Shown in pieces: positions 1-64,000 of a stretch of 64,000 nt of DNA. Below the pieces are notes generated by a model. That model was not told the DNA's origin, did not search any database, and worked only from the letters and a program-made list of their open reading frames with translations. Each line of letters opens with the position of its first letter. Position 1 is the stretch's first letter. Location of the stretch: the NCBI RefSeq assembly GCF_000092405.1, contig NC_014220.1:2170001-2234000 (forward strand), read 5' to 3'. The DNA is from Syntrophothermus lipocalidus DSM 12680. GTDB lineage: Bacteria > Bacillota > Syntrophomonadia > Syntrophomonadales > Syntrophothermaceae. A program made the position numbers and the translations under genes.

Positions 1-20
1 TTGGCGTGGGGTGACATATC

Positions 21-221
21 ATGAAGACTACGCTATATGTTGATCGGAAACTCTTGCAAGAAGCCATGCAAATGGCAGGAACGAAAGGGATCACAGAGAC
101 AATCGATACTGCCCTTAGAGAGTTCGTACGCCGCAAACGCCTGGAAAAACTGGCGGCAACTCTGGGAAAAGTTGACCTGGCGATGAGCGACGAAGAACTC
201 GGGGAGACGCGCGAAAGATGA
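21..221 (+). CDS. vapB: VapB-type antitoxin of a type II toxin-antitoxin pair
   Basis: This 66-residue protein begins MKTTLYVDRKLL, a ribbon-helix-helix style N-terminus, followed by an Arg/Lys-rich helix (residues 30-43) and an acidic C-terminal tail, the usual layout of VapB antitoxins (DUF2191-like). The family binds and neutralises the partner VapC RNase and represses its own promoter; that role is known for the family, not shown here. GGGGTGA lies just upstream of the ATG. The gene overlaps the toxin gene by 4 bp (ATGA), so translation is probably coupled. The promoter would lie within or before the first 20 bases of the window. Confidence 0.85.
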   Translation: MKTTLYVDRKLLQEAMQMAGTKGITETIDTALREFVRRKRLEKLAATLGKVDLAMSDEELGETRER

Positions 222-631
222 GTGAACGATTTCTGGTGGATACGTCGGTGTGGATCGAGGCCCTTCGCCCGAGAGGGAAGCCAGAGGTAGCTTCTTGGCT
301 AAGAGAAGCTCTGATCCGGGACGCAGTCGTGCTCATTCCCCTGGTCAAAGAAGAAATTCTTATGGGCGCTCGTGACGAAAAGCAGTTTTCTGAGCTAGAA
401 GAGATGCTGGGAGCCCTGCCCCTGCTGAAAGAAAAGCCGGAGATCTGGGAGAGGGTTGCGTCCATCGGGTTTTCCCTGCGCAGGCAGGGACTGAGGATTC
501 CAACATTGGATCTTCTCATTATTTGCTGGGCCCTTACCTATGAATGTACTCTCGCTCACCGTGACCACCATTTCACGCTGGCAGCGGAAAGAATTCCTGG
601 GCTGAAAACCGTGACCCTACTGAGCAGTTGA
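218..631 (+). CDS. vapC: VapC-type PIN-domain ribonuclease toxin
   Basis: The 137-residue protein is a full-length PIN domain. The first acidic metal ligand is in FLVDTSVWIEAL (residues 5-16), further acidic residues lie in KEEILMGA, and the C-terminal acidic pair is in IPTLDLLIICWA and AHRDHHF. PIN-domain VapC proteins are Mg-dependent RNases that commonly cleave tRNA or rRNA; the target here is unknown. It starts inside the vapB stop codon region (4-bp overlap). No active-site residue appears to be missing, so the toxin is probably intact. Confidence 0.88.
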   Translation: MSERFLVDTSVWIEALRPRGKPEVASWLREALIRDAVVLIPLVKEEILMGARDEKQFSELEEMLGALPLLKEKPEIWERVASIGFSLRRQGLRIPTLDLLIICWALTYECTLAHRDHHFTLAAERIPGLKTVTLLSS

Positions 632-694
632 GAAATGTACCGTGATTCACATCATGAGAAACTTATAGCTTCGAGTAGAAATTGCTCCGTTAAA

Positions 695-731
695 AACCGG
701 GGCGAGGTTTTCTCAATCCCTCGCCCTGGTT
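695..731 (-). terminator. Rho-independent terminator downstream of glmS
   Basis: A 13-bp near-perfect stem (AACCGGGGCGAGG pairing with CCTCGCCCTGGTT, one mismatch) encloses an 11-base loop. Read on the minus strand it is followed by TTTTT, which fits termination of the glmS transcript. On the plus strand there is no T-run, so it would end vapBC transcription only weakly. Confidence 0.75.
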
Positions 732-801
732 GCTTAAAACCACCCCTTCGCTCCGCTTCAACAAAACAAGCCCTGGCCCTCTTCCTTTCTCAATTCTACT
801 C

Positions 802-2622
802 TTACTCCACCGTCACGCTTTTGGCCAGGTTTCGCGGTTTGTCGACATCGCAGCCGCGTTTGACCGCCATGTAATAAGCAAAGAGCTGCAAGGGGACCAC
901 GGTCAGCATCGGGGTCAAGAGAGAGTCTTCACCGGGAATAACGAAAAGTTCGTCTGTTTCCTCTTCGATGCCAGCGAGCCCTTCTTTTGCTATGCCAATC
1001 ACTTCGGCCCCGCGGGCTTTGACCTCTTTAATGTTAGATATCATCTTGTCTTGGAGTTCGTCCTGGGTTACGATGGCGATGACCGGCACCCCTTTTTCGA
1101 TTAGGGCTAGGGTTCCGTGCTTGAGCTCGCCCGCAGCATAGGCTTCGGCATGGACGTACGATATTTCTTTGAGCTTGAGAGCACCTTCTAAAGCCACGGC
1201 GTAATCGAGCCCCCGCCCAATAAAGAAAGTGCTCGCGGTAGCGGCATATTTCTCAGCTATCGCTTCCACTGCACCGGCTTTTTCCAGGATGGCTTCTACC
1301 TTGTCCGCGATACCTCTCAGCTCCCGAACAGTAGAGGCTATCACTTCCTCGGGCAAAGTGCCCCGCTTCTGCGCCAGGTACAGGCCGAGAAGGTACATGA
1401 CCAGGAGCTGGGTAGAATAAGCCTTGGTCGAAGCTACCGCGATCTCAGGACCGGCCCATGTGTAGATCACCCTGTCGGCCTCTCTGGCTACCGAGCTCCC
1501 CACCACGTTGGTTACGGCCAGCACCCTGATGCCCTTTTTCTTAGCTTCGCGCAGGGCGGCCAGGGTGTCGGCGGTTTCGCCCGACTGGCTTATCACGATG
1601 AGCAGAGATTTATCTCCCCACAATACATCGCGGTACCTGAACTCGGAAGCGATGTCTACTTCCACCGGCAGGCAGGCCAACCGTTCTATGACGTGTTTAC
1701 CCACCACCCCCGCGTGGTAGGCGGTACCACAGGCCACGATAAATACCTTTTCCACCCCATCCAAGCAGCAGTCGAGATCCACGTCCGAAAACTCAACCCG
1801 CCCCCCTTGAATCCGCCCGCGAAGGGTATCCCGTAAAGCCTGGGGTTGCTCCATTATTTCTTTGATCATGAAGTGGGGATACCCGCCTTTTTCCGCCGCC
1901 TCGGCACTCCACGTAACAGTGAACATGTCTTTGGCTACCCTCTTTCCTTCCCCGTTGGAAATGGCAACCCCGTCCCGGGTGAGGACCGCCATTTCCCGGT
2001 CTTCCAAGAGATAGACCTTCCGGGTCCGGTTCAGGATAGCCGGGATATCAGAAGCCAGGTAATACTCGTTTTCCCCCACTCCTATGACCAGAGGGCTCTG
2101 GTTCCTGACTGCCACAATCTTGTCGGGTTCGTCCGCGCAAATGACTGCCAAGGCGTAGGACCCTTCTACCGCTTCTAAAGCCCTGCGCACTGCTTCCTCC
2201 AGCGAGCCGTGGTAGTGGTGCTCCACCAGGTGAGCCAGGACCTCAGTATCCGTTTCAGAACTGAAACGGTGTCCCTCCCTTTCCAGCCACCGGCGCAGGC
2301 TGGCAAAATTCTCGATTATCCCGTTGTGGACCACGGCGATGCGTCCTTGACAGTCGGTGTGGGGGTGAGCGTTGTCATCGCTCGGAACCCCGTGGGTGGC
2401 CCAGCGGGTATGCCCTATCCCCAGACCGGATGTGGGGTGACTGCCGTTTAGAATCCCTTCCAGCCGCTCCAGCCTTCCTTCTTTCTTCAACAGCCACAAA
2501 CGCTCTTCCTGAATTACCGCTATCCCGGCTGAATCGTACCCTCTATATTCGAGCCTTTTTAAACCGTCTATAATTACAGGCACGGCTTGGTTAGAGCCGA
2601 TGTATCCTGTTATCCCGCACAA
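802..2622 (-). CDS. glmS: Glutamine-fructose-6-phosphate aminotransferase (isomerizing)
   Basis: The 606-residue product makes glucosamine-6-phosphate from fructose-6-phosphate and glutamine, the first step towards UDP-GlcNAc for peptidoglycan. The N-terminal glutaminase domain begins MCGITGYIG, with nucleophile Cys2 exposed after Met removal; two SIS sugar-isomerase domains follow at about 285-420 and 455-590, and the protein ends DKPRNLAKSVTVE, the typical C-terminal tail. Length is normal for the family. The start is a TTG (complement of 2620-2622), preceded by GAGGAGGTAATAGAA, so the start is well supported despite the rare codon. A glmS ribozyme lies upstream, giving feedback by the enzyme's own product. 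It is the last gene of the cdaA-to-glmS block and ends before a terminator. Confidence 0.97.
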   Translation of the reverse strand: MCGITGYIGSNQAVPVIIDGLKRLEYRGYDSAGIAVIQEERLWLLKKEGRLERLEGILNGSHPTSGLGIGHTRWATHGVPSDDNAHPHTDCQGRIAVVHNGIIENFASLRRWLEREGHRFSSETDTEVLAHLVEHHYHGSLEEAVRRALEAVEGSYALAVICADEPDKIVAVRNQSPLVIGVGENEYYLASDIPAILNRTRKVYLLEDREMAVLTRDGVAISNGEGKRVAKDMFTVTWSAEAAEKGGYPHFMIKEIMEQPQALRDTLRGRIQGGRVEFSDVDLDCCLDGVEKVFIVACGTAYHAGVVGKHVIERLACLPVEVDIASEFRYRDVLWGDKSLLIVISQSGETADTLAALREAKKKGIRVLAVTNVVGSSVAREADRVIYTWAGPEIAVASTKAYSTQLLVMYLLGLYLAQKRGTLPEEVIASTVRELRGIADKVEAILEKAGAVEAIAEKYAATASTFFIGRGLDYAVALEGALKLKEISYVHAEAYAAGELKHGTLALIEKGVPVIAIVTQDELQDKMISNIKEVKARGAEVIGIAKEGLAGIEEETDELFVIPGEDSLLTPMLTVVPLQLFAYYMAVKRGCDVDKPRNLAKSVTVE

Positions 2623-2670
2623 TTCTATTACCTCCTCTTCCTCAAGACCACAACCTACCCAACCAGGTCA

Positions 2671-2716
2671 TTCTTAATTCTTAATTCTCAATTCTTAATT
2701 CTCAATTCTCAATTCC
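2671..2716. repeat. Tandem 7-bp repeat, about 6.5 copies
   Basis: The heptamer AATTCTC or AATTCTT is repeated head to tail between the glmS ribozyme and the glmS ribosome binding site. The same unit recurs at 34350-34376. On the minus strand it reads as A/G-rich GAATTGA or GAATTAA units. It is a simple-sequence tract that could vary in copy number by slippage and so alter the spacing of the ribozyme and the start codon. Confidence 0.8.
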
Positions 2717-2727
2717 AAATCTCCACT

Positions 2728-2950
2728 CGCCTTGCCTTTTGTCCCGACCGTTGCCGGTAGGTTTTGTAGCAAGGCTCACGATGGTGGCACACCGAGGGAC
2801 CATCCGCCGATACTTTCGATAAGTCCCTTCCTCGTCACCCGGCACTCAGGAGTAACAGCAAGCCAATTCCAACTCCAGTTTGTATCAAAAAAGATAGCTG
2901 TGGAAACTTCCTATAAAACAGCTCAACGGCTGAGTGCCGGGGCTGGCGCT
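2728..2950 (-). promoter_or_regulatory. glmS ribozyme-riboswitch (GlcN6P-activated self-cleaving RNA)
   Basis: Read on the minus strand, the leader contains the glmS ribozyme signatures in order: AAAGCGCC at the cleavage site (cut expected between positions 2950 and 2949), then GACGAGG, then TTATCGAAAGTATCGGCGGA, then the pairing blocks around CCTTGC...GGCAAGG. These match the Bacillus glmS ribozyme as I remember it. The RNA binds glucosamine-6-phosphate, cleaves itself and destabilises the glmS mRNA. The P2 helix is unusually long: its arms are CCCGGCACTCAG and CTGAGTGCCGGG (2838-2849 and 2930-2941) enclosing about 80 nt, and the same arms bound a palindromic repeat elsewhere in the window. 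The rest of the 368-bp glmM-glmS gap holds only the heptamer tract and the ribosome binding site. Confidence 0.9.
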
Positions 2951-2990
2951 TTGTCGACACTATTAAAATATGAAAATCGCCTCCTAACGG

Positions 2991-4337
2991 TTACTTTTGA
3001 GCTAAAAGTATGGCCTTCCTTATCTCTTCAACCACCTCCTTCAGCATGAACTCATCCCGCCCCTGGGCCATGATCCTTATCTTGGGCTCAGTCCCTGAAG
3101 GGCGAACCAAAACCTTGCCCCATTCTCCTAACCGGATGTCTGCTTTAGCTATCACCTCCTTAACGTTGTCGTTATCCAGTATCCCTTCCTTATCTTTTAG
3201 GTCCACATTAACCAGAATCTGTGGCAATCTTTCCATCTCCAGAGCTAGTTCTGACAAGGGTAACCCAGTCTCGCGCATGACTTCAGCCAATTTCAACCCG
3301 GAGAGTAAACCGTCCCCGGTAGTGGCGTAATCTAGCAGAATAATATGACCCGACTGCTCCCCTCCCATGCGAGCCCCGGTTTCCATCATTTTTTCCAGTA
3401 CATACCGGTCTCCGACCTGGCAATACTCTACCTCAACTTTCTCCCGGCGCAGGGCAATGTCGAGCCCGATGTTGCTCATCACCGTGGCCACTACCTTGCT
3501 CGGGACCAGCCTCTTCGTCCTCTGCCAGTGCAGCCCGCAGATTACCATTATTACATCCCCATCCAGGACATTACCCCGCTCATCCACAACTATAACCCGG
3601 TCTGCGTCCCCGTCATAAGCCACTCCAAAATCGGCCTTGTGTTCCAGAACCGCCCGTCGCAGCTTCTCTGGGTAAGTGGACCCACACCGGTCGTTGATGT
3701 TGATGCCATTGGGATGGTTACTTATAGAAATGACCTTGGCCCCCAGTTCCTCCCAAAGGCGGGGAGCCACACTATAAGCAGCACCGTTTGCACAGTCCAC
3801 GACCACGCAGAGCCCGCTTAAGTCACGCGGTGCCCGGTAACAGCTTTTCAAGTAATCGATGTAGTTCGTTTCCGCTTCTGCCACCTCGTAGACCCGGCCG
3901 ATGCCGTCACCAACTGGACGGGCCAGGTCATCCACTCCCTTTTTAACCAGTTCTTCAATCCTGTCCTCGGTTTCATCGGGCAGTTTATAGCCGTTCGCAC
4001 TGAAAAACTTGATGCCATTATCCTCCATAGGGTTATGTGAAGCGGAGATAACCACTCCGCTCGAAGCTTCATACCTGCGGGTAAGGTATGCTACTGCCGG
4101 GGTGGGCACTATCCCGGCTTTGAGAACGCTCGCCCCTGTAGACAGAATCCCGGCGATCAAGGCCGCTTCCAGCATATCTCCCGATATTCTAGTATCTTTG
4201 CCGACCAGTATCCGCGGGTGGTCGAACTCCTGGGCCAACACGTAACTCCCAGCCCGACCTAATTTATATGCTAACTCTGGAGTCAGGTCTTCGTTGGCTA
4301 CGCCCCGGACCCCGTCCGTACCGAATAACCTCCCCAA
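2991..4337 (-). CDS. glmM: Phosphoglucosamine mutase
   Basis: The 448-residue protein interconverts glucosamine-6-phosphate and glucosamine-1-phosphate in UDP-GlcNAc synthesis. It starts MGRLFGTDGVRG, carries the phosphoserine loop ISASHNP with the phosphorylated serine at residue 100, the metal-binding loop YDGDADR near residue 240 and the substrate phosphate-binding loop RPSGTEPKIRI near the C-terminus, so all four domains are present. The start is TTG with GGGAGGG about seven bases upstream. It follows the FAD dehydrogenase gene by 113 bp and precedes the glmS ribozyme. In other Firmicutes GlmM binds CdaA and inhibits it, which fits its place in this block. Confidence 0.96.
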   Translation of the reverse strand: MGRLFGTDGVRGVANEDLTPELAYKLGRAGSYVLAQEFDHPRILVGKDTRISGDMLEAALIAGILSTGASVLKAGIVPTPAVAYLTRRYEASSGVVISASHNPMEDNGIKFFSANGYKLPDETEDRIEELVKKGVDDLARPVGDGIGRVYEVAEAETNYIDYLKSCYRAPRDLSGLCVVVDCANGAAYSVAPRLWEELGAKVISISNHPNGININDRCGSTYPEKLRRAVLEHKADFGVAYDGDADRVIVVDERGNVLDGDVIMVICGLHWQRTKRLVPSKVVATVMSNIGLDIALRREKVEVEYCQVGDRYVLEKMMETGARMGGEQSGHIILLDYATTGDGLLSGLKLAEVMRETGLPLSELALEMERLPQILVNVDLKDKEGILDNDNVKEVIAKADIRLGEWGKVLVRPSGTEPKIRIMAQGRDEFMLKEVVEEIRKAILLAQK

Positions 4338-4450
4338 AACTTACCCTCCCTTTCGCTTGGCGTAGAATACCTCACAACACTTCTCACGGTATCGCTATTG
4401 AGGAATCAAGCCGCCACTGTGGCTTTGTCGAGGGGCATTAGCCCGTCCGC

Positions 4451-6103
4451 TCAGAGACTCCTCGCATCAATAATACCATGATTGGCTTCAAGGGTTATCT
4501 TGTCAAGCGGTTTTTTATAGGTAGTGATGATAGTTTCTGCTACTCTCAACCCGTCTACCGCCGAGCTCACGATGCCCCCGGCATAACCGGCCCCTTCCCC
4601 GCAAGGATACAGTCCCCTGACACTGACCGAGCTGTAATCAGGCCCCCGCTCGATGCGTACTGGAGCCGAAGTCCTGGTTTCTACCCCTGTCAGCACCGCT
4701 GCCGGGTCAATGAATCCTTTCATTTTGCGTCCGAACTCCGTTATCCCCTTCTGCAGGACCCGGGCGAGCTCCAATGGCAGTACCTCCCACAGGTTGGCCG
4801 GGGTCACCCCGGGTCTGTACGTGACCTGGCCGTTCGGAATCCCAGAACCAACCCGTCCCGCTAGAAAATCCTCCAGCAGCTGGGCACAAGCCCGGTATCC
4901 TCCCCGCCCTGCGGCAAAGGCCTTACGCTCCACCTCTTCCTGGAAGCTAACTCCACCAAGTGAAGTGCCATCCCAGTCCGAAGGCGCCACGGTCACCACC
5001 AAGGCACTGTTGGCGACGCCGGAGTCCCGGTCATAGTAGCTCATCCCGTTAGTAACCACCGTCTCTGGTTCGGAGGCAGCGGCTATGACGTATCCCCCCG
5101 GACACATGCAGAAGGTGTACAAGGAGCGGCCGGTTTCCCGGTCCTGGTAGGTGAGGTGGTAGTCGGCAGGTCCCAAGCGAGGATGTCCTGCCCATTGCCC
5201 GTATTGGATGGTATCTATAAGGGCCTGGGGGTGCTCGACCCTCACTCCAACGGCAAACCCCTTGGGCACGAGGCTGATGTTGCGGTCGGCTAGGAGCCGG
5301 TAAACATCCCGAGCGCCGTTGCCGGTGGCAAGCACCAACACCGAACAAGGGACCTTGACCCGGTGGTTGACGGTTATCCCCCGCACTCTGCCCGCAGCCC
5401 AGTCGATGTCGGTAAGGCGGGCACCGAAGTAGACTTCGCCTCCCCACTCGAGGATTTGGCGACGCATCCCCTCCACCACCTTGCGCAGCCGGTCGGTCCC
5501 TATGTGAGGCTTTTTCAAGTAGCGAATCTCCTCCGGGGCCCCGAAGTTTACAAAAGTCTCGAGCACCTTATCTACCCGCTCATCCCCAATGCGGGTGATC
5601 AACTTGCCGTCGGAAAAGGTCCCGGCCCCGCCTTCCCCGAACTGGACGTTCGATTCCGGGTTCAAAACCCCGTTCTGCCAGAACTCTTCTACATCCTTCG
5701 CCCGCTTTCTTACCTCGCGCCCCCGCTCGATGACTACAGGCCGGTAGCCGTATCGCGCTAGTCCTAGCGCACAAAAAAGACCTGCAGGCCCAGAACCGAC
5801 AATAACCGGCGAGTAGCGCACGGTCTCTTCCCCTTCCCTCAATTTAGCGGGTAGGCGATCCTGAATTATCGATACCTCCGGTGACGCCAAAACCGCCAGG
5901 TCCAAATCGGCCCGGCTGGAAAGCTCTACATCAACCGTATAGACCAGCACCACCTTTTGCCGGCGGGCGTCCACTGCCTTCCTGGCTATGCTCCAATTCC
6001 TTAGAGAAGCCGGTTTGACCCCCAGCCTGCCTGCGGCTAAATGCTTGAGCCGGTTCTCGTTTTCTTCCAAGCCCAGCCTCAGGTTACGAATCCTTATCTT
6101 CAT
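4451..6103 (-). CDS. FAD-dependent dehydrogenase of the COG2509 type
   Basis: This 550-residue flavoprotein has a poorly conserved N-terminal region of about 90 residues, followed by a dinucleotide-binding motif VGSGPAGLFCALGLARYG with the acidic ribose-binding region VVIERG, then an NxQFGEGGAGTFSDGK segment and a C-terminal ENGMSYYDRD / YPCGEGAGYAGG region that closes the FAD site. This architecture is typical of a conserved but functionally unassigned FAD oxidoreductase family. The substrate is not known. The gene overlaps cdaR by 4 bp (ATGA) and sits between cdaR and glmM, splitting the usual cdaA-cdaR-glmM order, so it is cotranscribed with the c-di-AMP genes. Confidence 0.85.
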   Translation of the reverse strand: MKIRIRNLRLGLEENENRLKHLAAGRLGVKPASLRNWSIARKAVDARRQKVVLVYTVDVELSSRADLDLAVLASPEVSIIQDRLPAKLREGEETVRYSPVIVGSGPAGLFCALGLARYGYRPVVIERGREVRKRAKDVEEFWQNGVLNPESNVQFGEGGAGTFSDGKLITRIGDERVDKVLETFVNFGAPEEIRYLKKPHIGTDRLRKVVEGMRRQILEWGGEVYFGARLTDIDWAAGRVRGITVNHRVKVPCSVLVLATGNGARDVYRLLADRNISLVPKGFAVGVRVEHPQALIDTIQYGQWAGHPRLGPADYHLTYQDRETGRSLYTFCMCPGGYVIAAASEPETVVTNGMSYYDRDSGVANSALVVTVAPSDWDGTSLGGVSFQEEVERKAFAAGRGGYRACAQLLEDFLAGRVGSGIPNGQVTYRPGVTPANLWEVLPLELARVLQKGITEFGRKMKGFIDPAAVLTGVETRTSAPVRIERGPDYSSVSVRGLYPCGEGAGYAGGIVSSAVDGLRVAETIITTYKKPLDKITLEANHGIIDARSL

Positions 6104-7023
6104 GGGCTCTCCTCTTTAGTAACCGGTTTAACATCGACCATGACCCGGACCCGCTCCGGGAATGCCGAGACACCCTGGGGAACGGTTACAGCGGCCTCTT
6201 CCGTGAAAGGAAGGGTATGTCCCTCCAGGCTGACGGGGGATGTCGTCACTTGCAAGGAAGGAGCCGGGGTGCCGGGAGGCCCGATCAAAGTGACCTCGGA
6301 CGGCTCTGCCCGCATATCCCCCAAAACGTAGCCGTCCGGCAGCTTGCCCGTCAGAGTAGGATTAACCGCAACTTTGGTCAGGGTACGTTCCTGGCCCACA
6401 ACCACGTAAACCTTTACCTGGTCTGGGATCAAGGTGATGTTATCCGTTACGGTTTCCCCCCTCGCATCTACCGCCCGCGCCGGAGCATAGAACGAAGATG
6501 TTTCAGTCCGGTCAGTCAGGTCCAAAAACGTCACCACTGAGGCTACCTTTCTCACCACTTCTTGCGGCCCTTTTACCAGGCATTTTTCTGGGACCGTAAT
6601 CATGCCTTCTACAGTATAACCGGCGGGCGGAGGTTTCTGCACCCGGCAGGTCACGGGAAAGATGTTTTCTTCGGTCTTAAAAACCTGAACCTTTACCTGT
6701 TCCGGCCGGATCTTGGTCACCCGGGCCCCAGGGACGGGCTCCACTTTGACCGGCAGGGTATAGATGCCGGGCTCCAGCCCTTTGAGGTCAATGTAGGCGT
6801 TTATGTCCGAGGCTTCTTTAGGAGTACCAATTACTTCCACGGAAACCTTGTCGGTATGTGAAGCCTTCAAACCTTCCTCGAGATTGATATGGTTGAGCTT
6901 GACTCCCGTGATCTCTTTGCGGGTGATGATAACGTTCTCGTTGGTGACGAACAGCCACAGCATCACCGCCAGCACCAACGAAATAATCTTCAAACCGGTG
7001 GTATTCTTCTTACTCCCGTTCAT
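6100..7023 (-). CDS. cdaR: CdaA regulatory protein with YbbR domains
   Basis: The 307-residue protein has one N-terminal membrane helix (residues 11-27, LKIISLVLAVMLWLFVT) followed by extracytoplasmic YbbR-type beta repeats; boundaries near residues 55, 130 and 215 are suggested by recurring P-E-x-V-x-V and tLTGkLPDGY type segments. CdaR proteins modulate the diadenylate cyclase CdaA from outside the membrane. The start overlaps the cdaA end by 14 bp and the stop overlaps the FAD dehydrogenase start by 4 bp, so translation is likely coupled. Confidence 0.92.
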   Translation of the reverse strand: MNGSKKNTTGLKIISLVLAVMLWLFVTNENVIITRKEITGVKLNHINLEEGLKASHTDKVSVEVIGTPKEASDINAYIDLKGLEPGIYTLPVKVEPVPGARVTKIRPEQVKVQVFKTEENIFPVTCRVQKPPPAGYTVEGMITVPEKCLVKGPQEVVRKVASVVTFLDLTDRTETSSFYAPARAVDARGETVTDNITLIPDQVKVYVVVGQERTLTKVAVNPTLTGKLPDGYVLGDMRAEPSEVTLIGPPGTPAPSLQVTTSPVSLEGHTLPFTEEAAVTVPQGVSAFPERVRVMVDVKPVTKEESP

Positions 7024-7831
7024 TTGGCCACCTCAAAACCTTGAAAACCTCGCTTTTGCGGTCTCTTTTGCCCAACAATTCTCGTTCAAGAATTTCCCGC
7101 ACTCCCTTCTGGTCCAGATCGCGGCTAAGCTTGCCTTCGAGAGCGCAGGAAACACTCCCCGTCTCCTCCGACACTACTATGGTCAAAGCATCGGAAACCT
7201 CGGTGATGCCAATACCGGCCCGGTGCCTGGTTCCCAGGTCCTCGGCCAAGTTAGGGTTGTCGGTCAAAGGCAGAAAACACCCAGCCCTAACTATCCTTCC
7301 GTTGCTTACAATAACCGCCCCGTCGTGCAGAGGCGTCTTGGGGGTAAATATGTTGACCAGCAACTGGGAGCTGACCAGGGCATCCAGCGGCACGCCGCTT
7401 TCGATGTAGTCTTTGATACCCGTATCTCTCTCGACGACTATCAAGGCCCCGGTCTGGGTTTGAGAGAGGATAGCAACCGCTTTAAGTATTTCTTCTATGA
7501 CCGTGTCTCTATCGGTCCAGCGGGAGGTGGTGCCAGCAAAAAAATGGCCCCGTCCCAGTTGCTCCAGAGCCCGGCGCAGTTCGGGTTGGAACACGACCGG
7601 TAAAGCCACGAACAGCATGGTCCACATCTTTTCCATCAGCCAGCCCACGACTTCCAGTTGCAGGTACCGAGAACCGATAGAGAAAACGAGTAGCAACAAC
7701 AGGCCCTTCAGCAGCTGTTCTGCCCGGGTGCCCCTGATCAACAAGAGTAAGCGGTAGAAAAGGTAAGACACGATGAGTATGTCCAGTAAAGAAAGCACGA
7801 CCTTTATTGGGTCGGTGATGAATTCTGACAA
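7010..7831 (-). CDS. cdaA: Membrane diadenylate cyclase (c-di-AMP synthase)
   Basis: The 273-residue protein has three N-terminal membrane segments (about 10-32, 40-56, 62-80) and a DisA-N-type cyclase domain with the catalytic DGA at residues 170-172 and the RHR motif at 202-204 (GTRHRAGIGITE). It makes c-di-AMP from two ATP. The start is uncertain: the listed TTG lacks a clear ribosome binding site, while an in-frame CTG five codons upstream has AGGGGGG at about 7 bases. The order cdaA-cdaR-(FAD enzyme)-glmM is the conserved c-di-AMP operon with one inserted gene. No riboswitch for c-di-AMP was recognised nearby. Confidence 0.95.
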   Translation of the reverse strand: MSEFITDPIKVVLSLLDILIVSYLFYRLLLLIRGTRAEQLLKGLLLLLVFSIGSRYLQLEVVGWLMEKMWTMLFVALPVVFQPELRRALEQLGRGHFFAGTTSRWTDRDTVIEEILKAVAILSQTQTGALIVVERDTGIKDYIESGVPLDALVSSQLLVNIFTPKTPLHDGAVIVSNGRIVRAGCFLPLTDNPNLAEDLGTRHRAGIGITEVSDALTIVVSEETGSVSCALEGKLSRDLDQKGVREILERELLGKRDRKSEVFKVLRWPNERE

Positions 7832-8018
7832 TACCGCGATGTCCAGGAAACTGCCCCCCTGTCTAGATTCTTGAACAACCTAAATTCCGCGTTTGGATGA
7901 AAAAAAGAAGCATTGACATCAAACCCCAGGGCTTCTACGATATATTTTAAGTATTCGCGTGAGGTTTTGCAAAATAAGGAACAGGTTGCAATTTATTAGA
8001 GGAGGATAAAATAGACAA

Positions 8019-8867
8019 GTGGGAACTGTTCTCGTAGGCACCTGCGCCTGGAGCGATCACACCGATTTTTACCCCCCTGGTCTAAAACCCACCCGACAGC
8101 TAGAATATTATGCCCAGTTTTTCCCGGTAGTGGAGATCGACAGCACCTTCTACGCGCTTCAGCCCGCTCGCAATTTTGCCGGCTGGGCTAGAAAAACTCC
8201 GGAAAACTTTGTCTTCGATGTCAAGGCCTACCGGGTGATAACCAGGCACGACCGTTCCCCTATGGACAAGGATGAGCTCGCCTACATCGTCAATCGCTTC
8301 GCCTCTTCCCTGACTCCCTTGGAAGAAGCGGGCAAGCTGAGGGCGGTTCTGCTCCAGTTTCCCCCGTTTTTCGTCTGCAACCCCCGGAATATAAGCTATC
8401 TTCTGTGGTGCCGGGAGCGGCTGGCCTCCTTCACCCTGGCGGTAGAATTCAGGCACCGCTCTTGGTTTGAGGGCGATACGCGCGACCAGACCTTGAAACT
8501 GCTCGCCGATAACCGCCTGGTCAACGTGGTCTGCGATGAGCCCCAGATTGGGCAGGGCAGTGTACCGATGGTAGCAGAGGTAACCTACCCGAAACTCGTA
8601 ATCTGCCGTTTCCACGGCCGCAATGCTCAAATGTGGTACAGAAAAGGCCTGAAAACGAGCGGCGAGAGGTTTAATTACCTGTACTCGGATGAAGAACTCG
8701 AAGAGCTTCTCGGACGAGTCTTGCCCCTATCTGAGAAAGCAGAAGAAATGCACATACTGATGAACAACAACTTCGGCGATTACGCGGTGAGAAACGCCCT
8801 CCGGATTCGCGAAATGCTAGGACAGCTAGCCACAAAGCCACAGGTAGGTACAGATTCATTTAACTAG
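8019..8867 (+). CDS. DUF72 (YecE-like) TIM-barrel protein
   Basis: The 282-residue protein matches the DUF72 family: an N-terminal GTCAWSDHTDFYPPGL, then LEYYAQFFPVVEIDSTFY, AVEFRHRSWF in the middle, and a C-terminal HILMNNNFGDYAVRNAL. Members adopt a TIM-barrel-like fold and their biochemical role is not settled. The start is a GTG with AGAGGAGG about 13 bases upstream. The stop codon TAG (8865-8867) is the first part of a dispersed intergenic repeat arm. It stands alone and convergent to dnaE2. Confidence 0.88.
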   Translation: MGTVLVGTCAWSDHTDFYPPGLKPTRQLEYYAQFFPVVEIDSTFYALQPARNFAGWARKTPENFVFDVKAYRVITRHDRSPMDKDELAYIVNRFASSLTPLEEAGKLRAVLLQFPPFFVCNPRNISYLLWCRERLASFTLAVEFRHRSWFEGDTRDQTLKLLADNRLVNVVCDEPQIGQGSVPMVAEVTYPKLVICRFHGRNAQMWYRKGLKTSGERFNYLYSDEELEELLGRVLPLSEKAEEMHILMNNNFGDYAVRNALRIREMLGQLATKPQVGTDSFN

Positions 8868-8968
8868 ACGCAGATTAACGCTGATTAATAATAACTAAAA
8901 TTTATTAAATATATAGCAGTAATTTATAATTTTATAATCATATAAAATCTGCGTTAATCAGCGTCTAA
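8865..8968. repeat. Dispersed inverted-repeat element between DUF72 gene and dnaE2
   Basis: The left arm TAGACGCAGATTAACGCTGA pairs imperfectly (two mismatches in 22) with the right arm at 8944-8966, AATCTGCGTTAATCAGCGTC, around an AT-rich centre. The left arm contains the stop codon of the DUF72 gene and the right arm contains the last codons and stop of dnaE2 (LDAD-stop). Related words recur at many intergenic sites in the window. Confidence 0.8.
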
Positions 8969-11900
8969 TACCAATCGTTTTATAATTTTTGCCACCACGC
9001 TGACTGCGTTGCCTCTTTTCTGCAAAACCCCTTCCACTACCAGCGGCGAGGTTTGGGGAGAGAATATAAGTCCTCCGTAGCGCTGATACACGTCTTCGAA
9101 AACCGTCACATCGGTGAGGCCGAACTCGTCCTCCAGCGACATAAAAACGGTAATCCTGCCGCTTTTGGTAGGGGGCCGGTGGGGGCAGAGCAGTACCCCT
9201 GCTACCTTTACCCAGCTCCCGTCCGGCAGGGCTGCCAGGTCCCGGCTGCTTTTAAAGCCGTTCCTCTTTAGGTAACCGCGGAACCTGGCCATAAGGTGCT
9301 CCCGCGGGCTCAAACCTAAGATTTCGAACTCCATCGCGTATTTTTCGTCCTCGGTAAAATCGGGGATGTCCATTTTCGCGTCTGCCGCCTCGCCGTCATC
9401 GAAGGCGATAATCCCTTCTTTTACGTTTCCCGCCGGTTGGGGTCGAAAATACAGCTTTCGGGCCTTGACCAATAGCCGGCGCCGGTTGGTATCGAATACA
9501 TCTAAGGCCCCGCACTTTATCAGGTTCTTCATTTCGTCCCGGGCCAGCCCGGTTTTCTCCCACACCTCGGTCAGGGATGCAAACGGCCGGTAAACCAGGA
9601 TTTTCTTCAACCCTTCCCGGCTGAGACCTTTTACCCGGGCCAGCGGAATCCGGATGCCGCCTTTTTCCACCCGGAAGGCTTCCCCGCTCCTGTTGATGCA
9701 GGGCGGGAGTATCTTTATCCCCCTCCGCCTGGCCTCATTCAGGATAACGTGAGGAGGGTAGTAACCCATGGGCTGGTTGCTGAGAACAGCCGCGTAGAAC
9801 TGGGCCGGGTAGTGGCGTAAGAGGTATGCGGTCTTGTAACTGGTGGTGGCAAAAGCGGCGGCGTGGGCTTCGCAGAAGCCGTAGCTGGCGTAACCGGCCA
9901 TGGCCTTGAATATCGTCGCTGCTGCTTCCTGGGACACCCCGTTTTCCACCGCTTTCTTGATAAACTCCCGCCCCACCTCATCCATCACTTTCTGGGAACG
10001 GGCGTGGGTCATCACTTTACGCAGGCGGTCGGCCTCTCCCGGAGTGAATCTGGCAATCGCGGTGGCAATCTCGATCACCTGCTCCTGAAAAAGGATGACC
10101 CCGTAGGTCTTGGCCAGGATAGGCTCGAGCGCGGGGTGCAGGAAAGTCACCGGTTCCCGGCCCTGCCGGCGGGATATATAGGGTTCTACCATGTTGCCTT
10201 TGATCGGCCCCGGCCTTATAAGGGCCACGCTGGCCACGATGTCCTCGATATCAGAGGCCCCCAGCCGCGCCTGCAGAGCTCTCTGGGCCGGGCTTTCCAG
10301 TTGAAAAACCCCGATGGTTTGTCCTTTGTTTATCATGCGGTAGGTAGCATCATCGTCCAGGGGTATTTTTTCGTAGTCGAACGTTTTCTTTTCCTGCTTG
10401 ACTGCCCTTACCGTGTCTTCGACCGCCGACATCGCTCGCAAAGATAAAAGGTCGAGCTTAACGAGTCCCAGTTCTTCTACATCGTCTTTGTCGAACTGGG
10501 TAACGATTTCCCCTTTGGCCGACTGCTGGAGCGGGGTAATATCGCAGAGGGGCTCCCGGCTCACCACCAGCCCTCCCAGGTGGGTACCCAGAAAACGGGG
10601 AAAACCGGCCACTCTTTCACACAGGTCCAGCAGCAGCGCGAATTTGTCCCGATCCAGCCCGCTCTCCCGCAGCTCCGGCAGCAAAGACAGCATATCCCTA
10701 ATCCGGTCGGCGTAGGCACCGTAAGGGAGCCTCTTGGCCACCCTGTCCAGTTCGGCTTCGGGCAGCCCCAAAGCTTTGCCCAATTCCCGCACCGCGGATC
10801 TTGCCCTGTACGTGCTGTAGGTGCAGACCTTCGCCACCTTGTCCTCGCCGTATTTCCGGGTAACGTACTCGGAGATGCGGTCGCGCCAGCGGGCATCGAA
10901 ATCGATGTCGATATCCGGCTTCTCCGCCCGCTCCAGGCTCATAAACCGCTCAAACAGGAGCCCCCGGGCTAGGGAATCTACCTCGGTTATCCCCAAACAA
11001 TAGGCTACAAAAGAATCGGCGACCGATCCTCGCCCTGTATGCCGTATCCCCTGCCGGCGGGCGTATTCGACTATATCCCAAACCACTAAGAAATAGTCGG
11101 CATAACCCAGGGTATTGATGATGTGGATTTCGTGTTCCAGCCTCTCTTCGACCCTTCGCGTTACCCGGCCGTACTTTTTCCTGGCCCCGCGGTAAGCAAG
11201 TTCTCTAAGAAGTGACTCCGCCGTCTGGCCGGGAGGCGGGTTGAACCTAGGGAAAAGAGAGGCGCCCGGTTCCAGAGAAGGCCGGCACCGCTCCGCTATC
11301 TCCCACGTATTAGCTACCGCCTGCGGGTACTCCCGAAAAAGCTTCTTCATTTCCCGTTCTGGCTTGAGATGGTTCTCGGCATTGAGCGGGCGTTCCGGGT
11401 GTACCTCGTACACCCGGGTCAAGGTTCGGACGCAGGTCAGGATGTCGTGAACCTTAAAGTCCTCCGGACACGCGTAGTGGACGTTGTTGGTGGCCACCAC
11501 ACCCACCCCCAGTTTCTCGGCCAGTTCGGCCAGGTCCCGGTTTAAGGTCCTGGTGCCGGGCAGGTAGGTATCCTGCAGTTCCAGGTAGAAGCCGTCTTTT
11601 CCCCATATCTCCAGGTAAGCCAGAGCAGCCCGGTAAGCGGCATCGTACTGGCGGGAAAGAATCCGGGCCGGTATCTCCCCTTTGCGGCAGCCCGACAGGG
11701 CGATGATGCCTTCCGCGTGCTCCTTCAGTATATCTAGGCCCGCCTGAGGCTGGCGCCGGGGATTATCCAGATGGGCTTTGGTTAAAATACGGCAGAGATT
11801 ACGGTAGCCTTCTTCATCCTCGGCTAAAAGGGTAAGGTGGTATCCCCCGGCTACGGTCACCTCCACCCCCTGGATAGGCTTTATTCCCGCTTTTTGGGCT

Positions 11901-12055
11901 TCTAGCTTGAACTGGACCGCGCCGCACAGGTTGTCGTGATCGGTCAGGGCCAGGGCCGGCATGCCTGATTCAGCCGCCCTGTCTACCAGGCTCTTGATTG
12001 AGCTCCCCCCGTCCAGAAATGAAAAACAGCTGTGCACGTGAAGATGCACGAACAT
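8954..12055 (-). CDS. dnaE2: Error-prone DNA polymerase III alpha subunit, DnaE2/ImuC type
   Basis: The 1033-residue protein has an N-terminal PHP domain (FVHLHVHSCFSFLDGG), the polymerase palm with catalytic aspartates D381 and D383 in PDIDIDF and D535 in VKLDLLSL, a helix-hairpin-helix region and a C-terminal OB-fold (GRITVFMSLEDEFGLTDVTV). It is shorter than replicative DnaE, and the stretch SNQPMGYYPPHVILNEARRR resembles the signature of the DnaE2 branch, which works in SOS mutagenesis. It is preceded, on the same strand, by a DUF6504-like gene and an ImuB-like gene that start from a LexA-controlled promoter. A 561-bp repeat-filled gap separates it from them, so cotranscription is inferred. 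The family identity is strong, the DnaE2 subgroup moderately so. Confidence 0.88.
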   Translation of the reverse strand: MFVHLHVHSCFSFLDGGSSIKSLVDRAAESGMPALALTDHDNLCGAVQFKLEAQKAGIKPIQGVEVTVAGGYHLTLLAEDEEGYRNLCRILTKAHLDNPRRQPQAGLDILKEHAEGIIALSGCRKGEIPARILSRQYDAAYRAALAYLEIWGKDGFYLELQDTYLPGTRTLNRDLAELAEKLGVGVVATNNVHYACPEDFKVHDILTCVRTLTRVYEVHPERPLNAENHLKPEREMKKLFREYPQAVANTWEIAERCRPSLEPGASLFPRFNPPPGQTAESLLRELAYRGARKKYGRVTRRVEERLEHEIHIINTLGYADYFLVVWDIVEYARRQGIRHTGRGSVADSFVAYCLGITEVDSLARGLLFERFMSLERAEKPDIDIDFDARWRDRISEYVTRKYGEDKVAKVCTYSTYRARSAVRELGKALGLPEAELDRVAKRLPYGAYADRIRDMLSLLPELRESGLDRDKFALLLDLCERVAGFPRFLGTHLGGLVVSREPLCDITPLQQSAKGEIVTQFDKDDVEELGLVKLDLLSLRAMSAVEDTVRAVKQEKKTFDYEKIPLDDDATYRMINKGQTIGVFQLESPAQRALQARLGASDIEDIVASVALIRPGPIKGNMVEPYISRRQGREPVTFLHPALEPILAKTYGVILFQEQVIEIATAIARFTPGEADRLRKVMTHARSQKVMDEVGREFIKKAVENGVSQEAAATIFKAMAGYASYGFCEAHAAAFATTSYKTAYLLRHYPAQFYAAVLSNQPMGYYPPHVILNEARRRGIKILPPCINRSGEAFRVEKGGIRIPLARVKGLSREGLKKILVYRPFASLTEVWEKTGLARDEMKNLIKCGALDVFDTNRRRLLVKARKLYFRPQPAGNVKEGIIAFDDGEAADAKMDIPDFTEDEKYAMEFEILGLSPREHLMARFRGYLKRNGFKSSRDLAALPDGSWVKVAGVLLCPHRPPTKSGRITVFMSLEDEFGLTDVTVFEDVYQRYGGLIFSPQTSPLVVEGVLQKRGNAVSVVAKIIKRLVLDAD

Positions 12056-12280
12056 CCTACCACCTGCCCCAAGAACGAGCCACAGATGAACTCAGATAAG
12101 CACTGATTAACACAGATGTTTATATTTGACGCTGATTAACGCAGATTTTTTAATAATTAATGCATACGACTTAAAATTGCGAGGAATGCGGTTCATTTTC
12201 TGGTAGTGATACCGCTTGGTGTATATAAGGGGGGTTGCGTAAATCAGCGTTTAAATCAAAAATAAATCTGTGTTCATCTG

Positions 12281-12367
12281 CCCGGCACTCAGCTGACTGA
12301 CATTGTAACATGCCACTGGTTCCCGAAAACCCTAGCCGCTAATCAAAGACTTGAGCTGAGTGCCGGG
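12281..12367. repeat. Palindromic element, copy 1 (87 bp)
   Basis: The element runs from CCCGGCACTCAGCT to AGCTGAGTGCCGGG, a 14-bp perfect terminal inverted repeat around about 59 bp. It interrupts a dispersed repeat whose uninterrupted relative is seen at 23889-23930. There is no coding capacity. Confidence 0.8.
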
Positions 12368-12492
12368 TCAGTGTCCATCTGTGGTTTACTTCCGGAGCAG
12401 ACCCCCATGACATCTGGCGGTATCACCACTAGAGAATGGAAACTTCGGATTCTTTAGAAAATCTTCAATTAAGGAAAATCTGTGTTCATCTG

Positions 12493-12579
12493 CCCGGCAC
12501 TCAGCTGACTGAAGTCGTAACATGACAGCAAGTCCCGAAAACGCTAGACGTTAACCAAAGACTTGAGCTGAGTGCCGGG
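12493..12579. repeat. Palindromic element, copy 2 (87 bp)
   Basis: Same length and the same 14-bp arms as copy 1. The right half (CAAAGACTTGAGCTGAG) is nearly identical to copy 1 while the middle diverges, as expected for an RNA or DNA hairpin or an old duplication. The flanks on both sides match those of copy 1, so this may be a duplication of the whole 120-bp unit or two insertions at equivalent sites. Confidence 0.8.
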
Positions 12580-12616
12580 TCAGTGTGCATCTGTGGCTAG
12601 TTTTCGGACTTATCCG

Positions 12617-12865
12617 TCAATCGTAGATCTTGTACAGGCTCCAGCCCTGGCCGGCACCATCGGAAAACAACTCTAAAACCATCCCGTTCTCGAGCTCCAG
12701 GCGGTAAAAAAGCTTGGGCGGCTCGCTCTCCCACCAGCAGCCGGTATCGTACCACCGGTCTAGGATAACCGCCACTTTCGCCCACCTGCCCTTCCACTTT
12801 ACTTTCTGGGGCTCCCCCTCTTCGTTTTTCATCACTTCTAAGCCTTGGAAAAGTAGCCGACTCAC
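12617..12865 (-). CDS. Small DUF6504-like protein of the mutasome cassette
   Basis: The 82-residue protein shows a pattern I recognise from DUF6504: VKWKGRWAKVAVILDRW, then GCWWESEPPKLFYRLELENG, then LELFSD and GWSLYKIYD at the end. In other bacteria such small proteins or domains occur with ImuB/DnaE2 polymerases; that is from memory and could not be checked. The start is GTG, overlapping the imuB stop (GTGA), so it is translationally coupled to imuB. A longer 92-codon frame over the same DNA is a shadow. No catalytic motif is visible; a role as an accessory or docking protein is only inferred from position. Confidence 0.65.
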   Translation of the reverse strand: MSRLLFQGLEVMKNEEGEPQKVKWKGRWAKVAVILDRWYDTGCWWESEPPKLFYRLELENGMVLELFSDGAGQGWSLYKIYD

Positions 12866-14061
12866 CTGGTCTCACCCGAAAAACGCCAGGGATCCCAAAA
12901 GGATAAAACCTCTTCCCTGCGCCCGATCTTTACTCCCCGCGAAATCATACCGGGATATTTTTCGTTCAAGGCCAAGGCAACAGCTGTCAGGTCATGCCGG
13001 GGCCTGGGCTTAAGGTCAAAAAGATCCTGCTCAGCCAGTTCCCAGTCGTAAAGCGATGAAACCTCTACCCTCACCCCAACCACGGGACCGGTAAGAGTCA
13101 GTTTGTCTAAAAGCAAAACCAGGACTTCATACAGCTTCCTTTCTTCCCGGTATCCCCACGGTACTAACCGTCCTTCCTCACATGTATCCTCCTCGGATGC
13201 CAGCGCCAGCTTGACAAAGCGGCATCCCTTTCTCCTGGAATACAGCAGAGAAGCCAGCACCCGGGCAGATTCCCGCAAAACCCGGGCTATTACTCCCCTG
13301 CTTTCAGTTTCCCCTTCCAGGCCGAAAGCCAAAGCCAGCTTGCCCGGAGGGTAAAGGTTGACCAGGGGGGTGTCGTCAAGCCCGCGGCCGTGCCGGTAGA
13401 CTGTATAACCGTGTTCTCCCAGCATCTCCACCAGTTCGTCCAACCGCAGGTCCTGCAGTTCTCCGTAACTTTTGAAACCTAACCGGCTCAAGGCATCGAG
13501 AACCTTCGGAGGCAAAAGCCAATCCATGGTTATGGGAACAGTTTTCATAAAATACTTTTCCTGGCCAGGAGCTGTCTCGAGGCAATAGAAGCCGGAATCA
13601 CCTATCGAGCCCGCTTGCCAGAAGGCACGGGCCAAAAGCCTGGCCACGAACTTGTTCCTGCCTATTCCTACCAGCACCGGCCCCCAGCTCCTATCCGGTC
13701 CCAAACTCGTTTTCAGTTTTGCTATTTCCTTTTCGGTGCTGCTCCCTGTAAGGTCAAAAAAGCATTCCTCATCACTGACCGGCTCGATGATAGGGGAAAC
13801 CCTGGTCAGAGCCTCTAGATAACGATTACAGGCTCCTTTGTACAGGGGCTCGTCATAAGCCAGAAAAAAAGCATCCGGGCACTTGCCTTTCGCTTCGGCT
13901 ACGGGTAACCCTTCCAAACCGTACCCTCTCAGCTCGGGCGAAACCCCTGTTACCCGCCCCTCACGGAATATGACCAGGGGCTGCCGGCCAAGCCAGGGAT
14001 GCTTTCGTCGGGCCCACCCGGCATAAAGATAAGGGAAAAATATGCAGGCCACTCTGCTCAT
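12862..14061 (-). CDS. imuB: ImuB-like Y-family polymerase homologue
   Basis: The 399-residue protein aligns with Y-family polymerases but starts MSRVACIFFPYLYAGW, so the first catalytic aspartates (HVDMDCFF in DinB) are replaced by hydrophobic residues. The second acidic motif remains (VSDEECFFDLTG, D97-E98). Loss of the first aspartate is characteristic of ImuB, a non-catalytic adaptor that links the clamp and DnaE2. AEQDLFDL near residue 345 is a candidate clamp-binding motif. A longer frame starts at TTG 14073, but ATG 14061 with GGGTGA upstream is preferred. It is the first gene of the cassette, next to a LexA box. No ImuA or RecA-like partner gene is adjacent. Confidence 0.8.
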   Translation of the reverse strand: MSRVACIFFPYLYAGWARRKHPWLGRQPLVIFREGRVTGVSPELRGYGLEGLPVAEAKGKCPDAFFLAYDEPLYKGACNRYLEALTRVSPIIEPVSDEECFFDLTGSSTEKEIAKLKTSLGPDRSWGPVLVGIGRNKFVARLLARAFWQAGSIGDSGFYCLETAPGQEKYFMKTVPITMDWLLPPKVLDALSRLGFKSYGELQDLRLDELVEMLGEHGYTVYRHGRGLDDTPLVNLYPPGKLALAFGLEGETESRGVIARVLRESARVLASLLYSRRKGCRFVKLALASEEDTCEEGRLVPWGYREERKLYEVLVLLLDKLTLTGPVVGVRVEVSSLYDWELAEQDLFDLKPRPRHDLTAVALALNEKYPGMISRGVKIGRREEVLSFWDPWRFSGETR

Positions 14062-14070
14062 AACATCACC

Positions 14071-14084
14071 CAAACATATGTTCG
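14071..14084 (-). promoter_or_regulatory. LexA (SOS) box of the imuB operon
   Basis: On the minus strand the site reads CGAACATATGTTTG, which fits the Bacillus-type LexA consensus CGAACRNRYGTTYC at all but the last base. It begins at about +1 of the promoter at 14092-14120 and ends 9 bases before the ATG of imuB, an ideal position for repression. Confidence 0.85.
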
Positions 14085-14091
14085 TATGAGT

Positions 14092-14120
14092 ATTTTATAA
14101 CGGTACCCTGAGTGTGTCAA
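14092..14120 (-). promoter_or_regulatory. Sigma-A type promoter of the imuB operon
   Basis: On the minus strand TTGACA (14115-14120) and TAAAAT (14092-14097) are separated by exactly 17 bp. The expected start of transcription falls at about 14085, directly before the LexA box. The remainder of the gap to 14450 holds a short dispersed repeat at 14281-14315 and, at 14369-14374, a TATAAT on the plus strand that may belong to the promoter of the next gene, though its upstream TTGACG is 20 bp away. Confidence 0.85.
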
Positions 14121-14450
14121 CCTGACCTTTTTCATCTTTGATTTCACTTTAAAAACTACTTCCGAAGAGGTGGCGGCTGCCTGTTTGCCTGTATGTAGCG
14201 CCGAGGCCAATAATGGCCACAACATATTAGGTTAAGACTATGCGGTTGACTCTTTTCGCGGTGATATCTGATTACGAATTCTGAAAAAGTCTGCGTAAAT
14301 CAGCGTCTGAATCATATTTAAATTTTCAAATCGAGATCGGATTTGACGTTTTTTTGACGATCTCCCGATATAATTTCGCTGAAGAATTCTGCGGATTTCC
14401 TTTCTGTATTCGGGAACCAAGTTCTGTCTTTACGAAAGGGAGGTCGATCT

Positions 14451-15188
14451 ATGTTGAAAAAGATTCGGGTCTACGGCGCAGTGTTGCTCGCGATGATACT
14501 GTGTTTTTCTCTGACCGGGTGCGGCCCAGGCGAATCCAAGAATGAGCCGCAGGGACAAAGCAATCAGCCTTCCACCAAGACGCAGGTCAGCGAGCCGGCG
14601 AAGGAGGAATCGCTTTCCGATGTCTTGGCCAAAGGGCAAGGGCTGAAAAGCATGTCGTATGAATTCATTCTGACAACCCCCCAGGGGACTCAAACCGGAA
14701 AGGTGTGGCTCGACGGGAATCGCCTCAAGACCGATTCCACTATCGAGGGCAAAAGGATAGTTACTTTTTTTGACCGCACTACCAACACCGTCATTACTTA
14801 CTACCCCGAACAAAACCAAGCCGTCAAATTGTCTGCAGGAACAGATTCGAACGAGGCCCCTTCTCCCACCGACTACACCGGAAACCTCAACCCCAATAAA
14901 GTAAAAGTAATCCGAACCGAGATCTACGACGGGGCACGCTGCAAGGTCTTGGAAATGATTGCCCCGAGCAGCCAGGGAGAGAAGGTCCTGCTTTGGGTTC
15001 GCGAGGATCTGGGTTTGCCTGTCAGGGTTGAAACTACCGCCGCTTCAGGAGAAAAGACAATAATGGAATACAAAAACATCTACGTGGGTTCCTTGCCGGC
15101 CGATACCTTCGAACTCCCTCCCGGCGTCCAAGTTACGGATCTCAACAGCATGATGAACAAGCTCCCGGCCAACCTGCCAAATCGGTAG
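14451..15188 (+). CDS. Lipoprotein with a LolA-like fold (putative)
   Basis: The 245-residue protein has a signal peptide with lipobox LTGC (Cys24) and then a Glu/Gln/Ser-rich linker to about residue 60. The globular part (MSYEFILTTPQGTQTGKVWL, LKTDSTIEGKRIVTFFDRTT, TYYPEQNQAV, LPVRVETTAASG) has the antiparallel pattern of the LolA/RseB-like and DUF4412-type lipoproteins. It would be anchored on the outer face of the cytoplasmic membrane. AAAGGGAGG precedes the ATG. It opens a plus-strand run of exported proteins. The fold assignment is by pattern only. Confidence 0.7.
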   Translation: MLKKIRVYGAVLLAMILCFSLTGCGPGESKNEPQGQSNQPSTKTQVSEPAKEESLSDVLAKGQGLKSMSYEFILTTPQGTQTGKVWLDGNRLKTDSTIEGKRIVTFFDRTTNTVITYYPEQNQAVKLSAGTDSNEAPSPTDYTGNLNPNKVKVIRTEIYDGARCKVLEMIAPSSQGEKVLLWVREDLGLPVRVETTAASGEKTIMEYKNIYVGSLPADTFELPPGVQVTDLNSMMNKLPANLPNR

Positions 15189-15230
15189 CACGCCCTGCAG
15201 AGGGATGCGGTTAAGGAGGAACCACGTGTC

Positions 15231-15740
15231 ATGGATGAAGACCGCAACCGAACAAAGGAGATCCTCGGCTTCAGCTTTATAATGCTGGCAGGTATCGCGG
15301 TCACCATATGGGGGGCCCGCATCGTCTACCAGGCCTTGGCCAGCCTGTCCTGGCCTTCATGTCCGGGGCGGGTTGTGTCTTCTCAGGTAAAAGACATCAG
15401 CCACGAGCCACGAGACGGTCCTTCCTACTGGGCGGAGGTAGTCTACCGGTACACGGTTGACGGTAAAGAGTACACCTCGGAAAACGTTTTCTTCGGCCAG
15501 TACAGCTCAGGCAGTCCTGGCCCGGCCCGGCGTCTGGTAGACAGGTACCCGGCCGGAAAAGAGGTCACCGTTCACTACGCTCCTGATAACCCGGCCCTAG
15601 CTGTTTTGGAAATCGGGTTTTCGTGGGCTGCTTTTGCGGTTCTGCTTATAGGCATCATTTTTACGGCAGTTGGGGCGGCGGGGATCTGGTATACGGTTGC
15701 CGCGTCGAAAAAAGGAGAAGATGTGAAAAGTTACAACTGA
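15231..15740 (+). CDS. DUF3592-type membrane protein
   Basis: The 169-residue protein has a membrane helix at about residues 12-33, an extracytoplasmic domain containing SCPGRVVSSQV and VVYRYTVDGKEYTSENVFFG, then RYPAGKEVTVHYAPDNPALAVLE and a second helix at about 130-153. This two-helix plus beta-domain pattern is that of DUF3592 proteins, whose function is not known. It lies 42 bp after the first lipoprotein and 19 bp before the next one, so the three are probably cotranscribed. Confidence 0.78.
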   Translation: MDEDRNRTKEILGFSFIMLAGIAVTIWGARIVYQALASLSWPSCPGRVVSSQVKDISHEPRDGPSYWAEVVYRYTVDGKEYTSENVFFGQYSSGSPGPARRLVDRYPAGKEVTVHYAPDNPALAVLEIGFSWAAFAVLLIGIIFTAVGAAGIWYTVAASKKGEDVKSYN

Positions 15741-15759
15741 GAAAGGAGAAGATGAACCA

Positions 15760-16368
15760 ATGCATAGGTATTTTTTGCCGGTCATAATCCTTGTGGTGCT
15801 GTCGCTGGCGGCACTCGCGGGCTGTGGATCGCCGAAACAGGCTGTACAGGAAAACGAGACCAAATCGACTTCCCAGCCGCGCGAGACGTCGAACGTCTCC
15901 TGGCCTGAATGGTCCGGCCCGCAAAGCCTGGGCCCTGGCGGGACTTTGCCGGAATTATGGCACGTTGATTTCGTCCATTTCCCGAAACCGGGCTCGGCCC
16001 ACTGTTACAAGATAGGGATCGATTCCGAAGGCAACTGGGGAGATACTTACAACGAAAAGGGGAAACTCACCGACCAGGAACTCGCCGCCGTAAAGTCAGC
16101 TTTAGCCAAAGTGAACTGGAACTTGGTCCCCCAATGGTCCACGAAGGACTACGTCGCTTATACCGCGACTCCAAAATCATGGCCGTTTCCGAGCGACGAG
16201 AACCCTTATTTTCAGGTAATGATATGGCTGGGGCAAACTTATAACTCGCCTCCTTACGATGGAAGGGCGGTCGTGGCTGATTTGAAAGCTCCTTGCCCGC
16301 CAGAAATTAAGGAAATTATAGATATTTTAAAGCCATTGCAAGAGAAATACGAGCCTCAGATACACTAA
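15760..16368 (+). CDS. Lipoprotein of unknown function
   Basis: The 202-residue protein has a signal peptide ending in the lipobox LAGC (residues 20-23, Cys23) and a Gln/Glu/Ser/Thr-rich linker. The mature part begins around LPELWHVDFVHF and contains GIDSEGNWGDTYNEKGKLT, similar in style to domains that compare a measured slope or ratio, but I do not recognise a named family. GAGAAAGGAGAAG precedes the ATG. It follows the DUF3592 gene by 19 bp. Confidence 0.72.
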   Translation: MHRYFLPVIILVVLSLAALAGCGSPKQAVQENETKSTSQPRETSNVSWPEWSGPQSLGPGGTLPELWHVDFVHFPKPGSAHCYKIGIDSEGNWGDTYNEKGKLTDQELAAVKSALAKVNWNLVPQWSTKDYVAYTATPKSWPFPSDENPYFQVMIWLGQTYNSPPYDGRAVVADLKAPCPPEIKEIIDILKPLQEKYEPQIH

Positions 16369-16434
16369 TACACTAAGATTCCCATTGAACCGAGAACCAT
16401 GTTCGGTGTTACCGAAGCGAAAGGAGGAATGTCT

Positions 16435-19400
16435 ATGATTTTTGTACTGTTGAGAAGACGCAGCCCGGCAATCCTTTTGTCAATTTTTATGCTTGTCTCT
16501 TTTTCACTCTTCCCTCCCACCGGGCCAGCCGGCGGCGTTTCGCCGGAGGCGTCGCTGTCCATCACTGCCCCGCGTGACGGGGAGACCCTGCTGGCCGGCC
16601 AGTCTTATACCGTTGCCTGGACGTATACAGGTGATGTAGGGCGGTACGCCCGGATTCAGCTTTATAAAGGAGGCCAGTTCAAGACCACCATTTCTTCTTA
16701 CACGTCGGTCGGCAGCGACGGAGCCGGCACCTACTCTTGGAAGATCTCCTCCACTTTAGCCGAAGGCGATGATTACCAGATAAAGATTACGAGCACCTCT
16801 AAAAGCACCGTTTTCGTTATGTCGAGCAGTTTCCGCGTTAGGCAGGCAAGCCAATCGGTGTCTCCCACGGTTTCCGGTCTGCCGGTCGATGTATCGAAAA
16901 TCTTGCCATTATCGGAGCAAAAACAGAGCAGCTCTCAAGTCTCGGACGAAGACAAACCGTCAACAGCCCCGGCTGCTGCCCAGACCGGACCTGACCTGAC
17001 CATAACCGAGATCAAGATGCAGCCGGATCCCGCTAATCTAGGGGCTAATGTTACCTTTTCGGTAACGGTCAAAAATGCCGGTAACAGCGCCTGTCCCGCG
17101 GGGGGTACGGTCAAGATAACGTCTGCCGGGGTAATTAAAACTAAGACCATGTCTTCGCTTAATTCCCAGGCCAGCTCCACTGTTACCGTAGCAGGGGTCA
17201 CCTTGCCGCAGGCCAGCAAGGAGGAAATAACCGTTCAGGTAGAACCGCCGGCCGGCACGGCCGATATCAACCCGAGTAACAACAGCCGGCAGTACAGCCC
17301 TAATACCCTGGAACCGGACCTCACGGTGACCAAAATCGTAACCGTTCCCTCGGTTGCTGCTCCCGGATCGCTGGTTAAAGTCACGGTCACGGTTAAAAAC
17401 CTGGGACCCGGGTCCTGCCCGGCGGGAGCTGCGGTGAAATTGACCGGAAGCCCGGGCACTCCGGAGGCCACTCAAACTTCCTCTACCCCAATAGCCAAGA
17501 GCTCGGAGCGGCAGTTCACCTTCGAAAGTTTCCCGATGCCGTCGAAGGCCACCGACAAGCTTACGGCTGAGGTTCTCGCCCCGCCTGATGTCAAAGAAGT
17601 TTCAGCGAACAACAATACCTTGAGCCTGCAGCCGAGTTTACCGTCGGTCGACCTCACCATAACCGCGGTCAAGATGCAGCCGGATCCGGCCAGCCTGGGG
17701 GCTAACGTCATCTTGTCGGTAACCGTCAAGAACGCCGGAAGCACTCCCTGTCCGGCTGGCGGCGTGGTCAAGATTACGGCAGGCGGCACTACCAAAACCA
17801 AGAACATGTCTTACCTTGGGGCCCAGGCTAGCTCCACCGTCACCGTGGGCGGGGTTACTTTGCCGACCGCCGGCAGCCCAGTCATGACCATCCAGGTGGA
17901 ACCGCCTGCCGGTACGGGTGATATCAACCCGGACAACAACAGCCAGCAGTATACCCCGAACATCATCAAACCGGACCTCACCGTGACTGGTATTTCCACT
18001 AGTCCCTCCAAGGCCGCTCCCGGAGCGCCGGTCAAAGTGACGGTCACGGTCAAGAACCTGGGACCCGGTACCTGCCCGGCTGGAGCTACGGTGAAGCTGA
18101 CCGGAAGCCCCGGGGCCCTGTCTTTGCAGACTGTATCTAACACTATAGCCAAGAACTCTCAGAAGCAGGTGATCTTCAACGGTTTCCCCATGCCCTCCAA
18201 CACCAACGACAAGCTTGTCGCCCAAGTATCGACGCCTTCTGGAGTAGGCGAGGTCTCAACTGCCAACAACACCGCGAGCCTGCAGCCCAGCCTCCTCTTG
18301 CCGACCGTCGAGTTCGTTTCCCTCACCTCCAGCGGTTACTGGTCGGCAGGTGGCGGCAAACCGGCTCTGGGAGACCCTATATTCTTTAAGGCCACCTTGA
18401 AAAACACCTCTAACTACCAGATAACCAACCTTCCGGTGCAGCTCAGCTATCAGGGACAGGTGATTAAGACCAACTACATCAACATCAATCCTAAAAGCTC
18501 GGCCAGCACCGAGTTCGACGTGGTTGTGCACCCGGCGGCCCTGCCTCCTAGCCAGAATACGGTCACCTATACCGTCACCGTCAATCCGCCAGGACCGGGA
18601 AGCCTGCTTATCTCTCCGGCGACCCTGAGTAAAACCATCACCCTCGAGATACTCAAAACCGGAACCGTCTATGCGCTGATCCGCCAGCCCGACAACAGCA
18701 CGTTTGACGAGGGTGGTTTCACCGTTACCTGCAGCGCAGGCTCCTACTACCAGGAAGTAAACACGGGAGAAGCCTCCATGGCTATCTTCCGCGATGTCCC
18801 CATCGGGGTTAACCTGCAGGTAAAAGCCAGCAAGACGGGTTATATAGGCTATAACGGGCAGGACATCTTCAGCGGTATGCTGACCTCGAGCAGTATGAAT
18901 GTCAAGCTCTACCTCACCAACATGGGGAGTGCCGCGGTCGGGGCCAAGAGCCAGGCTACGGGCAATTTCCTTTCCGGAGTGACCGTGGAGGTTGTAGGAA
19001 CAGGGCAGCAAGACATGACCACCCAGGCTGGACCCGCCAGCTTCAGCCTGCCGGCCGGCACTTATACCTTCCGCCTCTCCAAGCGGGGCTTCGCACCTAC
19101 TACCGTAACCGGCACCGTACGGGCAGGACAGGTGACCGACGTGACCGGCACCATGAGCTATACCACCATGACCACGGTAAGCGGTAGAGTAGTGGATCAA
19201 AACGGAAATCCTCTGACTGGTCAAAAGGTAGACGTGATCAAGTGGATTAATAACAGCGTCGTTGCCTCTACCACCACCGACAACGGCGGCAGTTACACCG
19301 TAACCTTCGACAACCACAACGTAGATCCCATGTACCTTAAAGCCGTTAAAGGCAACGCCAGCGGCAGGTCGGAACCGGAGTGCTTCTACCCGGGCTTGAG

Positions 19401-20112
19401 GTACCGGGTAGACTTGGTCGTGTCACCGCCCCCGCCGCCACCTCCGGCTTCGGGCTGGCATGAAATCAAGAAAAAGGGGTGCGCGCGGGCTATTGCCGCC
19501 AGCGTTCCCGACACCTTCTTCACCCAAGGGTGGGATGTCAGCACCACCCTGGGTATCTTCGGCATCCGCTTGAAGTACCGCAACGAGCAGTCGGAGATCG
19601 CGGAGGTCAAGGTCGAGTTGGCCAGCGGTCCGGCTGCCATTTACAATGTCAGCACCCAGTACAACCCGGGGACCGTGCTGGGAGAAACGGCTTCAGCGGC
19701 AGCCCAGTCTCTGATCCCGACCATGAGCGATACCTCGGCCGATCTCCTGTCGTTCCTGATCGAGGAGAGCGCCCCCGGGATCACCCTTTCCGCCGAAGGT
19801 GGGGTGGGCCGGACCATTGTTTGTCTGGACCGGATCGAAATAATCGACCGCGACAGCGGCCAGGTCGTCTGGGCCAGCAACTCCGGTTTCAGCACTCTGG
19901 ACAGCGGCTACTCCTGGACCAACCGCTCTTACGCCACCGGCGGAGTCGACTGGGCCAAGGCCATCATCCGCGCTTATATCTACCTGGACGGCACGGATAT
20001 GCTAGGCCCGCAGAATGACAGGTGCAAGATGGTAAGTTGGGACCCAGGCAAGAAAATCGTCAGGTACTTCAACGCACCCCGGAACCACCCGCGATTCAAT
20101 GTGGGAGACTGA
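16435..20112 (+). CDS. Large secreted multidomain CARDB protein
   Basis: The 1225-residue protein starts at the ATG seven bases after GGAGG; an upstream ATG at 16429 is too close to it and one at 16399 lacks a site. It has a signal peptide (residues 1-30) and a KRE9/KNH-like beta domain (about 42-138). Four CARDB-like beta domains follow in an A-B-A-B order (about 186-290, 293-402, 405-511, 512-622), then a fifth more distant one (623-735) and two or three carboxypeptidase-regulatory-like or PEGA-like domains (742-990). A run of seven prolines (near 998) precedes a C-terminal domain of about 220 residues of unknown type. No LPXTG or SLH anchor is visible. Such proteins usually act in adhesion or cell-surface display; the ligand is unknown. 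Confidence 0.85.
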   Translation: MIFVLLRRRSPAILLSIFMLVSFSLFPPTGPAGGVSPEASLSITAPRDGETLLAGQSYTVAWTYTGDVGRYARIQLYKGGQFKTTISSYTSVGSDGAGTYSWKISSTLAEGDDYQIKITSTSKSTVFVMSSSFRVRQASQSVSPTVSGLPVDVSKILPLSEQKQSSSQVSDEDKPSTAPAAAQTGPDLTITEIKMQPDPANLGANVTFSVTVKNAGNSACPAGGTVKITSAGVIKTKTMSSLNSQASSTVTVAGVTLPQASKEEITVQVEPPAGTADINPSNNSRQYSPNTLEPDLTVTKIVTVPSVAAPGSLVKVTVTVKNLGPGSCPAGAAVKLTGSPGTPEATQTSSTPIAKSSERQFTFESFPMPSKATDKLTAEVLAPPDVKEVSANNNTLSLQPSLPSVDLTITAVKMQPDPASLGANVILSVTVKNAGSTPCPAGGVVKITAGGTTKTKNMSYLGAQASSTVTVGGVTLPTAGSPVMTIQVEPPAGTGDINPDNNSQQYTPNIIKPDLTVTGISTSPSKAAPGAPVKVTVTVKNLGPGTCPAGATVKLTGSPGALSLQTVSNTIAKNSQKQVIFNGFPMPSNTNDKLVAQVSTPSGVGEVSTANNTASLQPSLLLPTVEFVSLTSSGYWSAGGGKPALGDPIFFKATLKNTSNYQITNLPVQLSYQGQVIKTNYININPKSSASTEFDVVVHPAALPPSQNTVTYTVTVNPPGPGSLLISPATLSKTITLEILKTGTVYALIRQPDNSTFDEGGFTVTCSAGSYYQEVNTGEASMAIFRDVPIGVNLQVKASKTGYIGYNGQDIFSGMLTSSSMNVKLYLTNMGSAAVGAKSQATGNFLSGVTVEVVGTGQQDMTTQAGPASFSLPAGTYTFRLSKRGFAPTTVTGTVRAGQVTDVTGTMSYTTMTTVSGRVVDQNGNPLTGQKVDVIKWINNSVVASTTTDNGGSYTVTFDNHNVDPMYLKAVKGNASGRSEPECFYPGLRYRVDLVVSPPPPPPPASGWHEIKKKGCARAIAASVPDTFFTQGWDVSTTLGIFGIRLKYRNEQSEIAEVKVELASGPAAIYNVSTQYNPGTVLGETASAAAQSLIPTMSDTSADLLSFLIEESAPGITLSAEGGVGRTIVCLDRIEIIDRDSGQVVWASNSGFSTLDSGYSWTNRSYATGGVDWAKAIIRAYIYLDGTDMLGPQNDRCKMVSWDPGKKIVRYFNAPRNHPRFNVGD
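16990..18300 (+). repeat. Tandem 657-bp internal duplication (two CARDB pairs)
   Basis: Two adjacent segments repeat with a period of 657 bp (219 codons). Examples are AAGATGCAGCCGGATCC at 17014 and 17671, and AACCGGACCTCAC at 17312 and 17969. Each unit encodes two different CARDB-like domains, so the gene grew by duplication of a domain pair. Synonymous differences show that the duplication is not recent. Confidence 0.85.
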
Positions 20113-20224
20113 CGAACTAGGAACATTTTGCTGAACAGTTTTTTAACGGAGAGGGGTGCCGGTAACGTGCCGCCGGTGCCTCTCCCAGTTATATGCCAAA
20201 ATCTCAGAAAGGAGAGGGAGATGG

Positions 20225-20857
20225 ATGTACAGATGGTCTTTTCTCGTTCTTCTCTTCATTCTGGTCCTCGTGGCAGTTGCCGGATGCGGCGACAACAAAA
20301 GGGCTGACTCTTCCGGCAGCACGCAAAGAGCCAAACAGGCTGAGCAGGGTGCGCCGCAACCTGCAACAACCGGCACCTTAACGGCAAAGGAGGCCTGCTC
20401 GCAGCTTGCTGCAAGCGCCCGTCAATGGGCGAGTGACGCCCGCCCTTATAAGTTGGAGGGCAAGGCTGATCAGGACGGGGCAACCATAACGGACGGCAAA
20501 TGTTCGAACTGGAGGGTATGGTTCTCTTCGCCGTCCAAAAAGGAAATTTGGGTTTTCTCCTTCAGGAACGGGCAACCTTACCGCTACCCGGAGGGCGGTG
20601 GAGGAAACCTACCGTATGAGGTTCCCGACTGGAACAACGATTGGCGGATCGACAGCGACAAGGCAGCGCAGGTCGCTGCGGAAGCGGGTATAAAGGAGGT
20701 TACGTCGATGAAGATGTACGAAAAGGCATCATTCGTTACAACCCCGCGGGAGGTGCCCCCGTCCTGCAAGGTCTGGTGGGATATCTATGGCCGGGACCAG
20801 GCCGGGAACGGCAAGCGCGTATACCTGGACGCCTCGACAGGTGCAGTCCTGGAATAG
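20225..20857 (+). CDS. Lipoprotein with a PepSY-like C-terminus
   Basis: The 210-residue protein starts at the ATG following GGAGAGGGAG; a longer frame from 20156 lacks a site and would bury the signal peptide. The signal peptide MYRWSFLVLLFILVLVAVAGC ends in the lipobox VAGC. The C-terminal part contains WRIDSDKAAQVAAEAG and ends RVYLDASTGAVLE, a PepSY-type ending. Function is unknown. It is the last of the plus-strand run of exported proteins and lies 112 bp after the surface protein gene. Confidence 0.72.
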   Translation: MYRWSFLVLLFILVLVAVAGCGDNKRADSSGSTQRAKQAEQGAPQPATTGTLTAKEACSQLAASARQWASDARPYKLEGKADQDGATITDGKCSNWRVWFSSPSKKEIWVFSFRNGQPYRYPEGGGGNLPYEVPDWNNDWRIDSDKAAQVAAEAGIKEVTSMKMYEKASFVTTPREVPPSCKVWWDIYGRDQAGNGKRVYLDASTGAVLE

Positions 20858-20940
20858 TTGACATGTCTTGGGAAGGATGGGAAGCGGTTCAGCGCAGTCG
20901 ACTGACATCCGTAATCTAAATACCGAAAAGGATAAGGCCA

Positions 20941-20968
20941 GGCAGCGGGGTGGGCCAAGCCCGCTGCC
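20941..20968 (+). terminator. Hairpin after the lipoprotein gene, probable terminator
   Basis: A perfect 9-bp stem, GGCAGCGGG with CCCGCTGCC, encloses a 10-base loop about 85 bp after the lipoprotein stop. No T-run follows, so it may be a weak or factor-dependent terminator. Confidence 0.5.
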
Positions 20969-20989
20969 TGTGCCTAGATATGTTCATAT

Positions 20990-21286
20990 GTGTATGTAGT
21001 CAAAATCGATCGTCTTGAGGTCAATCGTCGTGTGCAATACGCTTATGCTTATGGTACGATATCGCCCACTCTGGCTGCGATATCAAGGCTGAAAGACAAA
21101 ATAGTCTGGCATATCGATTTCGGCGTTATTTTCGCCCTAGGCCTTATCGTCTACTGGCCAGCAGCCAACTCAGTGGTAAGAACAACTCCTTTAGATCCGC
21201 TTCAGCTCGTTAGTGCTTTAGGGTTGGCGGCTGTCGCAACTCTTTGGTGGGAAATCGTGAAACTGTTCGAAGCAAGAACCGCTTAA
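20990..21286 (+). CDS. Small hypothetical membrane protein
   Basis: A 98-codon frame from GTG encodes one or two membrane segments (about IDFGVIFALGLIVYWPAANS and LVSALGLAAVATLWWEIVKL). It ends four bases inside the convergent rtcB end. There is no convincing ribosome binding site and I do not recognise the sequence, but the hydrophobic pattern and the short intergenic spacing make it a plausible gene. Confidence 0.45.
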   Translation: MYVVKIDRLEVNRRVQYAYAYGTISPTLAAISRLKDKIVWHIDFGVIFALGLIVYWPAANSVVRTTPLDPLQLVSALGLAAVATLWWEIVKLFEARTA

Positions 21287-22704
21287 TCCTTACCTTTTAT
21301 AACAGCCATCGGCATCATCCGGGCTATCTTGCGGGTTAGACCGATCTCAACCAAGGTATCAACCACTTCTTCAATATCTTTGTAGGCCTGAGGAGCCTCA
21401 TCCACAACATCTCGAAAATTGCGCGTGTTGTAGAGAATCTCCCCCATACTGGCTTCGAACTCTTCCTTCGTAATACTCCTTTCCGCAGCCGAGCGGGACA
21501 GGGTCCTTCCCGCTCCGTGATTCACGGAAAAGAAAGACTCTGCAGCCAGGTCTGTCCCCACTAATACGTACGAAGCAGTGCCCATGCTGCCCGGTACCAA
21601 TGCAGGGTGCCCGGTCCCGCGATAGACAGGGGGATTAGCCGGGTGTCCGGGAGGCAGGGCTCGGGTCGCCCCTTTGCGGTGCACCAGCAGCCGTCTTCCG
21701 CCGTGCTCCTCCCACTTGGCAATGTTGTGAGCCACGTCGTAGACTACCTGCAATCCTATGTCTTCTAACCGCAGTCCCAGTACCTGGACAAAAGCCTGCC
21801 GAATGTCGGCCGTAATTATCTGCCGGTTAGCAAAAGCGTAGTTGACCGCACAGGCCATAGCAGCGTAGTAACTCCTTCCTTCTGCGGAATCAATAGGAGC
21901 ACAGGCCAGACCCTTACTTGGAAGCTCAATTCCATAACGGGGTGCGGCCGGGATATGGCCCTTGGAGTAGTCAGTGCAGATTTGGTGACCGAAGCCCCGG
22001 CTTCCGGTGTGGATCATGACCGTCAACTGCCCCTCAAAAAGGCCAAAACGTTCAGCCACTTCCGGATCGAAGACCTTGTCGACCCTCTGCAACTCGATGA
22101 AATGGTTCCCTCCCCCTAGGGTCCCCAGCTGTTCCGAGCCCCGCTTGATTGCTTCTCTACTCACTTCTGCCAAGTCAGCTCCTGGCAGGCAGCCGTTTTC
22201 TTCAATACGTTCTATGTCTTCCGGGCATCCGAAGCCAGCCTTTACTACCGCTGTTGCCCCCTGGTAGACTACCTCTTCGAAAATGCGGGCAGTAATGCCA
22301 CGGTGAAGTCCTTTCTTCCCGACCCCGGTCGGAACCAGCGCTTCGACTTCGGTCATAAGCTTGCGTAAGAGAGGCCGGTCAAAACTGTCGGCAGAAAGCT
22401 CGGTCCGCAAGAGCCGAACCCCACAGTTGATATCCATCCCTACCGCCCCCGCAGAAATCACGCCTTCTTCGCTCACTGCCATTACCCCTCCGATGGGTAA
22501 ACCGAAGCCTTCGTGTATGTCGGGCATTCCCAGCACTGGCTCTACTACCCCTGGCAGTTGGGCTGCATGAGCTAGCTGCTGCAAAGAGTTGTCCCCCCTT
22601 ACATGCTCCAACAGCGCGGGACTAGCATAAACTAAACCGCTGACCCTCATCTTGCCCTGACGGGGCAGGCGGTAACGGTTGAAACCTACCTGCTCCAGCT
22701 TCAT
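21283..22704 (-). CDS. rtcB: RNA-splicing ligase RtcB
   Basis: The 473-residue protein joins RNA 3'-phosphate or 2',3'-cyclic phosphate ends to 5'-OH ends using GTP and Mn. Signature elements are GMDINCGVRLLR (metal ligands D91 and C94), LGTLGGGNHFIELQ, IHTGSRGFGHQICTDY, and VNHGAGRTLSR containing the histidine that takes the GMP. Length is normal. No archease gene is adjacent. RtcB repairs tRNA and rRNA breaks in bacteria; the substrate here is not indicated by context. Confidence 0.96.
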   Translation of the reverse strand: MKLEQVGFNRYRLPRQGKMRVSGLVYASPALLEHVRGDNSLQQLAHAAQLPGVVEPVLGMPDIHEGFGLPIGGVMAVSEEGVISAGAVGMDINCGVRLLRTELSADSFDRPLLRKLMTEVEALVPTGVGKKGLHRGITARIFEEVVYQGATAVVKAGFGCPEDIERIEENGCLPGADLAEVSREAIKRGSEQLGTLGGGNHFIELQRVDKVFDPEVAERFGLFEGQLTVMIHTGSRGFGHQICTDYSKGHIPAAPRYGIELPSKGLACAPIDSAEGRSYYAAMACAVNYAFANRQIITADIRQAFVQVLGLRLEDIGLQVVYDVAHNIAKWEEHGGRRLLVHRKGATRALPPGHPANPPVYRGTGHPALVPGSMGTASYVLVGTDLAAESFFSVNHGAGRTLSRSAAERSITKEEFEASMGEILYNTRNFRDVVDEAPQAYKDIEEVVDTLVEIGLTRKIARMMPMAVIKGKD

Positions 22705-22892
22705 ACTCCCACCCTTCCTTCGTGCTCCGGCCTATCTTAATCATAACACTGCGCGGGGTTTACCATAAACCGCCCGAAACTGCCACTTGGATAACTAAGC
22801 ATACCCCAAGCAGGATTCCTTCCAACTTTTGTAGAATGAGATTTAAATTAAAGCCGAAGACCAGACGGGTACGAAAAAGGGGGCTGTGCTTC

Positions 22893-23780
22893 GTGGGGTG
22901 GTTCGATTTTCTAACCGGTAAGAAAGCGAAACAGGGAGATGCCCGCCCGTTCATTAAAAGCTACCTAGAAGAGAACTGGGAAGACCTCTTAGCCGACTGG
23001 ACAGAAATGATTGAAGAGGCTACGTCTCTCGGCGCCGTATTTGACAAAAAAGAAATGATGCGTAAAGAAGTCCAGGCCTTGGCCGAAAAAATTTCCGCCA
23101 TCCTCAAAGACAACGACCTGCGGCCCCCGGCTAACCTGTCCGGTCTCATACGAGAAGAAATCAACGAAAAGATGCTATCGGAAGCACGTCCCGTGATTCG
23201 CGAGTTCGTGGCCGGATATCGAAAACCGGGGATTCCGTGGCCTCAAGAGATAGATATCCCGTGGCAGGATATGGGTAAGTTAGAGACAGCCCTGGCCGAA
23301 AAAGGGGTGGATTTGTCCCTTTTACAGTACGATACGTCTGAAGAGAAAATCCGGAGCCTTCTGGACAAGTACGGGATTCGCAAGCGACCGAGTTTTCAGG
23401 ACGCAGAGGCTTGGGCCCGCACCTTCAGCTACAGCAACGAGGACATAGTTGCCCTCAAAGCAGCTCTAAAAAGGGACAACATCTACCTGCAGGCGGTAGA
23501 GCACTGCCTGGGCAACTTGCGGGCACTGGTTAAAGACGAGCTGGTGTCCATGCAAGACGACTGGTTCGAGTCATCTTTCCGGAAGGTCAACCCAGGACTC
23601 CCGGAAAAACCGAGCAAAATGCAGTGGGTAGCCGCTTATGTGAAGACCTTCTTCCAAGACCGGTCATACTTGGGCCATTTGCAAAGGCTGGCGGCTAAAC
23701 ACGGAGTCACTTTTAGCAACGAAGAATTAGAGAAAATGGTGAGTTCGGAAATCGAGGTCCAGAAAATATCGCGTAGCTGA
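22893..23780 (+). CDS. Hypothetical helical protein
   Basis: From a GTG with AAGGGGG about 9 bases upstream the frame encodes 295 residues; the longer frame from 22722 has a Lys/Arg-rich non-hydrophobic lead of 57 residues and no site. The product is mostly charged alpha helix, rich in Glu, Lys and Ala, with no signal peptide, cysteine cluster or recognisable motif. Segments such as LETALAEKGVDLSLL and LQRLAAKHGVTFSNEELEK suggest related short repeats. I do not recognise a family. It is divergent from rtcB. Confidence 0.6.
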   Translation: MGWFDFLTGKKAKQGDARPFIKSYLEENWEDLLADWTEMIEEATSLGAVFDKKEMMRKEVQALAEKISAILKDNDLRPPANLSGLIREEINEKMLSEARPVIREFVAGYRKPGIPWPQEIDIPWQDMGKLETALAEKGVDLSLLQYDTSEEKIRSLLDKYGIRKRPSFQDAEAWARTFSYSNEDIVALKAALKRDNIYLQAVEHCLGNLRALVKDELVSMQDDWFESSFRKVNPGLPEKPSKMQWVAAYVKTFFQDRSYLGHLQRLAAKHGVTFSNEELEKMVSSEIEVQKISRS

Positions 23781-23793
23781 TGTGGTTATAAAA

Positions 23794-23985
23794 TAAGACG
23801 CAGACCCCAACGACACTGGGAAGTGTCACCACTAGAGTATGAAAACTTGGTTTTCCAGGGGGAGAATCTGGAAATCCTGTAATAAAAAATCTGTGTTCAT
23901 CAGTGACCATCTGTGCACATCTGTGGCTAGTTTTCGGGGCAGATTAACGCTTTTTAAGAAATCTGCGTTAATCAGCGTCAAATGG
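23794..23985. repeat. Dispersed repeat element
   Basis: The stretch contains GACGCAGAC at the left, the CACCACTAGAG word shared with 12419-12432, AATCTGTGTTCATCAGTGACC and CATCTGTGGCTAGTTTTCGG in the middle, and AAATCTGCGTTAATCAGCGTC at the right. It is the uninterrupted relative of the segments that carry the 87-bp palindrome at 12281 and 12493. Confidence 0.8.
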
Positions 23986-23992
23986 ACGACTA

Positions 23993-24236
23993 TCAATCTG
24001 TGGCTCTTTTTTCGCGTTTACTTTCAAAGATCTTGATGATAACGTAGGCGATGAGAACAATAATTCAGGCCGACTACATAGATGGCAAACTGCAGGTACT
24101 TGCTCCAGGCATAATTGATGTCCTCGGGTATGAGCCGGTTGAGTATAGACTCTATGGGTCGTCGAAAGACCCGGTCGGTTATAAATGCCACCGAAAAGGA
24201 GACCATAAAGGTGACGACGAGTAGGATTACGACCAT
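23993..24236 (-). pseudogene. Frameshifted small membrane protein gene
   Basis: From ATG 24236 (GGGGAG four bases upstream) the frame encodes MVVILLVVTFMVSFSVAFI, one membrane helix, then ESILNRLIPEDINYAWSKYL and FAIYVVG. After about 24066 the useful frame shifts: in the next frame IIVLIAYVIIKIFESKREK continues a membrane helix and a charged tail to a stop at 23993. The unshifted frame reads NYCSHRLRYHQDL and stops at 24024. An indel or an internal deletion is therefore likely. The tail end GCCACAGATTGA is made of the adjacent dispersed repeat. The gap up to 24390 shows nothing else I can name. Confidence 0.6.
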
Positions 24237-24390
24237 AATACTCCCCACTTAAGGACGTAGTACAACGTCTCCGCCCAGGCATGACTCGGTTATTGAAGGT
24301 ATTTGACATCGTGGTTGGCCTCTCCTGCTCGAAGCTCGGCAACTTTGTATGCATTAGAGCCTAGATGAGTCGTATGGAGGTGTAGTTAAA

Positions 24391-24834
24391 CTGAACCTTA
24401 GCAAAATCGGAATCTTTTGCTTGTTACTGGCTGCCTTATTGGGAGGAACCTCCTGTGCCTCCAAAACCCCTATACCTAAAAAAGCGGAGTCTAGGAAGTC
24501 GCCCCAGGTACAGGTCATAAACTGGCGCTGGTACCAGTCGTCGGACCTATTCTTTGTAGCTGAAGGCAAGATAAAGAACGTTTGCAAGGAGGATTTGGAC
24601 CAAGTAAAAGTTGTGTTTAGCCTGTACGATAAAGAGGGCAATCTTTTGAAAAACGAGTCCGCCGATATTAAATCGAAGACTTTAGGCCCGGGGAAAGTAT
24701 CCCTTTTTCGAGTAGCAGCTACTGTACACCCCAAGGCTTGCCTGGCACGGGTTGACTTCCGAGACTTTTATGGGGATTTTTTGACCGTGGATCGAAAAGG
24801 GGAGTCCATCCTTAAACCCATGACAACACCTTGA
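24391..24834 (+). CDS. FxLYD-domain lipoprotein, probable CTG start
   Basis: The mature protein has an FxLYD-type domain: VINWRWYQSSDLFFVAEGKIKN, DLDQVKVVFSLYDKEGNLL and KTLGPGKVSLFRV. For the signal peptide to be complete, translation must start at CTG 24391, 10 bases after GGAGG, giving NLSKIGIFCLLLAALLGGTSC with lipobox GTSC; the ATG/GTG codons upstream are in a frame closed by TAG. A TTG at 24421 leaves too short a signal sequence. The protein (147 residues) would be anchored outside the membrane. FxLYD domains are common in secreted proteins of unknown function. Confidence 0.65.
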   Translation: MNLSKIGIFCLLLAALLGGTSCASKTPIPKKAESRKSPQVQVINWRWYQSSDLFFVAEGKIKNVCKEDLDQVKVVFSLYDKEGNLLKNESADIKSKTLGPGKVSLFRVAATVHPKACLARVDFRDFYGDFLTVDRKGESILKPMTTP

Positions 24835-24928
24835 TGTTTTCTTAACCCTGGCCCGACCTTCAGTGTCGATCTTGATTGGCGACCAGCGTTTTCGGCCTCA
24901 ACGCCCTATTGGGATTTAAGCTGGCTCA

Positions 24929-25072
24929 GTGCCGGGTACATTTAAACGGGTATTAGCCGGACTGCCTGTAGCACTCGACGGCTTCTTGTTCTTTACCCGG
25001 GTGTTCTGGAGCGTAAATGCCGCGCAGTTCAATAACTACAGCAAGATAAACCATCTGAAAGAATTGGTTTGA
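24929..25072 (+). CDS. Possible very small membrane protein or fragment
   Basis: A 47-codon frame from GTG encodes LAGLPVALDGFLFFTRVFW followed by SVNAAQFNNYSKINHL. The pattern FWSVNAAQFNNY resembles the FWAVRSGQFDDL segment of CcoS-like small proteins, but no ribosome binding site is seen and the start lies inside a degenerate palindrome arm (CTCAGTGCCGGG, 24925-24936). It may be the remnant of a gene. The rest of 24835-25110 shows no other feature. Confidence 0.25.
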   Translation: MPGTFKRVLAGLPVALDGFLFFTRVFWSVNAAQFNNYSKINHLKELV

Positions 25073-25110
25073 ACAATGTCCTACATAATTAGGAAGCGGA
25101 GGGTTTGCGC

Positions 25111-25350
25111 ATGGCGATAAGTGATGATCTTGCATACGAATTAGCTTATCTTTCCGCCAACGGCTTAGATCTGGAATGGTCAGATATGGTTTGCCCGGAC
25201 TGCGGGAGCAAGTTAACGGTAATAGCAGTCAACGACAACCGGGTTCCCGATTTCGAAGTGGTCATCTGCCCGGTCTGTGAAGCGCAGGTTAAGAGAATAA
25301 GAGCTGATATAGGCTACAGGATTGCGGAAATCAAAACTTCCGCCCCGTAG
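25111..25350 (+). CDS. Small zinc-ribbon protein
   Basis: The 79-residue protein begins MAISDDLAYELAYLSANG and contains two zinc knuckles, VCPDCGSKL and ICPVCEAQV, spaced 27 residues apart, which would form one zinc ribbon. GGAGGG lies 7 bases before the ATG, so the start is well supported; an upstream TTG is less likely. It has no membrane segment. Function is unknown; such proteins often bind nucleic acid or other proteins. Confidence 0.75.
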   Translation: MAISDDLAYELAYLSANGLDLEWSDMVCPDCGSKLTVIAVNDNRVPDFEVVICPVCEAQVKRIRADIGYRIAEIKTSAP

Positions 25351-25528
25351 GTCGGTTTAGAAAAGTTTTGCGTGAATGGCCCCTTTTAATCGGAACAGCG
25401 GTAATTCAAGGCTTGGGCAGCAGTCTTGAGTAAGCATGGCTCCAAAAAATGTTTGGCTTATCCCCTGTTAAAGCAGGATTTTTGGTTGCTGCGGAGAAGT
25501 ATCACTGAGTCGTGTCTCAAATTTAACA

Positions 25529-27103
25529 ATGAAGGACGGGAGGATGGAACAAGTGAAAGTATTGTTGACGCTGCTGCCTATTGCCCTCGTATTGGTGTTA
25601 TTGGTGTACGGAAAATGGGCTGCTGATACCAGTGGGTTGGTAGGATGGGTCCTCACCCTTATAATCGCTGGCCTTTTCTTTCATACCTCGATGCAGGTTG
25701 GTCTGACCGCGAGCATGGCAGGGATAATCGCTTCTTTCCCTGTTTCCTTGATGGTAGCTACTTCTATTTTTCAGATAACCTTTCTAGAATGCACCGGGGC
25801 TTTGAAGCGCATTGTTCTTTTCGTAAAGACTGTGGCCCGCCAGGATCACTGCGTTCAGGTCATGATTATAAACATGGGTATCGGGACTCTTCTCGTCGCG
25901 GTTGGGGCTACCCCGGTATCGATTCTTCCCCCTATTATGATCGCCCTCGGCTACTCGACGTTCGTGGCAATCGCTCTTCCGGCTCTAGGGTTTGACTCAT
26001 TGTGCACTTATGCCCTCTTAGGTGCTCCGCTAGTGGTATACGCAGACATGACCGGAACCCCTCTTACAACTTCGGCGTTAATCTTTGCGAAGTTTATGCC
26101 AGTGGTCTCCACTATGATTGGCTTCGGTATGCTCTGGATAGTCGGGGGATGGCAGAAAATGAAAGAAGGGGCTGTTCCGTGCTTGCTGGCGGGTTTAACC
26201 ATGGGGTTCACTGCGGTGGCCGTAGCCCACATCGGCAAAGGCATTGTGTTAACAGGGGTCATAGCCGGCATAGCCACTATCCTCATGATGCTCCTATACT
26301 TGAAATTGAAAGGTCGCCCCATACTCGACCGGGCTTCTTTGACTCCGGAAGAACTGGAAACTGAGAGTACCATGTCCCTGGGACGAGCTTTGAGCCCGTG
26401 GCTCATCCTCATCGGTGCCTGCCTCTTTATCAATTTCTATCCCCCGGTCTTCGACTACCTGTTCAAACAGCTGGCAATGCCAGTCAACATCATTCCCGGC
26501 GGCAAACCGATAATGACCAGGATGCTGTGGAATGCTTACACCTGGGTTATTATAAGTACCTTGCTGGCAGTGCCGTTCATCCGGCCTTCCAGGCAGGAGT
26601 GGCGTGAGGTTTTGGTCAAGTGGTGGCATAGAGCCCCGCGTCCTGTTTTTTCGGCGGCTGTATTTTTTGCCATAGCTTACGTAATGAATTATTCTGGTTA
26701 CGTTTCAGTTACAGGCAATTGGTCATTGCTCAAACCGAGCAATAACATGGTCTACATCCTGGCCACCAGTTCAGCCGAGTTCTTCAGAGGCCTATACCCG
26801 GCTGTAGCCGCCTTTCTTGGTTTGTTGGGTGGCTTCGTAACAGGCAGCGAAGCCTCCACCATAGCCCTGTTTACCAAGTATCATCTATTAACTTCCAAAC
26901 TCTTGAACGTAAACGCGCTCATAGTAACGGCGGGAACAGCGATAGCCGGAGGCCTAGCCAGCGTCATATCTCCTGCTAAACTGCAAAACGCAGCCGCAAC
27001 CATAGACGCCCTGGGGACCGAGTCACAAGTAATAAAAGTCGCGGTAATACTAGCACTCATACTTACCAGCGTGGCTGCGGTCCTAACCTTGCTGTGGGCT
27101 TAG
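25529..27103 (+). CDS. lctP: L-lactate permease family transporter
   Basis: The 524-residue protein has about 12-14 membrane helices and matches the LctP family: hydrophobic N-terminus (LLPIALVLVLLVYGKW), IASFPVSLMVATSIFQITFL, INMGIGTLLVAVGATPVSIL in the middle, and FLGLLGGFVTGSEASTIALF with LASVISPAKLQNAAA near the end. LctP proteins take up L-lactate or glycolate with protons. The start is open: ATG 25529, ATG 25544, or GTG 25553, the last having GGGAGG 9 bases upstream. It is single and convergent to cimA, sharing one terminator. Lactate use is not otherwise indicated in the window. Confidence 0.9.
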   Translation: MKDGRMEQVKVLLTLLPIALVLVLLVYGKWAADTSGLVGWVLTLIIAGLFFHTSMQVGLTASMAGIIASFPVSLMVATSIFQITFLECTGALKRIVLFVKTVARQDHCVQVMIINMGIGTLLVAVGATPVSILPPIMIALGYSTFVAIALPALGFDSLCTYALLGAPLVVYADMTGTPLTTSALIFAKFMPVVSTMIGFGMLWIVGGWQKMKEGAVPCLLAGLTMGFTAVAVAHIGKGIVLTGVIAGIATILMMLLYLKLKGRPILDRASLTPEELETESTMSLGRALSPWLILIGACLFINFYPPVFDYLFKQLAMPVNIIPGGKPIMTRMLWNAYTWVIISTLLAVPFIRPSRQEWREVLVKWWHRAPRPVFSAAVFFAIAYVMNYSGYVSVTGNWSLLKPSNNMVYILATSSAEFFRGLYPAVAAFLGLLGGFVTGSEASTIALFTKYHLLTSKLLNVNALIVTAGTAIAGGLASVISPAKLQNAAATIDALGTESQVIKVAVILALILTSVAAVLTLLWA

Positions 27104-27114
27104 CAAGCTAAATC

Positions 27115-27146
27115 AAAAGAGGCCCTTAAAAAGGGCCTCTTTTTTA
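27115..27146. terminator. Bidirectional terminator between lctP and cimA
   Basis: A perfect 13-bp stem, AAAAGAGGCCCTT with AAGGGCCTCTTTT, has a three-base loop and T-rich flanks in both directions. It can end both convergent transcripts. Confidence 0.9.
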
Positions 27147-28778
27147 TTCGTCTTGTTCGTCTGTGTCTTCCTTCGAACCAGTCGGGCTCAGCCTTTTCAT
27201 AAGCATGTAGTTGAGGCTGTCTACTAATGCCTGCCAACTGGCTTCGATGATGTTTTCCGAAACTCCAACGGTACTCCAGCTATCTTTTTCGTCCGAAGAT
27301 TCAATCAACACCCTAACCTTGGCTGCCGTACCGTCAGTACCGTCCAGGACCCTGACTTTATAGTCCCGAAGATGCATCTCCTGTATCATCGGATAAAACT
27401 CCGTAAGAGCCTTCCTTAAAGCGTTGTCCAAGGCATTTACTGGCCCGTCACCCTCAGCCGCGGTATGAACGGTTTTGCTGTCCACGGTTAGCTTTATCAT
27501 CGCCTCGGCAATAATGCCGTTATCCTCCCGCTTTTCGATGAGTATTTTTAGGTTTTGCAGTTGGAAAAAGTCTTGATACTCGCCGAAAGCCCTCCGTAGC
27601 AACAACTCTAACGAAGCATCTGCGCCTTCGAACTGGAATCCTTGGCTTTCCAACTCCTTTATTTCTTGTATGACCTCTCGCGTTCGGCTGTCATAGGAAT
27701 TTATATCGAGGTTCAGTTCTCTGGCTTTGTAGAGCAAGTTGGAAAGGCCTGACAGCTCTGACACCAAGACCCGGCGGTGGTTACCAACCGCAGCCGGATC
27801 GATGTGTTCGTAGGTTAAAGGATCTTTCAAAAGGGCGTTTACATGAACGCCTCCTTTGTGAGCAAATGCCCCGTACCCTACGAAGGGCTGGCTGTTGTAT
27901 CGAGGCATATTTGCCACTTCACTTACATAGTGCGATACCTCTGTTAACCTTGATAGGTGATTGTCGGGAATACACCGCTTCTGCATCTTCAGCTCGAGGA
28001 TGGGGATAATACTTGAGATATCCGCATTCCCGCATCTTTCCCCGTAACCATTCATTGTTCCCTGAACCTGGGTGGCGCCAAGCCTGACTGCAATGAGGGA
28101 ATTCACCACCGCGCAAGCACTATCGTTATGGGCATGAATACCCAGGGGCAGGTTAAAATGCTTTTTAACCTCGCTTATCGTTTCTTCTAGGTCCCAAGGG
28201 AGAGTGCCCCCGTTGGTATCACAGAGGACCAACCAGTCAGCTCCGGCATCAGCAGCAGCCCCCAGAACCTGCAGAGCATAATCCGGATTACATCGGTAAC
28301 CGTCGAAAAAATGCTCGGCATCGAAAATAACCTCTAATCCGCGATCCTTTAAGTATGAAACCGTATCCCTCACCATCTGTAAGTTTTCTTCCAGGGTAGT
28401 ACCCAAAGCCCGGTACACGTGAAAGTCCCAGCTCTTACCGAAAATCGTGACCGCCTCGGTCTTGGCTTCCAAGAGGGCCCGCAGGTTGGCATCTTGCCAG
28501 ACGCTAGAGTCCGGTTTTCGGGTACTGCTAAAGGCCGTGATGCGCGCGTGCTTTAACTCGACTTCTTTTATGCGGCTGAAAAACTCCAGGTCCTTAGGAT
28601 TACTTCCCGGCCACCCGCCTTCGATGTAGCTTACGCCCAGCCAGTCGAGTTTTTTGGCAATTTTCAGCTTGTCTTCCACCGAAAAGGCCAATCCCTCTCC
28701 CTGTGACCCATCGCGGAGGGTGGTATCATAAATCAATACACCTAATCTCTTATCCCCACTACACCTCGACCTCCTCAA
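27144..28778 (-). CDS. cimA: (R)-citramalate synthase
   Basis: The 544-residue enzyme condenses pyruvate and acetyl-CoA to citramalate, the threonine-independent entry to isoleucine. It has the TIM barrel of the LeuA/CimA family ([27 protein letters not shown]) and a C-terminal LeuA-type allosteric domain, and the E-G-x-S-V-E-D-K pattern after the first loop is CimA-like, unlike LeuA. LeuCDB convert citramalate to 2-ketobutyrate, and these genes lie directly upstream. The start is uncertain: TTG 28778 overlaps leuB, while another TTG a few codons before YDTT is possible. It is the last gene of the leu operon. Confidence 0.92.
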
Positions 28779-29838
28779 CTTTTCTCGCTACTAAATCACC
28801 CATTTCCCTGGTGTTAACCAGCTTCTGATCCGGCTCCGTAATGTCCGGCGTCCGGTAGCCTTCGGCCAGAACTTCGCGGACCGCCTGCTCAACCGCCAAA
28901 GCCTCTTGTTCCAAATCGAACGAATACCTCAGCATCATGGCAGCCGACAGTATCGTAGCCAACGGGTTTGCTTTCCCCTGCCCGGCGATATCGGGAGCTG
29001 ACCCGTGAGAAGGCTCATACATTCCTACTTTCCCGCCAATAGAGGCAGAAGGTAGCATTCCCAAAGATCCGGTCAGCATAGAGGCTTCGTCGGTCAATAT
29101 ATCTCCAAACATGTTTTCAGTTACGATCACATCGAATTGACGCGGATTGCGTATGAGCTGCATGGCACAGTTGTCGACGTACATGTGGCTGAATTCGACG
29201 TCAGGATACTCCAGAGCTACTCGATTGGCCACCTCGCGCCATAACCTAGAGCTTTCTAGAACATTGGCCTTGTCCACCGATGTCACTTTCTTTCTCCGTT
29301 TCCTCGCCGCCTCGCAGGCCAAACGAACTATGCGTTCGATCTCATACGTCGAGTACTCCAGAACATCGATAGCCCTTTCTCCGCCCAGAAGCTTCTCCCG
29401 CCGCTTCTCCCCGAAGTACAACCCGCCGGTCAGTTCCCTCACTACCAAGAGATCTACTCCCTCGATAATATCGGGTTTCAGGGAGGAAGCATGAACCAGT
29501 TCCGGGAACAGGTAAGCGGGCCGCAGGTTAGCGTAAAGCCCAAGTTCCTTACGCAGAGCCAACAGCGCTGCCGCCTCGGGCCTGAGCGCAGCCGGCAGGT
29601 TATCCCATTTGGGACCACCTATGGCTCCTAGAAGAACAGCGTCGCTATCTTTGCACAGGGCCAGGGTTTCTTCAGGCAAAGGAACCCCCACCTCGTCGAT
29701 AGCCGCTCCCCCGACCAGGGCTTCGGTAAAAGCGAATTCGTGTTTGAACCTCTTAGCAACTGCTTTCAATACTTTTTGCGCTTCAGGTACGATCTCGGTC
29801 CCGATACCATCCCCGGGTAACACGGCTATCTTAAACAC
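28759..29838 (-). CDS. leuB: 3-isopropylmalate dehydrogenase
   Basis: The 359-residue protein begins [20 protein letters not shown] (GTG start) and carries the NAD and metal sites [48 protein letters not shown] (K and D ligands) and the [20 protein letters not shown] loop. It oxidises 3-isopropylmalate to 2-ketoisocaproate and, with citramalate pathway intermediates, methylmalate. It overlaps leuD by 8 bp and cimA by 20 bp. Confidence 0.96.
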
Positions 29839-30331
29839 CGGCCTTCATCCTTTCCCTAACGTAATTGATAAGCCCACCGCTGGCCATAATCCTTTGCATA
29901 AACTCTGGGAACGGAGTCGCCTGATACTCCTTGCCCGAGGTCAGGTTGGTTATTACTCCCCGGTCCAAATCAACCTCAAGCTCGTCGCCAGGCCGTACCT
30001 CGTCAACCACCTCCGGGCATTCAAGAATCGGAAGCCCGATGTTAATGGCATTGCGGTAAAATATACGGGCAAAAGACTTGGCAATTACGCAAGACACTCC
30101 CGCAGCTTGGATAGCCAAAGGAGCATGCTCGCGCGAGCTGCCGCAGCCGAAGTTCTTATCGGCCACAATGACATCCCCAGTTTTAACCTTTTTCGGGAAA
30201 TCGGGATCAGCATCCTCCATACAGTGCAGGGCCAGATGTTTCGGGTCACTGGTATTCAGGTAACGGGCGGGAATAATGGCGTCGGTATCTACGTCAGCCC
30301 CGAACTTATGCACCTCGCCTCTCAGCTTCAT
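29831..30331 (-). CDS. leuD: 3-isopropylmalate dehydratase small subunit
   Basis: The 166-residue protein starts [20 protein letters not shown] at an ATG that overlaps the leuC stop (ATGA); GGGAGGTGG precedes it. It has the swivelling-domain motifs [20 protein letters not shown] and the C-terminal half of the small-subunit family. It forms the isomerase with LeuC. The longer frame from 30346 is not needed. Confidence 0.95.
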
Positions 30332-31593
30332 CTTACCACCTCCCAAGGAGCCGCGATTCTTCCCATAACCGCGCTAGCAGCCGCCACCGCAGGTGAAGCA
30401 AGGTATACCTCGCTTTCCGGATGACCCATCCTGCCCACAAAATTACGGTTGGTAGTAGCAACAGCCCTCTCTCCTTTGGCCAGTATCCCCATGTGACCGC
30501 CCAGACACGGCCCGCAGGTCGGGGTGCTCACCGCCGCCCCCGCCTCGATGAATATCTCTACCAGGCCCCGGCGTAGGGCTTCGAGGTATATTTCTTGGGT
30601 GCCTGGTATAATAATCGTCCTTATCTCGCGGTGGACTTTTTTCCCTTTCAATATACTGGCCGCAATTTCTAAATCCTCTATCCTACCGTTGGTACAGGAG
30701 CCGATTACGACTTGGTCAATAGACACATTCCCGGCTTGGCTGACCGGTCTCACGTTTTCCGGTGAATGAGGAAAGGCCACCTGCGGTTCCATTTTCGAAA
30801 CGTCGTATTCCCGGACCTCATAGTAGCTGGCATCAGGATCACTCGTAAACACCCGGTACGGCCGCTTGGCCCTGCTATTCACATAATCCAAGGTTATTTC
30901 ATCAGCCTCGAAAATGCCGTTCTTGGCCCCAGCTTCGATAGCCATGTTAGCCATGGTAAAACGGTTATCCATCGAAAGCTTCCTAATAGCTTCACCTGTG
31001 AATTCCATCGCCATATATCTGGCCCCGTCTACTCCAATATCCCCTATAGTGTGAAGGATCAGGTCTTTACCGCTTACCCACTTGGGCAGTTCACCGTAAT
31101 AGACGAACTTCATGGTTTCCGGCACCTTGAACCAGGCCTCGCCGGTAGCCATCCCTGCAGCCATATCGGTCGACCCGACCCCAGTGGCAAAAGCGCCCAG
31201 TGCCCCGTAAGTGCAGGTGTGAGAGTCGGCTCCGATGACCACGTCTCCAGGAACCACCAACCCCTCCTGAGGCAGCAGGCAGTGTTCGATACCCATCTTC
31301 CCTACTTCAAAGTAGTTTTCAATGCTGTAAGCCCGGGCGAACTCTCGTACCTGCTTAGCCTGTTCAGCCGAGTTAATGTCTTTATTGGGAGTGAAATGAT
31401 CAGGTACCAGGACCACCCGTTCGTTATCAAAAACCCGGGTCAAGCCAAGCTTCTCAAACTCGGCAATAGCTACCGGGGCAGTTATATCGTTTCCTAAAAC
31501 CAAGTCTACCCGGCAACTAATCAGTTCTCCCGGCTCCACCTGGTCTTTCCCAGCGTGATAGGCCAAAATCTTTTCGGTCATAGTCATTCCCAT
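30328..31593 (-). CDS. leuC: 3-isopropylmalate dehydratase large subunit
   Basis: The 421-residue protein belongs to the aconitase family of the archaeal/anaerobe LeuC type. It carries the 4Fe-4S ligands in [21 protein letters not shown] and [12 protein letters not shown]. With LeuD it isomerises 2- to 3-isopropylmalate and probably citramalate to methylmalate. It is spaced three bases after leuA (leuA stop 31597) and overlaps leuD by 4 bp. Confidence 0.96.
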
Positions 31594-31596
31594 CTA

Positions 31597-33150
31597 TCAC
31601 TGCCCCCTTTGATCCGATGAGGAATTATTATTGTTTCTAATCCGGTCAAAGTCCGCTTTGTTGAGGGCATTGATGTATGCCCGAACGCTGGCTTCGACGA
31701 TGTCTGTACTGACCCCCCGACCCACGTAGGTCCGCCCATTCACTCTCACGCGGACGATGACTTCGCCCAGGGCATCCTTTCCTCCCGTGACCGCGTTCAG
31801 CTTGTACTCGAGGAGCTCTCCCTGAAGCCCGGTTATTTTGTCGACCACGTGAAAAGCGGCGTCCACAGGACCGTCACCCGTGCCGGCATCTTCGAAGACA
31901 ACTCCCTCGATAGCAACACCCACAGTCGCGGTAGGGATTAAACGGGTACCACTGGCGAAATACAGGTAGTTAAGACGGAACCTTTCGGGAATAGCCCAGA
32001 CTTCATCCTTAATAAGGGCCTCGATGTCGTCATCTGTAACCTCCTTCTTCTTGTCCGCCAGCTCCTTGAAACGGCGAAAAGCTTTGTCCAGCTCTTCCCC
32101 GCTCAGCTCAAACCCCATTTCCTTAAGTTTCTCGCTGAAAGCATGCCGCCCTGAATGCTTCCCTAAAACCAGGTTGCTCTTGTAGATTCCTATCAGTTCG
32201 GGCTTCATTATTTCATAAGTAGTTCTTTCTTTGAGCACCCCGTCCTGGTGAATCCCGGCTTCATGGGCGAAAGCGTTCTTGCCGACAATAGCTTTGTTCG
32301 GTTGTACCACCATACCGGTCAAAGAACTTACTAGCCTGCTGGTGCGGTAAATCTCCTGGTAGTTGACAGCTACTTCTTTTTGATAAAAGGCTTTTTTAGT
32401 GTACAGGGCCATTATAATCTCTTCCAAGGAGGCGTTGCCAGCTCGTTCCCCGATACCGTTGATAGCTCCCTCTATCTGGGTTGCCCCGTTCAGAATCGCG
32501 GCCAAAGAATTAGCTACCGCCAGTCCCAGGTCATTGTGGCAATGTACGGACAAACGTGCCCGGTGAATGTTGGGCACCCTCTCCATTATGGCCTTGATGA
32601 AGCGCCCGAACTCATCCGGTATCGCATAGCCCACGGTATCAGGAAGGTTTACCACCGTAGCTCCTGCATCGATGACCTTCTCCACCACAGTGCACAGGTA
32701 ATCCAAATCACTGCGAGAAGCATCTTCGGCCGAAAACTCCACGTCGGAGCAGAATTGCTTGGCATACTTGACCGCTGCCACCGCCTGTTCCAAGACTTCT
32801 TCCCGCGACCTCTGTAGCTTGTATTTTAGGTGTATGTCCGAGGTGGCGATAAACGTGTGAATTCGCGGGCTTTCTGCCCCCTTTAAAGCCTCCCATCCCG
32901 CATCGATGTCTTCTCTGGTAGCCCGGCACAACCCGGCAATAACGGGCCCTTTAACCCGCTCGGCAATCGTTTTTACCGCTTGAAAGTCTCCGGGAGAAGC
33001 AATCGGAAAACCGGCCTCGATAACGTCCACCCCTAGGCGGGCCAGTTGCTGAGCTATCTCCAGCTTCTCCTGAACGTTGAGGCTTACCCCCGGAGATTGT
33101 TCCCCGTCTCTCAAGGTCGTGTCGAAAATGTATATCCGGTTGTTCGACAT
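31597..33150 (-). CDS. leuA: 2-isopropylmalate synthase
   Basis: The 517-residue enzyme condenses 2-ketoisovalerate and acetyl-CoA. It has the catalytic barrel ([43 protein letters not shown]) and a C-terminal leucine-binding regulatory domain ([29 protein letters not shown]), so feedback by leucine is expected. ATG 33150 ([12 protein letters not shown]) follows GGAGG; an in-frame ATG two codons earlier is also possible. It starts after a terminator that separates it from ilvC and heads leuA-C-D-B-cimA. Confidence 0.96.
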
Positions 33151-33186
33151 GAACATCCTCCTCTCGTCACCCTTTAGAGCTTCAGC

Positions 33187-33216
33187 AAAAAAAGGAGAAG
33201 CGGGTTTGCCACCCGC
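33187..33216 (-). terminator. Terminator between ilvC and leuA
   Basis: On the minus strand GCGGGT, a five-base loop and ACCCGC are followed by TTCTCCTTTTTTT. Transcription from ilvC would be reduced before leuA, so leuA may have its own promoter or be controlled by read-through. Confidence 0.75.
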
Positions 33217-33253
33217 CCCCCGGTCAAGTACAGGTCAAACCCAAAATGGTCTG

Positions 33254-34267
33254 CTATTTTACCTCTTTAAGCCAAGGCATCATCGCCCTAAGTTCCTTAC
33301 CTACTTTTTCTATCAGGTGCTCCTGCCCTTTCCTCCGCAAGGCACTGAAGACCGGACGGCCCACTTGGAATTCGAGCAAGAGCTCCCGGGCAAAAGTTCC
33401 ATCCTGGATGGCAGCCAAAACCTTTTTCATCTCAGCCCTGGTGTTTTCGTTTATTATGCGCGGACCTACCGTGAGGTCGCCGTACTCAGCGGTATCACTG
33501 ACCGAGTACCGCATAAGGCCGATACCGCCTTCGTATATAAGGTCTACTATGAGCTTAAGCTCGTGCAGGCACTCGAAATAGGCTATCTCCGGCTGGTATC
33601 CTGCCTCTACCAAGGTATCAAAACCGGCTTTAATAAGTTCAGTGACCCCGCCACAGAGCACACATTGTTCTCCGAATAGGTCGGTCTCGGTTTCTTCTTT
33701 AAAAGTAGTAGCGATGACACCTGCACGGGTACAGCCGATACCTTTAGCATAGGCTAACCCCGTTTCCAAGGCTTTCCCCGTATGGTCATTATGTACGGCT
33801 ATGAGCCCGGGGACTCCCACTCCTTGCCTGTACATACGCCTGACCAGATGACCAGGACTCTTAGGCGCTACCATGAAGACATCGACGGAAGGCGGAGGCA
33901 CAATTTGCCCGAAATGTATGTTGAACCCATGAGAAAATCCCAACGCATCGCCTTCGTTAAGGTAAGGTTCGATCTTTTCCCGGTAAACCTTGGCCTGGAT
34001 ATCATCCGGCACCAAAATCTGGATTATCTGGGCAGCTCGGGCCGCTTCATCTACCGGTAAAGGCGTAAGCCCGTCGGCTACAACCTGATTCCACTCCGCA
34101 GTGGTAAAATCGTCCTCCGGCTTACGCAACCCTACCACCACTTCGAGACCACTGTCGTGAAGGTTCTGGGCCTGAGCGTGTCCCTGGCTGCCATAACCGA
34201 TCACGGCAATGGTCTTGCCTTTAAGCAGGTCAAGGTTTGCATCAGCATCATAATACATCCTAGCCAT
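33254..34267 (-). CDS. ilvC: Ketol-acid reductoisomerase
   Basis: The 337-residue protein is a class I KARI. The NADPH-binding segment is [20 protein letters not shown], and the catalytic metal-binding region contains [30 protein letters not shown] and [20 protein letters not shown]. It converts acetolactate and acetohydroxybutyrate to the dihydroxy acids of Val/Leu and Ile. AAGGAGG lies just before the start at 34267. Confidence 0.97.
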
Positions 34268-34349
34268 TAAAACCTACCTCCTTTTCTAAACATCCCTTCT
34301 TACTTTACAGAGACTTGGTGTTACCTCTTTAGCCTTCCCCAAAACAAAT

Positions 34350-34376
34350 CAATTCTCAATTCTCAATTCTCAATTC
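34350..34376. repeat. Tandem heptamer AATTCTC, about four copies
   Basis: The same 7-bp unit as at 2671-2716 lies in the 227-bp gap between ilvN and ilvC. The remainder of the gap holds no feature I can name. Confidence 0.8.
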
Positions 34377-34494
34377 CTATTCCCCGCCGTTAGAGCGCTC
34401 AGGCATTGCCCAAGGCTTAAAGGCAAAGGAAGTACTGATTAAACCACCACCCCTCTACTTGCCGGAGGATTCTGTATGCTTATACTGTATCCTT

Positions 34495-34977
34495 TCATCT
34501 AGCCCCCCTTAACATGGAAACCTTGCCGGTTCTGACCAACTCCAGTATGCCAAATGGACGGAGAGAAGCTTCAATCGCGTCGATCTTGCCGGTGTCTCCC
34601 GTAGCCTCAATGATAAGGCTGTTAGGTCCGATGTCTACGATACGGCCCCGAAAAACATCGACTATCTGGATGATCTCACTTCTGGCCTGGGCATCGGCCT
34701 TCACCTTTATCAAAACCAATTCCCTGTCGACAGTGGGCTGGTCGGTTATATCATATATTTTAATAGTTTCTACCAGTTTATGAAGTTGTTTGGTAACCTG
34801 CTCGATAACCACATCGTCGCCTTCGACCACGATGGTCATACGCGAAACGGCGGGATTCTCAGTCCTTCCGACGGCCAAGCTGTCAATGTTATATCCCCTA
34901 CGGCGAAACAGGGTCGCTACCCGGGCCAAGACTCCAGGGTGATTTTCGACCACCACCGATAAAGTGTGTTTCATCAT
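34495..34977 (-). CDS. ilvN: Acetolactate synthase small (regulatory) subunit
   Basis: The 160-residue protein has an N-terminal ACT domain ([30 protein letters not shown]) and a C-terminal ACT-like regulatory domain ending SMLRGAR. It confers valine feedback on the IlvB subunit. The start overlaps the ilvB stop by 4 bp (ATGA); a second ATG follows directly. Confidence 0.95.
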
Positions 34978-36662
34978 TCCTCACCTCCCAGCATGTTATA
35001 CAGCGATTCGCCGGGCGGAACCATCGGGAATACGTTAGCCTCCCTTTCCACCCAGAAATCGATCACTACAGGCCGGTCGGTCACCGAAAAAGCCTCCCGC
35101 AAAGCGGGAGCCACATCTTGGGCCTCCTTCACCCTCATGCCGATAGCCCCATAAGCCTCGGCCAGTTTCACGAAATCAGGCTGCAAACTGATATCGGTGT
35201 AAGAGTAACGCCCGCCAAAAAACAGTTCCTGCCACTGCCGAACCATCCCCAGATACTGATTGTTCAAAATACAAATAACGATGGGAAGCCGTTGCTCGAC
35301 CGCGGTGCACAACTCCTGGATGTTCATCTGGATACTCCCGTCTCCGGCTATGTCGATAACCGTCATATCGGGGCGAGCGATCTTGGCTCCTATTGCCGCC
35401 GGAAGCCCGAAACCCATGGTCCCCAACCCTCCCGAAGTAATGAAAGTACGAGGGCGGGTGAATTTGTAGAACTGGCTTGCCCACATCTGGTTCTGTCCTA
35501 CTTCGGTGGTAATGATAGCATTTCCTTGGGTAGCGTAATAAATTTGCTCCACCACGTACTGGGGCTTAATCCTTCCAGGTTCGCGCGACTCAGAGTAAGT
35601 CAGAGGAAACTCTTCCTTCCACCGGTCAATCACCCGGTGCCACTCGCTGAATTTCTCTCGCGGTTCGAGCCGAGGTACGATCTCTTCCAGCACCTGTTTC
35701 ACATCACCCACTATGGGGATGTCAACTCCAAAATTCTTACCTATCTCGGCGGCATCGATGTCGATGTGAATCACCTTGGCATGAGGAGCAAAGCTCGTAA
35801 TCTTTCCCGTCACCCGGTCATCGAACCGTACCCCGACTGCGATGATGAGGTCCGATTCACTGACTGCATAATTCGCATACCGGGTTCCGTGCATCCCTAG
35901 CATCCCCAGGGAAAGGTAATGGGTTTCCGGGAAACAACCTATACCCATCAGGGTCGTAGCCACCGGTATCTTCATCTTTATAGCCAGCTCCTGCAATACC
36001 TCAGAAGCGCCGGAACTGATAACCCCTCCTCCGGCGTAGATGACAGGGCGTTCCGCCTGTCGGATGGCTTCCACCGCCAGCAAAACCTGCCCCATGTTAC
36101 AGCTCTTCAGCACCCGGTATCCTCTGAGGTTCACTTCTTCGGGATAGCCGTTAAATTCCATCTCTCTTTCCATTATGTCGCGTGGAAGGTCTACTACAAC
36201 GGGTCCCGGCCGGTTGGTACGGGCTATATAAAAGGCTTCTTTGATAATCCTCACCAGGTCCTCGCTTCGCTTGACCAGGTAGTTGTGTTTGGTTATCGGC
36301 AGCGTAATTCCTGTGATGTCAGCTTCCTGGAAGGCATCCCTACCTATGAGATGCGTCGCAACCTGTCCTGTAAAAGCCACCAACGGTACCGAGTCCATAT
36401 ACGCGGTAGCAATACCTGTTACCAGATTGGTAGCTCCAGGTCCAGAAGTCGCCAGGCACACCCCGACTTTTCCGCTAACCCGGGCGTATGCGTCTGCCGC
36501 GTGGGCTGCCCCTTGTTCGTGTCTTACCAAAACGTGTTTTACCTCTGAGGAGTACAGGGCGTCATATATTGGAAGCACTGCACCCCCAGGATAACCGAAG
36601 ATAACTTCTACGCCTTCCTCTTTCAGACAACGCAGAAGCACCTCTGCCCCTTTCATTCTCAT
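34974..36662 (-). CDS. ilvB: Acetolactate synthase large subunit
   Basis: The 562-residue ThDP enzyme has the N-terminal PYR domain with the catalytic glutamate ([18 protein letters not shown]), a central FAD/DHS-like domain and the C-terminal PP domain with the ThDP-Mg motif [12 protein letters not shown]...CILNNQ. It forms acetolactate or acetohydroxybutyrate. It is translationally coupled to ilvN. A terminator hairpin lies in the 72-bp gap to ilvD. Confidence 0.96.
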
Positions 36663-36689
36663 CTTCTCACCCCGCTAAAATCCTTATAT

Positions 36690-36713
36690 AAAAAGCGGGC
36701 ACTGGGCCCGCCT
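36690..36713 (-). terminator. Terminator between ilvD and ilvB
   Basis: On the minus strand GCGGGC, a five-base loop and GCCCGC are followed by TTTTTATA. It lies after ilvD and before ilvB, so read-through from the T-box promoter may be partial. Confidence 0.75.
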
Positions 36714-36734
36714 TCATATTAGCTATTGATAAGT

Positions 36735-38396
36735 CTAATCTTTCAAGATAGCGCCTGTACTGGCGGATTGCACCATTTTTGAATATCTTTTCATATAGCC
36801 TGAGTTTATCTTGGGTTCCGGAACTCGCCACTGCGTTCTCCTGGCAGCAAGTTCCTCGTCGCTAAGTCGTACACTAAGGCTGTGGTTCGGTATATCAATG
36901 ACGATTATGTCTCCGTCCTGAATAAGAGCAATATTGCCCCCTTGTGCCGCCTCGGGAGATACGTGCCCTATAGAAGCTCCCCGGGTAGCACCAGAAAAAC
37001 GGCCATCGGTTATAAGGGCTACGTCCTTGTCTAGCCCCATCCCCGCTATAGCAGAAGTAGGCGTGAGCATTTCCCTCATCCCTGGCCCTCCGCGCGGCCC
37101 TTCATACCGGATTACGACGACTTCTCCTTTTTCAATCTTGCCTCCTAGAATGGCTGCAACAGCTTCTTCTTCCGAGTCGAAAACCCGTGCTTTACCCTCG
37201 TGATAGAGCATGTCCGGGTCAACTGCCCCCTTCTTCACCACCGCGCCCTCCTCGGCCAGGTTACCGAACAGTATAGCCAACCCCCCGGTAGTACTGTGCG
37301 GATTCTCTATACTACGGATGACCTCGTGGTCCTTCACAGGGTAGTCATTGATAACCTCCCCAACCGTCTTACCAGTAACCGTCAGGCACTGGCGGTTTAC
37401 CAGCCCTGCCTTGTCTAACTCGTTGAAAATGGCCTGAACTCCACCCGCAGCGTACAAGTCTTCTATAAAATGGTTGCCGGCAGGTTCGATTTTACATAGG
37501 TGAGGAGTGGTATCGCTGATATGGTTTATCAGGTTCAAGTCCAGCTTAACGCCGGCTTCGTGAGCGATAGCCATAAGATGCAAAACCGTATTGGTAGAAC
37601 AACCTATTGCCATGTCCAGGCGTAAGGCATTGATGAAAGCCTCTTGGGTCATGATATCCCGGGGCTTTATGTCCCTTTCCCATAGCTCCATCACTTTCAT
37701 GCCCGCCTGTTTGGCTAGACGGATTCGTTCAGAGTGTACCGCCGGTATAGTTCCGTTCCCGGGTAAGCCCATTCCTACCGCTTCCGTCAGGCAGTTCATG
37801 GAATTAGCGGTAAACATACCGGCACAGCTGCCACAACCCGGGCAAGCTACATCTTCAAGCTCCGCTAAGTCCGAAAGCGACATCTTACCTGCGCTGACCG
37901 CGCCTACCCCTTCAAAGACCGTGTTGAGGCTGACCTTGCGCCCCCGGAAATTGCCAGCCAACATCGGCCCTCCGCTGACAAACATACAAGGAAGATTGAG
38001 GCGAGCGGCCGCCATCAGCATCCCAGGGATGATTTTGTCGCAGTTAGGTATAAAAACCAGGGCATCGAAAGGATGAGCCATAGCCATTATCTCAATAGAA
38101 TCGGCAATCAGTTCCCGGCTGGCCAGAGAGTATTTCATACCGATATGGTTCATGGCAATACCATCGCATACCCCTATAGTAGAAAACTCTATAGGAGTGC
38201 CCCCTTTCATCCTCACCCCGGCTTTGACCGCCTCGGCTATACGGTCTAGATGAATATGCCCTGGAATAATCTCGTTGGCCGAGTTGACTATACCGACTAA
38301 GGGTCTCTCCAACTCCTCATCGGTCAATCCTAAAGCTTTAAACAGTGAACGGTGAGGTGCTTTTTCTAGACCCTTTTTCGCCAGGTCACTTCTCAT
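36735..38396 (-). CDS. ilvD: Dihydroxy-acid dehydratase
   Basis: The 553-residue protein carries the iron-sulfur ligands of the IlvD/Edd family in [12 protein letters not shown] and [17 protein letters not shown] and the C-terminal motif [20 protein letters not shown]. It dehydrates the dihydroxy acids of the Ile, Val and Leu pathways. It lies 280 bp from ilvE. Confidence 0.97.
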
Positions 38397-38426
38397 GGTT
38401 TCTCTCCTTTCGGTTGCGAAAGAAAT

Positions 38427-38520
38427 TAGACGCAGATTAACGCAGATTTATAATGATAATGAATACCACGAAAATTAGCCACAGATGCACACAGATGTTT
38501 AATGATGTACACAGATTATT
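38427..38520. repeat. Dispersed repeat in the ilvE-ilvD gap
   Basis: TTAGACGCAGATTAACGCAG at 38427 and TTAGCCACAGATGCACACAG at 38475 belong to the dispersed family. At 38549-38603 a CCCGACACC ... GGTGTTATCGGGG pair could form a further degenerate hairpin. The rest of the 280-bp gap shows no promoter or leader I recognise. Confidence 0.7.
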
Positions 38521-38676
38521 TTAATTGAATATTTACTAGGTTACATTACCCGACACCGAGGCTTTCCTTCTCTAATCGTGAAACCGCTGGGTGTTATCGG
38601 GGTCTGGTCTGGATTTAACGAAATTACCGTTTCCGATAACATGATTGCCTGTATCCTGTTACCCTATGGTTAAGTC

Positions 38677-39552
38677 TCAATAAATATCGATCCCGTCGAC
38701 TTTGACCAGTTCGTGGAAATCTTCTAAGAGCTGCAGGAATATCGGTCCGGGCTTGCCGTTTCCGATTACGCGGTCATCGACCTTAGTAACTGGGATAAGC
38801 TCGGCGGCTGTGCCAGTCAAGAAGCATTCATCCGCTGTAAACAGGTCATACCTGGGCAGCATCACCTCAGCCACCGGAATGCCTCTCTTCTGTGCCAGCT
38901 CTATAACAGCGTTGCGCGTAACCCCTTCTAGGATGCCGGCATAAGGGGGAGGCGTCTTAAGCACCCCGTTCTTTACAATAAAGATATTATCCCCTGTACA
39001 TTCTGCTACGAAACCTTCTTGATTCAGCAAAACCGCTTCTGGTACCCCCGCTATGTTTGCCTCAATCTTAGCCATTATGTTGTTCAGGTAATTAAGTGAT
39101 TTTATCCGCGGGTTCACGCCTTCCGGTATATTGCGACGGGTAGGAACGGTTATCACAGTGAGCCCTGTCTGGTAAAGCTCTTCGGGATACAGGGTTATGG
39201 ACGAAGCTATGTTTACTACAGTCGGTCGGGGGCACTTCCTCGGGTCCAGCCCTAGATCCCCAGCTCCGCGTGATACTACCAATCTGATGTAGGCGTCGGT
39301 AAGGTTGTTCCGGCGGCAGGTTTCACATACGACCTCGATCATTTCATCTTTAGTTAGAGGGATTTCGAGGTTGATGGCTTTGGCAGAGTCATACAGTCGA
39401 TCGATGTGCTCGCGCAGGCGAAAAACCTTACCGTGGTAGGCGCGTATTCCTTCGAATACCCCATCCCCGTAAAGGAACCCGTGGTCGAAAACTGAAACTT
39501 TGGCCTCTTCTTCTGGCACAAAACTCCCGTTAAGGTAGATTAACAACCCCAT
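38677..39552 (-). CDS. ilvE: Branched-chain amino acid aminotransferase
   Basis: From ATG 39552 (MGLLIYLNGSFVPEEEAKVS) the protein has 291 residues and the class IV PLP-fold: FDHGFLYGDGVFEGIRAYHG at the substrate loop, the Schiff-base lysine in PRIKSLNYLNNIMAKIEA, and the PLP phosphate region CTGDNIFIVKNGVL and EGVTRNAVIELA. It makes Leu, Ile and Val from their keto acids. It is the first gene after the T-box leader. An in-frame start three codons upstream is also possible. Confidence 0.93.
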   Translation of the reverse strand: MGLLIYLNGSFVPEEEAKVSVFDHGFLYGDGVFEGIRAYHGKVFRLREHIDRLYDSAKAINLEIPLTKDEMIEVVCETCRRNNLTDAYIRLVVSRGAGDLGLDPRKCPRPTVVNIASSITLYPEELYQTGLTVITVPTRRNIPEGVNPRIKSLNYLNNIMAKIEANIAGVPEAVLLNQEGFVAECTGDNIFIVKNGVLKTPPPYAGILEGVTRNAVIELAQKRGIPVAEVMLPRYDLFTADECFLTGTAAELIPVTKVDDRVIGNGKPGPIFLQLLEDFHELVKVDGIDIY

Positions 39553-39587
39553 CCCCAACACTCCTTCGACTTCAAGTTACTGAATAA

Positions 39588-39877
39588 AAACTTAAACCCC
39601 TCGTCCCCAGATTCAGGGACGAGAGGTTTAACTCCCGCGGTACCACCCTGATTGCCGCTTGCTGCGGCCACTCACCAGCGCTTCAATGCTACCGGTTTTG
39701 ATAACGGACTACCAGTCCGGCAATTCCTACTAAGCCATTTAAACCGTTCAGAACTGCAGCTCGAGGGCGATCTCCACATACCATATTAGTACCGGTTTTC
39801 AGCTACCCCGGCTCTCTGTCGACTAAGGGACGGCATGTGTTCATCCCTGTCATAGCTTTTTGGGGAATGAAGATTTG
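39588..39877 (-). promoter_or_regulatory. T-box leader, probable isoleucine specificity
   Basis: On the minus strand the canonical T-box AGGGTGGTACCGCGGG (39634-39649) is followed by the terminator CCTCTCGTCCC...GGGACGAGGGG with TTTAAGTTTTTATT (39587-39627). Stem I has AGAGAGC near its distal loop region, and the 3' side of the specifier loop reads GGAGATCGCC. By the usual position (codon followed by a purine and then the stem), the specifier is AUC (39769-39771), i.e. isoleucine. Uncharged tRNA-Ile would antiterminate transcription of ilvE and perhaps the following ilv/leu genes. The T-box call is secure, the specifier less so. Confidence 0.92.
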
Positions 39878-39883
39878 CTTACT

Positions 39884-39912
39884 AGTATAGGTAAAAGCCT
39901 ATCCCCTGTCAA
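39884..39912 (-). promoter_or_regulatory. Promoter of the T-box-ilvE transcript
   Basis: TTGACA (39907-39912) and TATACT (39884-39889) on the minus strand are 17 bp apart, placing the transcript start at about 39877, at the beginning of the T-box leader. Confidence 0.82.
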
Positions 39913-39954
39913 CAAGTTCTACCGATAATATCAAAAAAGATCACACACTCGCGT

Positions 39955-41988
39955 TTACAGGTACATCCTCTCCAGGTATTCTTTTAGGTTGAGATAGCGT
40001 TTTACGCGCTGACGGATGCAGGATTTTCTTCTCTGGTTCATATCCTTAAACATTTCCCACAAACGGCGCTGTCCCTCCTCGCTTTCCCGGGCCTGGGCTG
40101 GTGAAAGTCCCCCTAGTTCCTTTGACTTGGAAAAATACCACTTGTCTAAGTAGGCCTTCTTCAAACGAGCTTCCAGGTTGGGATACTGCGCTTTAATCTC
40201 CCGGGTCAGAACTTCAAATATCCCCTCTTCTTTGATCTCTAGGCCTTCAAATTGCAGGCAGTCTTGGATCCCATGTTCGAAATATTCACGAACGGCAGAA
40301 ACTTCTTTATCTCCGTAAGCGGAAACCGTCATCCAGCTATTACCGAACACGTACTCGGCTAGAAAGATCTCGGCGCCAGTATCCGGGCTTTTGCGGTACT
40401 GGTAAAACACTTGACAGTTTCCCGGCAAATCATACTGTTGGTTCGCGATGTTCTGTAGTTTGGCCAAAACCCTGTTCCGGTCTCGCACCAGGTACCTCGC
40501 ACTGATGAATTTCATTCCATCCTCAAAAACCCCATCCTGCTTACCCCCTGCCAGTACGTCATCGAAGCTCAAATACTGTCCGGCCAAATACCGGTAAGCA
40601 GTTAAAGTACTGATCTCGTGCCGTGAACTCAAGACTACTTGGTGTTCCCTGGTTACTAATTGATGCAGAGCTTCCAATGTGCGCAGGTCCTTGCCCATCA
40701 CGACCATCTCATCACCCTTGATAACAAGGTCAGCCCAAACTCCTGGAAGAAGGAACCCTCCACAAGAATACTCGTCCTCATGGTGAGCGATCCTCAAATG
40801 AATTCCCCCCGCGATTTCCCCGGCTTCCTCAATATTATCTAACACCTCGAGGGTAGACAGTAGTTCATCGACATCTAAAACCTCGTACACGTAACAATGT
40901 ATCTTGAAAAACGAAGGTGCGTGATCACTGGATGTACTTGCTATCTCAAATAGCTGATGACAAACATCAGAAACGAACCATTTCCCCCTAAACTTTTTCA
41001 GATAAAACGATAACTCCCTGTACCCTACCTCTTCGTCTCCCAAAGTGATACAACGGGCCTTGACTACAGCGTATCTGCCACTGGTCTTTACACCGGCCGC
41101 GTGCCCCTCCACCAAGGTTTGCCCGAGGTTTAAAACTGATTCTACCTGCCCGGCGAAATCCGGCCTAAGGAGCTTTTCCTCATCGAAAAGCGCCTTAACA
41201 TAAGCATGGTCTTGGCGACGCAAAGCGATGAAGAAACTGTTGACTAACTGTTGGGGAGACAGCAGCTCCGACAGCTTGTCAAAAAGTTCGCGCACTTCAG
41301 CTTCAGTCAAATCAGAAGACATATCTAAGTATTTGTGAAAGAGAAATCGGCCGGGACCAGGTCTGGTCATATGCTTGAGGTTAAACTGATATGACTGTTG
41401 AATCAGGAAGGCAGCTTCTTTTAAAGAGATATCTACCACATTAGTCAATTTTCTCCTGTCGTTTTCGAAATCGCTTGCGGCAACATCTGATAAGGCGAAG
41501 ATGCTGTGTATGCCTTCGGGTCCAAAAGTCAAGAAAAAACATTCTACGTCCAAAGAACCGTGCGGAGTTTCCCAAGCAATGTCAACCGTAACCTGTCCTA
41601 GATGGCGGGTCTTGGTGGCATAAGCTCGGTAAAATCGCCCTCGAAAAAAGGCAGGGCAAGTCACAGGTACCCCTGCCATCCGAAGTTTGCCTAAAGCTCT
41701 GCTTATAGGTCTTTCCAGCTCAGCTCCATACTCCTGTTGCAATAGATGAAAAAAAACCGCTAGTTCCTTTTCGTGAAAACCGGATAGGCTCTCTATGACT
41801 AGTGAACGGAAATCACGCGGTATCTCTTCCATCATCTCCAAAGCGAAAAGCCTGCCTTCATTACTGTCCATCAGGTGCTTAATGTCACCAGCCAAGCTTT
41901 TCAGTAAAGACCGGGGTATGAGCTTGTTGTTGCTCCTGCTCTTCATTTGACTTCTCCAGTCCCTTTTCTTATTCGAAGAGAAACTCAT
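39955..41988 (-). CDS. Large hypothetical protein
   Basis: I do not recognise this 677-residue protein as a whole. The N-terminal 110 residues are helical (RSLLKSLAGDIKHLMD, LVIESLSGFHEKELAVFF) and HEAT-like in style; a middle part at about 240-350 (ALRRQDHAYVKALFDEE) resembles NTF2-like folds, and the final 80 residues contain YLDKWYFSKSKELGGLSPAQ followed by ARESEEGQRRL. This W-x-LGG-x-[ST]P-x-EA pattern occurs in C-terminal domains of some Xre/MbcA antitoxin and SEC-C related proteins. There is no signal peptide or membrane helix. It is single, upstream of nothing obvious, and divergent from the HD-GYP gene. Confidence 0.75.
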   Translation of the reverse strand: MSFSSNKKRDWRSQMKSRSNNKLIPRSLLKSLAGDIKHLMDSNEGRLFALEMMEEIPRDFRSLVIESLSGFHEKELAVFFHLLQQEYGAELERPISRALGKLRMAGVPVTCPAFFRGRFYRAYATKTRHLGQVTVDIAWETPHGSLDVECFFLTFGPEGIHSIFALSDVAASDFENDRRKLTNVVDISLKEAAFLIQQSYQFNLKHMTRPGPGRFLFHKYLDMSSDLTEAEVRELFDKLSELLSPQQLVNSFFIALRRQDHAYVKALFDEEKLLRPDFAGQVESVLNLGQTLVEGHAAGVKTSGRYAVVKARCITLGDEEVGYRELSFYLKKFRGKWFVSDVCHQLFEIASTSSDHAPSFFKIHCYVYEVLDVDELLSTLEVLDNIEEAGEIAGGIHLRIAHHEDEYSCGGFLLPGVWADLVIKGDEMVVMGKDLRTLEALHQLVTREHQVVLSSRHEISTLTAYRYLAGQYLSFDDVLAGGKQDGVFEDGMKFISARYLVRDRNRVLAKLQNIANQQYDLPGNCQVFYQYRKSPDTGAEIFLAEYVFGNSWMTVSAYGDKEVSAVREYFEHGIQDCLQFEGLEIKEEGIFEVLTREIKAQYPNLEARLKKAYLDKWYFSKSKELGGLSPAQARESEEGQRRLWEMFKDMNQRRKSCIRQRVKRYLNLKEYLERMYL

Positions 41989-42193
41989 CCTAGAATAAAT
42001 TTAGCACTTGATGAACCGCGTGGCAAACATACAGATAATACCGCTTCCAGTACCGCCAGAAACGGGATTTTACTACAATGCCATACTACCTTAGTTTAGT
42101 TGATGTGAGAAATTGTTGGGATAAGCGAGCAGGATTTGTTTTTTTCGCGCAGAATTGATATGTTTAGCAAAAATATTACTTCCCGGAGGATTT

Positions 42194-43327
42194 ATGCGTC
42201 GCGTCGCAGTCGAATTACTGGAACCAGGAATGATAGTAGCAAGGAGCATTTTCGACAGTGAAGGCAACTGTCTTTTGGGTGCCGGGGTAACTCTCACGGA
42301 TTATTATATTCAAAGGTTAAAAGAGTTGGGCATAGTTTCGATATACGTTGAGGACGATCTCTTTGATTCGCTGGGAGAGATCAAAGAGCCCATCTCCGAA
42401 CAAACCAGGCTTGAGACCATAAAAGAAGTTAGAAAGAATTTCCAGGCCCTGGAGGCCAACCGGCGAATCAATACCCGCCACGTGAAAAAGATGGTAGATA
42501 CCATATTGGACGAGCTGATGTCCAACCGGGAAGTGCTGATCAATCTCAGCGACATCAGAACTTACGACGATTATACCTTTTCCCATTCTTGCAACGTGTG
42601 CGTACTGAGCCTGCTGACCGGGATCACCCTCGGTTACAACGAGCTCAAGCTCAAGGAACTGGGTATAGGCGCTCTTCTGCACGACATCGGTAAGATCCGG
42701 GTCAGTAAAGAGCTGTTGAACAAGCGGGGGGAATTAACCAAAAATGAGTATGCTGAGATAAAGAAGCACGCAGCCTACGGTTTTGATATACTCCGCACCT
42801 ACGAAGATATTCCCCTCCTCTCCGCTCACATCGCCTTCCAACACCATGAACGTTGGGATGGAAAAGGGTATCCTCGTGGCCTGAATCAGGAGCAAATTCA
42901 CGAATACGCCAGGATTGTGGCTGTCGCCGATGTTTATGACGCGCTCCTGGCAGATCGTCCCTACCGTTCGGCTTACAGCATCAACCAGGCCGTTGCCATC
43001 CTTAACCACATGTCAGGATTGTACTTCGAGCCCCGGATCCTAGCCGCCCTTGTCTCCAATGTTGCCGTTTATCCGATAGGCAGCGTGGTAATGCTCAATA
43101 CTGGAGAAATCGGAGTAGTGGTAGACGTAAACCGCAATGCCCCCACTCGCCCTGTGGTGCGGGTGGTTTTTGATCGGAGACTGCTGAGACTTAAAAACCC
43201 TCACGAGGTCGACCTTTCCAATCTTTCTACAGTCTACATCGCCCGGGTTCTAACCGAGCAAGACATTATCCATCTGAAGTCGGGTACCTTTGTTCCTCAG
43301 GATGCTTCCGATACAACTCAAGAATAA
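42194..43327 (+). CDS. HD-GYP domain cyclic-di-GMP phosphodiesterase
   Basis: The 377-residue protein starts at ATG 42194 (MRRVAVELLEPGM), four bases after CCCGGAGGATTT. An N-terminal region of about 110 residues precedes the HD-GYP domain with the HD motif LLHDIGK, HHERWDGKGYPRGL (GYP) and ADVYDALLADRPYR. HD-GYP proteins hydrolyse c-di-GMP; the HD and GYP motifs are intact. A C-terminal stretch (PIGSVVMLNTGEIGVVVDVN) is found in many of these proteins. It is followed by a very small membrane protein gene. Confidence 0.92.
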   Translation: MRRVAVELLEPGMIVARSIFDSEGNCLLGAGVTLTDYYIQRLKELGIVSIYVEDDLFDSLGEIKEPISEQTRLETIKEVRKNFQALEANRRINTRHVKKMVDTILDELMSNREVLINLSDIRTYDDYTFSHSCNVCVLSLLTGITLGYNELKLKELGIGALLHDIGKIRVSKELLNKRGELTKNEYAEIKKHAAYGFDILRTYEDIPLLSAHIAFQHHERWDGKGYPRGLNQEQIHEYARIVAVADVYDALLADRPYRSAYSINQAVAILNHMSGLYFEPRILAALVSNVAVYPIGSVVMLNTGEIGVVVDVNRNAPTRPVVRVVFDRRLLRLKNPHEVDLSNLSTVYIARVLTEQDIIHLKSGTFVPQDASDTTQE

Positions 43328-43393
43328 TTTCCTTTTCTTGCCAGAATAAATTTTTCAAGCTCACCAACACTAGTAATAAGCAGAGGTGAGAGG

Positions 43394-43498
43394 ATGACCC
43401 TGAAGATACTGGCTGGTTTTTTAGTTCTTTTCATAGGCGGTTCCATGTTTTACGTGTTTTTCCGCAAGATCTTGCCCACTGTTACCAGCAGGAGGTAA
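43394..43498 (+). CDS. Small single-helix membrane protein (34 aa)
   Basis: An ATG preceded by AGAGGTGAGG opens a 34-codon frame with one membrane helix (ILAGFLVLFIGGSMFYVFF) and a basic tail ending TSRR. It lies 66 bp after the HD-GYP gene. The ribosome binding site and the helix make it credible, but no homologue is known to me. Confidence 0.55.
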   Translation: MTLKILAGFLVLFIGGSMFYVFFRKILPTVTSRR

Positions 43499-43519
43499 GC
43501 CTGCTGCTGCGAAAGCGGG

Positions 43520-43550
43520 CCACAGATGGACACAGATTTGCACTGATTTA
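43520..43550. repeat. Dispersed repeat word
   Basis: CCACAGATGGACACAGATTT with CACTGATTTA following belongs to the same family as at 58264 and 52092. Confidence 0.65.
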
Positions 43551-43687
43551 GGGACGAAACGTTTCCTTGTCGGTAGCGAACGCGTGGTCTTAGAGAAGTA
43601 TTTGTATCCTTAATAGAATTTGTTAGCTCTTAAACAAGTTTTGTCCTAAACCAATACCAACAAAAAAACTGAGGAGGTTGCTTAGCC

Positions 43688-43837
43688 GTGTTTTTCCGTA
43701 CCGAAGATAACAAGGGCAAACCATATTGGAAATACGAGTACTTGGCGGTTCCCATCGCTTTTCTCAACGGCCTTTACCTAGGCGGTTGTCTTCTCCGCAA
43801 AATGCGCCAGACCTGGGAACACGGCCCTAGGGACTGA
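43688..43837 (+). CDS. Small protein with one hydrophobic segment (49 aa)
   Basis: A GTG, about 8 bases after GAGGAGG, opens a 49-codon frame: an N-terminal polar segment with FRTEDNKGKPYWKYEY, one hydrophobic stretch LAVPIAFLNGLYLGGCLL and a basic/acidic tail. I do not recognise it. The 126 bp before the next gene show nothing else. Confidence 0.5.
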   Translation: MFFRTEDNKGKPYWKYEYLAVPIAFLNGLYLGGCLLRKMRQTWEHGPRD

Positions 43838-43963
43838 AAACACTCGATTCTAGAATAAATGTCGATTAACCATGACTTGTTCTTCGATTAAAGGATCAAT
43901 TCAGGGTTTTTCTTGGGAAACCCGTCACGCACGGCGAAAGTTTATAAAGGATTACAGACTGGC

Positions 43964-44683
43964 TCACGTACAGCCCATAGTCGTGCCTAGAGCGGTTTCG
44001 GAGTTCTCTTTTTCAAGTGAAGAGGTCTTGCACCTGTGAAGTAGGGGGCACTTCTGACATAAAGGGCGCCGGGCCAAACAGATGCGGTTGCCCAAGGCCA
44101 CGATAAGGGCGTGGTACTCGTTGAAAAGGTAGGTTTCACAGGGAAGGTTCGAGGTAAAGAAATCCTGCACCACTGAATAACCAACATCAGCCTCAAGGTA
44201 CCCGAGCCGTTGAAATATCCTCTTAGTATAAGCGTCGACCACGAAAACGGGCCGGTTGGCAGCATATAAAAGGATACTGTCCGCTGTCTCCGGTCCTATC
44301 CCCTTCAAGGCCAAAAGTTCCATCCTCAGTTCGGGGGTGGACAGGCTCAGCAGTTTTTCAAGATCTCCTTCATACTTAATGTTAACCAGTTCCGCGAATG
44401 CTTTGAGCCGCGCCGCTTTCTGGTTGTAGTAACGGGCAGGGCGAATGAGATTTCCTAGTTTTTCTACCCGTGTCTTGATTAAGCCGCTTATCGACAACAG
44501 TCCCTCTTCTTTTAAGTTGTTGATGGCTTTTTCTACATTGTTCCAAGCCACGTTCTGGGTAAGAATAGCCCCTACAATCACTTCCAAGGCCGTCTCTCCA
44601 GGCCACCAATGTCTGGGCCCAAAATGATCGAGTAGTTCTTGAAATATCTCCAGCAATTCGGTCCTGATATCCTCTTTTAACAC
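43964..44683 (-). CDS. Endonuclease III-like DNA glycosylase, MagIII-type
   Basis: From GTG 44683 (AAGAGGTG 7 bases upstream) the protein has 239 residues; the longer frame to 44776 would cover the terminator of the tRNA, so the shorter start is chosen. It has the HhH-GPD fold: HWWPGETALEVIVGAILTQN, the helix-hairpin-helix LKGIGPETADSILLY, catalytic aspartate in VVDAYTKRIF, and a C-terminal iron-sulfur loop C-x6-C-x2-C-x5-C. The lysine of Nth (GxGxKTA) is glutamate here (GIGPETA), so no AP-lyase activity is expected. The HWWPG start is typical of the 3-methyladenine glycosylase-like COG2231 group. Confidence 0.85.
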   Translation of the reverse strand: MLKEDIRTELLEIFQELLDHFGPRHWWPGETALEVIVGAILTQNVAWNNVEKAINNLKEEGLLSISGLIKTRVEKLGNLIRPARYYNQKAARLKAFAELVNIKYEGDLEKLLSLSTPELRMELLALKGIGPETADSILLYAANRPVFVVDAYTKRIFQRLGYLEADVGYSVVQDFFTSNLPCETYLFNEYHALIVALGNRICLARRPLCQKCPLLHRCKTSSLEKENSETALGTTMGCT

Positions 44684-44754
44684 CCGAGAACACCTCTTAC
44701 CCAAACCTCTGACTCCCGCCTTTGCCGCCTCCGATGTGCAAAAATGCTCCAGAC

Positions 44755-44787
44755 AAAAAAATGAACCCCGGTCCATCCCAGCCGGGG
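44755..44787 (-). terminator. Terminator after tRNA-Thr
   Basis: On the minus strand CCCCGG, a ten-base loop and CCGGGG are followed by TTCATTTTTTT, 14 bases after the tRNA 3' end. Confidence 0.85.
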
Positions 44788-44800
44788 CAGAAGTTCGATA

Positions 44801-44875
44801 TGGAGCCGACGGTCAGATTCGAACTGACGACCTGTCGATTACGAATCGACTGCTCTACCGCTGAGCTACGCCGGC
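44801..44875 (-). tRNA. tRNA-Thr (anticodon CGU)
   Basis: The minus-strand sequence begins GCCGGCGTAGCTCAG and folds as a full cloverleaf: a 7-bp acceptor stem with one G-U pair, D arm GCTC/GAGC, anticodon stem GTCGA/TCGAC with loop TTCGTAA giving anticodon CGT, and a T arm GTCAG/CTGAC with TTCGAAT. The discriminator base is T and CCA is encoded. It reads ACG threonine codons. Confidence 0.95.
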
Positions 44876-45044
44876 CTGCGTTTTCGGAAAATAGCCACTG
44901 ATAGGCGAAGATTACAAAAGCTTATCAATGGTTGTTTCGCCTTTTGATTCTATTAGCAACCAAGTCGATTGCCACGCTATAATGGCGACTCTGCCGCGAG
45001 TCATGCATACCAATCGGGCTAAGCGCAGCCCATCTTCGAACCTC

Positions 45045-45073
45045 ATATTAACAAGCCCTGGCCCTTTTGTCAA
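45045..45073 (-). promoter_or_regulatory. Promoter of tRNA-Thr transcript with long leader
   Basis: TTGACA (45068-45073) and TAATAT (45045-45050) on the minus strand are 17 bp apart. The transcript would begin near 45038, about 163 nt before the tRNA. The leader at 44876-45038 contains GGCGAA/TTCGCC and CCATTGATA/TATCAGTGG pairs that exclude each other, and the word GTGGCTATTTTCCG related to the dispersed repeats. No separate RNA gene was recognised in it. Confidence 0.65.
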
Positions 45074-45158
45074 GTAACCCGCATACCCTCCAGCCGGCCC
45101 TAACTCCTTCTAGCTTTCCTTGAAACCACGTTCGGCACGATGACCGCTCAACTGTAAC

Positions 45159-45425
45159 TTACAAGTACCTGCTGTTCCTGCGAAGGACGCTCCTGCCCCC
45201 ACTGTACAGCCCAACCGCCGATAGCCCGACTACTAGGCCATCCAGTATAGCTACGCCTACCGGTTCCCCAGGGGCCCTCACCCCCAGCCTTAACAAAACT
45301 CCCAGACTCACGGCCAGAACAGGACAGTAGCGCTTGCTGAGTCCAGCCTTTTTCGCTATCTCAACCAGCCCGTTTATAACCGGAATCGCGATTACCTCGT
45401 AATAGCCGTTATACACCCCGGTCAC
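45159..45425 (-). CDS. Small membrane protein, possibly holin-like
   Basis: The 88-residue protein (GTG start with GGAG upstream) has two hydrophobic segments: EVIAIPVINGLVEIAKKAGL with CPVLAVSLGVLLRLG, and VAILDGLVVGLSAVGLYSGG. The pattern of IPVINGLVEIAKKAG and LSAVGLYSGG is similar to small phage-type holins seen in anaerobes. There is no other phage gene nearby. It is a weak family guess; the frame itself is likely coding. Confidence 0.5.
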   Translation of the reverse strand: MTGVYNGYYEVIAIPVINGLVEIAKKAGLSKRYCPVLAVSLGVLLRLGVRAPGEPVGVAILDGLVVGLSAVGLYSGGRSVLRRNSRYL

Positions 45426-45514
45426 TCTCCTTGCATCCGAGTTTGGCTCCTCTTCTACTAACCTTATGCGGAGAGCTGGTTGAGTATTATAGCAACGGGT
45501 TTCCTTGCCTCCTT

Positions 45515-47263
45515 CTATTCACCTCCAAGATACGCCTTGAGACGCTCCAGTTCGGCTTGGTGTAATTGGTTAACCTTCTCTACCGCGTACTCTATCAGCT
45601 CCTCTTCACGGTCCGACAGCTGCTCCCGCACCAGTTGACCAAAGGGAACTATCTCCAGCGTAGCAAGGACTTCTTCCGGTGGCTGTTCAGCCGTGAAGGC
45701 ATTCAACATGCTGACGAGGCTGTGAAAAAACCCTTCCACCCATTCGTCGATTTCATATCTCCAGGATTCGTCGCTGAAACCGGCTTCAGGTTCCTTTGGT
45801 TTCAACGGTTCTTCACCGTCCTGTTCCCAGTCTTCCCCTTCTTCGTCTCCCGACAAAGAACCTCCACTGACTCTTACGCGACCAAACTCGGAAAGTAACT
45901 TATTTGCCTCCAGTATGGCGTCCCTCACGGCTTCTGGAGCCGTCCCTCCTTTGACCTTGCGGCTGGCCACGCACCCATTGAGGCTTATCCTATCGTAGAC
46001 ATCGTCCTCGATCTCTGGGCTGAACTGCTTCAGCTCTTCCAGGCCCATGCTCTCCAAGGTCTTGTTCTTCTCTATACAGTACAAAACAGCTCGTCCCGCT
46101 ATTTCATGGGCAACCCGGAAAGGAATTCCCTTGACAACCAGGTAGTCGGCCATATCAGTAGCGTTGGTAAACCCGCCTCTAGTCGCCTCAGCCATCCGCT
46201 GGCGATTAAACTTAGCTGTTCGCAACATCGGGGTGAACACGGCCAAGCACTTTTTCAAGGTGTCAATCCCGTCAAACAGCGGTTCCTTATCCTCCTGCAT
46301 GTCCTTGTTGTAGGCCAAAGGCAACCCCTTCATCACCGTAAAGAGGCACATCAAATCCCCGTATACCCGGCCAGTCTTGCCCCTTATCAGTTCAGCCACA
46401 TCCGGGTTCTTCTTCTGAGGCATAAGGCTCGATCCCGTAGCGAAAGCGTCGTCCATCTCCACAAACTTGAATTCATCGGTAGACCACAACACCAGTTCTT
46501 CACAGAAACGGGACAGGTGCATCATGGTTATGCTGGCAAAACTCAGGAACTCCAAGGCAAAATCCCGGTCGCTGACGGCATCCAGGCTGTTCCGCGTCAA
46601 CTCGGCGAAGCCCAGTTGTTCCCGAACGTATTCCCGGTCTAGATCGAGCCCGCTCCCGGCTAGAGCTCCCGAACCTAAAGGCATGAAATCTAGTCTCTTT
46701 TTGCAATCTTCAAGCCTGCCCAGATCCCGCCAGAACATTTCAAAATAAGCCATCAAGTGGTGGGCCAATGTTACCGGTTGACCCTTCTGGAGGTGAGTAT
46801 ACCCCGGCATGATGGTGTAGAGGTGTTCTTCAGCCAGGCTCACCAGGGTCTCTTCCAGGTCCAAAAGCAGCTCCCTGATTTCGCCTATTTCCTCTTTTAA
46901 GTACATCCTTACATCCAGAGCCACCTGGTCATTGCGGCTGCGCCCGGTGTGAAGCTTCTTGCCCGTTGTCCCGATCCTTTCGATAAGCCAGAGCTCCACC
47001 TGGGTGTGTATGTCCTCTACCCCAGGGTCAAACTGCAACTCACCCCGGTCAAGAGCCGACATTATTTCTTGCAGGGCTTTTATTATGAGTTCTTTCTCTT
47101 CCTCGGTTATCAGTCCCTGCTTGGCCAGCATAGCCGCGTGGGCCATGCTGCCTTTTATATCCTGGCGGTAAAGTCTCCTATCAAACGAAAGAGAAGCGTT
47201 GAACTCTTCTGTCAACCGGTGCGGTGGCTTCTGAAACCTTCCTCCCCACATCTTTGAGCTCAT
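45515..47263 (-). CDS. argH: Argininosuccinate lyase with C-terminal extension
   Basis: Residues 1 to about 458 are a complete ArgH ([76 protein letters not shown], which contains the catalytic serine loop). The normal ending [19 protein letters not shown] is followed by an acidic linker of about 45 residues ([15 protein letters not shown]) and a helical domain of about 80 residues ([18 protein letters not shown] to the end). The extension, encoded in 45515-45886, is not known to me. It overlaps argG by 4 bp. Confidence 0.92.
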
Positions 47264-48465
47264 CTTTTACCGACCTTTCTTTCCATCAATGCCCTTACTT
47301 TCAGCGGCAAGCCGAAAAGGTTAATAAATCCTTCTGCATCTTTTTGATTATAAAAATCGCTCTCTCCAAAAGTGGCCAAATCGTGGCGATAAAGCGAATA
47401 CGGTGATTCGGCTCCGACCGGAGTACAGTTGCCTTTGTACAGCTTGACCCTGACCTTGCCCGTAACTGTTTCCTGGGTCTTGGCCACGAAGGCGTCCAAA
47501 GCCTCCTTGAGCTGAGAAAACCACAGCCCGTCGTAGACCAGCTCGGCATAGAGAATAGCCACCTGTTCCTTGAAGTGCATGGTCCTGCGATCCAGGGTCA
47601 GGTTCTCCAATTCCCGGTGGCTGGTAAAGAGCACGGTACCGCCGGGGCATTCATATACACCGCGGGACTTCATGCCGACGAGGCGATTTTCCACCAAGCT
47701 CACTATTCCCACTCCGTTAGCACCGGCCAAATGGTTAAGCTTTTCGATGAGCTCTACGGGACCCATCATCTGTCCGTCTATCGCAACCGGAACCCCCTGT
47801 TCGTATTCGATTTCTACATAGGTAGGATGGTCCGGGGCTTTTTCGGGAGGAACTGTTAAGAGGTACATTTCGTCCTTAGGCTCCTGCATGGGGTCCTCGA
47901 GTTCGCCTCCCTCATGGGAGAGATGCCAAAGGTTGCGGTCCCGGCTGTAAATGCTCTTTTTGGTCACAGGCACGGGAACGTTATGTTTCTGTGCATACTC
48001 GATGGCATCTTCCCGGGACTTGATATCCCACTCCCGCCACGGGGCGATAATCTTAAGCTCCGGATTGAGAGCCTTAACACTCACTTCAAACCGCACCTGG
48101 TCATTGCCTTTGCCGGTCGCCCCGTGGGCCACGGCAGTCGCTCCTTCCTTTTCCGCAATCTCTACCAGTTTTCGGGCAATTAGAGGCCGGGCAAACGAGG
48201 TGCCTAGCAGGTATTTGCCCTCGTAGATAGCTCCGGCCCTTAAAACCGGAAAGATATAGTCGCGGACGAACTCTTCCCGTACGTCTTCGATGTACACTTT
48301 GCCGGCCCCAGAGCGGAGCGCTTTTTCCTCCAACCCGGCCAGCTCTTCTCCCTGGCCGAGGTCCGCACACATGGCGATAACTTCATAACCGTAGTTTTCT
48401 TTCAACCAGGGAATAATAATGGAAGTATCCAGTCCACCTGAGTAAGCAAGCACAACTTTGTCCAT
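47260..48465 (-). CDS. argG: Argininosuccinate synthase
   Basis: From ATG 48465 ([20 protein letters not shown]), seven bases after GGGGGAG, the protein has 401 residues. It joins citrulline and aspartate with ATP, using the PP-loop SGGLDTS. Other conserved parts are [29 protein letters not shown] and the C-terminal VKLYKGNC. A frame extending to 48615 is not supported. It overlaps argH (ATGA). Confidence 0.97.
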
Positions 48466-48523
48466 CGGAACTCTCCCCCATTCTCCTTTACCAATCCTTT
48501 TTAAGAGCGGCCGGGGTACGCGC

Positions 48524-48976
48524 TTAGCATCCACAGTCTTTTCCAGGTTCACAATCCCAGCTCGCAACCAAAACATCCTGGCGCAGCCTCCACCCCAGAC
48601 GCGTGTAAAAAGCAACAGCTTGCTGGTTGGTCGTGAATACGAGGAGGTGGACCCTCCTCGCCCCTATTTCCCTAAACCTGTCCAGTACCTCAGCCACCAA
48701 AGCCTTGCCTATGCCCTGGCTCTGATAATCTTTTCGCACGGCAAGATGATACAGGTAGCCCCTCCTCCCATCAAAACCTCCCACAACTGCGCCTGCCAAG
48801 ATACCTCCCTTCCACGCCACAAGACAGGTCCTTGGATTCCGTGCTATGAATCGCTTGAGGTCTTCCTCGTCGTCACCGACTCCGAGCCCGATTCCGGGGG
48901 TAGCAGCCCACAGGCCGAGCATAGCATGAACGTCTTCAGCTTTGGCTTCCCTTACCGTAAACCTCGGTTCCCTCAT
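48524..48976 (-). CDS. GNAT family N-acetyltransferase in the arg operon
   Basis: The 150-residue protein is a single GNAT fold: [20 protein letters not shown] is the acetyl-CoA loop (R/Q-x-x-G-x-G/A), and [17 protein letters not shown] the C-terminal half. It lies between argF and argG, which suggests but does not prove acetylglutamate synthesis; ArgJ in this operon could otherwise provide that step. The substrate is unassigned. It starts 13 bp after argF. Confidence 0.8.
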
Positions 48977-48989
48977 CGCCCCACCCCTG

Positions 48990-49937
48990 TTACTGCATCA
49001 CCAGGGCCATGATCGCTTTCTGCGCGTGCAGGCGGTTTTCGGCTTCGTCGAATACCACCGAGTTAGGGCCGTCCATCACTTCATCGGTAATCTCTCGCCC
49101 TCGCTTGGCGGGCAAACAGTGCATGACGATAACGTCCGGCTTGGCTTTGCCGAGCAGGGAAGCATTTACCTGGTAGCGGGCAAAGTGCTTCTCCTTCTCG
49201 TGAGCCTCTTTTTCCTGGCCCATGCTGGCCCACACATCCGTGTAGATCACATCCGCCCCATCAACTGCTTCGGCCGGATCCTCAACTACCCAAAGCTTAG
49301 CCCCGGTTTCTTCAGCATCTTTCAAGGCCTGAGCCATTATCTCATGTTTGGGTGCAAAGCCTGGGGGACAAGCCACCACTACGTTCATGCCCACTTTTGC
49401 TCCCCCTACCAGCAGCGAATGACACACGTTATTCCCGTCTCCTATAAAAGCACATTTGAGCCCCTTAAGTGTCCCTTTCTTTTCAAGTATGGTTAAGATG
49501 TCTCCCATGATCTGGCACGGGTGCAGCAAGTCAGTAAGACCATTGATAACCGGGATGCTCGCCCAATAAGCCAGTTCCTCAACCTCTTCTTGGGCAAAGG
49601 TACGGATCATGATTCCATCTAGGTATCGGGACAAAGTCAAAGCCGTGTCCTTTATGGTCTCGCCCCTTCCCATCTGCAGGTCGTTCGGGCTCAGGAAAAG
49701 TCCGTAACCTCCCAGTTGGTAGATGCCCACTTCGAAGGAAACCCGGGTACGGGTCGAAGGCTTCTGGAATATCATCCCTAGGGTCTTTCCCGCCAGAAGG
49801 GGATGGGGTATCCCTTCCTTCTGCATCTTCTTGAGCTTCTGAGCCAGCTCAAGTATCTCCATTACCTCTTCTGAAGTATAGTCGCGAATGGCTAAGAAAT
49901 CGCGCCCTTTGAACTTCGGATTAAGTTCTACCGTCAT
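48990..49937 (-). CDS. argF: Ornithine carbamoyltransferase
   Basis: From ATG 49937 (MTVELNPKFKGRDFLAIRDY) the 315-residue protein shows the carbamoyl phosphate loop FQKPSTRTRVSFEVGIYQLG, the motif HPCQIMGDILTILEK and the ornithine loop HCLPAKRGREITDEV. The upstream part of the frame lacks a site; GGAGGG lies 11 bases before this ATG. It forms citrulline. Confidence 0.96.
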   Translation of the reverse strand: MTVELNPKFKGRDFLAIRDYTSEEVMEILELAQKLKKMQKEGIPHPLLAGKTLGMIFQKPSTRTRVSFEVGIYQLGGYGLFLSPNDLQMGRGETIKDTALTLSRYLDGIMIRTFAQEEVEELAYWASIPVINGLTDLLHPCQIMGDILTILEKKGTLKGLKCAFIGDGNNVCHSLLVGGAKVGMNVVVACPPGFAPKHEIMAQALKDAEETGAKLWVVEDPAEAVDGADVIYTDVWASMGQEKEAHEKEKHFARYQVNASLLGKAKPDVIVMHCLPAKRGREITDEVMDGPNSVVFDEAENRLHAQKAIMALVMQ

Positions 49938-50001
49938 TTTTATCCATGCCCTCCTCTCCCGTAATAACGATAAGACGCCGCTCATACTCTTTTTGATAAC
50001 T

Positions 50002-51198
50002 CTATTCATCCTGCCATTCGTTTAAGGCCTCGTTCAGTATGGCTAACCCCTGGTCCGCCTCATCTAGAGCTATGTTAAGCGGCGGTACCAACCGCAACAC
50101 CCGAGGGCCGGCCGAAATAACCAGGAGTCCCTTTTGCATACAGATGTCCACCAGGGGCTTGACTTCCCGGGTAAATTCTACTCCCAGCAGGAGGCCTAAG
50201 CCCCTGACTTCCTTCACATCTTTCCTCTTACCGGTCATGGACTGTAAACGGCTCTTGAGATAATCCCCGATACGAGTGATGTGGTTCAGCATTTCCTCTT
50301 CACTTAAAATGTCTAAAACCCGGTTCGCCACCGCACACCCCAAAGGATTCCCGCCAAAAGTCGAAGCATGATCCCCTGGTTCGAAGGCCTGGGCCACCTC
50401 GGCTCGGGCCAGCATGGCCCCGATGGGAAAGCCCCCTCCCAGAGACTTGGCTAGAGTGACTATGTCAGGCTTAATACCGTAATGCTCGTAAGCAAACATC
50501 TTACCGGTACGACCCAAGCCGGTCTGAACCTCGTCCAAGACCAACAGCAGGTCGAATTCATAGCACAACCTCCTGAGCCCGGTTAGGAACTTGCTGGTTG
50601 CAGGGTTGATCCCGCCTTCTCCCTGTACGGGCTCGACAATAATGGCTCCGGTCTTTTCCGTTATCACTTTCTCTACCGATCCGAGATCGTTAAACTCAGC
50701 ATAAACAAAACCGGGAACCAGCGGTTCAAACCCGCGATGATACTTTTCTTGCCCGGTGGCAGTCAGTGCGCCCAAGGTCCTCCCGTGAAACGAGTTGTGA
50801 AAAGCTACAATCTCGCATCCTGGTTTTCCTCTAAGGCTAAAATACTTACGAACTAGTTTCAGTGCAGCCTCGTTAACCTCTGCCCCGCTATTAGCAAAGA
50901 AAGCCTTGTCGAGCCCAGAAAGACGGCAAAGCTTGGCTGCCAGCTGCACCTGTGGTTCGATCCAATACAGGTTAGAGCAGTGCCAGAGCCGACCGGCCTG
51001 GTTCTCGAGGACTTCTTTCAAAGCCGGGTTGGAGTGGCCCACTCCACACACCGCGATCCCGCTAGTAAAGTCCAGGTATTCTTTGCCGTCCGCATCCCAA
51101 GCCCTTACCCCGTCGCCTTTGACCAGGGCTATCGGAAATCGTGCGTAGTTGTTCATCAGGTACTGTTGCCCTTCGTTAATGACTTCTTGATTGCCCAT
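50002..51198 (-). CDS. argD: Acetylornithine aminotransferase
   Basis: The 398-residue class III PLP aminotransferase has FHNSFHGRTLGALTATGQ, the PLP-binding aspartate in LLVLDEVQTGLGRTGKMFAY and the lysine in TLAKSLGGGFPIGAML. It makes N-acetylornithine. Two ATGs are adjacent; the second is chosen, after AGGTGGGG. It is 64 bp before argF and 11 bp after argB. Confidence 0.96.
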   Translation of the reverse strand: MGNQEVINEGQQYLMNNYARFPIALVKGDGVRAWDADGKEYLDFTSGIAVCGVGHSNPALKEVLENQAGRLWHCSNLYWIEPQVQLAAKLCRLSGLDKAFFANSGAEVNEAALKLVRKYFSLRGKPGCEIVAFHNSFHGRTLGALTATGQEKYHRGFEPLVPGFVYAEFNDLGSVEKVITEKTGAIIVEPVQGEGGINPATSKFLTGLRRLCYEFDLLLVLDEVQTGLGRTGKMFAYEHYGIKPDIVTLAKSLGGGFPIGAMLARAEVAQAFEPGDHASTFGGNPLGCAVANRVLDILSEEEMLNHITRIGDYLKSRLQSMTGKRKDVKEVRGLGLLLGVEFTREVKPLVDICMQKGLLVISAGPRVLRLVPPLNIALDEADQGLAILNEALNEWQDE

Positions 51199-51212
51199 CA
51201 CCCCACCTCCTT

Positions 51213-52437
<1,225 letters not shown>

Positions 52438-52438
52438 C

Positions 52439-53644
52439 CTACGTACGGTAGCTGGCGTTGATGTCGACGTACTCATGCGTAAGGTCGCAGCCCCAAGCCC
52501 GGGCCGAGTAACTACCCTGTTTCAAGTCTAATCTGATGATTACCGCATCCTTCCTCAGTTCTTCACGAGCTGCTTCCTCATCAAACTCTAAGCCCGCTCC
52601 GTCCCTGGCTACCTGAACTCCGCCGAGATAAATATCAACCAATTCAGGGTCAAAATCCGCCCCCGAATAACCGGCGGCGCATATGATCCTTCCCCAGTTA
52701 GCGTCTTCGCCGAACACTGCCGCCTTAATGAGGTTAGAAGCCGTTATGGCACGAGCTATGCGGCGGGCATCTTCTTGGCTAGGAGCCCGCTCCACCTGAA
52801 CCTCGATCAGACGCGTCGCTCCTTCCCCATCCCGGGCTATCATCTTGGCGAGTTCCACATTTACGTAATTGAAGGCTTCTTTGAAAGCCAGGTATGCCTC
52901 CGATGCTTCGTCGCTGATCTCGGGGTTACCCGCCAGCCCGTTGGCCAAAACGAGCACCATATCATTGGTTGAGGTATCGCCGTCAACGCTTATCATGTTA
53001 TATGAGATGTCTACCGAATCGCGCAGTGCTTTCTGCAAACACTCGGCGCTGATGTTGGCATCGGTGGTTATGAAAGCCAGCATAGTAGCCATGTTGGGAT
53101 GAATCATGCCAGAACCTTTAGCCATTCCGCCTATGCGAACCGCTCTGCCTTCGATCTCAACCTCCACCGCTGTCTCTTTAACAACGGTGTCGGTGGTCAT
53201 TATGGCTTCAGCTGCACACAGACCGCCCTCCCGACTCAATCCCTGGCACGCCCGTTCAATCCCGGCTTTAACCCTGTCCATAGGCAACGGTACCCCCATG
53301 ACCCCGGTCGAGGCCACCAATACGTCTCGAGGCTCAAGTTTGAGCGCTCTTGCCGCGGCTTCAGCCATTAGATATGCATCTTTCTCGCCGTGGGCCCCGG
53401 TACAGGCGTTGGCATTGCCGCTGTTGACCACGATGGCCTGGGCCTGCCCGTCGGCGATGGCCTGCTTAGTGTATTTCACGCACGCTGCCTGCACCAGGTT
53501 AGTAGTAAATACCCCGGCCGCCCTAGCCAAACCCTCGCTATAGATTACGGCTACGTCCTTTTTGCCTTTTTTTCTTATCTCTGCCATAACCCCTTGGGCG
53601 AGAAAACCCTTCGGGGCTGTAACTCCTCCTGTAATTACCTGCAT
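52439..53644 (-). CDS. argJ: Glutamate N-acetyltransferase / amino-acid acetyltransferase ArgJ
   Basis: The 401-residue protein is self-cleaving; the threonine nucleophile is T187 in [12 protein letters not shown]. Other family parts are [12 protein letters not shown] and [15 protein letters not shown]. It transfers acetyl from acetylornithine to glutamate, and possibly uses acetyl-CoA as in bifunctional forms, so the pathway is cyclic. It starts 20 bp after argC. Confidence 0.97.
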
Positions 53645-53664
53645 CCAACCTGCCCTCCCTTGTT

Positions 53665-54702
53665 TTATGGAAAGATTCCTGCAAAGTCCAGTGCTTCAGT
53701 CTCTTCAAGTCCGAACATTATATTGAAGTTCTGGACCGCCTGCCCTGAAGCCCCTTTGTTCAGGTTATCTATAGCGCTAATTATTATAGCTCGACGCTTC
53801 TTGTCGTCCACAAAAATGCCGATATCGACGAAATTACTTCCATAGACCCAGCGGGTATGTGGGTACGTCCCTTCTGGCAAAACCCTCACAAAATGCTCGT
53901 CTGCGTACTGGTCGGCAAAAGCCTGTCTTACCTGCTCTTCAGTCACTCCTGGCCTAAGCTTGACGTAAGCAGTCGTCAGTATTCCCCGGCTCATGGGAAT
54001 CAGGTGGGGTGTAAAGGTTATCTCGACCTCCTGCCCAGCGGCAAAGCTGAGCTCCTGCGCGATTTCTGGAGCGTGACGGTGGCTGCCTACGCTGTACGCC
54101 TTGACCCCTTCGTTCACCTCGCAGAAATGGCTGGCCAACTTAAGGCTTCTTCCGGCCCCGGATACCCCGGTCTTAGAATCGATAACGATGTTCTCGGTCT
54201 CGACCAACCCCTCCTTCAAAAGAGGAGCCAAAGCCAGAATCGCCCCGGTAGGAAAACATCCCGGATTCGCTACTATCATGGTTCCCCTTATCTTTTCCCT
54301 GTATATTTCAGGTAACCCGTATACGGCCACATCAAGCAACTCCGGAGCTTCGTGCGTAACTTCATAGTATTCCTCGTAAATCTTAGGATCCTTCAGCCGG
54401 AAATCGGCTCCCAGGTCGATGCACCTGACGCCGGAGCCTATCAATTCCCGCACTATGGGCGCAGACAATCCGTGGGGCAAAGCTAGGAAAACCACCTGGC
54501 ACTCCCGCTTGAGCTTGTCGATATCGGCCTTTTCACAAATAACTTCGCTGAACCGGAGTAAATGTGGATATACTTCGGCAAATCCCTTATCGATGTTCTC
54601 GGTAGAAAACACGGTTGCTACCCTGGCTCTCCTGTGCCTGCTCAGGACCCTAACCAGCTCCGCCGCCGTATACCCGTCTCCGATTATCCCTACCGGTATC
54701 AT
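53665..54702 (-). CDS. argC: N-acetyl-gamma-glutamyl-phosphate reductase
   Basis: The 345-residue protein starts at ATG 54702 ([20 protein letters not shown]) after GGGGAGG. It has the NADP Rossmann N-terminus and the catalytic cysteine in [15 protein letters not shown], and the histidine loop [10 protein letters not shown]-like [13 protein letters not shown]. It is the first arg gene, about 90 bp after its promoter. Confidence 0.96.
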
Positions 54703-54796
54703 GCCTACTTCCTCCCCTAGCGCTGTGTTCACGATGCAAGCAAACCGACGAGCAAAATCTGTTCCACATTAGTTTCTCCCGCCAAACATGTCTATA

Positions 54797-54825
54797 ATTA
54801 TACATATATATGTATATCCTTGCAA
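54797..54825 (-). promoter_or_regulatory. argC promoter with a palindromic operator (putative ARG box)
   Basis: On the minus strand TTGCAA (54820-54825) and TATAAT (54797-54802) are 17 bp apart. A perfect 18-bp palindrome, TATACATATATATGTATA (54799-54816), fills the spacer and runs into the -10. It fits the ArgR operator consensus TNTGNATWWWWATNCANA at all fixed positions except the two G/C ones. This is the likely arginine control site of argC-J-B-D-F-G-H. The rest of the 396-bp gap to arsM shows no further feature I can support. Confidence 0.7.
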
Positions 54826-55098
54826 GGGTTTAAGGCTTGCGGCCCGTGGAATTTTTTCGCCGCGTTCAGAGGTGACAGAACGGACGGAACTCGGTTAAAA
54901 TGTGTAATATTAGAGTAATTCTCAGCAGGAGAGGCGCGCTCTCGAAACAAAAGGCGAACCCCCGGGACCCTCTGGGGTCATCGCAAAATGTCCAAAATAG
55001 TTCGCTTTCTACAGGTTCTCAGAATATATCGAGCGTTTATCTGCCAAGAAGTCTTGCGCATCTGTGGTTACATATTCGGGAAAGAAAGGAGAATCAGT

Positions 55099-55908
55099 AT
55101 GGAGAAAGATGTCAGGCAAGAAGTAAGAGAATTCTATGGTCGCCTGGCTGAGCAGGCGAAAGCCGGGGCTCCGGCTAGCTGCTGCAGCGGCGGTTCCTGT
55201 TGCACCCCGATCGCTAATGCCATAGTTTTATATGACCTGGACAATCTGGAAGACCTGCCTCGGGAAGCGGTGAATTTCTCGTTAGGATGCGCCAATCCCC
55301 TGTTGCTGGCGGATCTTAAAGAGGGAGAAGTCGTCCTCGATTTAGGCAGTGGAGGCGGGCTCGATGTCTTGGCAGCTTCTAAATATGTCGGCCCTTCCGG
55401 CACGGTCTACGGACTGGACATGACCGACGAGATGCTGGATCTTGCCAACCGGAATAAGGAGCAGATGGGCGTGACTAACGTGGAATTCCTGAAAGGGTTT
55501 ATCGAAGACATTCCCCTACCGGATGAATCGTGCGATGTAGTGATGTCTAACTGCGTCATCAACCTCTCCCACGATAAAGAAAAGGCTCTAGCCGAAGCCT
55601 ACCGCGTGCTCAAGCCGCAAGGCAGGCTCTGCATCGCGGACATCGTTTCCGTGAAACCTGTGCCTGAATCGGCGAGAGAATTAGCTTCTCTTTGGGTAAG
55701 CTGCATCGCCGGTGCACTCGATGTGAAAGAATACGAGAACATCTTGGGAAAAGTAGGCTTTAAAGACATCGAAGTGCAGCCTGCTATTGTTTACCAAGGG
55801 AAGGTGCTGGAGGATATAGCGGGGAATAGCCTGAAGAATCTGTCAGAATCAGAGGCACGAGAACTAGACGGCGCCTTCGCCAGCGCTTACGTGAAAGCCA
55901 GGAAATAG
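55099..55908 (+). CDS. arsM: Arsenite S-adenosylmethionine methyltransferase
   Basis: From ATG 55099 (AAAGGAG seven bases upstream) the protein has 269 residues. It has the SAM site VLDLGSGGGLDVLAAS and the three conserved arsenic-binding cysteines C64 (SLGCANP), C152 (SNCVINL) and C202 (WVSCIAG), plus N-terminal pairs C28-C29 and C34-C35. ArsM methylates As(III) to less or differently toxic forms. An upstream in-frame ATG at 54988 has no site. It is convergent to the lipoate/arsenic operon, separated from it by a toxin-antitoxin pair. Confidence 0.95.
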   Translation: MEKDVRQEVREFYGRLAEQAKAGAPASCCSGGSCCTPIANAIVLYDLDNLEDLPREAVNFSLGCANPLLLADLKEGEVVLDLGSGGGLDVLAASKYVGPSGTVYGLDMTDEMLDLANRNKEQMGVTNVEFLKGFIEDIPLPDESCDVVMSNCVINLSHDKEKALAEAYRVLKPQGRLCIADIVSVKPVPESARELASLWVSCIAGALDVKEYENILGKVGFKDIEVQPAIVYQGKVLEDIAGNSLKNLSESEARELDGAFASAYVKARK

Positions 55909-55929
55909 GCAGGTAAGATTATCTTTTTT

Positions 55930-55951
55930 TTGACGCTGATTAACGCAGACC
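55930..55951. repeat. Dispersed repeat word
   Basis: TGACGCTGATTAACGCAGAC lies between arsM and the ParE-type toxin gene; it is one arm of the family seen at 8865-8968. Confidence 0.7.
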
Positions 55952-55956
55952 CCACT

Positions 55957-56271
55957 TCACAGCAAATGCTCCCAGTTCCGTCTACCATATAAAATTCTAA
56001 CTACCGTAACCGTCTTATCCTCTTCGAAAACCACATAAAAGACAATATAGTTTTCTACAGGAAGCTTTCGTATACCCTTTGCAGCCAGAACTTCGTCTGC
56101 CACCAGCGGATGACGGCTCGGCATTTCGGCAAGGCTCATTATGGCATCCCTGATCTTGCCAACCAGTTTCTGTGCGGTAGTAGGCTCCCGCAGTTCCCCT
56201 GCAATATACCGCACAACTTCCTGCAGATCATTGGCTGCCGGTTCAGTCATCAAAACCCTGTATTTTTTCAT
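55957..56271 (-). CDS. RelE/ParE-type toxin
   Basis: The 104-residue protein shows the ParE/RelE fold: YRVLMTEPAANDLQEVVRYI, MPSRHPLVADEVLA, IRKLPVENYIVFYVVFEEDK and RILYGRRNWEHLL. Family members inhibit gyrase or cleave mRNA; which applies is not clear. It overlaps its antitoxin gene by 4 bp. Confidence 0.88.
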   Translation of the reverse strand: MKKYRVLMTEPAANDLQEVVRYIAGELREPTTAQKLVGKIRDAIMSLAEMPSRHPLVADEVLAAKGIRKLPVENYIVFYVVFEEDKTVTVVRILYGRRNWEHLL

Positions 56272-56531
56272 TCTGGTAATCCTTTTTCTATTTTTGAAAA
56301 CACGTTCTGGGCAGGGACGACTTTGCGGTTTTTCAGGGCCTCCATCCCTTCGTCCAGCAGCCTGTACAGTTCAAACTTGCCGACCAGCTTTTCATAAGTT
56401 TCAATACTCATGACCACCAGGTCGCCTCTTCCGTTCTTGGTAATAAAAATCGGTTCTGAATATTTGTGGCAGAAGTCCGAAATTTCGTTATACTTATTTC
56501 TGAAATCAGAGCTTGGTCTGATGTTCGGCAT
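56268..56531 (-). CDS. Phd/YefM-type antitoxin
   Basis: From ATG 56531 (GGGAGG about 10 bases upstream) the 87-residue protein has the Phd/YefM DNA-binding N-terminus MPNIRPSSDFRNKYNEISDF, then PIFITKNGRGDLVVMSIETY and a C-terminal helix that would wrap the toxin. An in-frame start at 56570 is less likely. It lies 35 bp after lipM on the same strand, so it may also be transcribed with that operon. Confidence 0.87.
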   Translation of the reverse strand: MPNIRPSSDFRNKYNEISDFCHKYSEPIFITKNGRGDLVVMSIETYEKLVGKFELYRLLDEGMEALKNRKVVPAQNVFSKIEKGLPE

Positions 56532-56566
56532 GATACCCACCTCCCGCATATTATATGCATATTCTA

Positions 56567-57361
56567 TCAAAACTTTGATAGAATAGGAAGCAGCTCATAT
56601 TTAGGAACCAAGCTGGCAGCCAGGTTTCTCTCTTCGTCGTTTAGCTCGTCCTCCTCAAACTGAATACCCAAGGCCCGGCTGAAGCCCCGGATAACGGCTT
56701 CAGCCACTTCGCCTAAGGTGAGTGTTTTTGCCAATATCGACTGCAGGCAGGTCACCGATTCCAGCAAGGCGCGGCACTTGGCCTCTTCCTCGCAGGCAAA
56801 AACTTCATTCAAAAGCTGATCCTGGGGAAAAACCAGGATTGATCCGTGCTGCAGAAGGGTCCTTCCCAAACGCTTCTGGGCACTGCCCACGAACTTCTTT
56901 CCGTGCCAGGTTATATCGCTGGTTGTGGCCGTCGCAAAACAGGCCTCTGACCAACCCGAAGAAGGCTTGGCTCGGCCCAACTCAGCCTTTATTCCGAGGT
57001 CGGCAAAAGCCTGCAGGAGCCCCTGGCATAAATAACGGTAGGAGGAGATGACCCCTTCCGGCGCATCCTTGCCAGCAGTCGCCACCACGGTGTAGGTCAA
57101 ATCGCCGTAGTGAAGAACGGCCCGGCCTCCCGTAATCCGCTTTACCGGGACTATGCCCAGCCGTTTCAGGGCAGCAAGATCGACTTCGCCTACGTCTTGA
57201 AAATACCCCAGCGACAAGGCGGGCGGTTCCCAAGTGTACAACCGCAAGACCGGCGGCCGTCCTTCTTCTTTGGAGTGCAGGACAGCGAGGGCCTCGTCGA
57301 CCGCCATGTTCCAAGCCGGTTCCCCCGCCCCGCTTCTAATCAGACGCCATTGCTTGGACAC
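56567..57361 (-). CDS. lipM: LipM-type octanoyltransferase (lipoate ligase fold)
   Basis: The 264-residue protein has the lipoate-ligase fold: PAWNMAVDEALA, PVKRITGGRAVLHYGDLTYT and HGKKFVGSAQKR. A cysteine (C141) in SEACFATATTSD is in the place of the catalytic Cys of Bacillus LipM, so octanoyl transfer to a carrier (GcvH-type) is more likely than ATP-dependent lipoate ligation, for which the C-terminal domain is missing. It overlaps lipA by 26 bp. It probably serves the GcvH-like protein of this operon. Confidence 0.85.
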   Translation of the reverse strand: MSKQWRLIRSGAGEPAWNMAVDEALAVLHSKEEGRPPVLRLYTWEPPALSLGYFQDVGEVDLAALKRLGIVPVKRITGGRAVLHYGDLTYTVVATAGKDAPEGVISSYRYLCQGLLQAFADLGIKAELGRAKPSSGWSEACFATATTSDITWHGKKFVGSAQKRLGRTLLQHGSILVFPQDQLLNEVFACEEEAKCRALLESVTCLQSILAKTLTLGEVAEAVIRGFSRALGIQFEEDELNDEERNLAASLVPKYELLPILSKF

Positions 57362-58244
57362 GACCAGTCACCTTCCGATAATAATACCCTGCCTGGTAAG
57401 AGCTCCGTACCAGGGGTCCTGACGCCACTCCGAGAAATCCCATTTTGTAAGCCTCTTTTTCCCAATCGGCGAACTCTTCAGGCGTCACGTAGCGGGCAAC
57501 CGGGTAATGCCGCCAGGAAGGAGCCAAGTACTGACCTATGGTCAACAGGGCTACCCCCGCATCCCGCAGATCTTCGAGCAAAGCGAGTACTTCGGCTTCG
57601 GTTTCGCCCAATCCCAACATAAAACCGGATTTTGTGACCGTGCCCGGGCGGGATTCTTTTTGGGCCGCAGCTAACACATCGAGAGAGCGTTCGTACACGG
57701 CTCCCGGCCGCACTTCTCGGTACAGGCGGGGCACCATTTCTACGTTGTGGGCGAAAACCTCGGGCTTGGACTCAAGCACCAGGTTTAATGCCTCATGGTA
57801 CCCTTTGAAATCGGGTACCAGAACCTCGACCGTTGGCGCTCCGGGGAGAGTACGAAGCTCCCTTATTACCGAAGCAAAATGTTCTGCACCTCCGTCGGCC
57901 AGGTCATCCCTGGTAACAGATGTAACGACCACGTGTCTCAGCCCCATCTTTTGAGCAGCCCTTTTTATCCGGAGCGGCTCTTCCCGATCTACTGGCAACG
58001 GATGCCCGTTCTTCACCGCACAGAATCGGCAGTTCCGCGTACAAACATCCCCTAGTATCATAAAAGTAGCCGACCCTCGGGAGAAACAATCTCCCCGGTT
58101 AGGGCACCTGGCCTCCTCGCATACGGTGTTCAGCCTGTGCGCCGTCACTTCGTTGCTTGTATCCTTATAAACTGTGACGTTCTCCGGCCTCTTCGCTTTT
58201 CTTACGGTTTCCAGCAACCACCGCGGCACTGCGGTTCTTTCCAT
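57336..58244 (-). CDS. lipA: Lipoyl synthase
   Basis: The 302-residue radical-SAM enzyme has the auxiliary cluster cysteines C42, C47, C53 (VCEEARCPNRGDC), the radical-SAM cysteines C68, C72, C75 (CTRNCRFC) and the C-terminal RSSYQAG. It inserts two sulfurs into the octanoyl group. It overlaps lipM; a repeat-filled 193-bp gap separates it from lpd. Confidence 0.95.
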   Translation of the reverse strand: MERTAVPRWLLETVRKAKRPENVTVYKDTSNEVTAHRLNTVCEEARCPNRGDCFSRGSATFMILGDVCTRNCRFCAVKNGHPLPVDREEPLRIKRAAQKMGLRHVVVTSVTRDDLADGGAEHFASVIRELRTLPGAPTVEVLVPDFKGYHEALNLVLESKPEVFAHNVEMVPRLYREVRPGAVYERSLDVLAAAQKESRPGTVTKSGFMLGLGETEAEVLALLEDLRDAGVALLTIGQYLAPSWRHYPVARYVTPEEFADWEKEAYKMGFLGVASGPLVRSSYQAGYYYRKVTGRVQAMASD

Positions 58245-58261
58245 ACTCCCACGTCCATTTC

Positions 58262-58440
58262 TCAGCCACAGATGGACACAGATTTTTCACCGATTTACAC
58301 TGATTCAAATATCACTAGTAAAGCCTGTTTTTGTTCACCATGTTAGAAGTTGTCTACCAAGCGTTAGAAGCATCCGTCGTCTGTGTCCAAACTTAAAAAA
58401 TCTGTGAGAATCAGAGCTAATCGGTGTTCATCTGTGGCTA
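58262..58440. repeat. Dispersed inverted-repeat element between lpd and lipA
   Basis: The left arm GCCACAGATGGACACAGATT faces a right arm containing AATCTGTGAGAATCAGAGC and TCGGTGTTCATCTGTGGCTA, about 180 bp apart. The TAG of GTGGCTA (58438-58440 read on the minus strand) is the stop codon of lpd. The centre shows no gene. Confidence 0.8.
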
Positions 58441-59847
58441 CTTATTGGTATGTTCTCCAGGCAGCATGTGGATGGCCTGGCCGCAGGCGGCCTGGGCTGT
58501 TTCCAGGACAGCTTCGGACAAGGTAGGGTGCGTGTGTATGGTGTCCACGATACCTTTGGCCGGAATCTGGTGGCGCATGGCCAGCGCAATCTCAGCCACC
58601 AGATCCGCCGCGTGTGGCCCTATAACATGGCCTCCCAGGATCTGCCCGTTTTTCTCGTGTACAACCAGCTTGACCATGCCTTCCCACTCCCCTAAAGCCT
58701 GGGCCATGCCCAGGGATTTGAACGGGAAGCTGAAGGCAGTAGCCGGGAACTGCTCCTTAGCCTCTTCTTCGCTCAATCCTACCGCGGCGTACTCGGGGAA
58801 GGCAAAAACACAACGGGGGACCACCCGGTAGTCCATCCGGGATGTTAGGCCAGCCGCATTTTCAGCCGCGGTTATCCCTTCAGCGAAAGCCACGTGGGCC
58901 AAGAGCCACCCGCCCACAACGTCCCCGGCAGCAAAGATTCCGGAGATGCCCGTTTCCATGTGCTCGTTCACTGCTAGAGGCCTGCCATTTTCCGCCAGAC
59001 CAACGGCTCTGAGCCCGATCGATTCCACGTTTGGCACCCGGCCCGCTGCCATCAATACCGCATCTCCTTCCCACTTTTGCCCGTTCGACAGCATAACGGT
59101 AACCTTGTCCCCCACCGCCGCTTCGTTGACAGACAGGCCGGTAAGCACCTTTACCTTCTGCCTCTTCAACATGCGCGTCATGTAGGAAGCCATCTCCAGG
59201 TCTTCCCCGGGAAGGATACGGTCCTTCATCTCAAGCAGGGTTACCGAGCTCCCCAGCTCGGCCATTATGGAAGCCATTTCCACTCCCACCGCCCCAGCAC
59301 CGACGATAAGGAGGGAGGCCGGCACCCGAGATACTTCAAGGATATCGTCGGTGGTCAGCACCCCCTTGTTCTCGCCGGTCAATCCGGTAAATGGAGAAGG
59401 GATTGAAGGCCTGGATCCGGTAGCGATGACTATCTTTCCTGCTTTCAGCCTGATTATGCCGTTGGCGGTTTCAACCTCGACCTCGCGCGGGGAAAGCAGC
59501 GTCCCGGTTCCTTCCAGGTGCTCGATGCTGCGGCTTCGAAAGAGCTGGCTTATCCCCCCGCGTAGAAGGCCTACCACTTTATTCTTACGGGCGATAATAG
59601 CCTTAATGTCGGGGCGAGCCGTTTCGATCTCGATACCGTAGGCCTTAGCCCGCCGTGCCCGGGAAAGAACTTCCACCGACGCTCGAATAGCCTTGGTCGG
59701 AATGCAGCCCCGGTTGAGGCACACTCCACCCAGTTCCCGCGACTCGACTACAGCCACCTTCATCCCCAGCTGGGCGGCGCGAATCGCGCCCTGGTAACCG
59801 GCGGGCCCGCCGCCGATAAAGACCACATCGAATACCTGCTCGCCCAT
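58438..59847 (-). CDS. lpdA: Dihydrolipoamide dehydrogenase
   Basis: The 469-residue flavoprotein disulfide reductase has the FAD loop VVFIGGGPAGYQGAIRAAQL, redox disulfide C43-C48 in GGVCLNRGCIPTK, an NAD loop LLIVGAGAVGVEMASIMAEL and the C-terminal histidine-glutamate pair in HTHPTLSEAVLE. It oxidises a dihydrolipoyl carrier with NAD. No E1/E2 or P/T-protein genes are adjacent; the only lipoyl carrier in the window is the GcvH-like protein. Confidence 0.95.
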   Translation of the reverse strand: MGEQVFDVVFIGGGPAGYQGAIRAAQLGMKVAVVESRELGGVCLNRGCIPTKAIRASVEVLSRARRAKAYGIEIETARPDIKAIIARKNKVVGLLRGGISQLFRSRSIEHLEGTGTLLSPREVEVETANGIIRLKAGKIVIATGSRPSIPSPFTGLTGENKGVLTTDDILEVSRVPASLLIVGAGAVGVEMASIMAELGSSVTLLEMKDRILPGEDLEMASYMTRMLKRQKVKVLTGLSVNEAAVGDKVTVMLSNGQKWEGDAVLMAAGRVPNVESIGLRAVGLAENGRPLAVNEHMETGISGIFAAGDVVGGWLLAHVAFAEGITAAENAAGLTSRMDYRVVPRCVFAFPEYAAVGLSEEEAKEQFPATAFSFPFKSLGMAQALGEWEGMVKLVVHEKNGQILGGHVIGPHAADLVAEIALAMRHQIPAKGIVDTIHTHPTLSEAVLETAQAACGQAIHMLPGEHTNK

Positions 59848-59859
59848 GTCATTCCCCCC

Positions 59860-60285
59860 TCACTCGATGATCTCTATCTCGGGCTGGATGACCACTTCGC
59901 TCTTCACCGATTCGGCTATAGTCGAATACTTGCGGGCCATCTCCAAAGCCCTTTCAACTTTCTTTCTAGAAGCACCTCGGACCGTGACTCTGGGCTTCAG
60001 CACCACCTTCTTAAACCAGGAAGTGCGGTCTATGAACTCCTCCACTTCGCCTTCAGCCACGCACTCGAAGGCCACCAGGTCCAGTTGCAGGCGCTCGGCC
60101 GCCCAGATAACCATCATATGCACACAGGTGTTTACCGCCATCATAAAAGCGTCTTCCGGCGTCATCATGTTGGGATGACCGTACAGAGCCGGTGGCGCCG
60201 AAAACTCCATCTCGGTCCCGTTTTCGCAGTAGGTGTACCCTAGGTGCTCTCCTTTCCAAACTACCTTGTTGGTATAAATCGGCAT
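59860..60285 (-). CDS. OsmC-family protein lacking the second catalytic cysteine
   Basis: The 141-residue protein has the OsmC fold (PPALYGHPNMMTPEDAFMMA, AVNTCVHMMVIWAAERLQ). Cys54 is the counterpart of the peroxidatic cysteine. The resolving cysteine (CPVS motif) is replaced: ARKYSTIAESV has Ser121 in its place. It cannot form the classic intramolecular disulfide, so it is either a different thiol enzyme or a binding protein. It lies two bases after a DGC gene, 12 bp before lpd. Confidence 0.85.
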   Translation of the reverse strand: MPIYTNKVVWKGEHLGYTYCENGTEMEFSAPPALYGHPNMMTPEDAFMMAVNTCVHMMVIWAAERLQLDLVAFECVAEGEVEEFIDRTSWFKKVVLKPRVTVRGASRKKVERALEMARKYSTIAESVKSEVVIQPEIEIIE

Positions 60286-60287
60286 CG

Positions 60288-60728
60288 TTAACCCCCCTGT
60301 CCGGCCAAGATTTCGTCTACTTTCTTGGCTATTTCTTCTGCCAGGACGTTGACAGCTGCCTGGCCCTCATCGGTTAAGACACGGCGCGTATCGGACAGGG
60401 AAATGCCATGTTTTTGGAGCACATCAGACACTACCAGCGAATAAGCGGGCTTGCCGCTCAGCTTCTCGGTAGAGATCTGGCTGCAGCGCTTTTCGCACCC
60501 GTCGACGGTGATGGTAGGAAAACGGTTGGCAAAATTTCGTTCCTTCTCGTCACCGGCTATGAAGAGAGGCAGGCAAAGAGTAACCGTCTGGCCCGGGCGC
60601 AGTTCATCCAGCACCTTGCGGCAGGCAAAGCGGGTCAACGTTCCTTCGCAGATTTCTTCTCCGTTGCAGGGAACTATGCCTATTTTCAAGGCCTTCGGCT
60701 TATCATCTAGCTTGATAGCTTGAGCCAT
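60288..60728 (-). CDS. DGC-domain putative zinc-binding protein (1)
   Basis: The 146-residue protein has the DGC domain: VPCNGEEICEGTLTRFACRK (C21, C27, C36), a cysteine at LCLPLF and the name motif VDGCEKRCSQI (C78, C82). DGC proteins have conserved cysteines and are thought to bind metal; no biochemical role is known to me. It is spaced two bases from both neighbours, another DGC gene and the OsmC gene. Confidence 0.8.
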   Translation of the reverse strand: MAQAIKLDDKPKALKIGIVPCNGEEICEGTLTRFACRKVLDELRPGQTVTLCLPLFIAGDEKERNFANRFPTITVDGCEKRCSQISTEKLSGKPAYSLVVSDVLQKHGISLSDTRRVLTDEGQAAVNVLAEEIAKKVDEILAGQGG

Positions 60729-60730
60729 GC

Positions 60731-61135
60731 CTATCCCTCCTCCTTCACAAGGCAGTCGACTTCGCCCGCCAGCTTCTCGGCCAGAAGGTGGGCCAGCTTG
60801 AAACCGGGCTCTCCCAGTTTCAGTACCCCTTCCGGTTTGAGATCCCGGTGTTCTTTGAAAACTTCTATAGTCCTGACCGCTTTATCTACCTTGAGCCCGG
60901 CGGCCTCGACATTCTTGAGGGCGCACTCCTTGGCGCACCCGTCCACCGTGATGATGAAGCTGTCTTTGGCCTGTTCCACCACCTCAGGATCGCGAATCAT
61001 AAAGCGGCCGAGACAAGCAGTAGTAACGTCCTCGGGACGGATGTCGTCTATTAGCTCGTAGGCCGCCTGCCGGCTAATCTCGCCGTAGGCCTTACCGATG
61101 CCGCTGCAAGGTAAAACCATTATCTTTTTCGTCAC
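60731..61135 (-). CDS. DGC-domain putative zinc-binding protein (2)
   Basis: The 134-residue protein has VLPCSGIGKAYGEISRQAAY (C10), TACLGRFMIRDP (C41) and VDGCAKECALK (C67, C71). It is a divergent paralogue of the preceding DGC protein; fewer cysteines are shared at the N-terminus. The next gene upstream encodes the GcvH-like carrier, 16 bp away. Confidence 0.8.
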   Translation of the reverse strand: MTKKIMVLPCSGIGKAYGEISRQAAYELIDDIRPEDVTTACLGRFMIRDPEVVEQAKDSFIITVDGCAKECALKNVEAAGLKVDKAVRTIEVFKEHRDLKPEGVLKLGEPGFKLAHLLAEKLAGEVDCLVKEEG

Positions 61136-61151
61136 CCCGAACCCCTCCCTG

Positions 61152-61730
61152 TTACTTTTCCAAGGCTGCCTTGATTTTCTCTTCCATTACCGGGAAGTAC
61201 GCTTCGGCTGCCATCAGTTTCTCGGCATCCTGGTCCCAGGCGGTAGGTCTGATCTTGAAGATCCAACCCTCGCCGTAGGCATCGGAGTTTATGAGTTGGG
61301 GATCGTCCTCCAAAGCAGTGTTCACCTCCACGATCTCGCCGCTTACCGGTGATATAAGGGTCACAGTAGTCTTGATGGTCTCTATTACCCCTGCTTCGTC
61401 CCCCTGCTTTACTTCTTTCCCCGCTTCCGGCAGTTCGATGAAGGCCACGTCACCCGCGTTCGTCTGGAGAAAATCGGTGACGCCTACCACCACCAGGTCT
61501 CCTTCCCGCTTGACCCAGCACTCTTCAGGGTGATAGAGGTAGTCTTTCATCACCCGGAAAGTAAATTTGTCGTAGGTAACCTCCATGTACTCCTGGCTCA
61601 CTACCAACACTCTCCTTTTGTAAGGTTCTTTCAAGAAATAATTTTCGGCCGAGGCCGCCCACCTTGATGTTAGCTCTTCCCCCATAACCGTTCCAGCTTC
61701 TTCGAAAAAGATCTCGGCATTATTCGCCAC
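61152..61730 (-). CDS. GcvH-like lipoyl carrier protein with N-terminal extension
   Basis: The 192-residue protein has a 60-65 residue N-terminal part (VLVVSQEYMEVTYDKFTFRV) not present in the ordinary 125-130 residue GcvH, then the GcvH core from YLYHPEECWVKREGDLVVVG, the lipoyl loop EAGVIETIKTTVTLISPVSG with K120 as the likely lipoylated lysine, and VEVNTALEDDPQLINSDAYG. The C-terminal helix AYFPVMEEKIKAAL is standard. No glycine cleavage genes (gcvT, gcvPA, gcvPB) are present in this window. It lies 27 bp after acr3 and just before the DGC genes. Confidence 0.85.
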   Translation of the reverse strand: MANNAEIFFEEAGTVMGEELTSRWAASAENYFLKEPYKRRVLVVSQEYMEVTYDKFTFRVMKDYLYHPEECWVKREGDLVVVGVTDFLQTNAGDVAFIELPEAGKEVKQGDEAGVIETIKTTVTLISPVSGEIVEVNTALEDDPQLINSDAYGEGWIFKIRPTAWDQDAEKLMAAEAYFPVMEEKIKAALEK

Positions 61731-61757
61731 AGCGCATCCCCGGCGGCTTGCAAGCGA

Positions 61758-62822
61758 TTACCGGGCTTTCGCCATGTCGGGCGCGAAATATTTTCGCTTG
61801 AAATACAGGGCCAAGTTAACCAAACTGATAAGCACCGGCACTTCCACCAAAGGCCCGATAACAGTGGCAAAGGCCTGACTGGAATGGATGCCGAAAACAG
61901 CTACCGCCACCGCGATAGCAAGCTCGAAATCGTTGCTGGCGGCGGTGAAGGCTATGGTGGTGGTCCTAGGATAGTCGGCACCTATCCATTTCCCTATAAA
62001 GAAAGTCACCAGCCACATAAAACCGAAGTAAAGAGTGAGAGGGATTACCACCCTCAAAACATCGAGCGGCAGGGTTACGATTACATTCCCTTTTAACGAA
62101 AACATTACCAAGATGGTGAAAAGAAGCGCGATCAAGGTAAGCTTGCTGATGCGGGGGATGAACTGGCCTTCGTACCATTCCCGGCCTTTCGAGCGCACCA
62201 TGGTCGTGCGGGTGAGAAAGCCTGCTATAAAAGGAATGCCCAGGTAAATGAAAACGCTCTTGGCGATCTCGGCCATCGAGACATCGACCGCCGCACTGGT
62301 CAGTCCCAGCCATTTGGGTACTATGGTCAAAAAGATGTAGGCGTAGATAGAGTAGGTCAGAACCTGAAATATCGCGTTGAACGCCACCAAGCCAGCAGCA
62401 TACTCGGGGCTGCCTTCTGCCAAGTCGTTCCAAACCAAAACCATGGCGATGCAACGGGCCAATCCCACCAGGATGACGCCCTGCATAAGCTCGGGCTTGT
62501 CGGGCAAAAGCAGCACTGCCAGGACAAACATGACTATGGGACCTACGATCCAGTTCTGGATCAGGGAAAGAGACAGGAGCTTCCTATCCCTGAAAACGGT
62601 GGGGAGTTCGTCATACCGGACCTTGGCCAGGGGCGGGTACATCATCAGTATCAGGCCGATAGCTATGGCTATGTTGGTGGTCCCGATCTGAAACTTGCCC
62701 CAAAAGTTGGCTATCGAGGGGTAGAAGTAGCCAGCCCCTACCCCTATGACCATCGCCAGGAATATCCACAAGGTAAGGTAGCGGTCTAAAAAGGACAGTT
62801 TAGCACCGACCGATTCACTCAT
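61758..62822 (-). CDS. acr3: ACR3-type arsenite efflux transporter
   Basis: From ATG 62822 ([20 protein letters not shown]) the protein has 354 residues with ten membrane helices. [19 protein letters not shown] contains the conserved cysteine of the family, and [20 protein letters not shown] is the characteristic C-terminal motif. It exports As(III). It lies in the middle of the operon with the carrier gene, so arsenic is the clearest clue to the operon's role. No arsR, arsC or arsA gene is present in the window. Confidence 0.93.
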
Positions 62823-62876
62823 TCTCTCGCCCTCCACTCTTTTCTCTGTGAATCGCTTGTAAATTTATGGGTCTAC

Positions 62877-63224
62877 CTAGGCACTCAAAACCTCATCTAG
62901 CATGGACTGTATCTGCTCCACATCGATGGCTCCCGCCAACCGCGGCTTGCCTCCTATGCTTATGATAGGAAAGGGGTAGCCGACCTCAGCCAAACGCTGA
63001 ATCATCGGGTATGCCTTGATCCCCTTTTCTCTCGTATCCACATACTTGACTTCAACCTTTTCTCCATAAGTCCGGCTCAAATCGCAAGCCAGCTTCTCAG
63101 TTGCTTCCTTCCAGGAGATGTCTGCCCCGCAGCCTTCATCACTCCCACAGGGAGCAGAGCACCCGCATCCTATGGCTACTGCCTTGCCATCAAACACCTC
63201 TACCAGTACCTTTTCGTCCGCCAT
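62877..63224 (-). CDS. Cysteine-rich thioredoxin-like protein
   Basis: From ATG 63224 (GGAGGTGAAGAAA upstream) the 115-residue protein begins MADEKVLVEVFDGKAVAIGC and has five cysteines in GCGCSAPCGSDEGCGAD plus one further (LACDLS). The second half (VKYVDTREKGIKAYPMIQRL, YPFPIISIGGKPRLAGAID) resembles small thioredoxin-like YuzD/DUF1462 proteins. The cysteines could bind a metal or metalloid or exchange thiols. It is the gene before acr3. Confidence 0.75.
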   Translation of the reverse strand: MADEKVLVEVFDGKAVAIGCGCSAPCGSDEGCGADISWKEATEKLACDLSRTYGEKVEVKYVDTREKGIKAYPMIQRLAEVGYPFPIISIGGKPRLAGAIDVEQIQSMLDEVLSA

Positions 63225-63326
63225 TTTCTTCACCTCCTTTCCTTCTATAACTGCCGGTAACACCCAGAAAAGCCCGGGTCATGCTTCCCAAGCAAGAGTT
63301 TGGCTTCCAATCGGCACCGCGGTAAC

Positions 63327-64000
63327 CTAAATGGTTATGCCGAAGTATATCAGAATGTACTTCAGGGAAACGTACAGGAACAAGAGGCCAAACAAGGTCT
63401 TCAGAGCCGCAGGCTTGAACCGGGCCACCAGTTTTGCTCCATAGATGGCACCGATGACTGCTCCCAGACCGAGGGTAATGGCCACCGGGATATTTACCAC
63501 GTGCTGGTACAGCTTGAAAATAGCTCCCACCAAAGCCATCCACACAAAGGAAGCCATAGAAGTTCCGATAGCGAACCGCATGGGTGCCTTAAACAGGTAG
63601 AGAAAAGAAGGCACCAAAGCGTACCCGCCTCCGAGTCCAATTATACCGGTGAGAAAACCGATGGCTGAACCCAATATGCTCTTGCTCAAAGGAGTTCCCG
63701 GCAGCCCTTGACCGCTGGCTGGAGCAGGCTGAGGCTGTGCCGCCGCTATTAACCCGGTTATACCCTCGTACAGCATGCGCAGAGTAACCACAATAAAAGC
63801 GATGCCGATAATCAAGTCGATCAACGAACCGTAAGGCTTGATATATCCGAAGACGATGGACCCTATGATAACCCCCAGAATACCGCTGTAACCTGTAAGC
63901 ATAGCGGTTTCTTTGTCGACATTACCCATCTTGATGTGCTGGATAGCCCCCGAGCTCGCAGTAAAGACCACGGCGGTCAAAGTCGTACCTACTGCTAAGG
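63327..64000 (-). CDS. TauE/SafE-family permease (5' end beyond window)
   Basis: The frame stays open to position 64000, so the N-terminus is missing. The visible 224 codons encode about six membrane helices: TASSGAIQHIKMGNVDKETA, GVIIGSIVFGYI, a Pro/Ala-rich cytoplasmic loop (AQPQPAPASG), then SAIGFLTGIIGLGGGYALVP and KTLFGLLFLYVSLKYIL. TauE/SafE proteins carry sulfite, sulfoacetate or other sulfur compounds outwards. It is 103 bp upstream of the thioredoxin-like gene on the same strand, so it is probably cotranscribed. Confidence 0.9.
   Translation of the reverse strand, partial: LAVGTTLTAVVFTASSGAIQHIKMGNVDKETAMLTGYSGILGVIIGSIVFGYIKPYGSLIDLIIGIAFIVVTLRMLYEGITGLIAAAQPQPAPASGQGLPGTPLSKSILGSAIGFLTGIIGLGGGYALVPSFLYLFKAPMRFAIGTSMASFVWMALVGAIFKLYQHVVNIPVAITLGLGAVIGAIYGAKLVARFKPAALKTLFGLLFLYVSLKYILIYFGITI

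Follow-up and report, generated by a model that had tools for sequence, protein, structure and literature searches.

The glmS ribozyme of Syntrophothermus lipocalidus DSM 12680 carries in its P1 helix an inserted hairpin, probably a copy of a family of non-coding hairpin caps that would replace the tips of hairpins, with arms recognized in trans and interiors that are exchangeable. The same arms bound at least 61 hairpins of 61-102 bp, with at least 22 interior families, in the genome searched (a single contig of 2,405,559 bp; imperfect and shorter copies included), where control patterns found none, and one family occupies many RNA sites in several phyla. The P1 copy lies in a 64,000-nt stretch of this genome, called here the window (positions 2,170,001 to 2,234,000; Table 1). 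The preliminary description of the locus recorded a real feature, the scope of which is far wider than glmS.

Table 1. Elements, genes and repeats discussed in the text; positions refer to the window unless marked as genome or locus (L) coordinates.
Feature	Position	Strand	Remarks
glmS, glucosamine-6-phosphate synthase (presumed)	802-2622	minus	606-aa ORF, directly downstream of the ribozyme
TTAATTCTCAATTC short tandem repeat	2674-2724; 34349-34385		first copy between ribozyme and glmS
glmS ribozyme, RF00234	2719-2961	minus	full length, long P1
Inserted hairpin element, distal part of glmS P1	2838-2941		104 bp; exact arms; G003 has a homologous insert, G001 and G002 a short P1
Element arm CCCGGCACTCAG	2838-2849	+	exact 12-mer; 3' strand of P1 in RNA
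Interior of the glmS insert	2850-2929	-	80 nt; by clustering unrelated to all other interiors of the genome
Element arm CCCGGCACTCAG (minus-strand reading)	2930-2941	-	exact 12-mer; 5' strand of P1 in RNA
Phosphoglucosamine-mutase-like ORF (presumed from sequence)	2991-4337		upstream of the ribozyme
Intergenic element copy	12281-12367	-	87 bp; interior family of 19 full copies
Second intergenic copy	12493-12579	-	87 bp; same interior family
Decayed remnant of this interior family	24870-24936	+	interior-only model E 0.006, beside CTCAGTGCCGGG; right arm 1 mismatch, left arm lost
ATCTGTG/CACAGAT dispersed repeats	8837-8970; 12074-12153; 12236-12400; 14287-14323; 23884-23983; 38421-38521; 52088-52441; 58265-58448		period about 10 bases
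Tandem duplication	16993-18290		period about 657 bp, 75-84% identical
RNA-gene sites with element	16S h6; 16S h44; 23S H25 and H98 (both operons); RNase P P12; cobalamin riboswitch; glmS P1		rRNA helix names presumed from flanking sequence
~330-nt repeat, GGAGTGTTAGCC...GGCTAACACTCC	L118:985-1351; further copies in L082, L086, L089, L091, L092, L093, L098, L102, L112, L114		zero, one or two caps
S23-encoding 23S intervening sequences (PF05635)	genome 50379-50696 (L080:4400-4860); genome 746667-746903		different arms
GGAGACCAGA..TCTGGTCTCC insert in RNase P P12 of relatives	L273, L274, L276, L280, L281, L283, L289, L292, L295, L299, L317, L318, L319		
~380-bp palindromic repeat of Desulfobotulus alkaliphilus	L150:3363-3739		dozens of paired caps

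The ribozyme is a complete member of RF00234: cmscan aligns model positions 1-167 with all core segments at 94.2 bits (gathering score 37; E = 1.3e-20), and the glmS ORF follows downstream. The preliminary description, right about the ribozyme, placed the insert in P2; the helix in question is the first to follow the cleavage site on its 3' side (AGCGCC...GACGAGG), and we take it to be P1 in the naming of the literature. This P1 carries CCCGGCACTCAG and CTGAGTGCCGGG on either side of the interior, so that the exact arms separated by about 80 nt stand as first reported, and so do the two 87-bp elements bounded by the same 12-mers; these three pairs account for all six exact 12-mers in the window. 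The outer CCCGG/CCGGG of the arm match is also usual in native P1 helices of the order, and the diagnostic part of the glmS arms is therefore GCACTCAG/CTGAGTGC. The alignment leaves the catalytic core intact, and the capped ribozyme is most likely still functional, perhaps with full activity. A short TTAATTCTCAATTC tandem repeat separates it from glmS and recurs elsewhere in the window.

Chance is excluded as the source of the arm pairs. Across the genome there are 42 pairs spanning 67-97 bp and six longer ones, glmS included, against none for the reversed control; allowing one mismatch or none, the 12-mer occurs 119 times, against seven for its reversed control. The earlier judgment that two exact arms would hardly meet by accident is thus borne out, and the genome-wide search that it recommended returns many further copies rather than few. 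In the stretches around the elements nearly every arm has a partner no more than 220 bp away, which identifies the hairpin as the unit; its form is 5'-Y CCGGCACTCA R N(about 40-80) Y TGAGTGCCGG R-3'. The interiors of 57 copies cluster into 22 families, with the glmS interior alone, and two intergenic copies find no Rfam match at E up to 1.

Arms and interiors evolve at very different rates, the arms slowly and the interiors fast. A sequence model built from the interior of the largest family alone, which avoids picking copies by their arms, recovers 19 full copies genome-wide; all of them have both arms, with three of 456 arm bases changed, and their interiors differ pairwise by 26%. Pairwise identity is 99.5-100% in the arms versus 74-90% in the interiors. 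The outermost pair covaries (C:G at 68, T:A at 47 and other combinations at five of 120 distinct sites), and arms with another base pair at position 7 give three matches, versus 66 with C:G in the same 64 genomes. Within the interiors, structure is supported for the arm helix only, and the covariation term is small.

Did the hairpin enter the ribozyme, or did the repeats come out of it? The preliminary description offered both possibilities and proposed looking for a short version of the helix in close relatives. Two members of the same family have one: their P1 hairpins are 14 nt long (G001 and G002; loci L120 and L121), and the hairpin was therefore inserted and not derived from the ribozyme, as the large element population also argues. 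That CCCGG/CCGGG is common in native P1 helices of the order would suit an origin of the repeats in P1, an idea made barely credible by the occurrence of the same arms in distant taxa, within RNase P RNA, rRNA and cobalamin riboswitches, by a glmS interior found nowhere else in the genome and by the short P1 of the two family members. In one further genus of the family (G003), the P1 insert matches in length, its arms are identical and its interior is homologous at 67.5% identity (alignment score 18; shuffled maximum 9). G003 also has the element elsewhere in its genome, and thus does not show the pattern, P1 arms in a relative that lacks the element elsewhere, that would have spoken against insertion. 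In another relative (G027), near-identical arms in glmS P1 enclose an unrelated interior. In four relatives (G005, G007, G013 and G019), the arms in glmS, in RNase P or in both have decayed, and there is no further exact copy; in the last three, the RNase P arms have changed on both sides to CCGGCAATCA/TGATTGCCGG or near, with pairing kept. These glmS P1 and RNase P comparisons indicate that P1 has been capped more than once and that the arm sequence decays where the element population is missing. Two others (G033 and G048) tell against the hairpin-cap reading: they have exact RNase P arms and no other exact copy found in genomes that are both incomplete, as those of the relatives often are.

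In the source genome, 11 copies sit in RNA genes at seven kinds of site, within roughly 12 kb of the genome; the enrichment is a rough count. Many copies lie in dispersed ATCTGTG/CACAGAT repeats, as a rule at a single fixed point of the repeat, and a second group lies in the ~330-nt repeat, which folds far better than its shuffles (z -4.2) and looks like a multi-hairpin RNA or a mobile palindrome. The window also contains a tandem duplication. Elsewhere, 15 of the 200 genomes searched in the phylum have the arm pair (reversed control 0 in the genomes listed), as do at least 120 stretches from other species among species-representative genomes. Rfam and BLAST assign many of these copies to RNase P RNA, 16S and 23S rRNA and cobalamin riboswitches, and their positions there often match those in the source genome. 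Beyond the source, the arms are found in other Firmicutes, in Desulfobacterota and in MAGs labelled Myxococcales and Acidobacteria; carriers among the matches listed are Thermoanaerobacter, Caldanaerobacter, Thermoanaerobacterium, Desulfofundulus, Desulfobotulus (dozens of copies) and MAGs labelled Myxococcales, Acidobacteria and Desulfobacterales. In Desulfobotulus alkaliphilus the caps are paired inside a ~380-bp palindromic repeat. Carriage by viruses was rejected, as the exact pattern matches no stretch in IMG/VR.

How does a copy enter its site? Empty copies of the 330-nt repeat read GTTG-CAACG-GCTC and filled ones GTTG-T[element]A-GCTC: five nucleotides are replaced, with no target duplication, and none is seen at the RNA sites read. 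RNase P P12, which has a short native tip in many relatives and the element in others, fits the same replacement of a tip. The intergenic ATCTGTG sites are ambiguous, as their flanks can also be read as a 4-bp duplication TCWG. Pairing of the host flanks beyond one base is, as a rule, not above chance, and the term hairpin tip therefore applies to the RNA genes and the 330-nt repeat rather than to every site. Copies also appear to exchange parts. The one at genome position 531653 is flanked by the ATCTGTG repeat to its left and by the 330-nt repeat to its right, and shows a rare mismatch of the outermost pair (C and A); from its flanks, this hybrid looks like a product of recombination between two elements. 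At 23S H98, the flanks of the two operons are identical at 599 of 600 positions and the arms are conserved, whereas the interiors are no more similar than shuffled sequences; exchange of interiors via the arms would explain how unrelated interiors came to lie within identical arms.

These observations can be joined in a single scheme. Where a hairpin already exists, whether in a structured RNA gene or in an intergenic palindromic repeat, a copy of the element would replace its tip with no duplication of the target and would lengthen the host helix by its own arms; in glmS, the tip of P1 would have been replaced before the split from the genus that shares the insert. The arms would stay nearly invariant through recognition by a trans-acting factor or through recombination between copies, while interiors would drift freely and be swapped between copies through the arms. 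The best reading, then, is a REPIN-like design whose copies, perhaps still mobile, are moved or homogenized in trans by a putative factor.

If the arms are so well conserved and pair so well, could they serve the RNA rather than the DNA? They might form a helix cut by a double-strand-specific ribonuclease. As with a classical intervening sequence, the insert would then be removed from rRNA, RNase P RNA and leaders, and selection for cleavage would preserve the sequence of the arms. We regard this as unlikely, if the most serious of the alternatives. In its favor, many copies lie in rRNA at sites such as 23S H25, where RNase III is known to excise intervening sequences in Salmonella (PMC2672173), the arms pair perfectly and covary at their ends, and the RNase P arms of three relatives have changed on both sides. 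RNase III, however, recognizes shape and is not known to read an 11-bp sequence; dozens of copies in intergenic repeats with no known transcript keep the same arms; genomes without other copies have lost the arm sequence while keeping the pairing; and removal of the insert would sever glmS in its P1 strand and break RNase P RNA in two.

At the DNA level, descent from true REPINs, doublets mobilized by a RAYT (Y1 HUH) transposase, is improbable despite a common architecture of two invariant inverted ends, a variable spacer, a dispersed population, a single-stranded DNA hairpin, compensatory changes and absent target duplication; GI REPINs have about 71 bp between their ends (PMC3116915). PF01797 proteins number zero in the complete source genome and zero in G048, no GTAG-like tag was noticed beside the arms, and REPINs are extragenic, whereas the elements described here lie within RNA genes and have arms common to several phyla. 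Slightly more improbable still is that the elements are MITEs, which a DDE transposase would move by their short terminal inverted repeats. They do recall MITEs in being small and numerous, with conserved inverted ends and several kinds of interior, and TCTG is found on both sides of some intergenic copies, but duplication is absent at the composite site in the 330-nt repeat and at the RNA sites read, interiors have been exchanged while the site stayed unchanged, and in the loci examined no autonomous copy has these ends and no arm pair brackets a gene. The hairpin-cap reading itself has against it that no mobilizing enzyme was found: the complete genome has no Y1 transposase, no arm pair in the loci examined surrounds a gene, and no transposase recurs next to the elements. 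A search for a shared neighboring gene showed recurring clusters that resemble housekeeping genes, or translated rRNA and repeats, and no transposase was recognized among the clusters identified.

Short palindromes inserted within genes are familiar from Rickettsia, whose palindromic elements lie mainly in frame in protein genes; copies in RNA genes have reportedly been found. In both 23S genes of S. lipocalidus there is also an intervening sequence of the classical kind, coding for an S23 protein, and RNase P P12 of many Syntrophomonadales has a second, unrelated hairpin insert (GGAGACCAGA..TCTGGTCTCC, GGAAGTCGGA-rich), a GGAGGTC/GGAAGTC-rich hairpin that resembles these S23-type inserts. Their arms differ from those of the CCGGCACTCA elements, and the S23 protein was rejected as a partner, being present in four of 15 genomes with the element and 34 of 185 without it. 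Among the closest known systems are inserts that form helices where hairpin tips of 16S, 23S and 5S rRNA tolerate them, which vary between operons of one genome and are frequent in Thermoanaerobacterales and Peptococcaceae (PMC2672173; PMC7812874 for the 5S expansions). The rRNA copies of the element, at 16S h6 and h44 and at 23S H25 and H98 as we presume these helices to be, are what had been called intervening sequences or expansion segments. Homologs of the T. tengcongensis 23S inserts were not found (PMC2672173), and expansion segments are treated as independently acquired (PMC7812874); in their accessible parts, neither report uses a common end sequence to link rRNA inserts with those of RNase P RNA, riboswitches or ribozymes. 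In the present family a single conserved 11-bp end joins rRNA, RNase P RNA, riboswitch, glmS and intergenic inserts across phyla.

The wider proposal is a cross-phylum class of hairpin-cap cassettes, with a fixed 11-bp end helix recognized in trans and exchangeable interiors, that would spread by replacing hairpin tips in structured RNA genes and palindromic repeats and would be the single source of rRNA expansion segments, RNase P P12 extensions, riboswitch arms and ribozyme helices. We put it forward tentatively, as a claim that has slightly less than an even chance of holding. The evidence suggests a mobile-like element without earlier description that targets structured RNA genes; a literature search with the arm sequences gave nothing relevant among the matches listed, in a body of text that covered little of the subscription literature, where an earlier description is possible. 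The variable arms seen in rRNA, RNase P RNA, riboswitches and ribozymes are generally put down to unrelated drift. Should a single family be the source of many of them, the question of where bacterial expansion segments come from could be tested: copies could be named according to their ends, dated from their interiors and traced from RNA to RNA. Such a family also hints at a putative enzyme or repair route that acts on hairpin tips.
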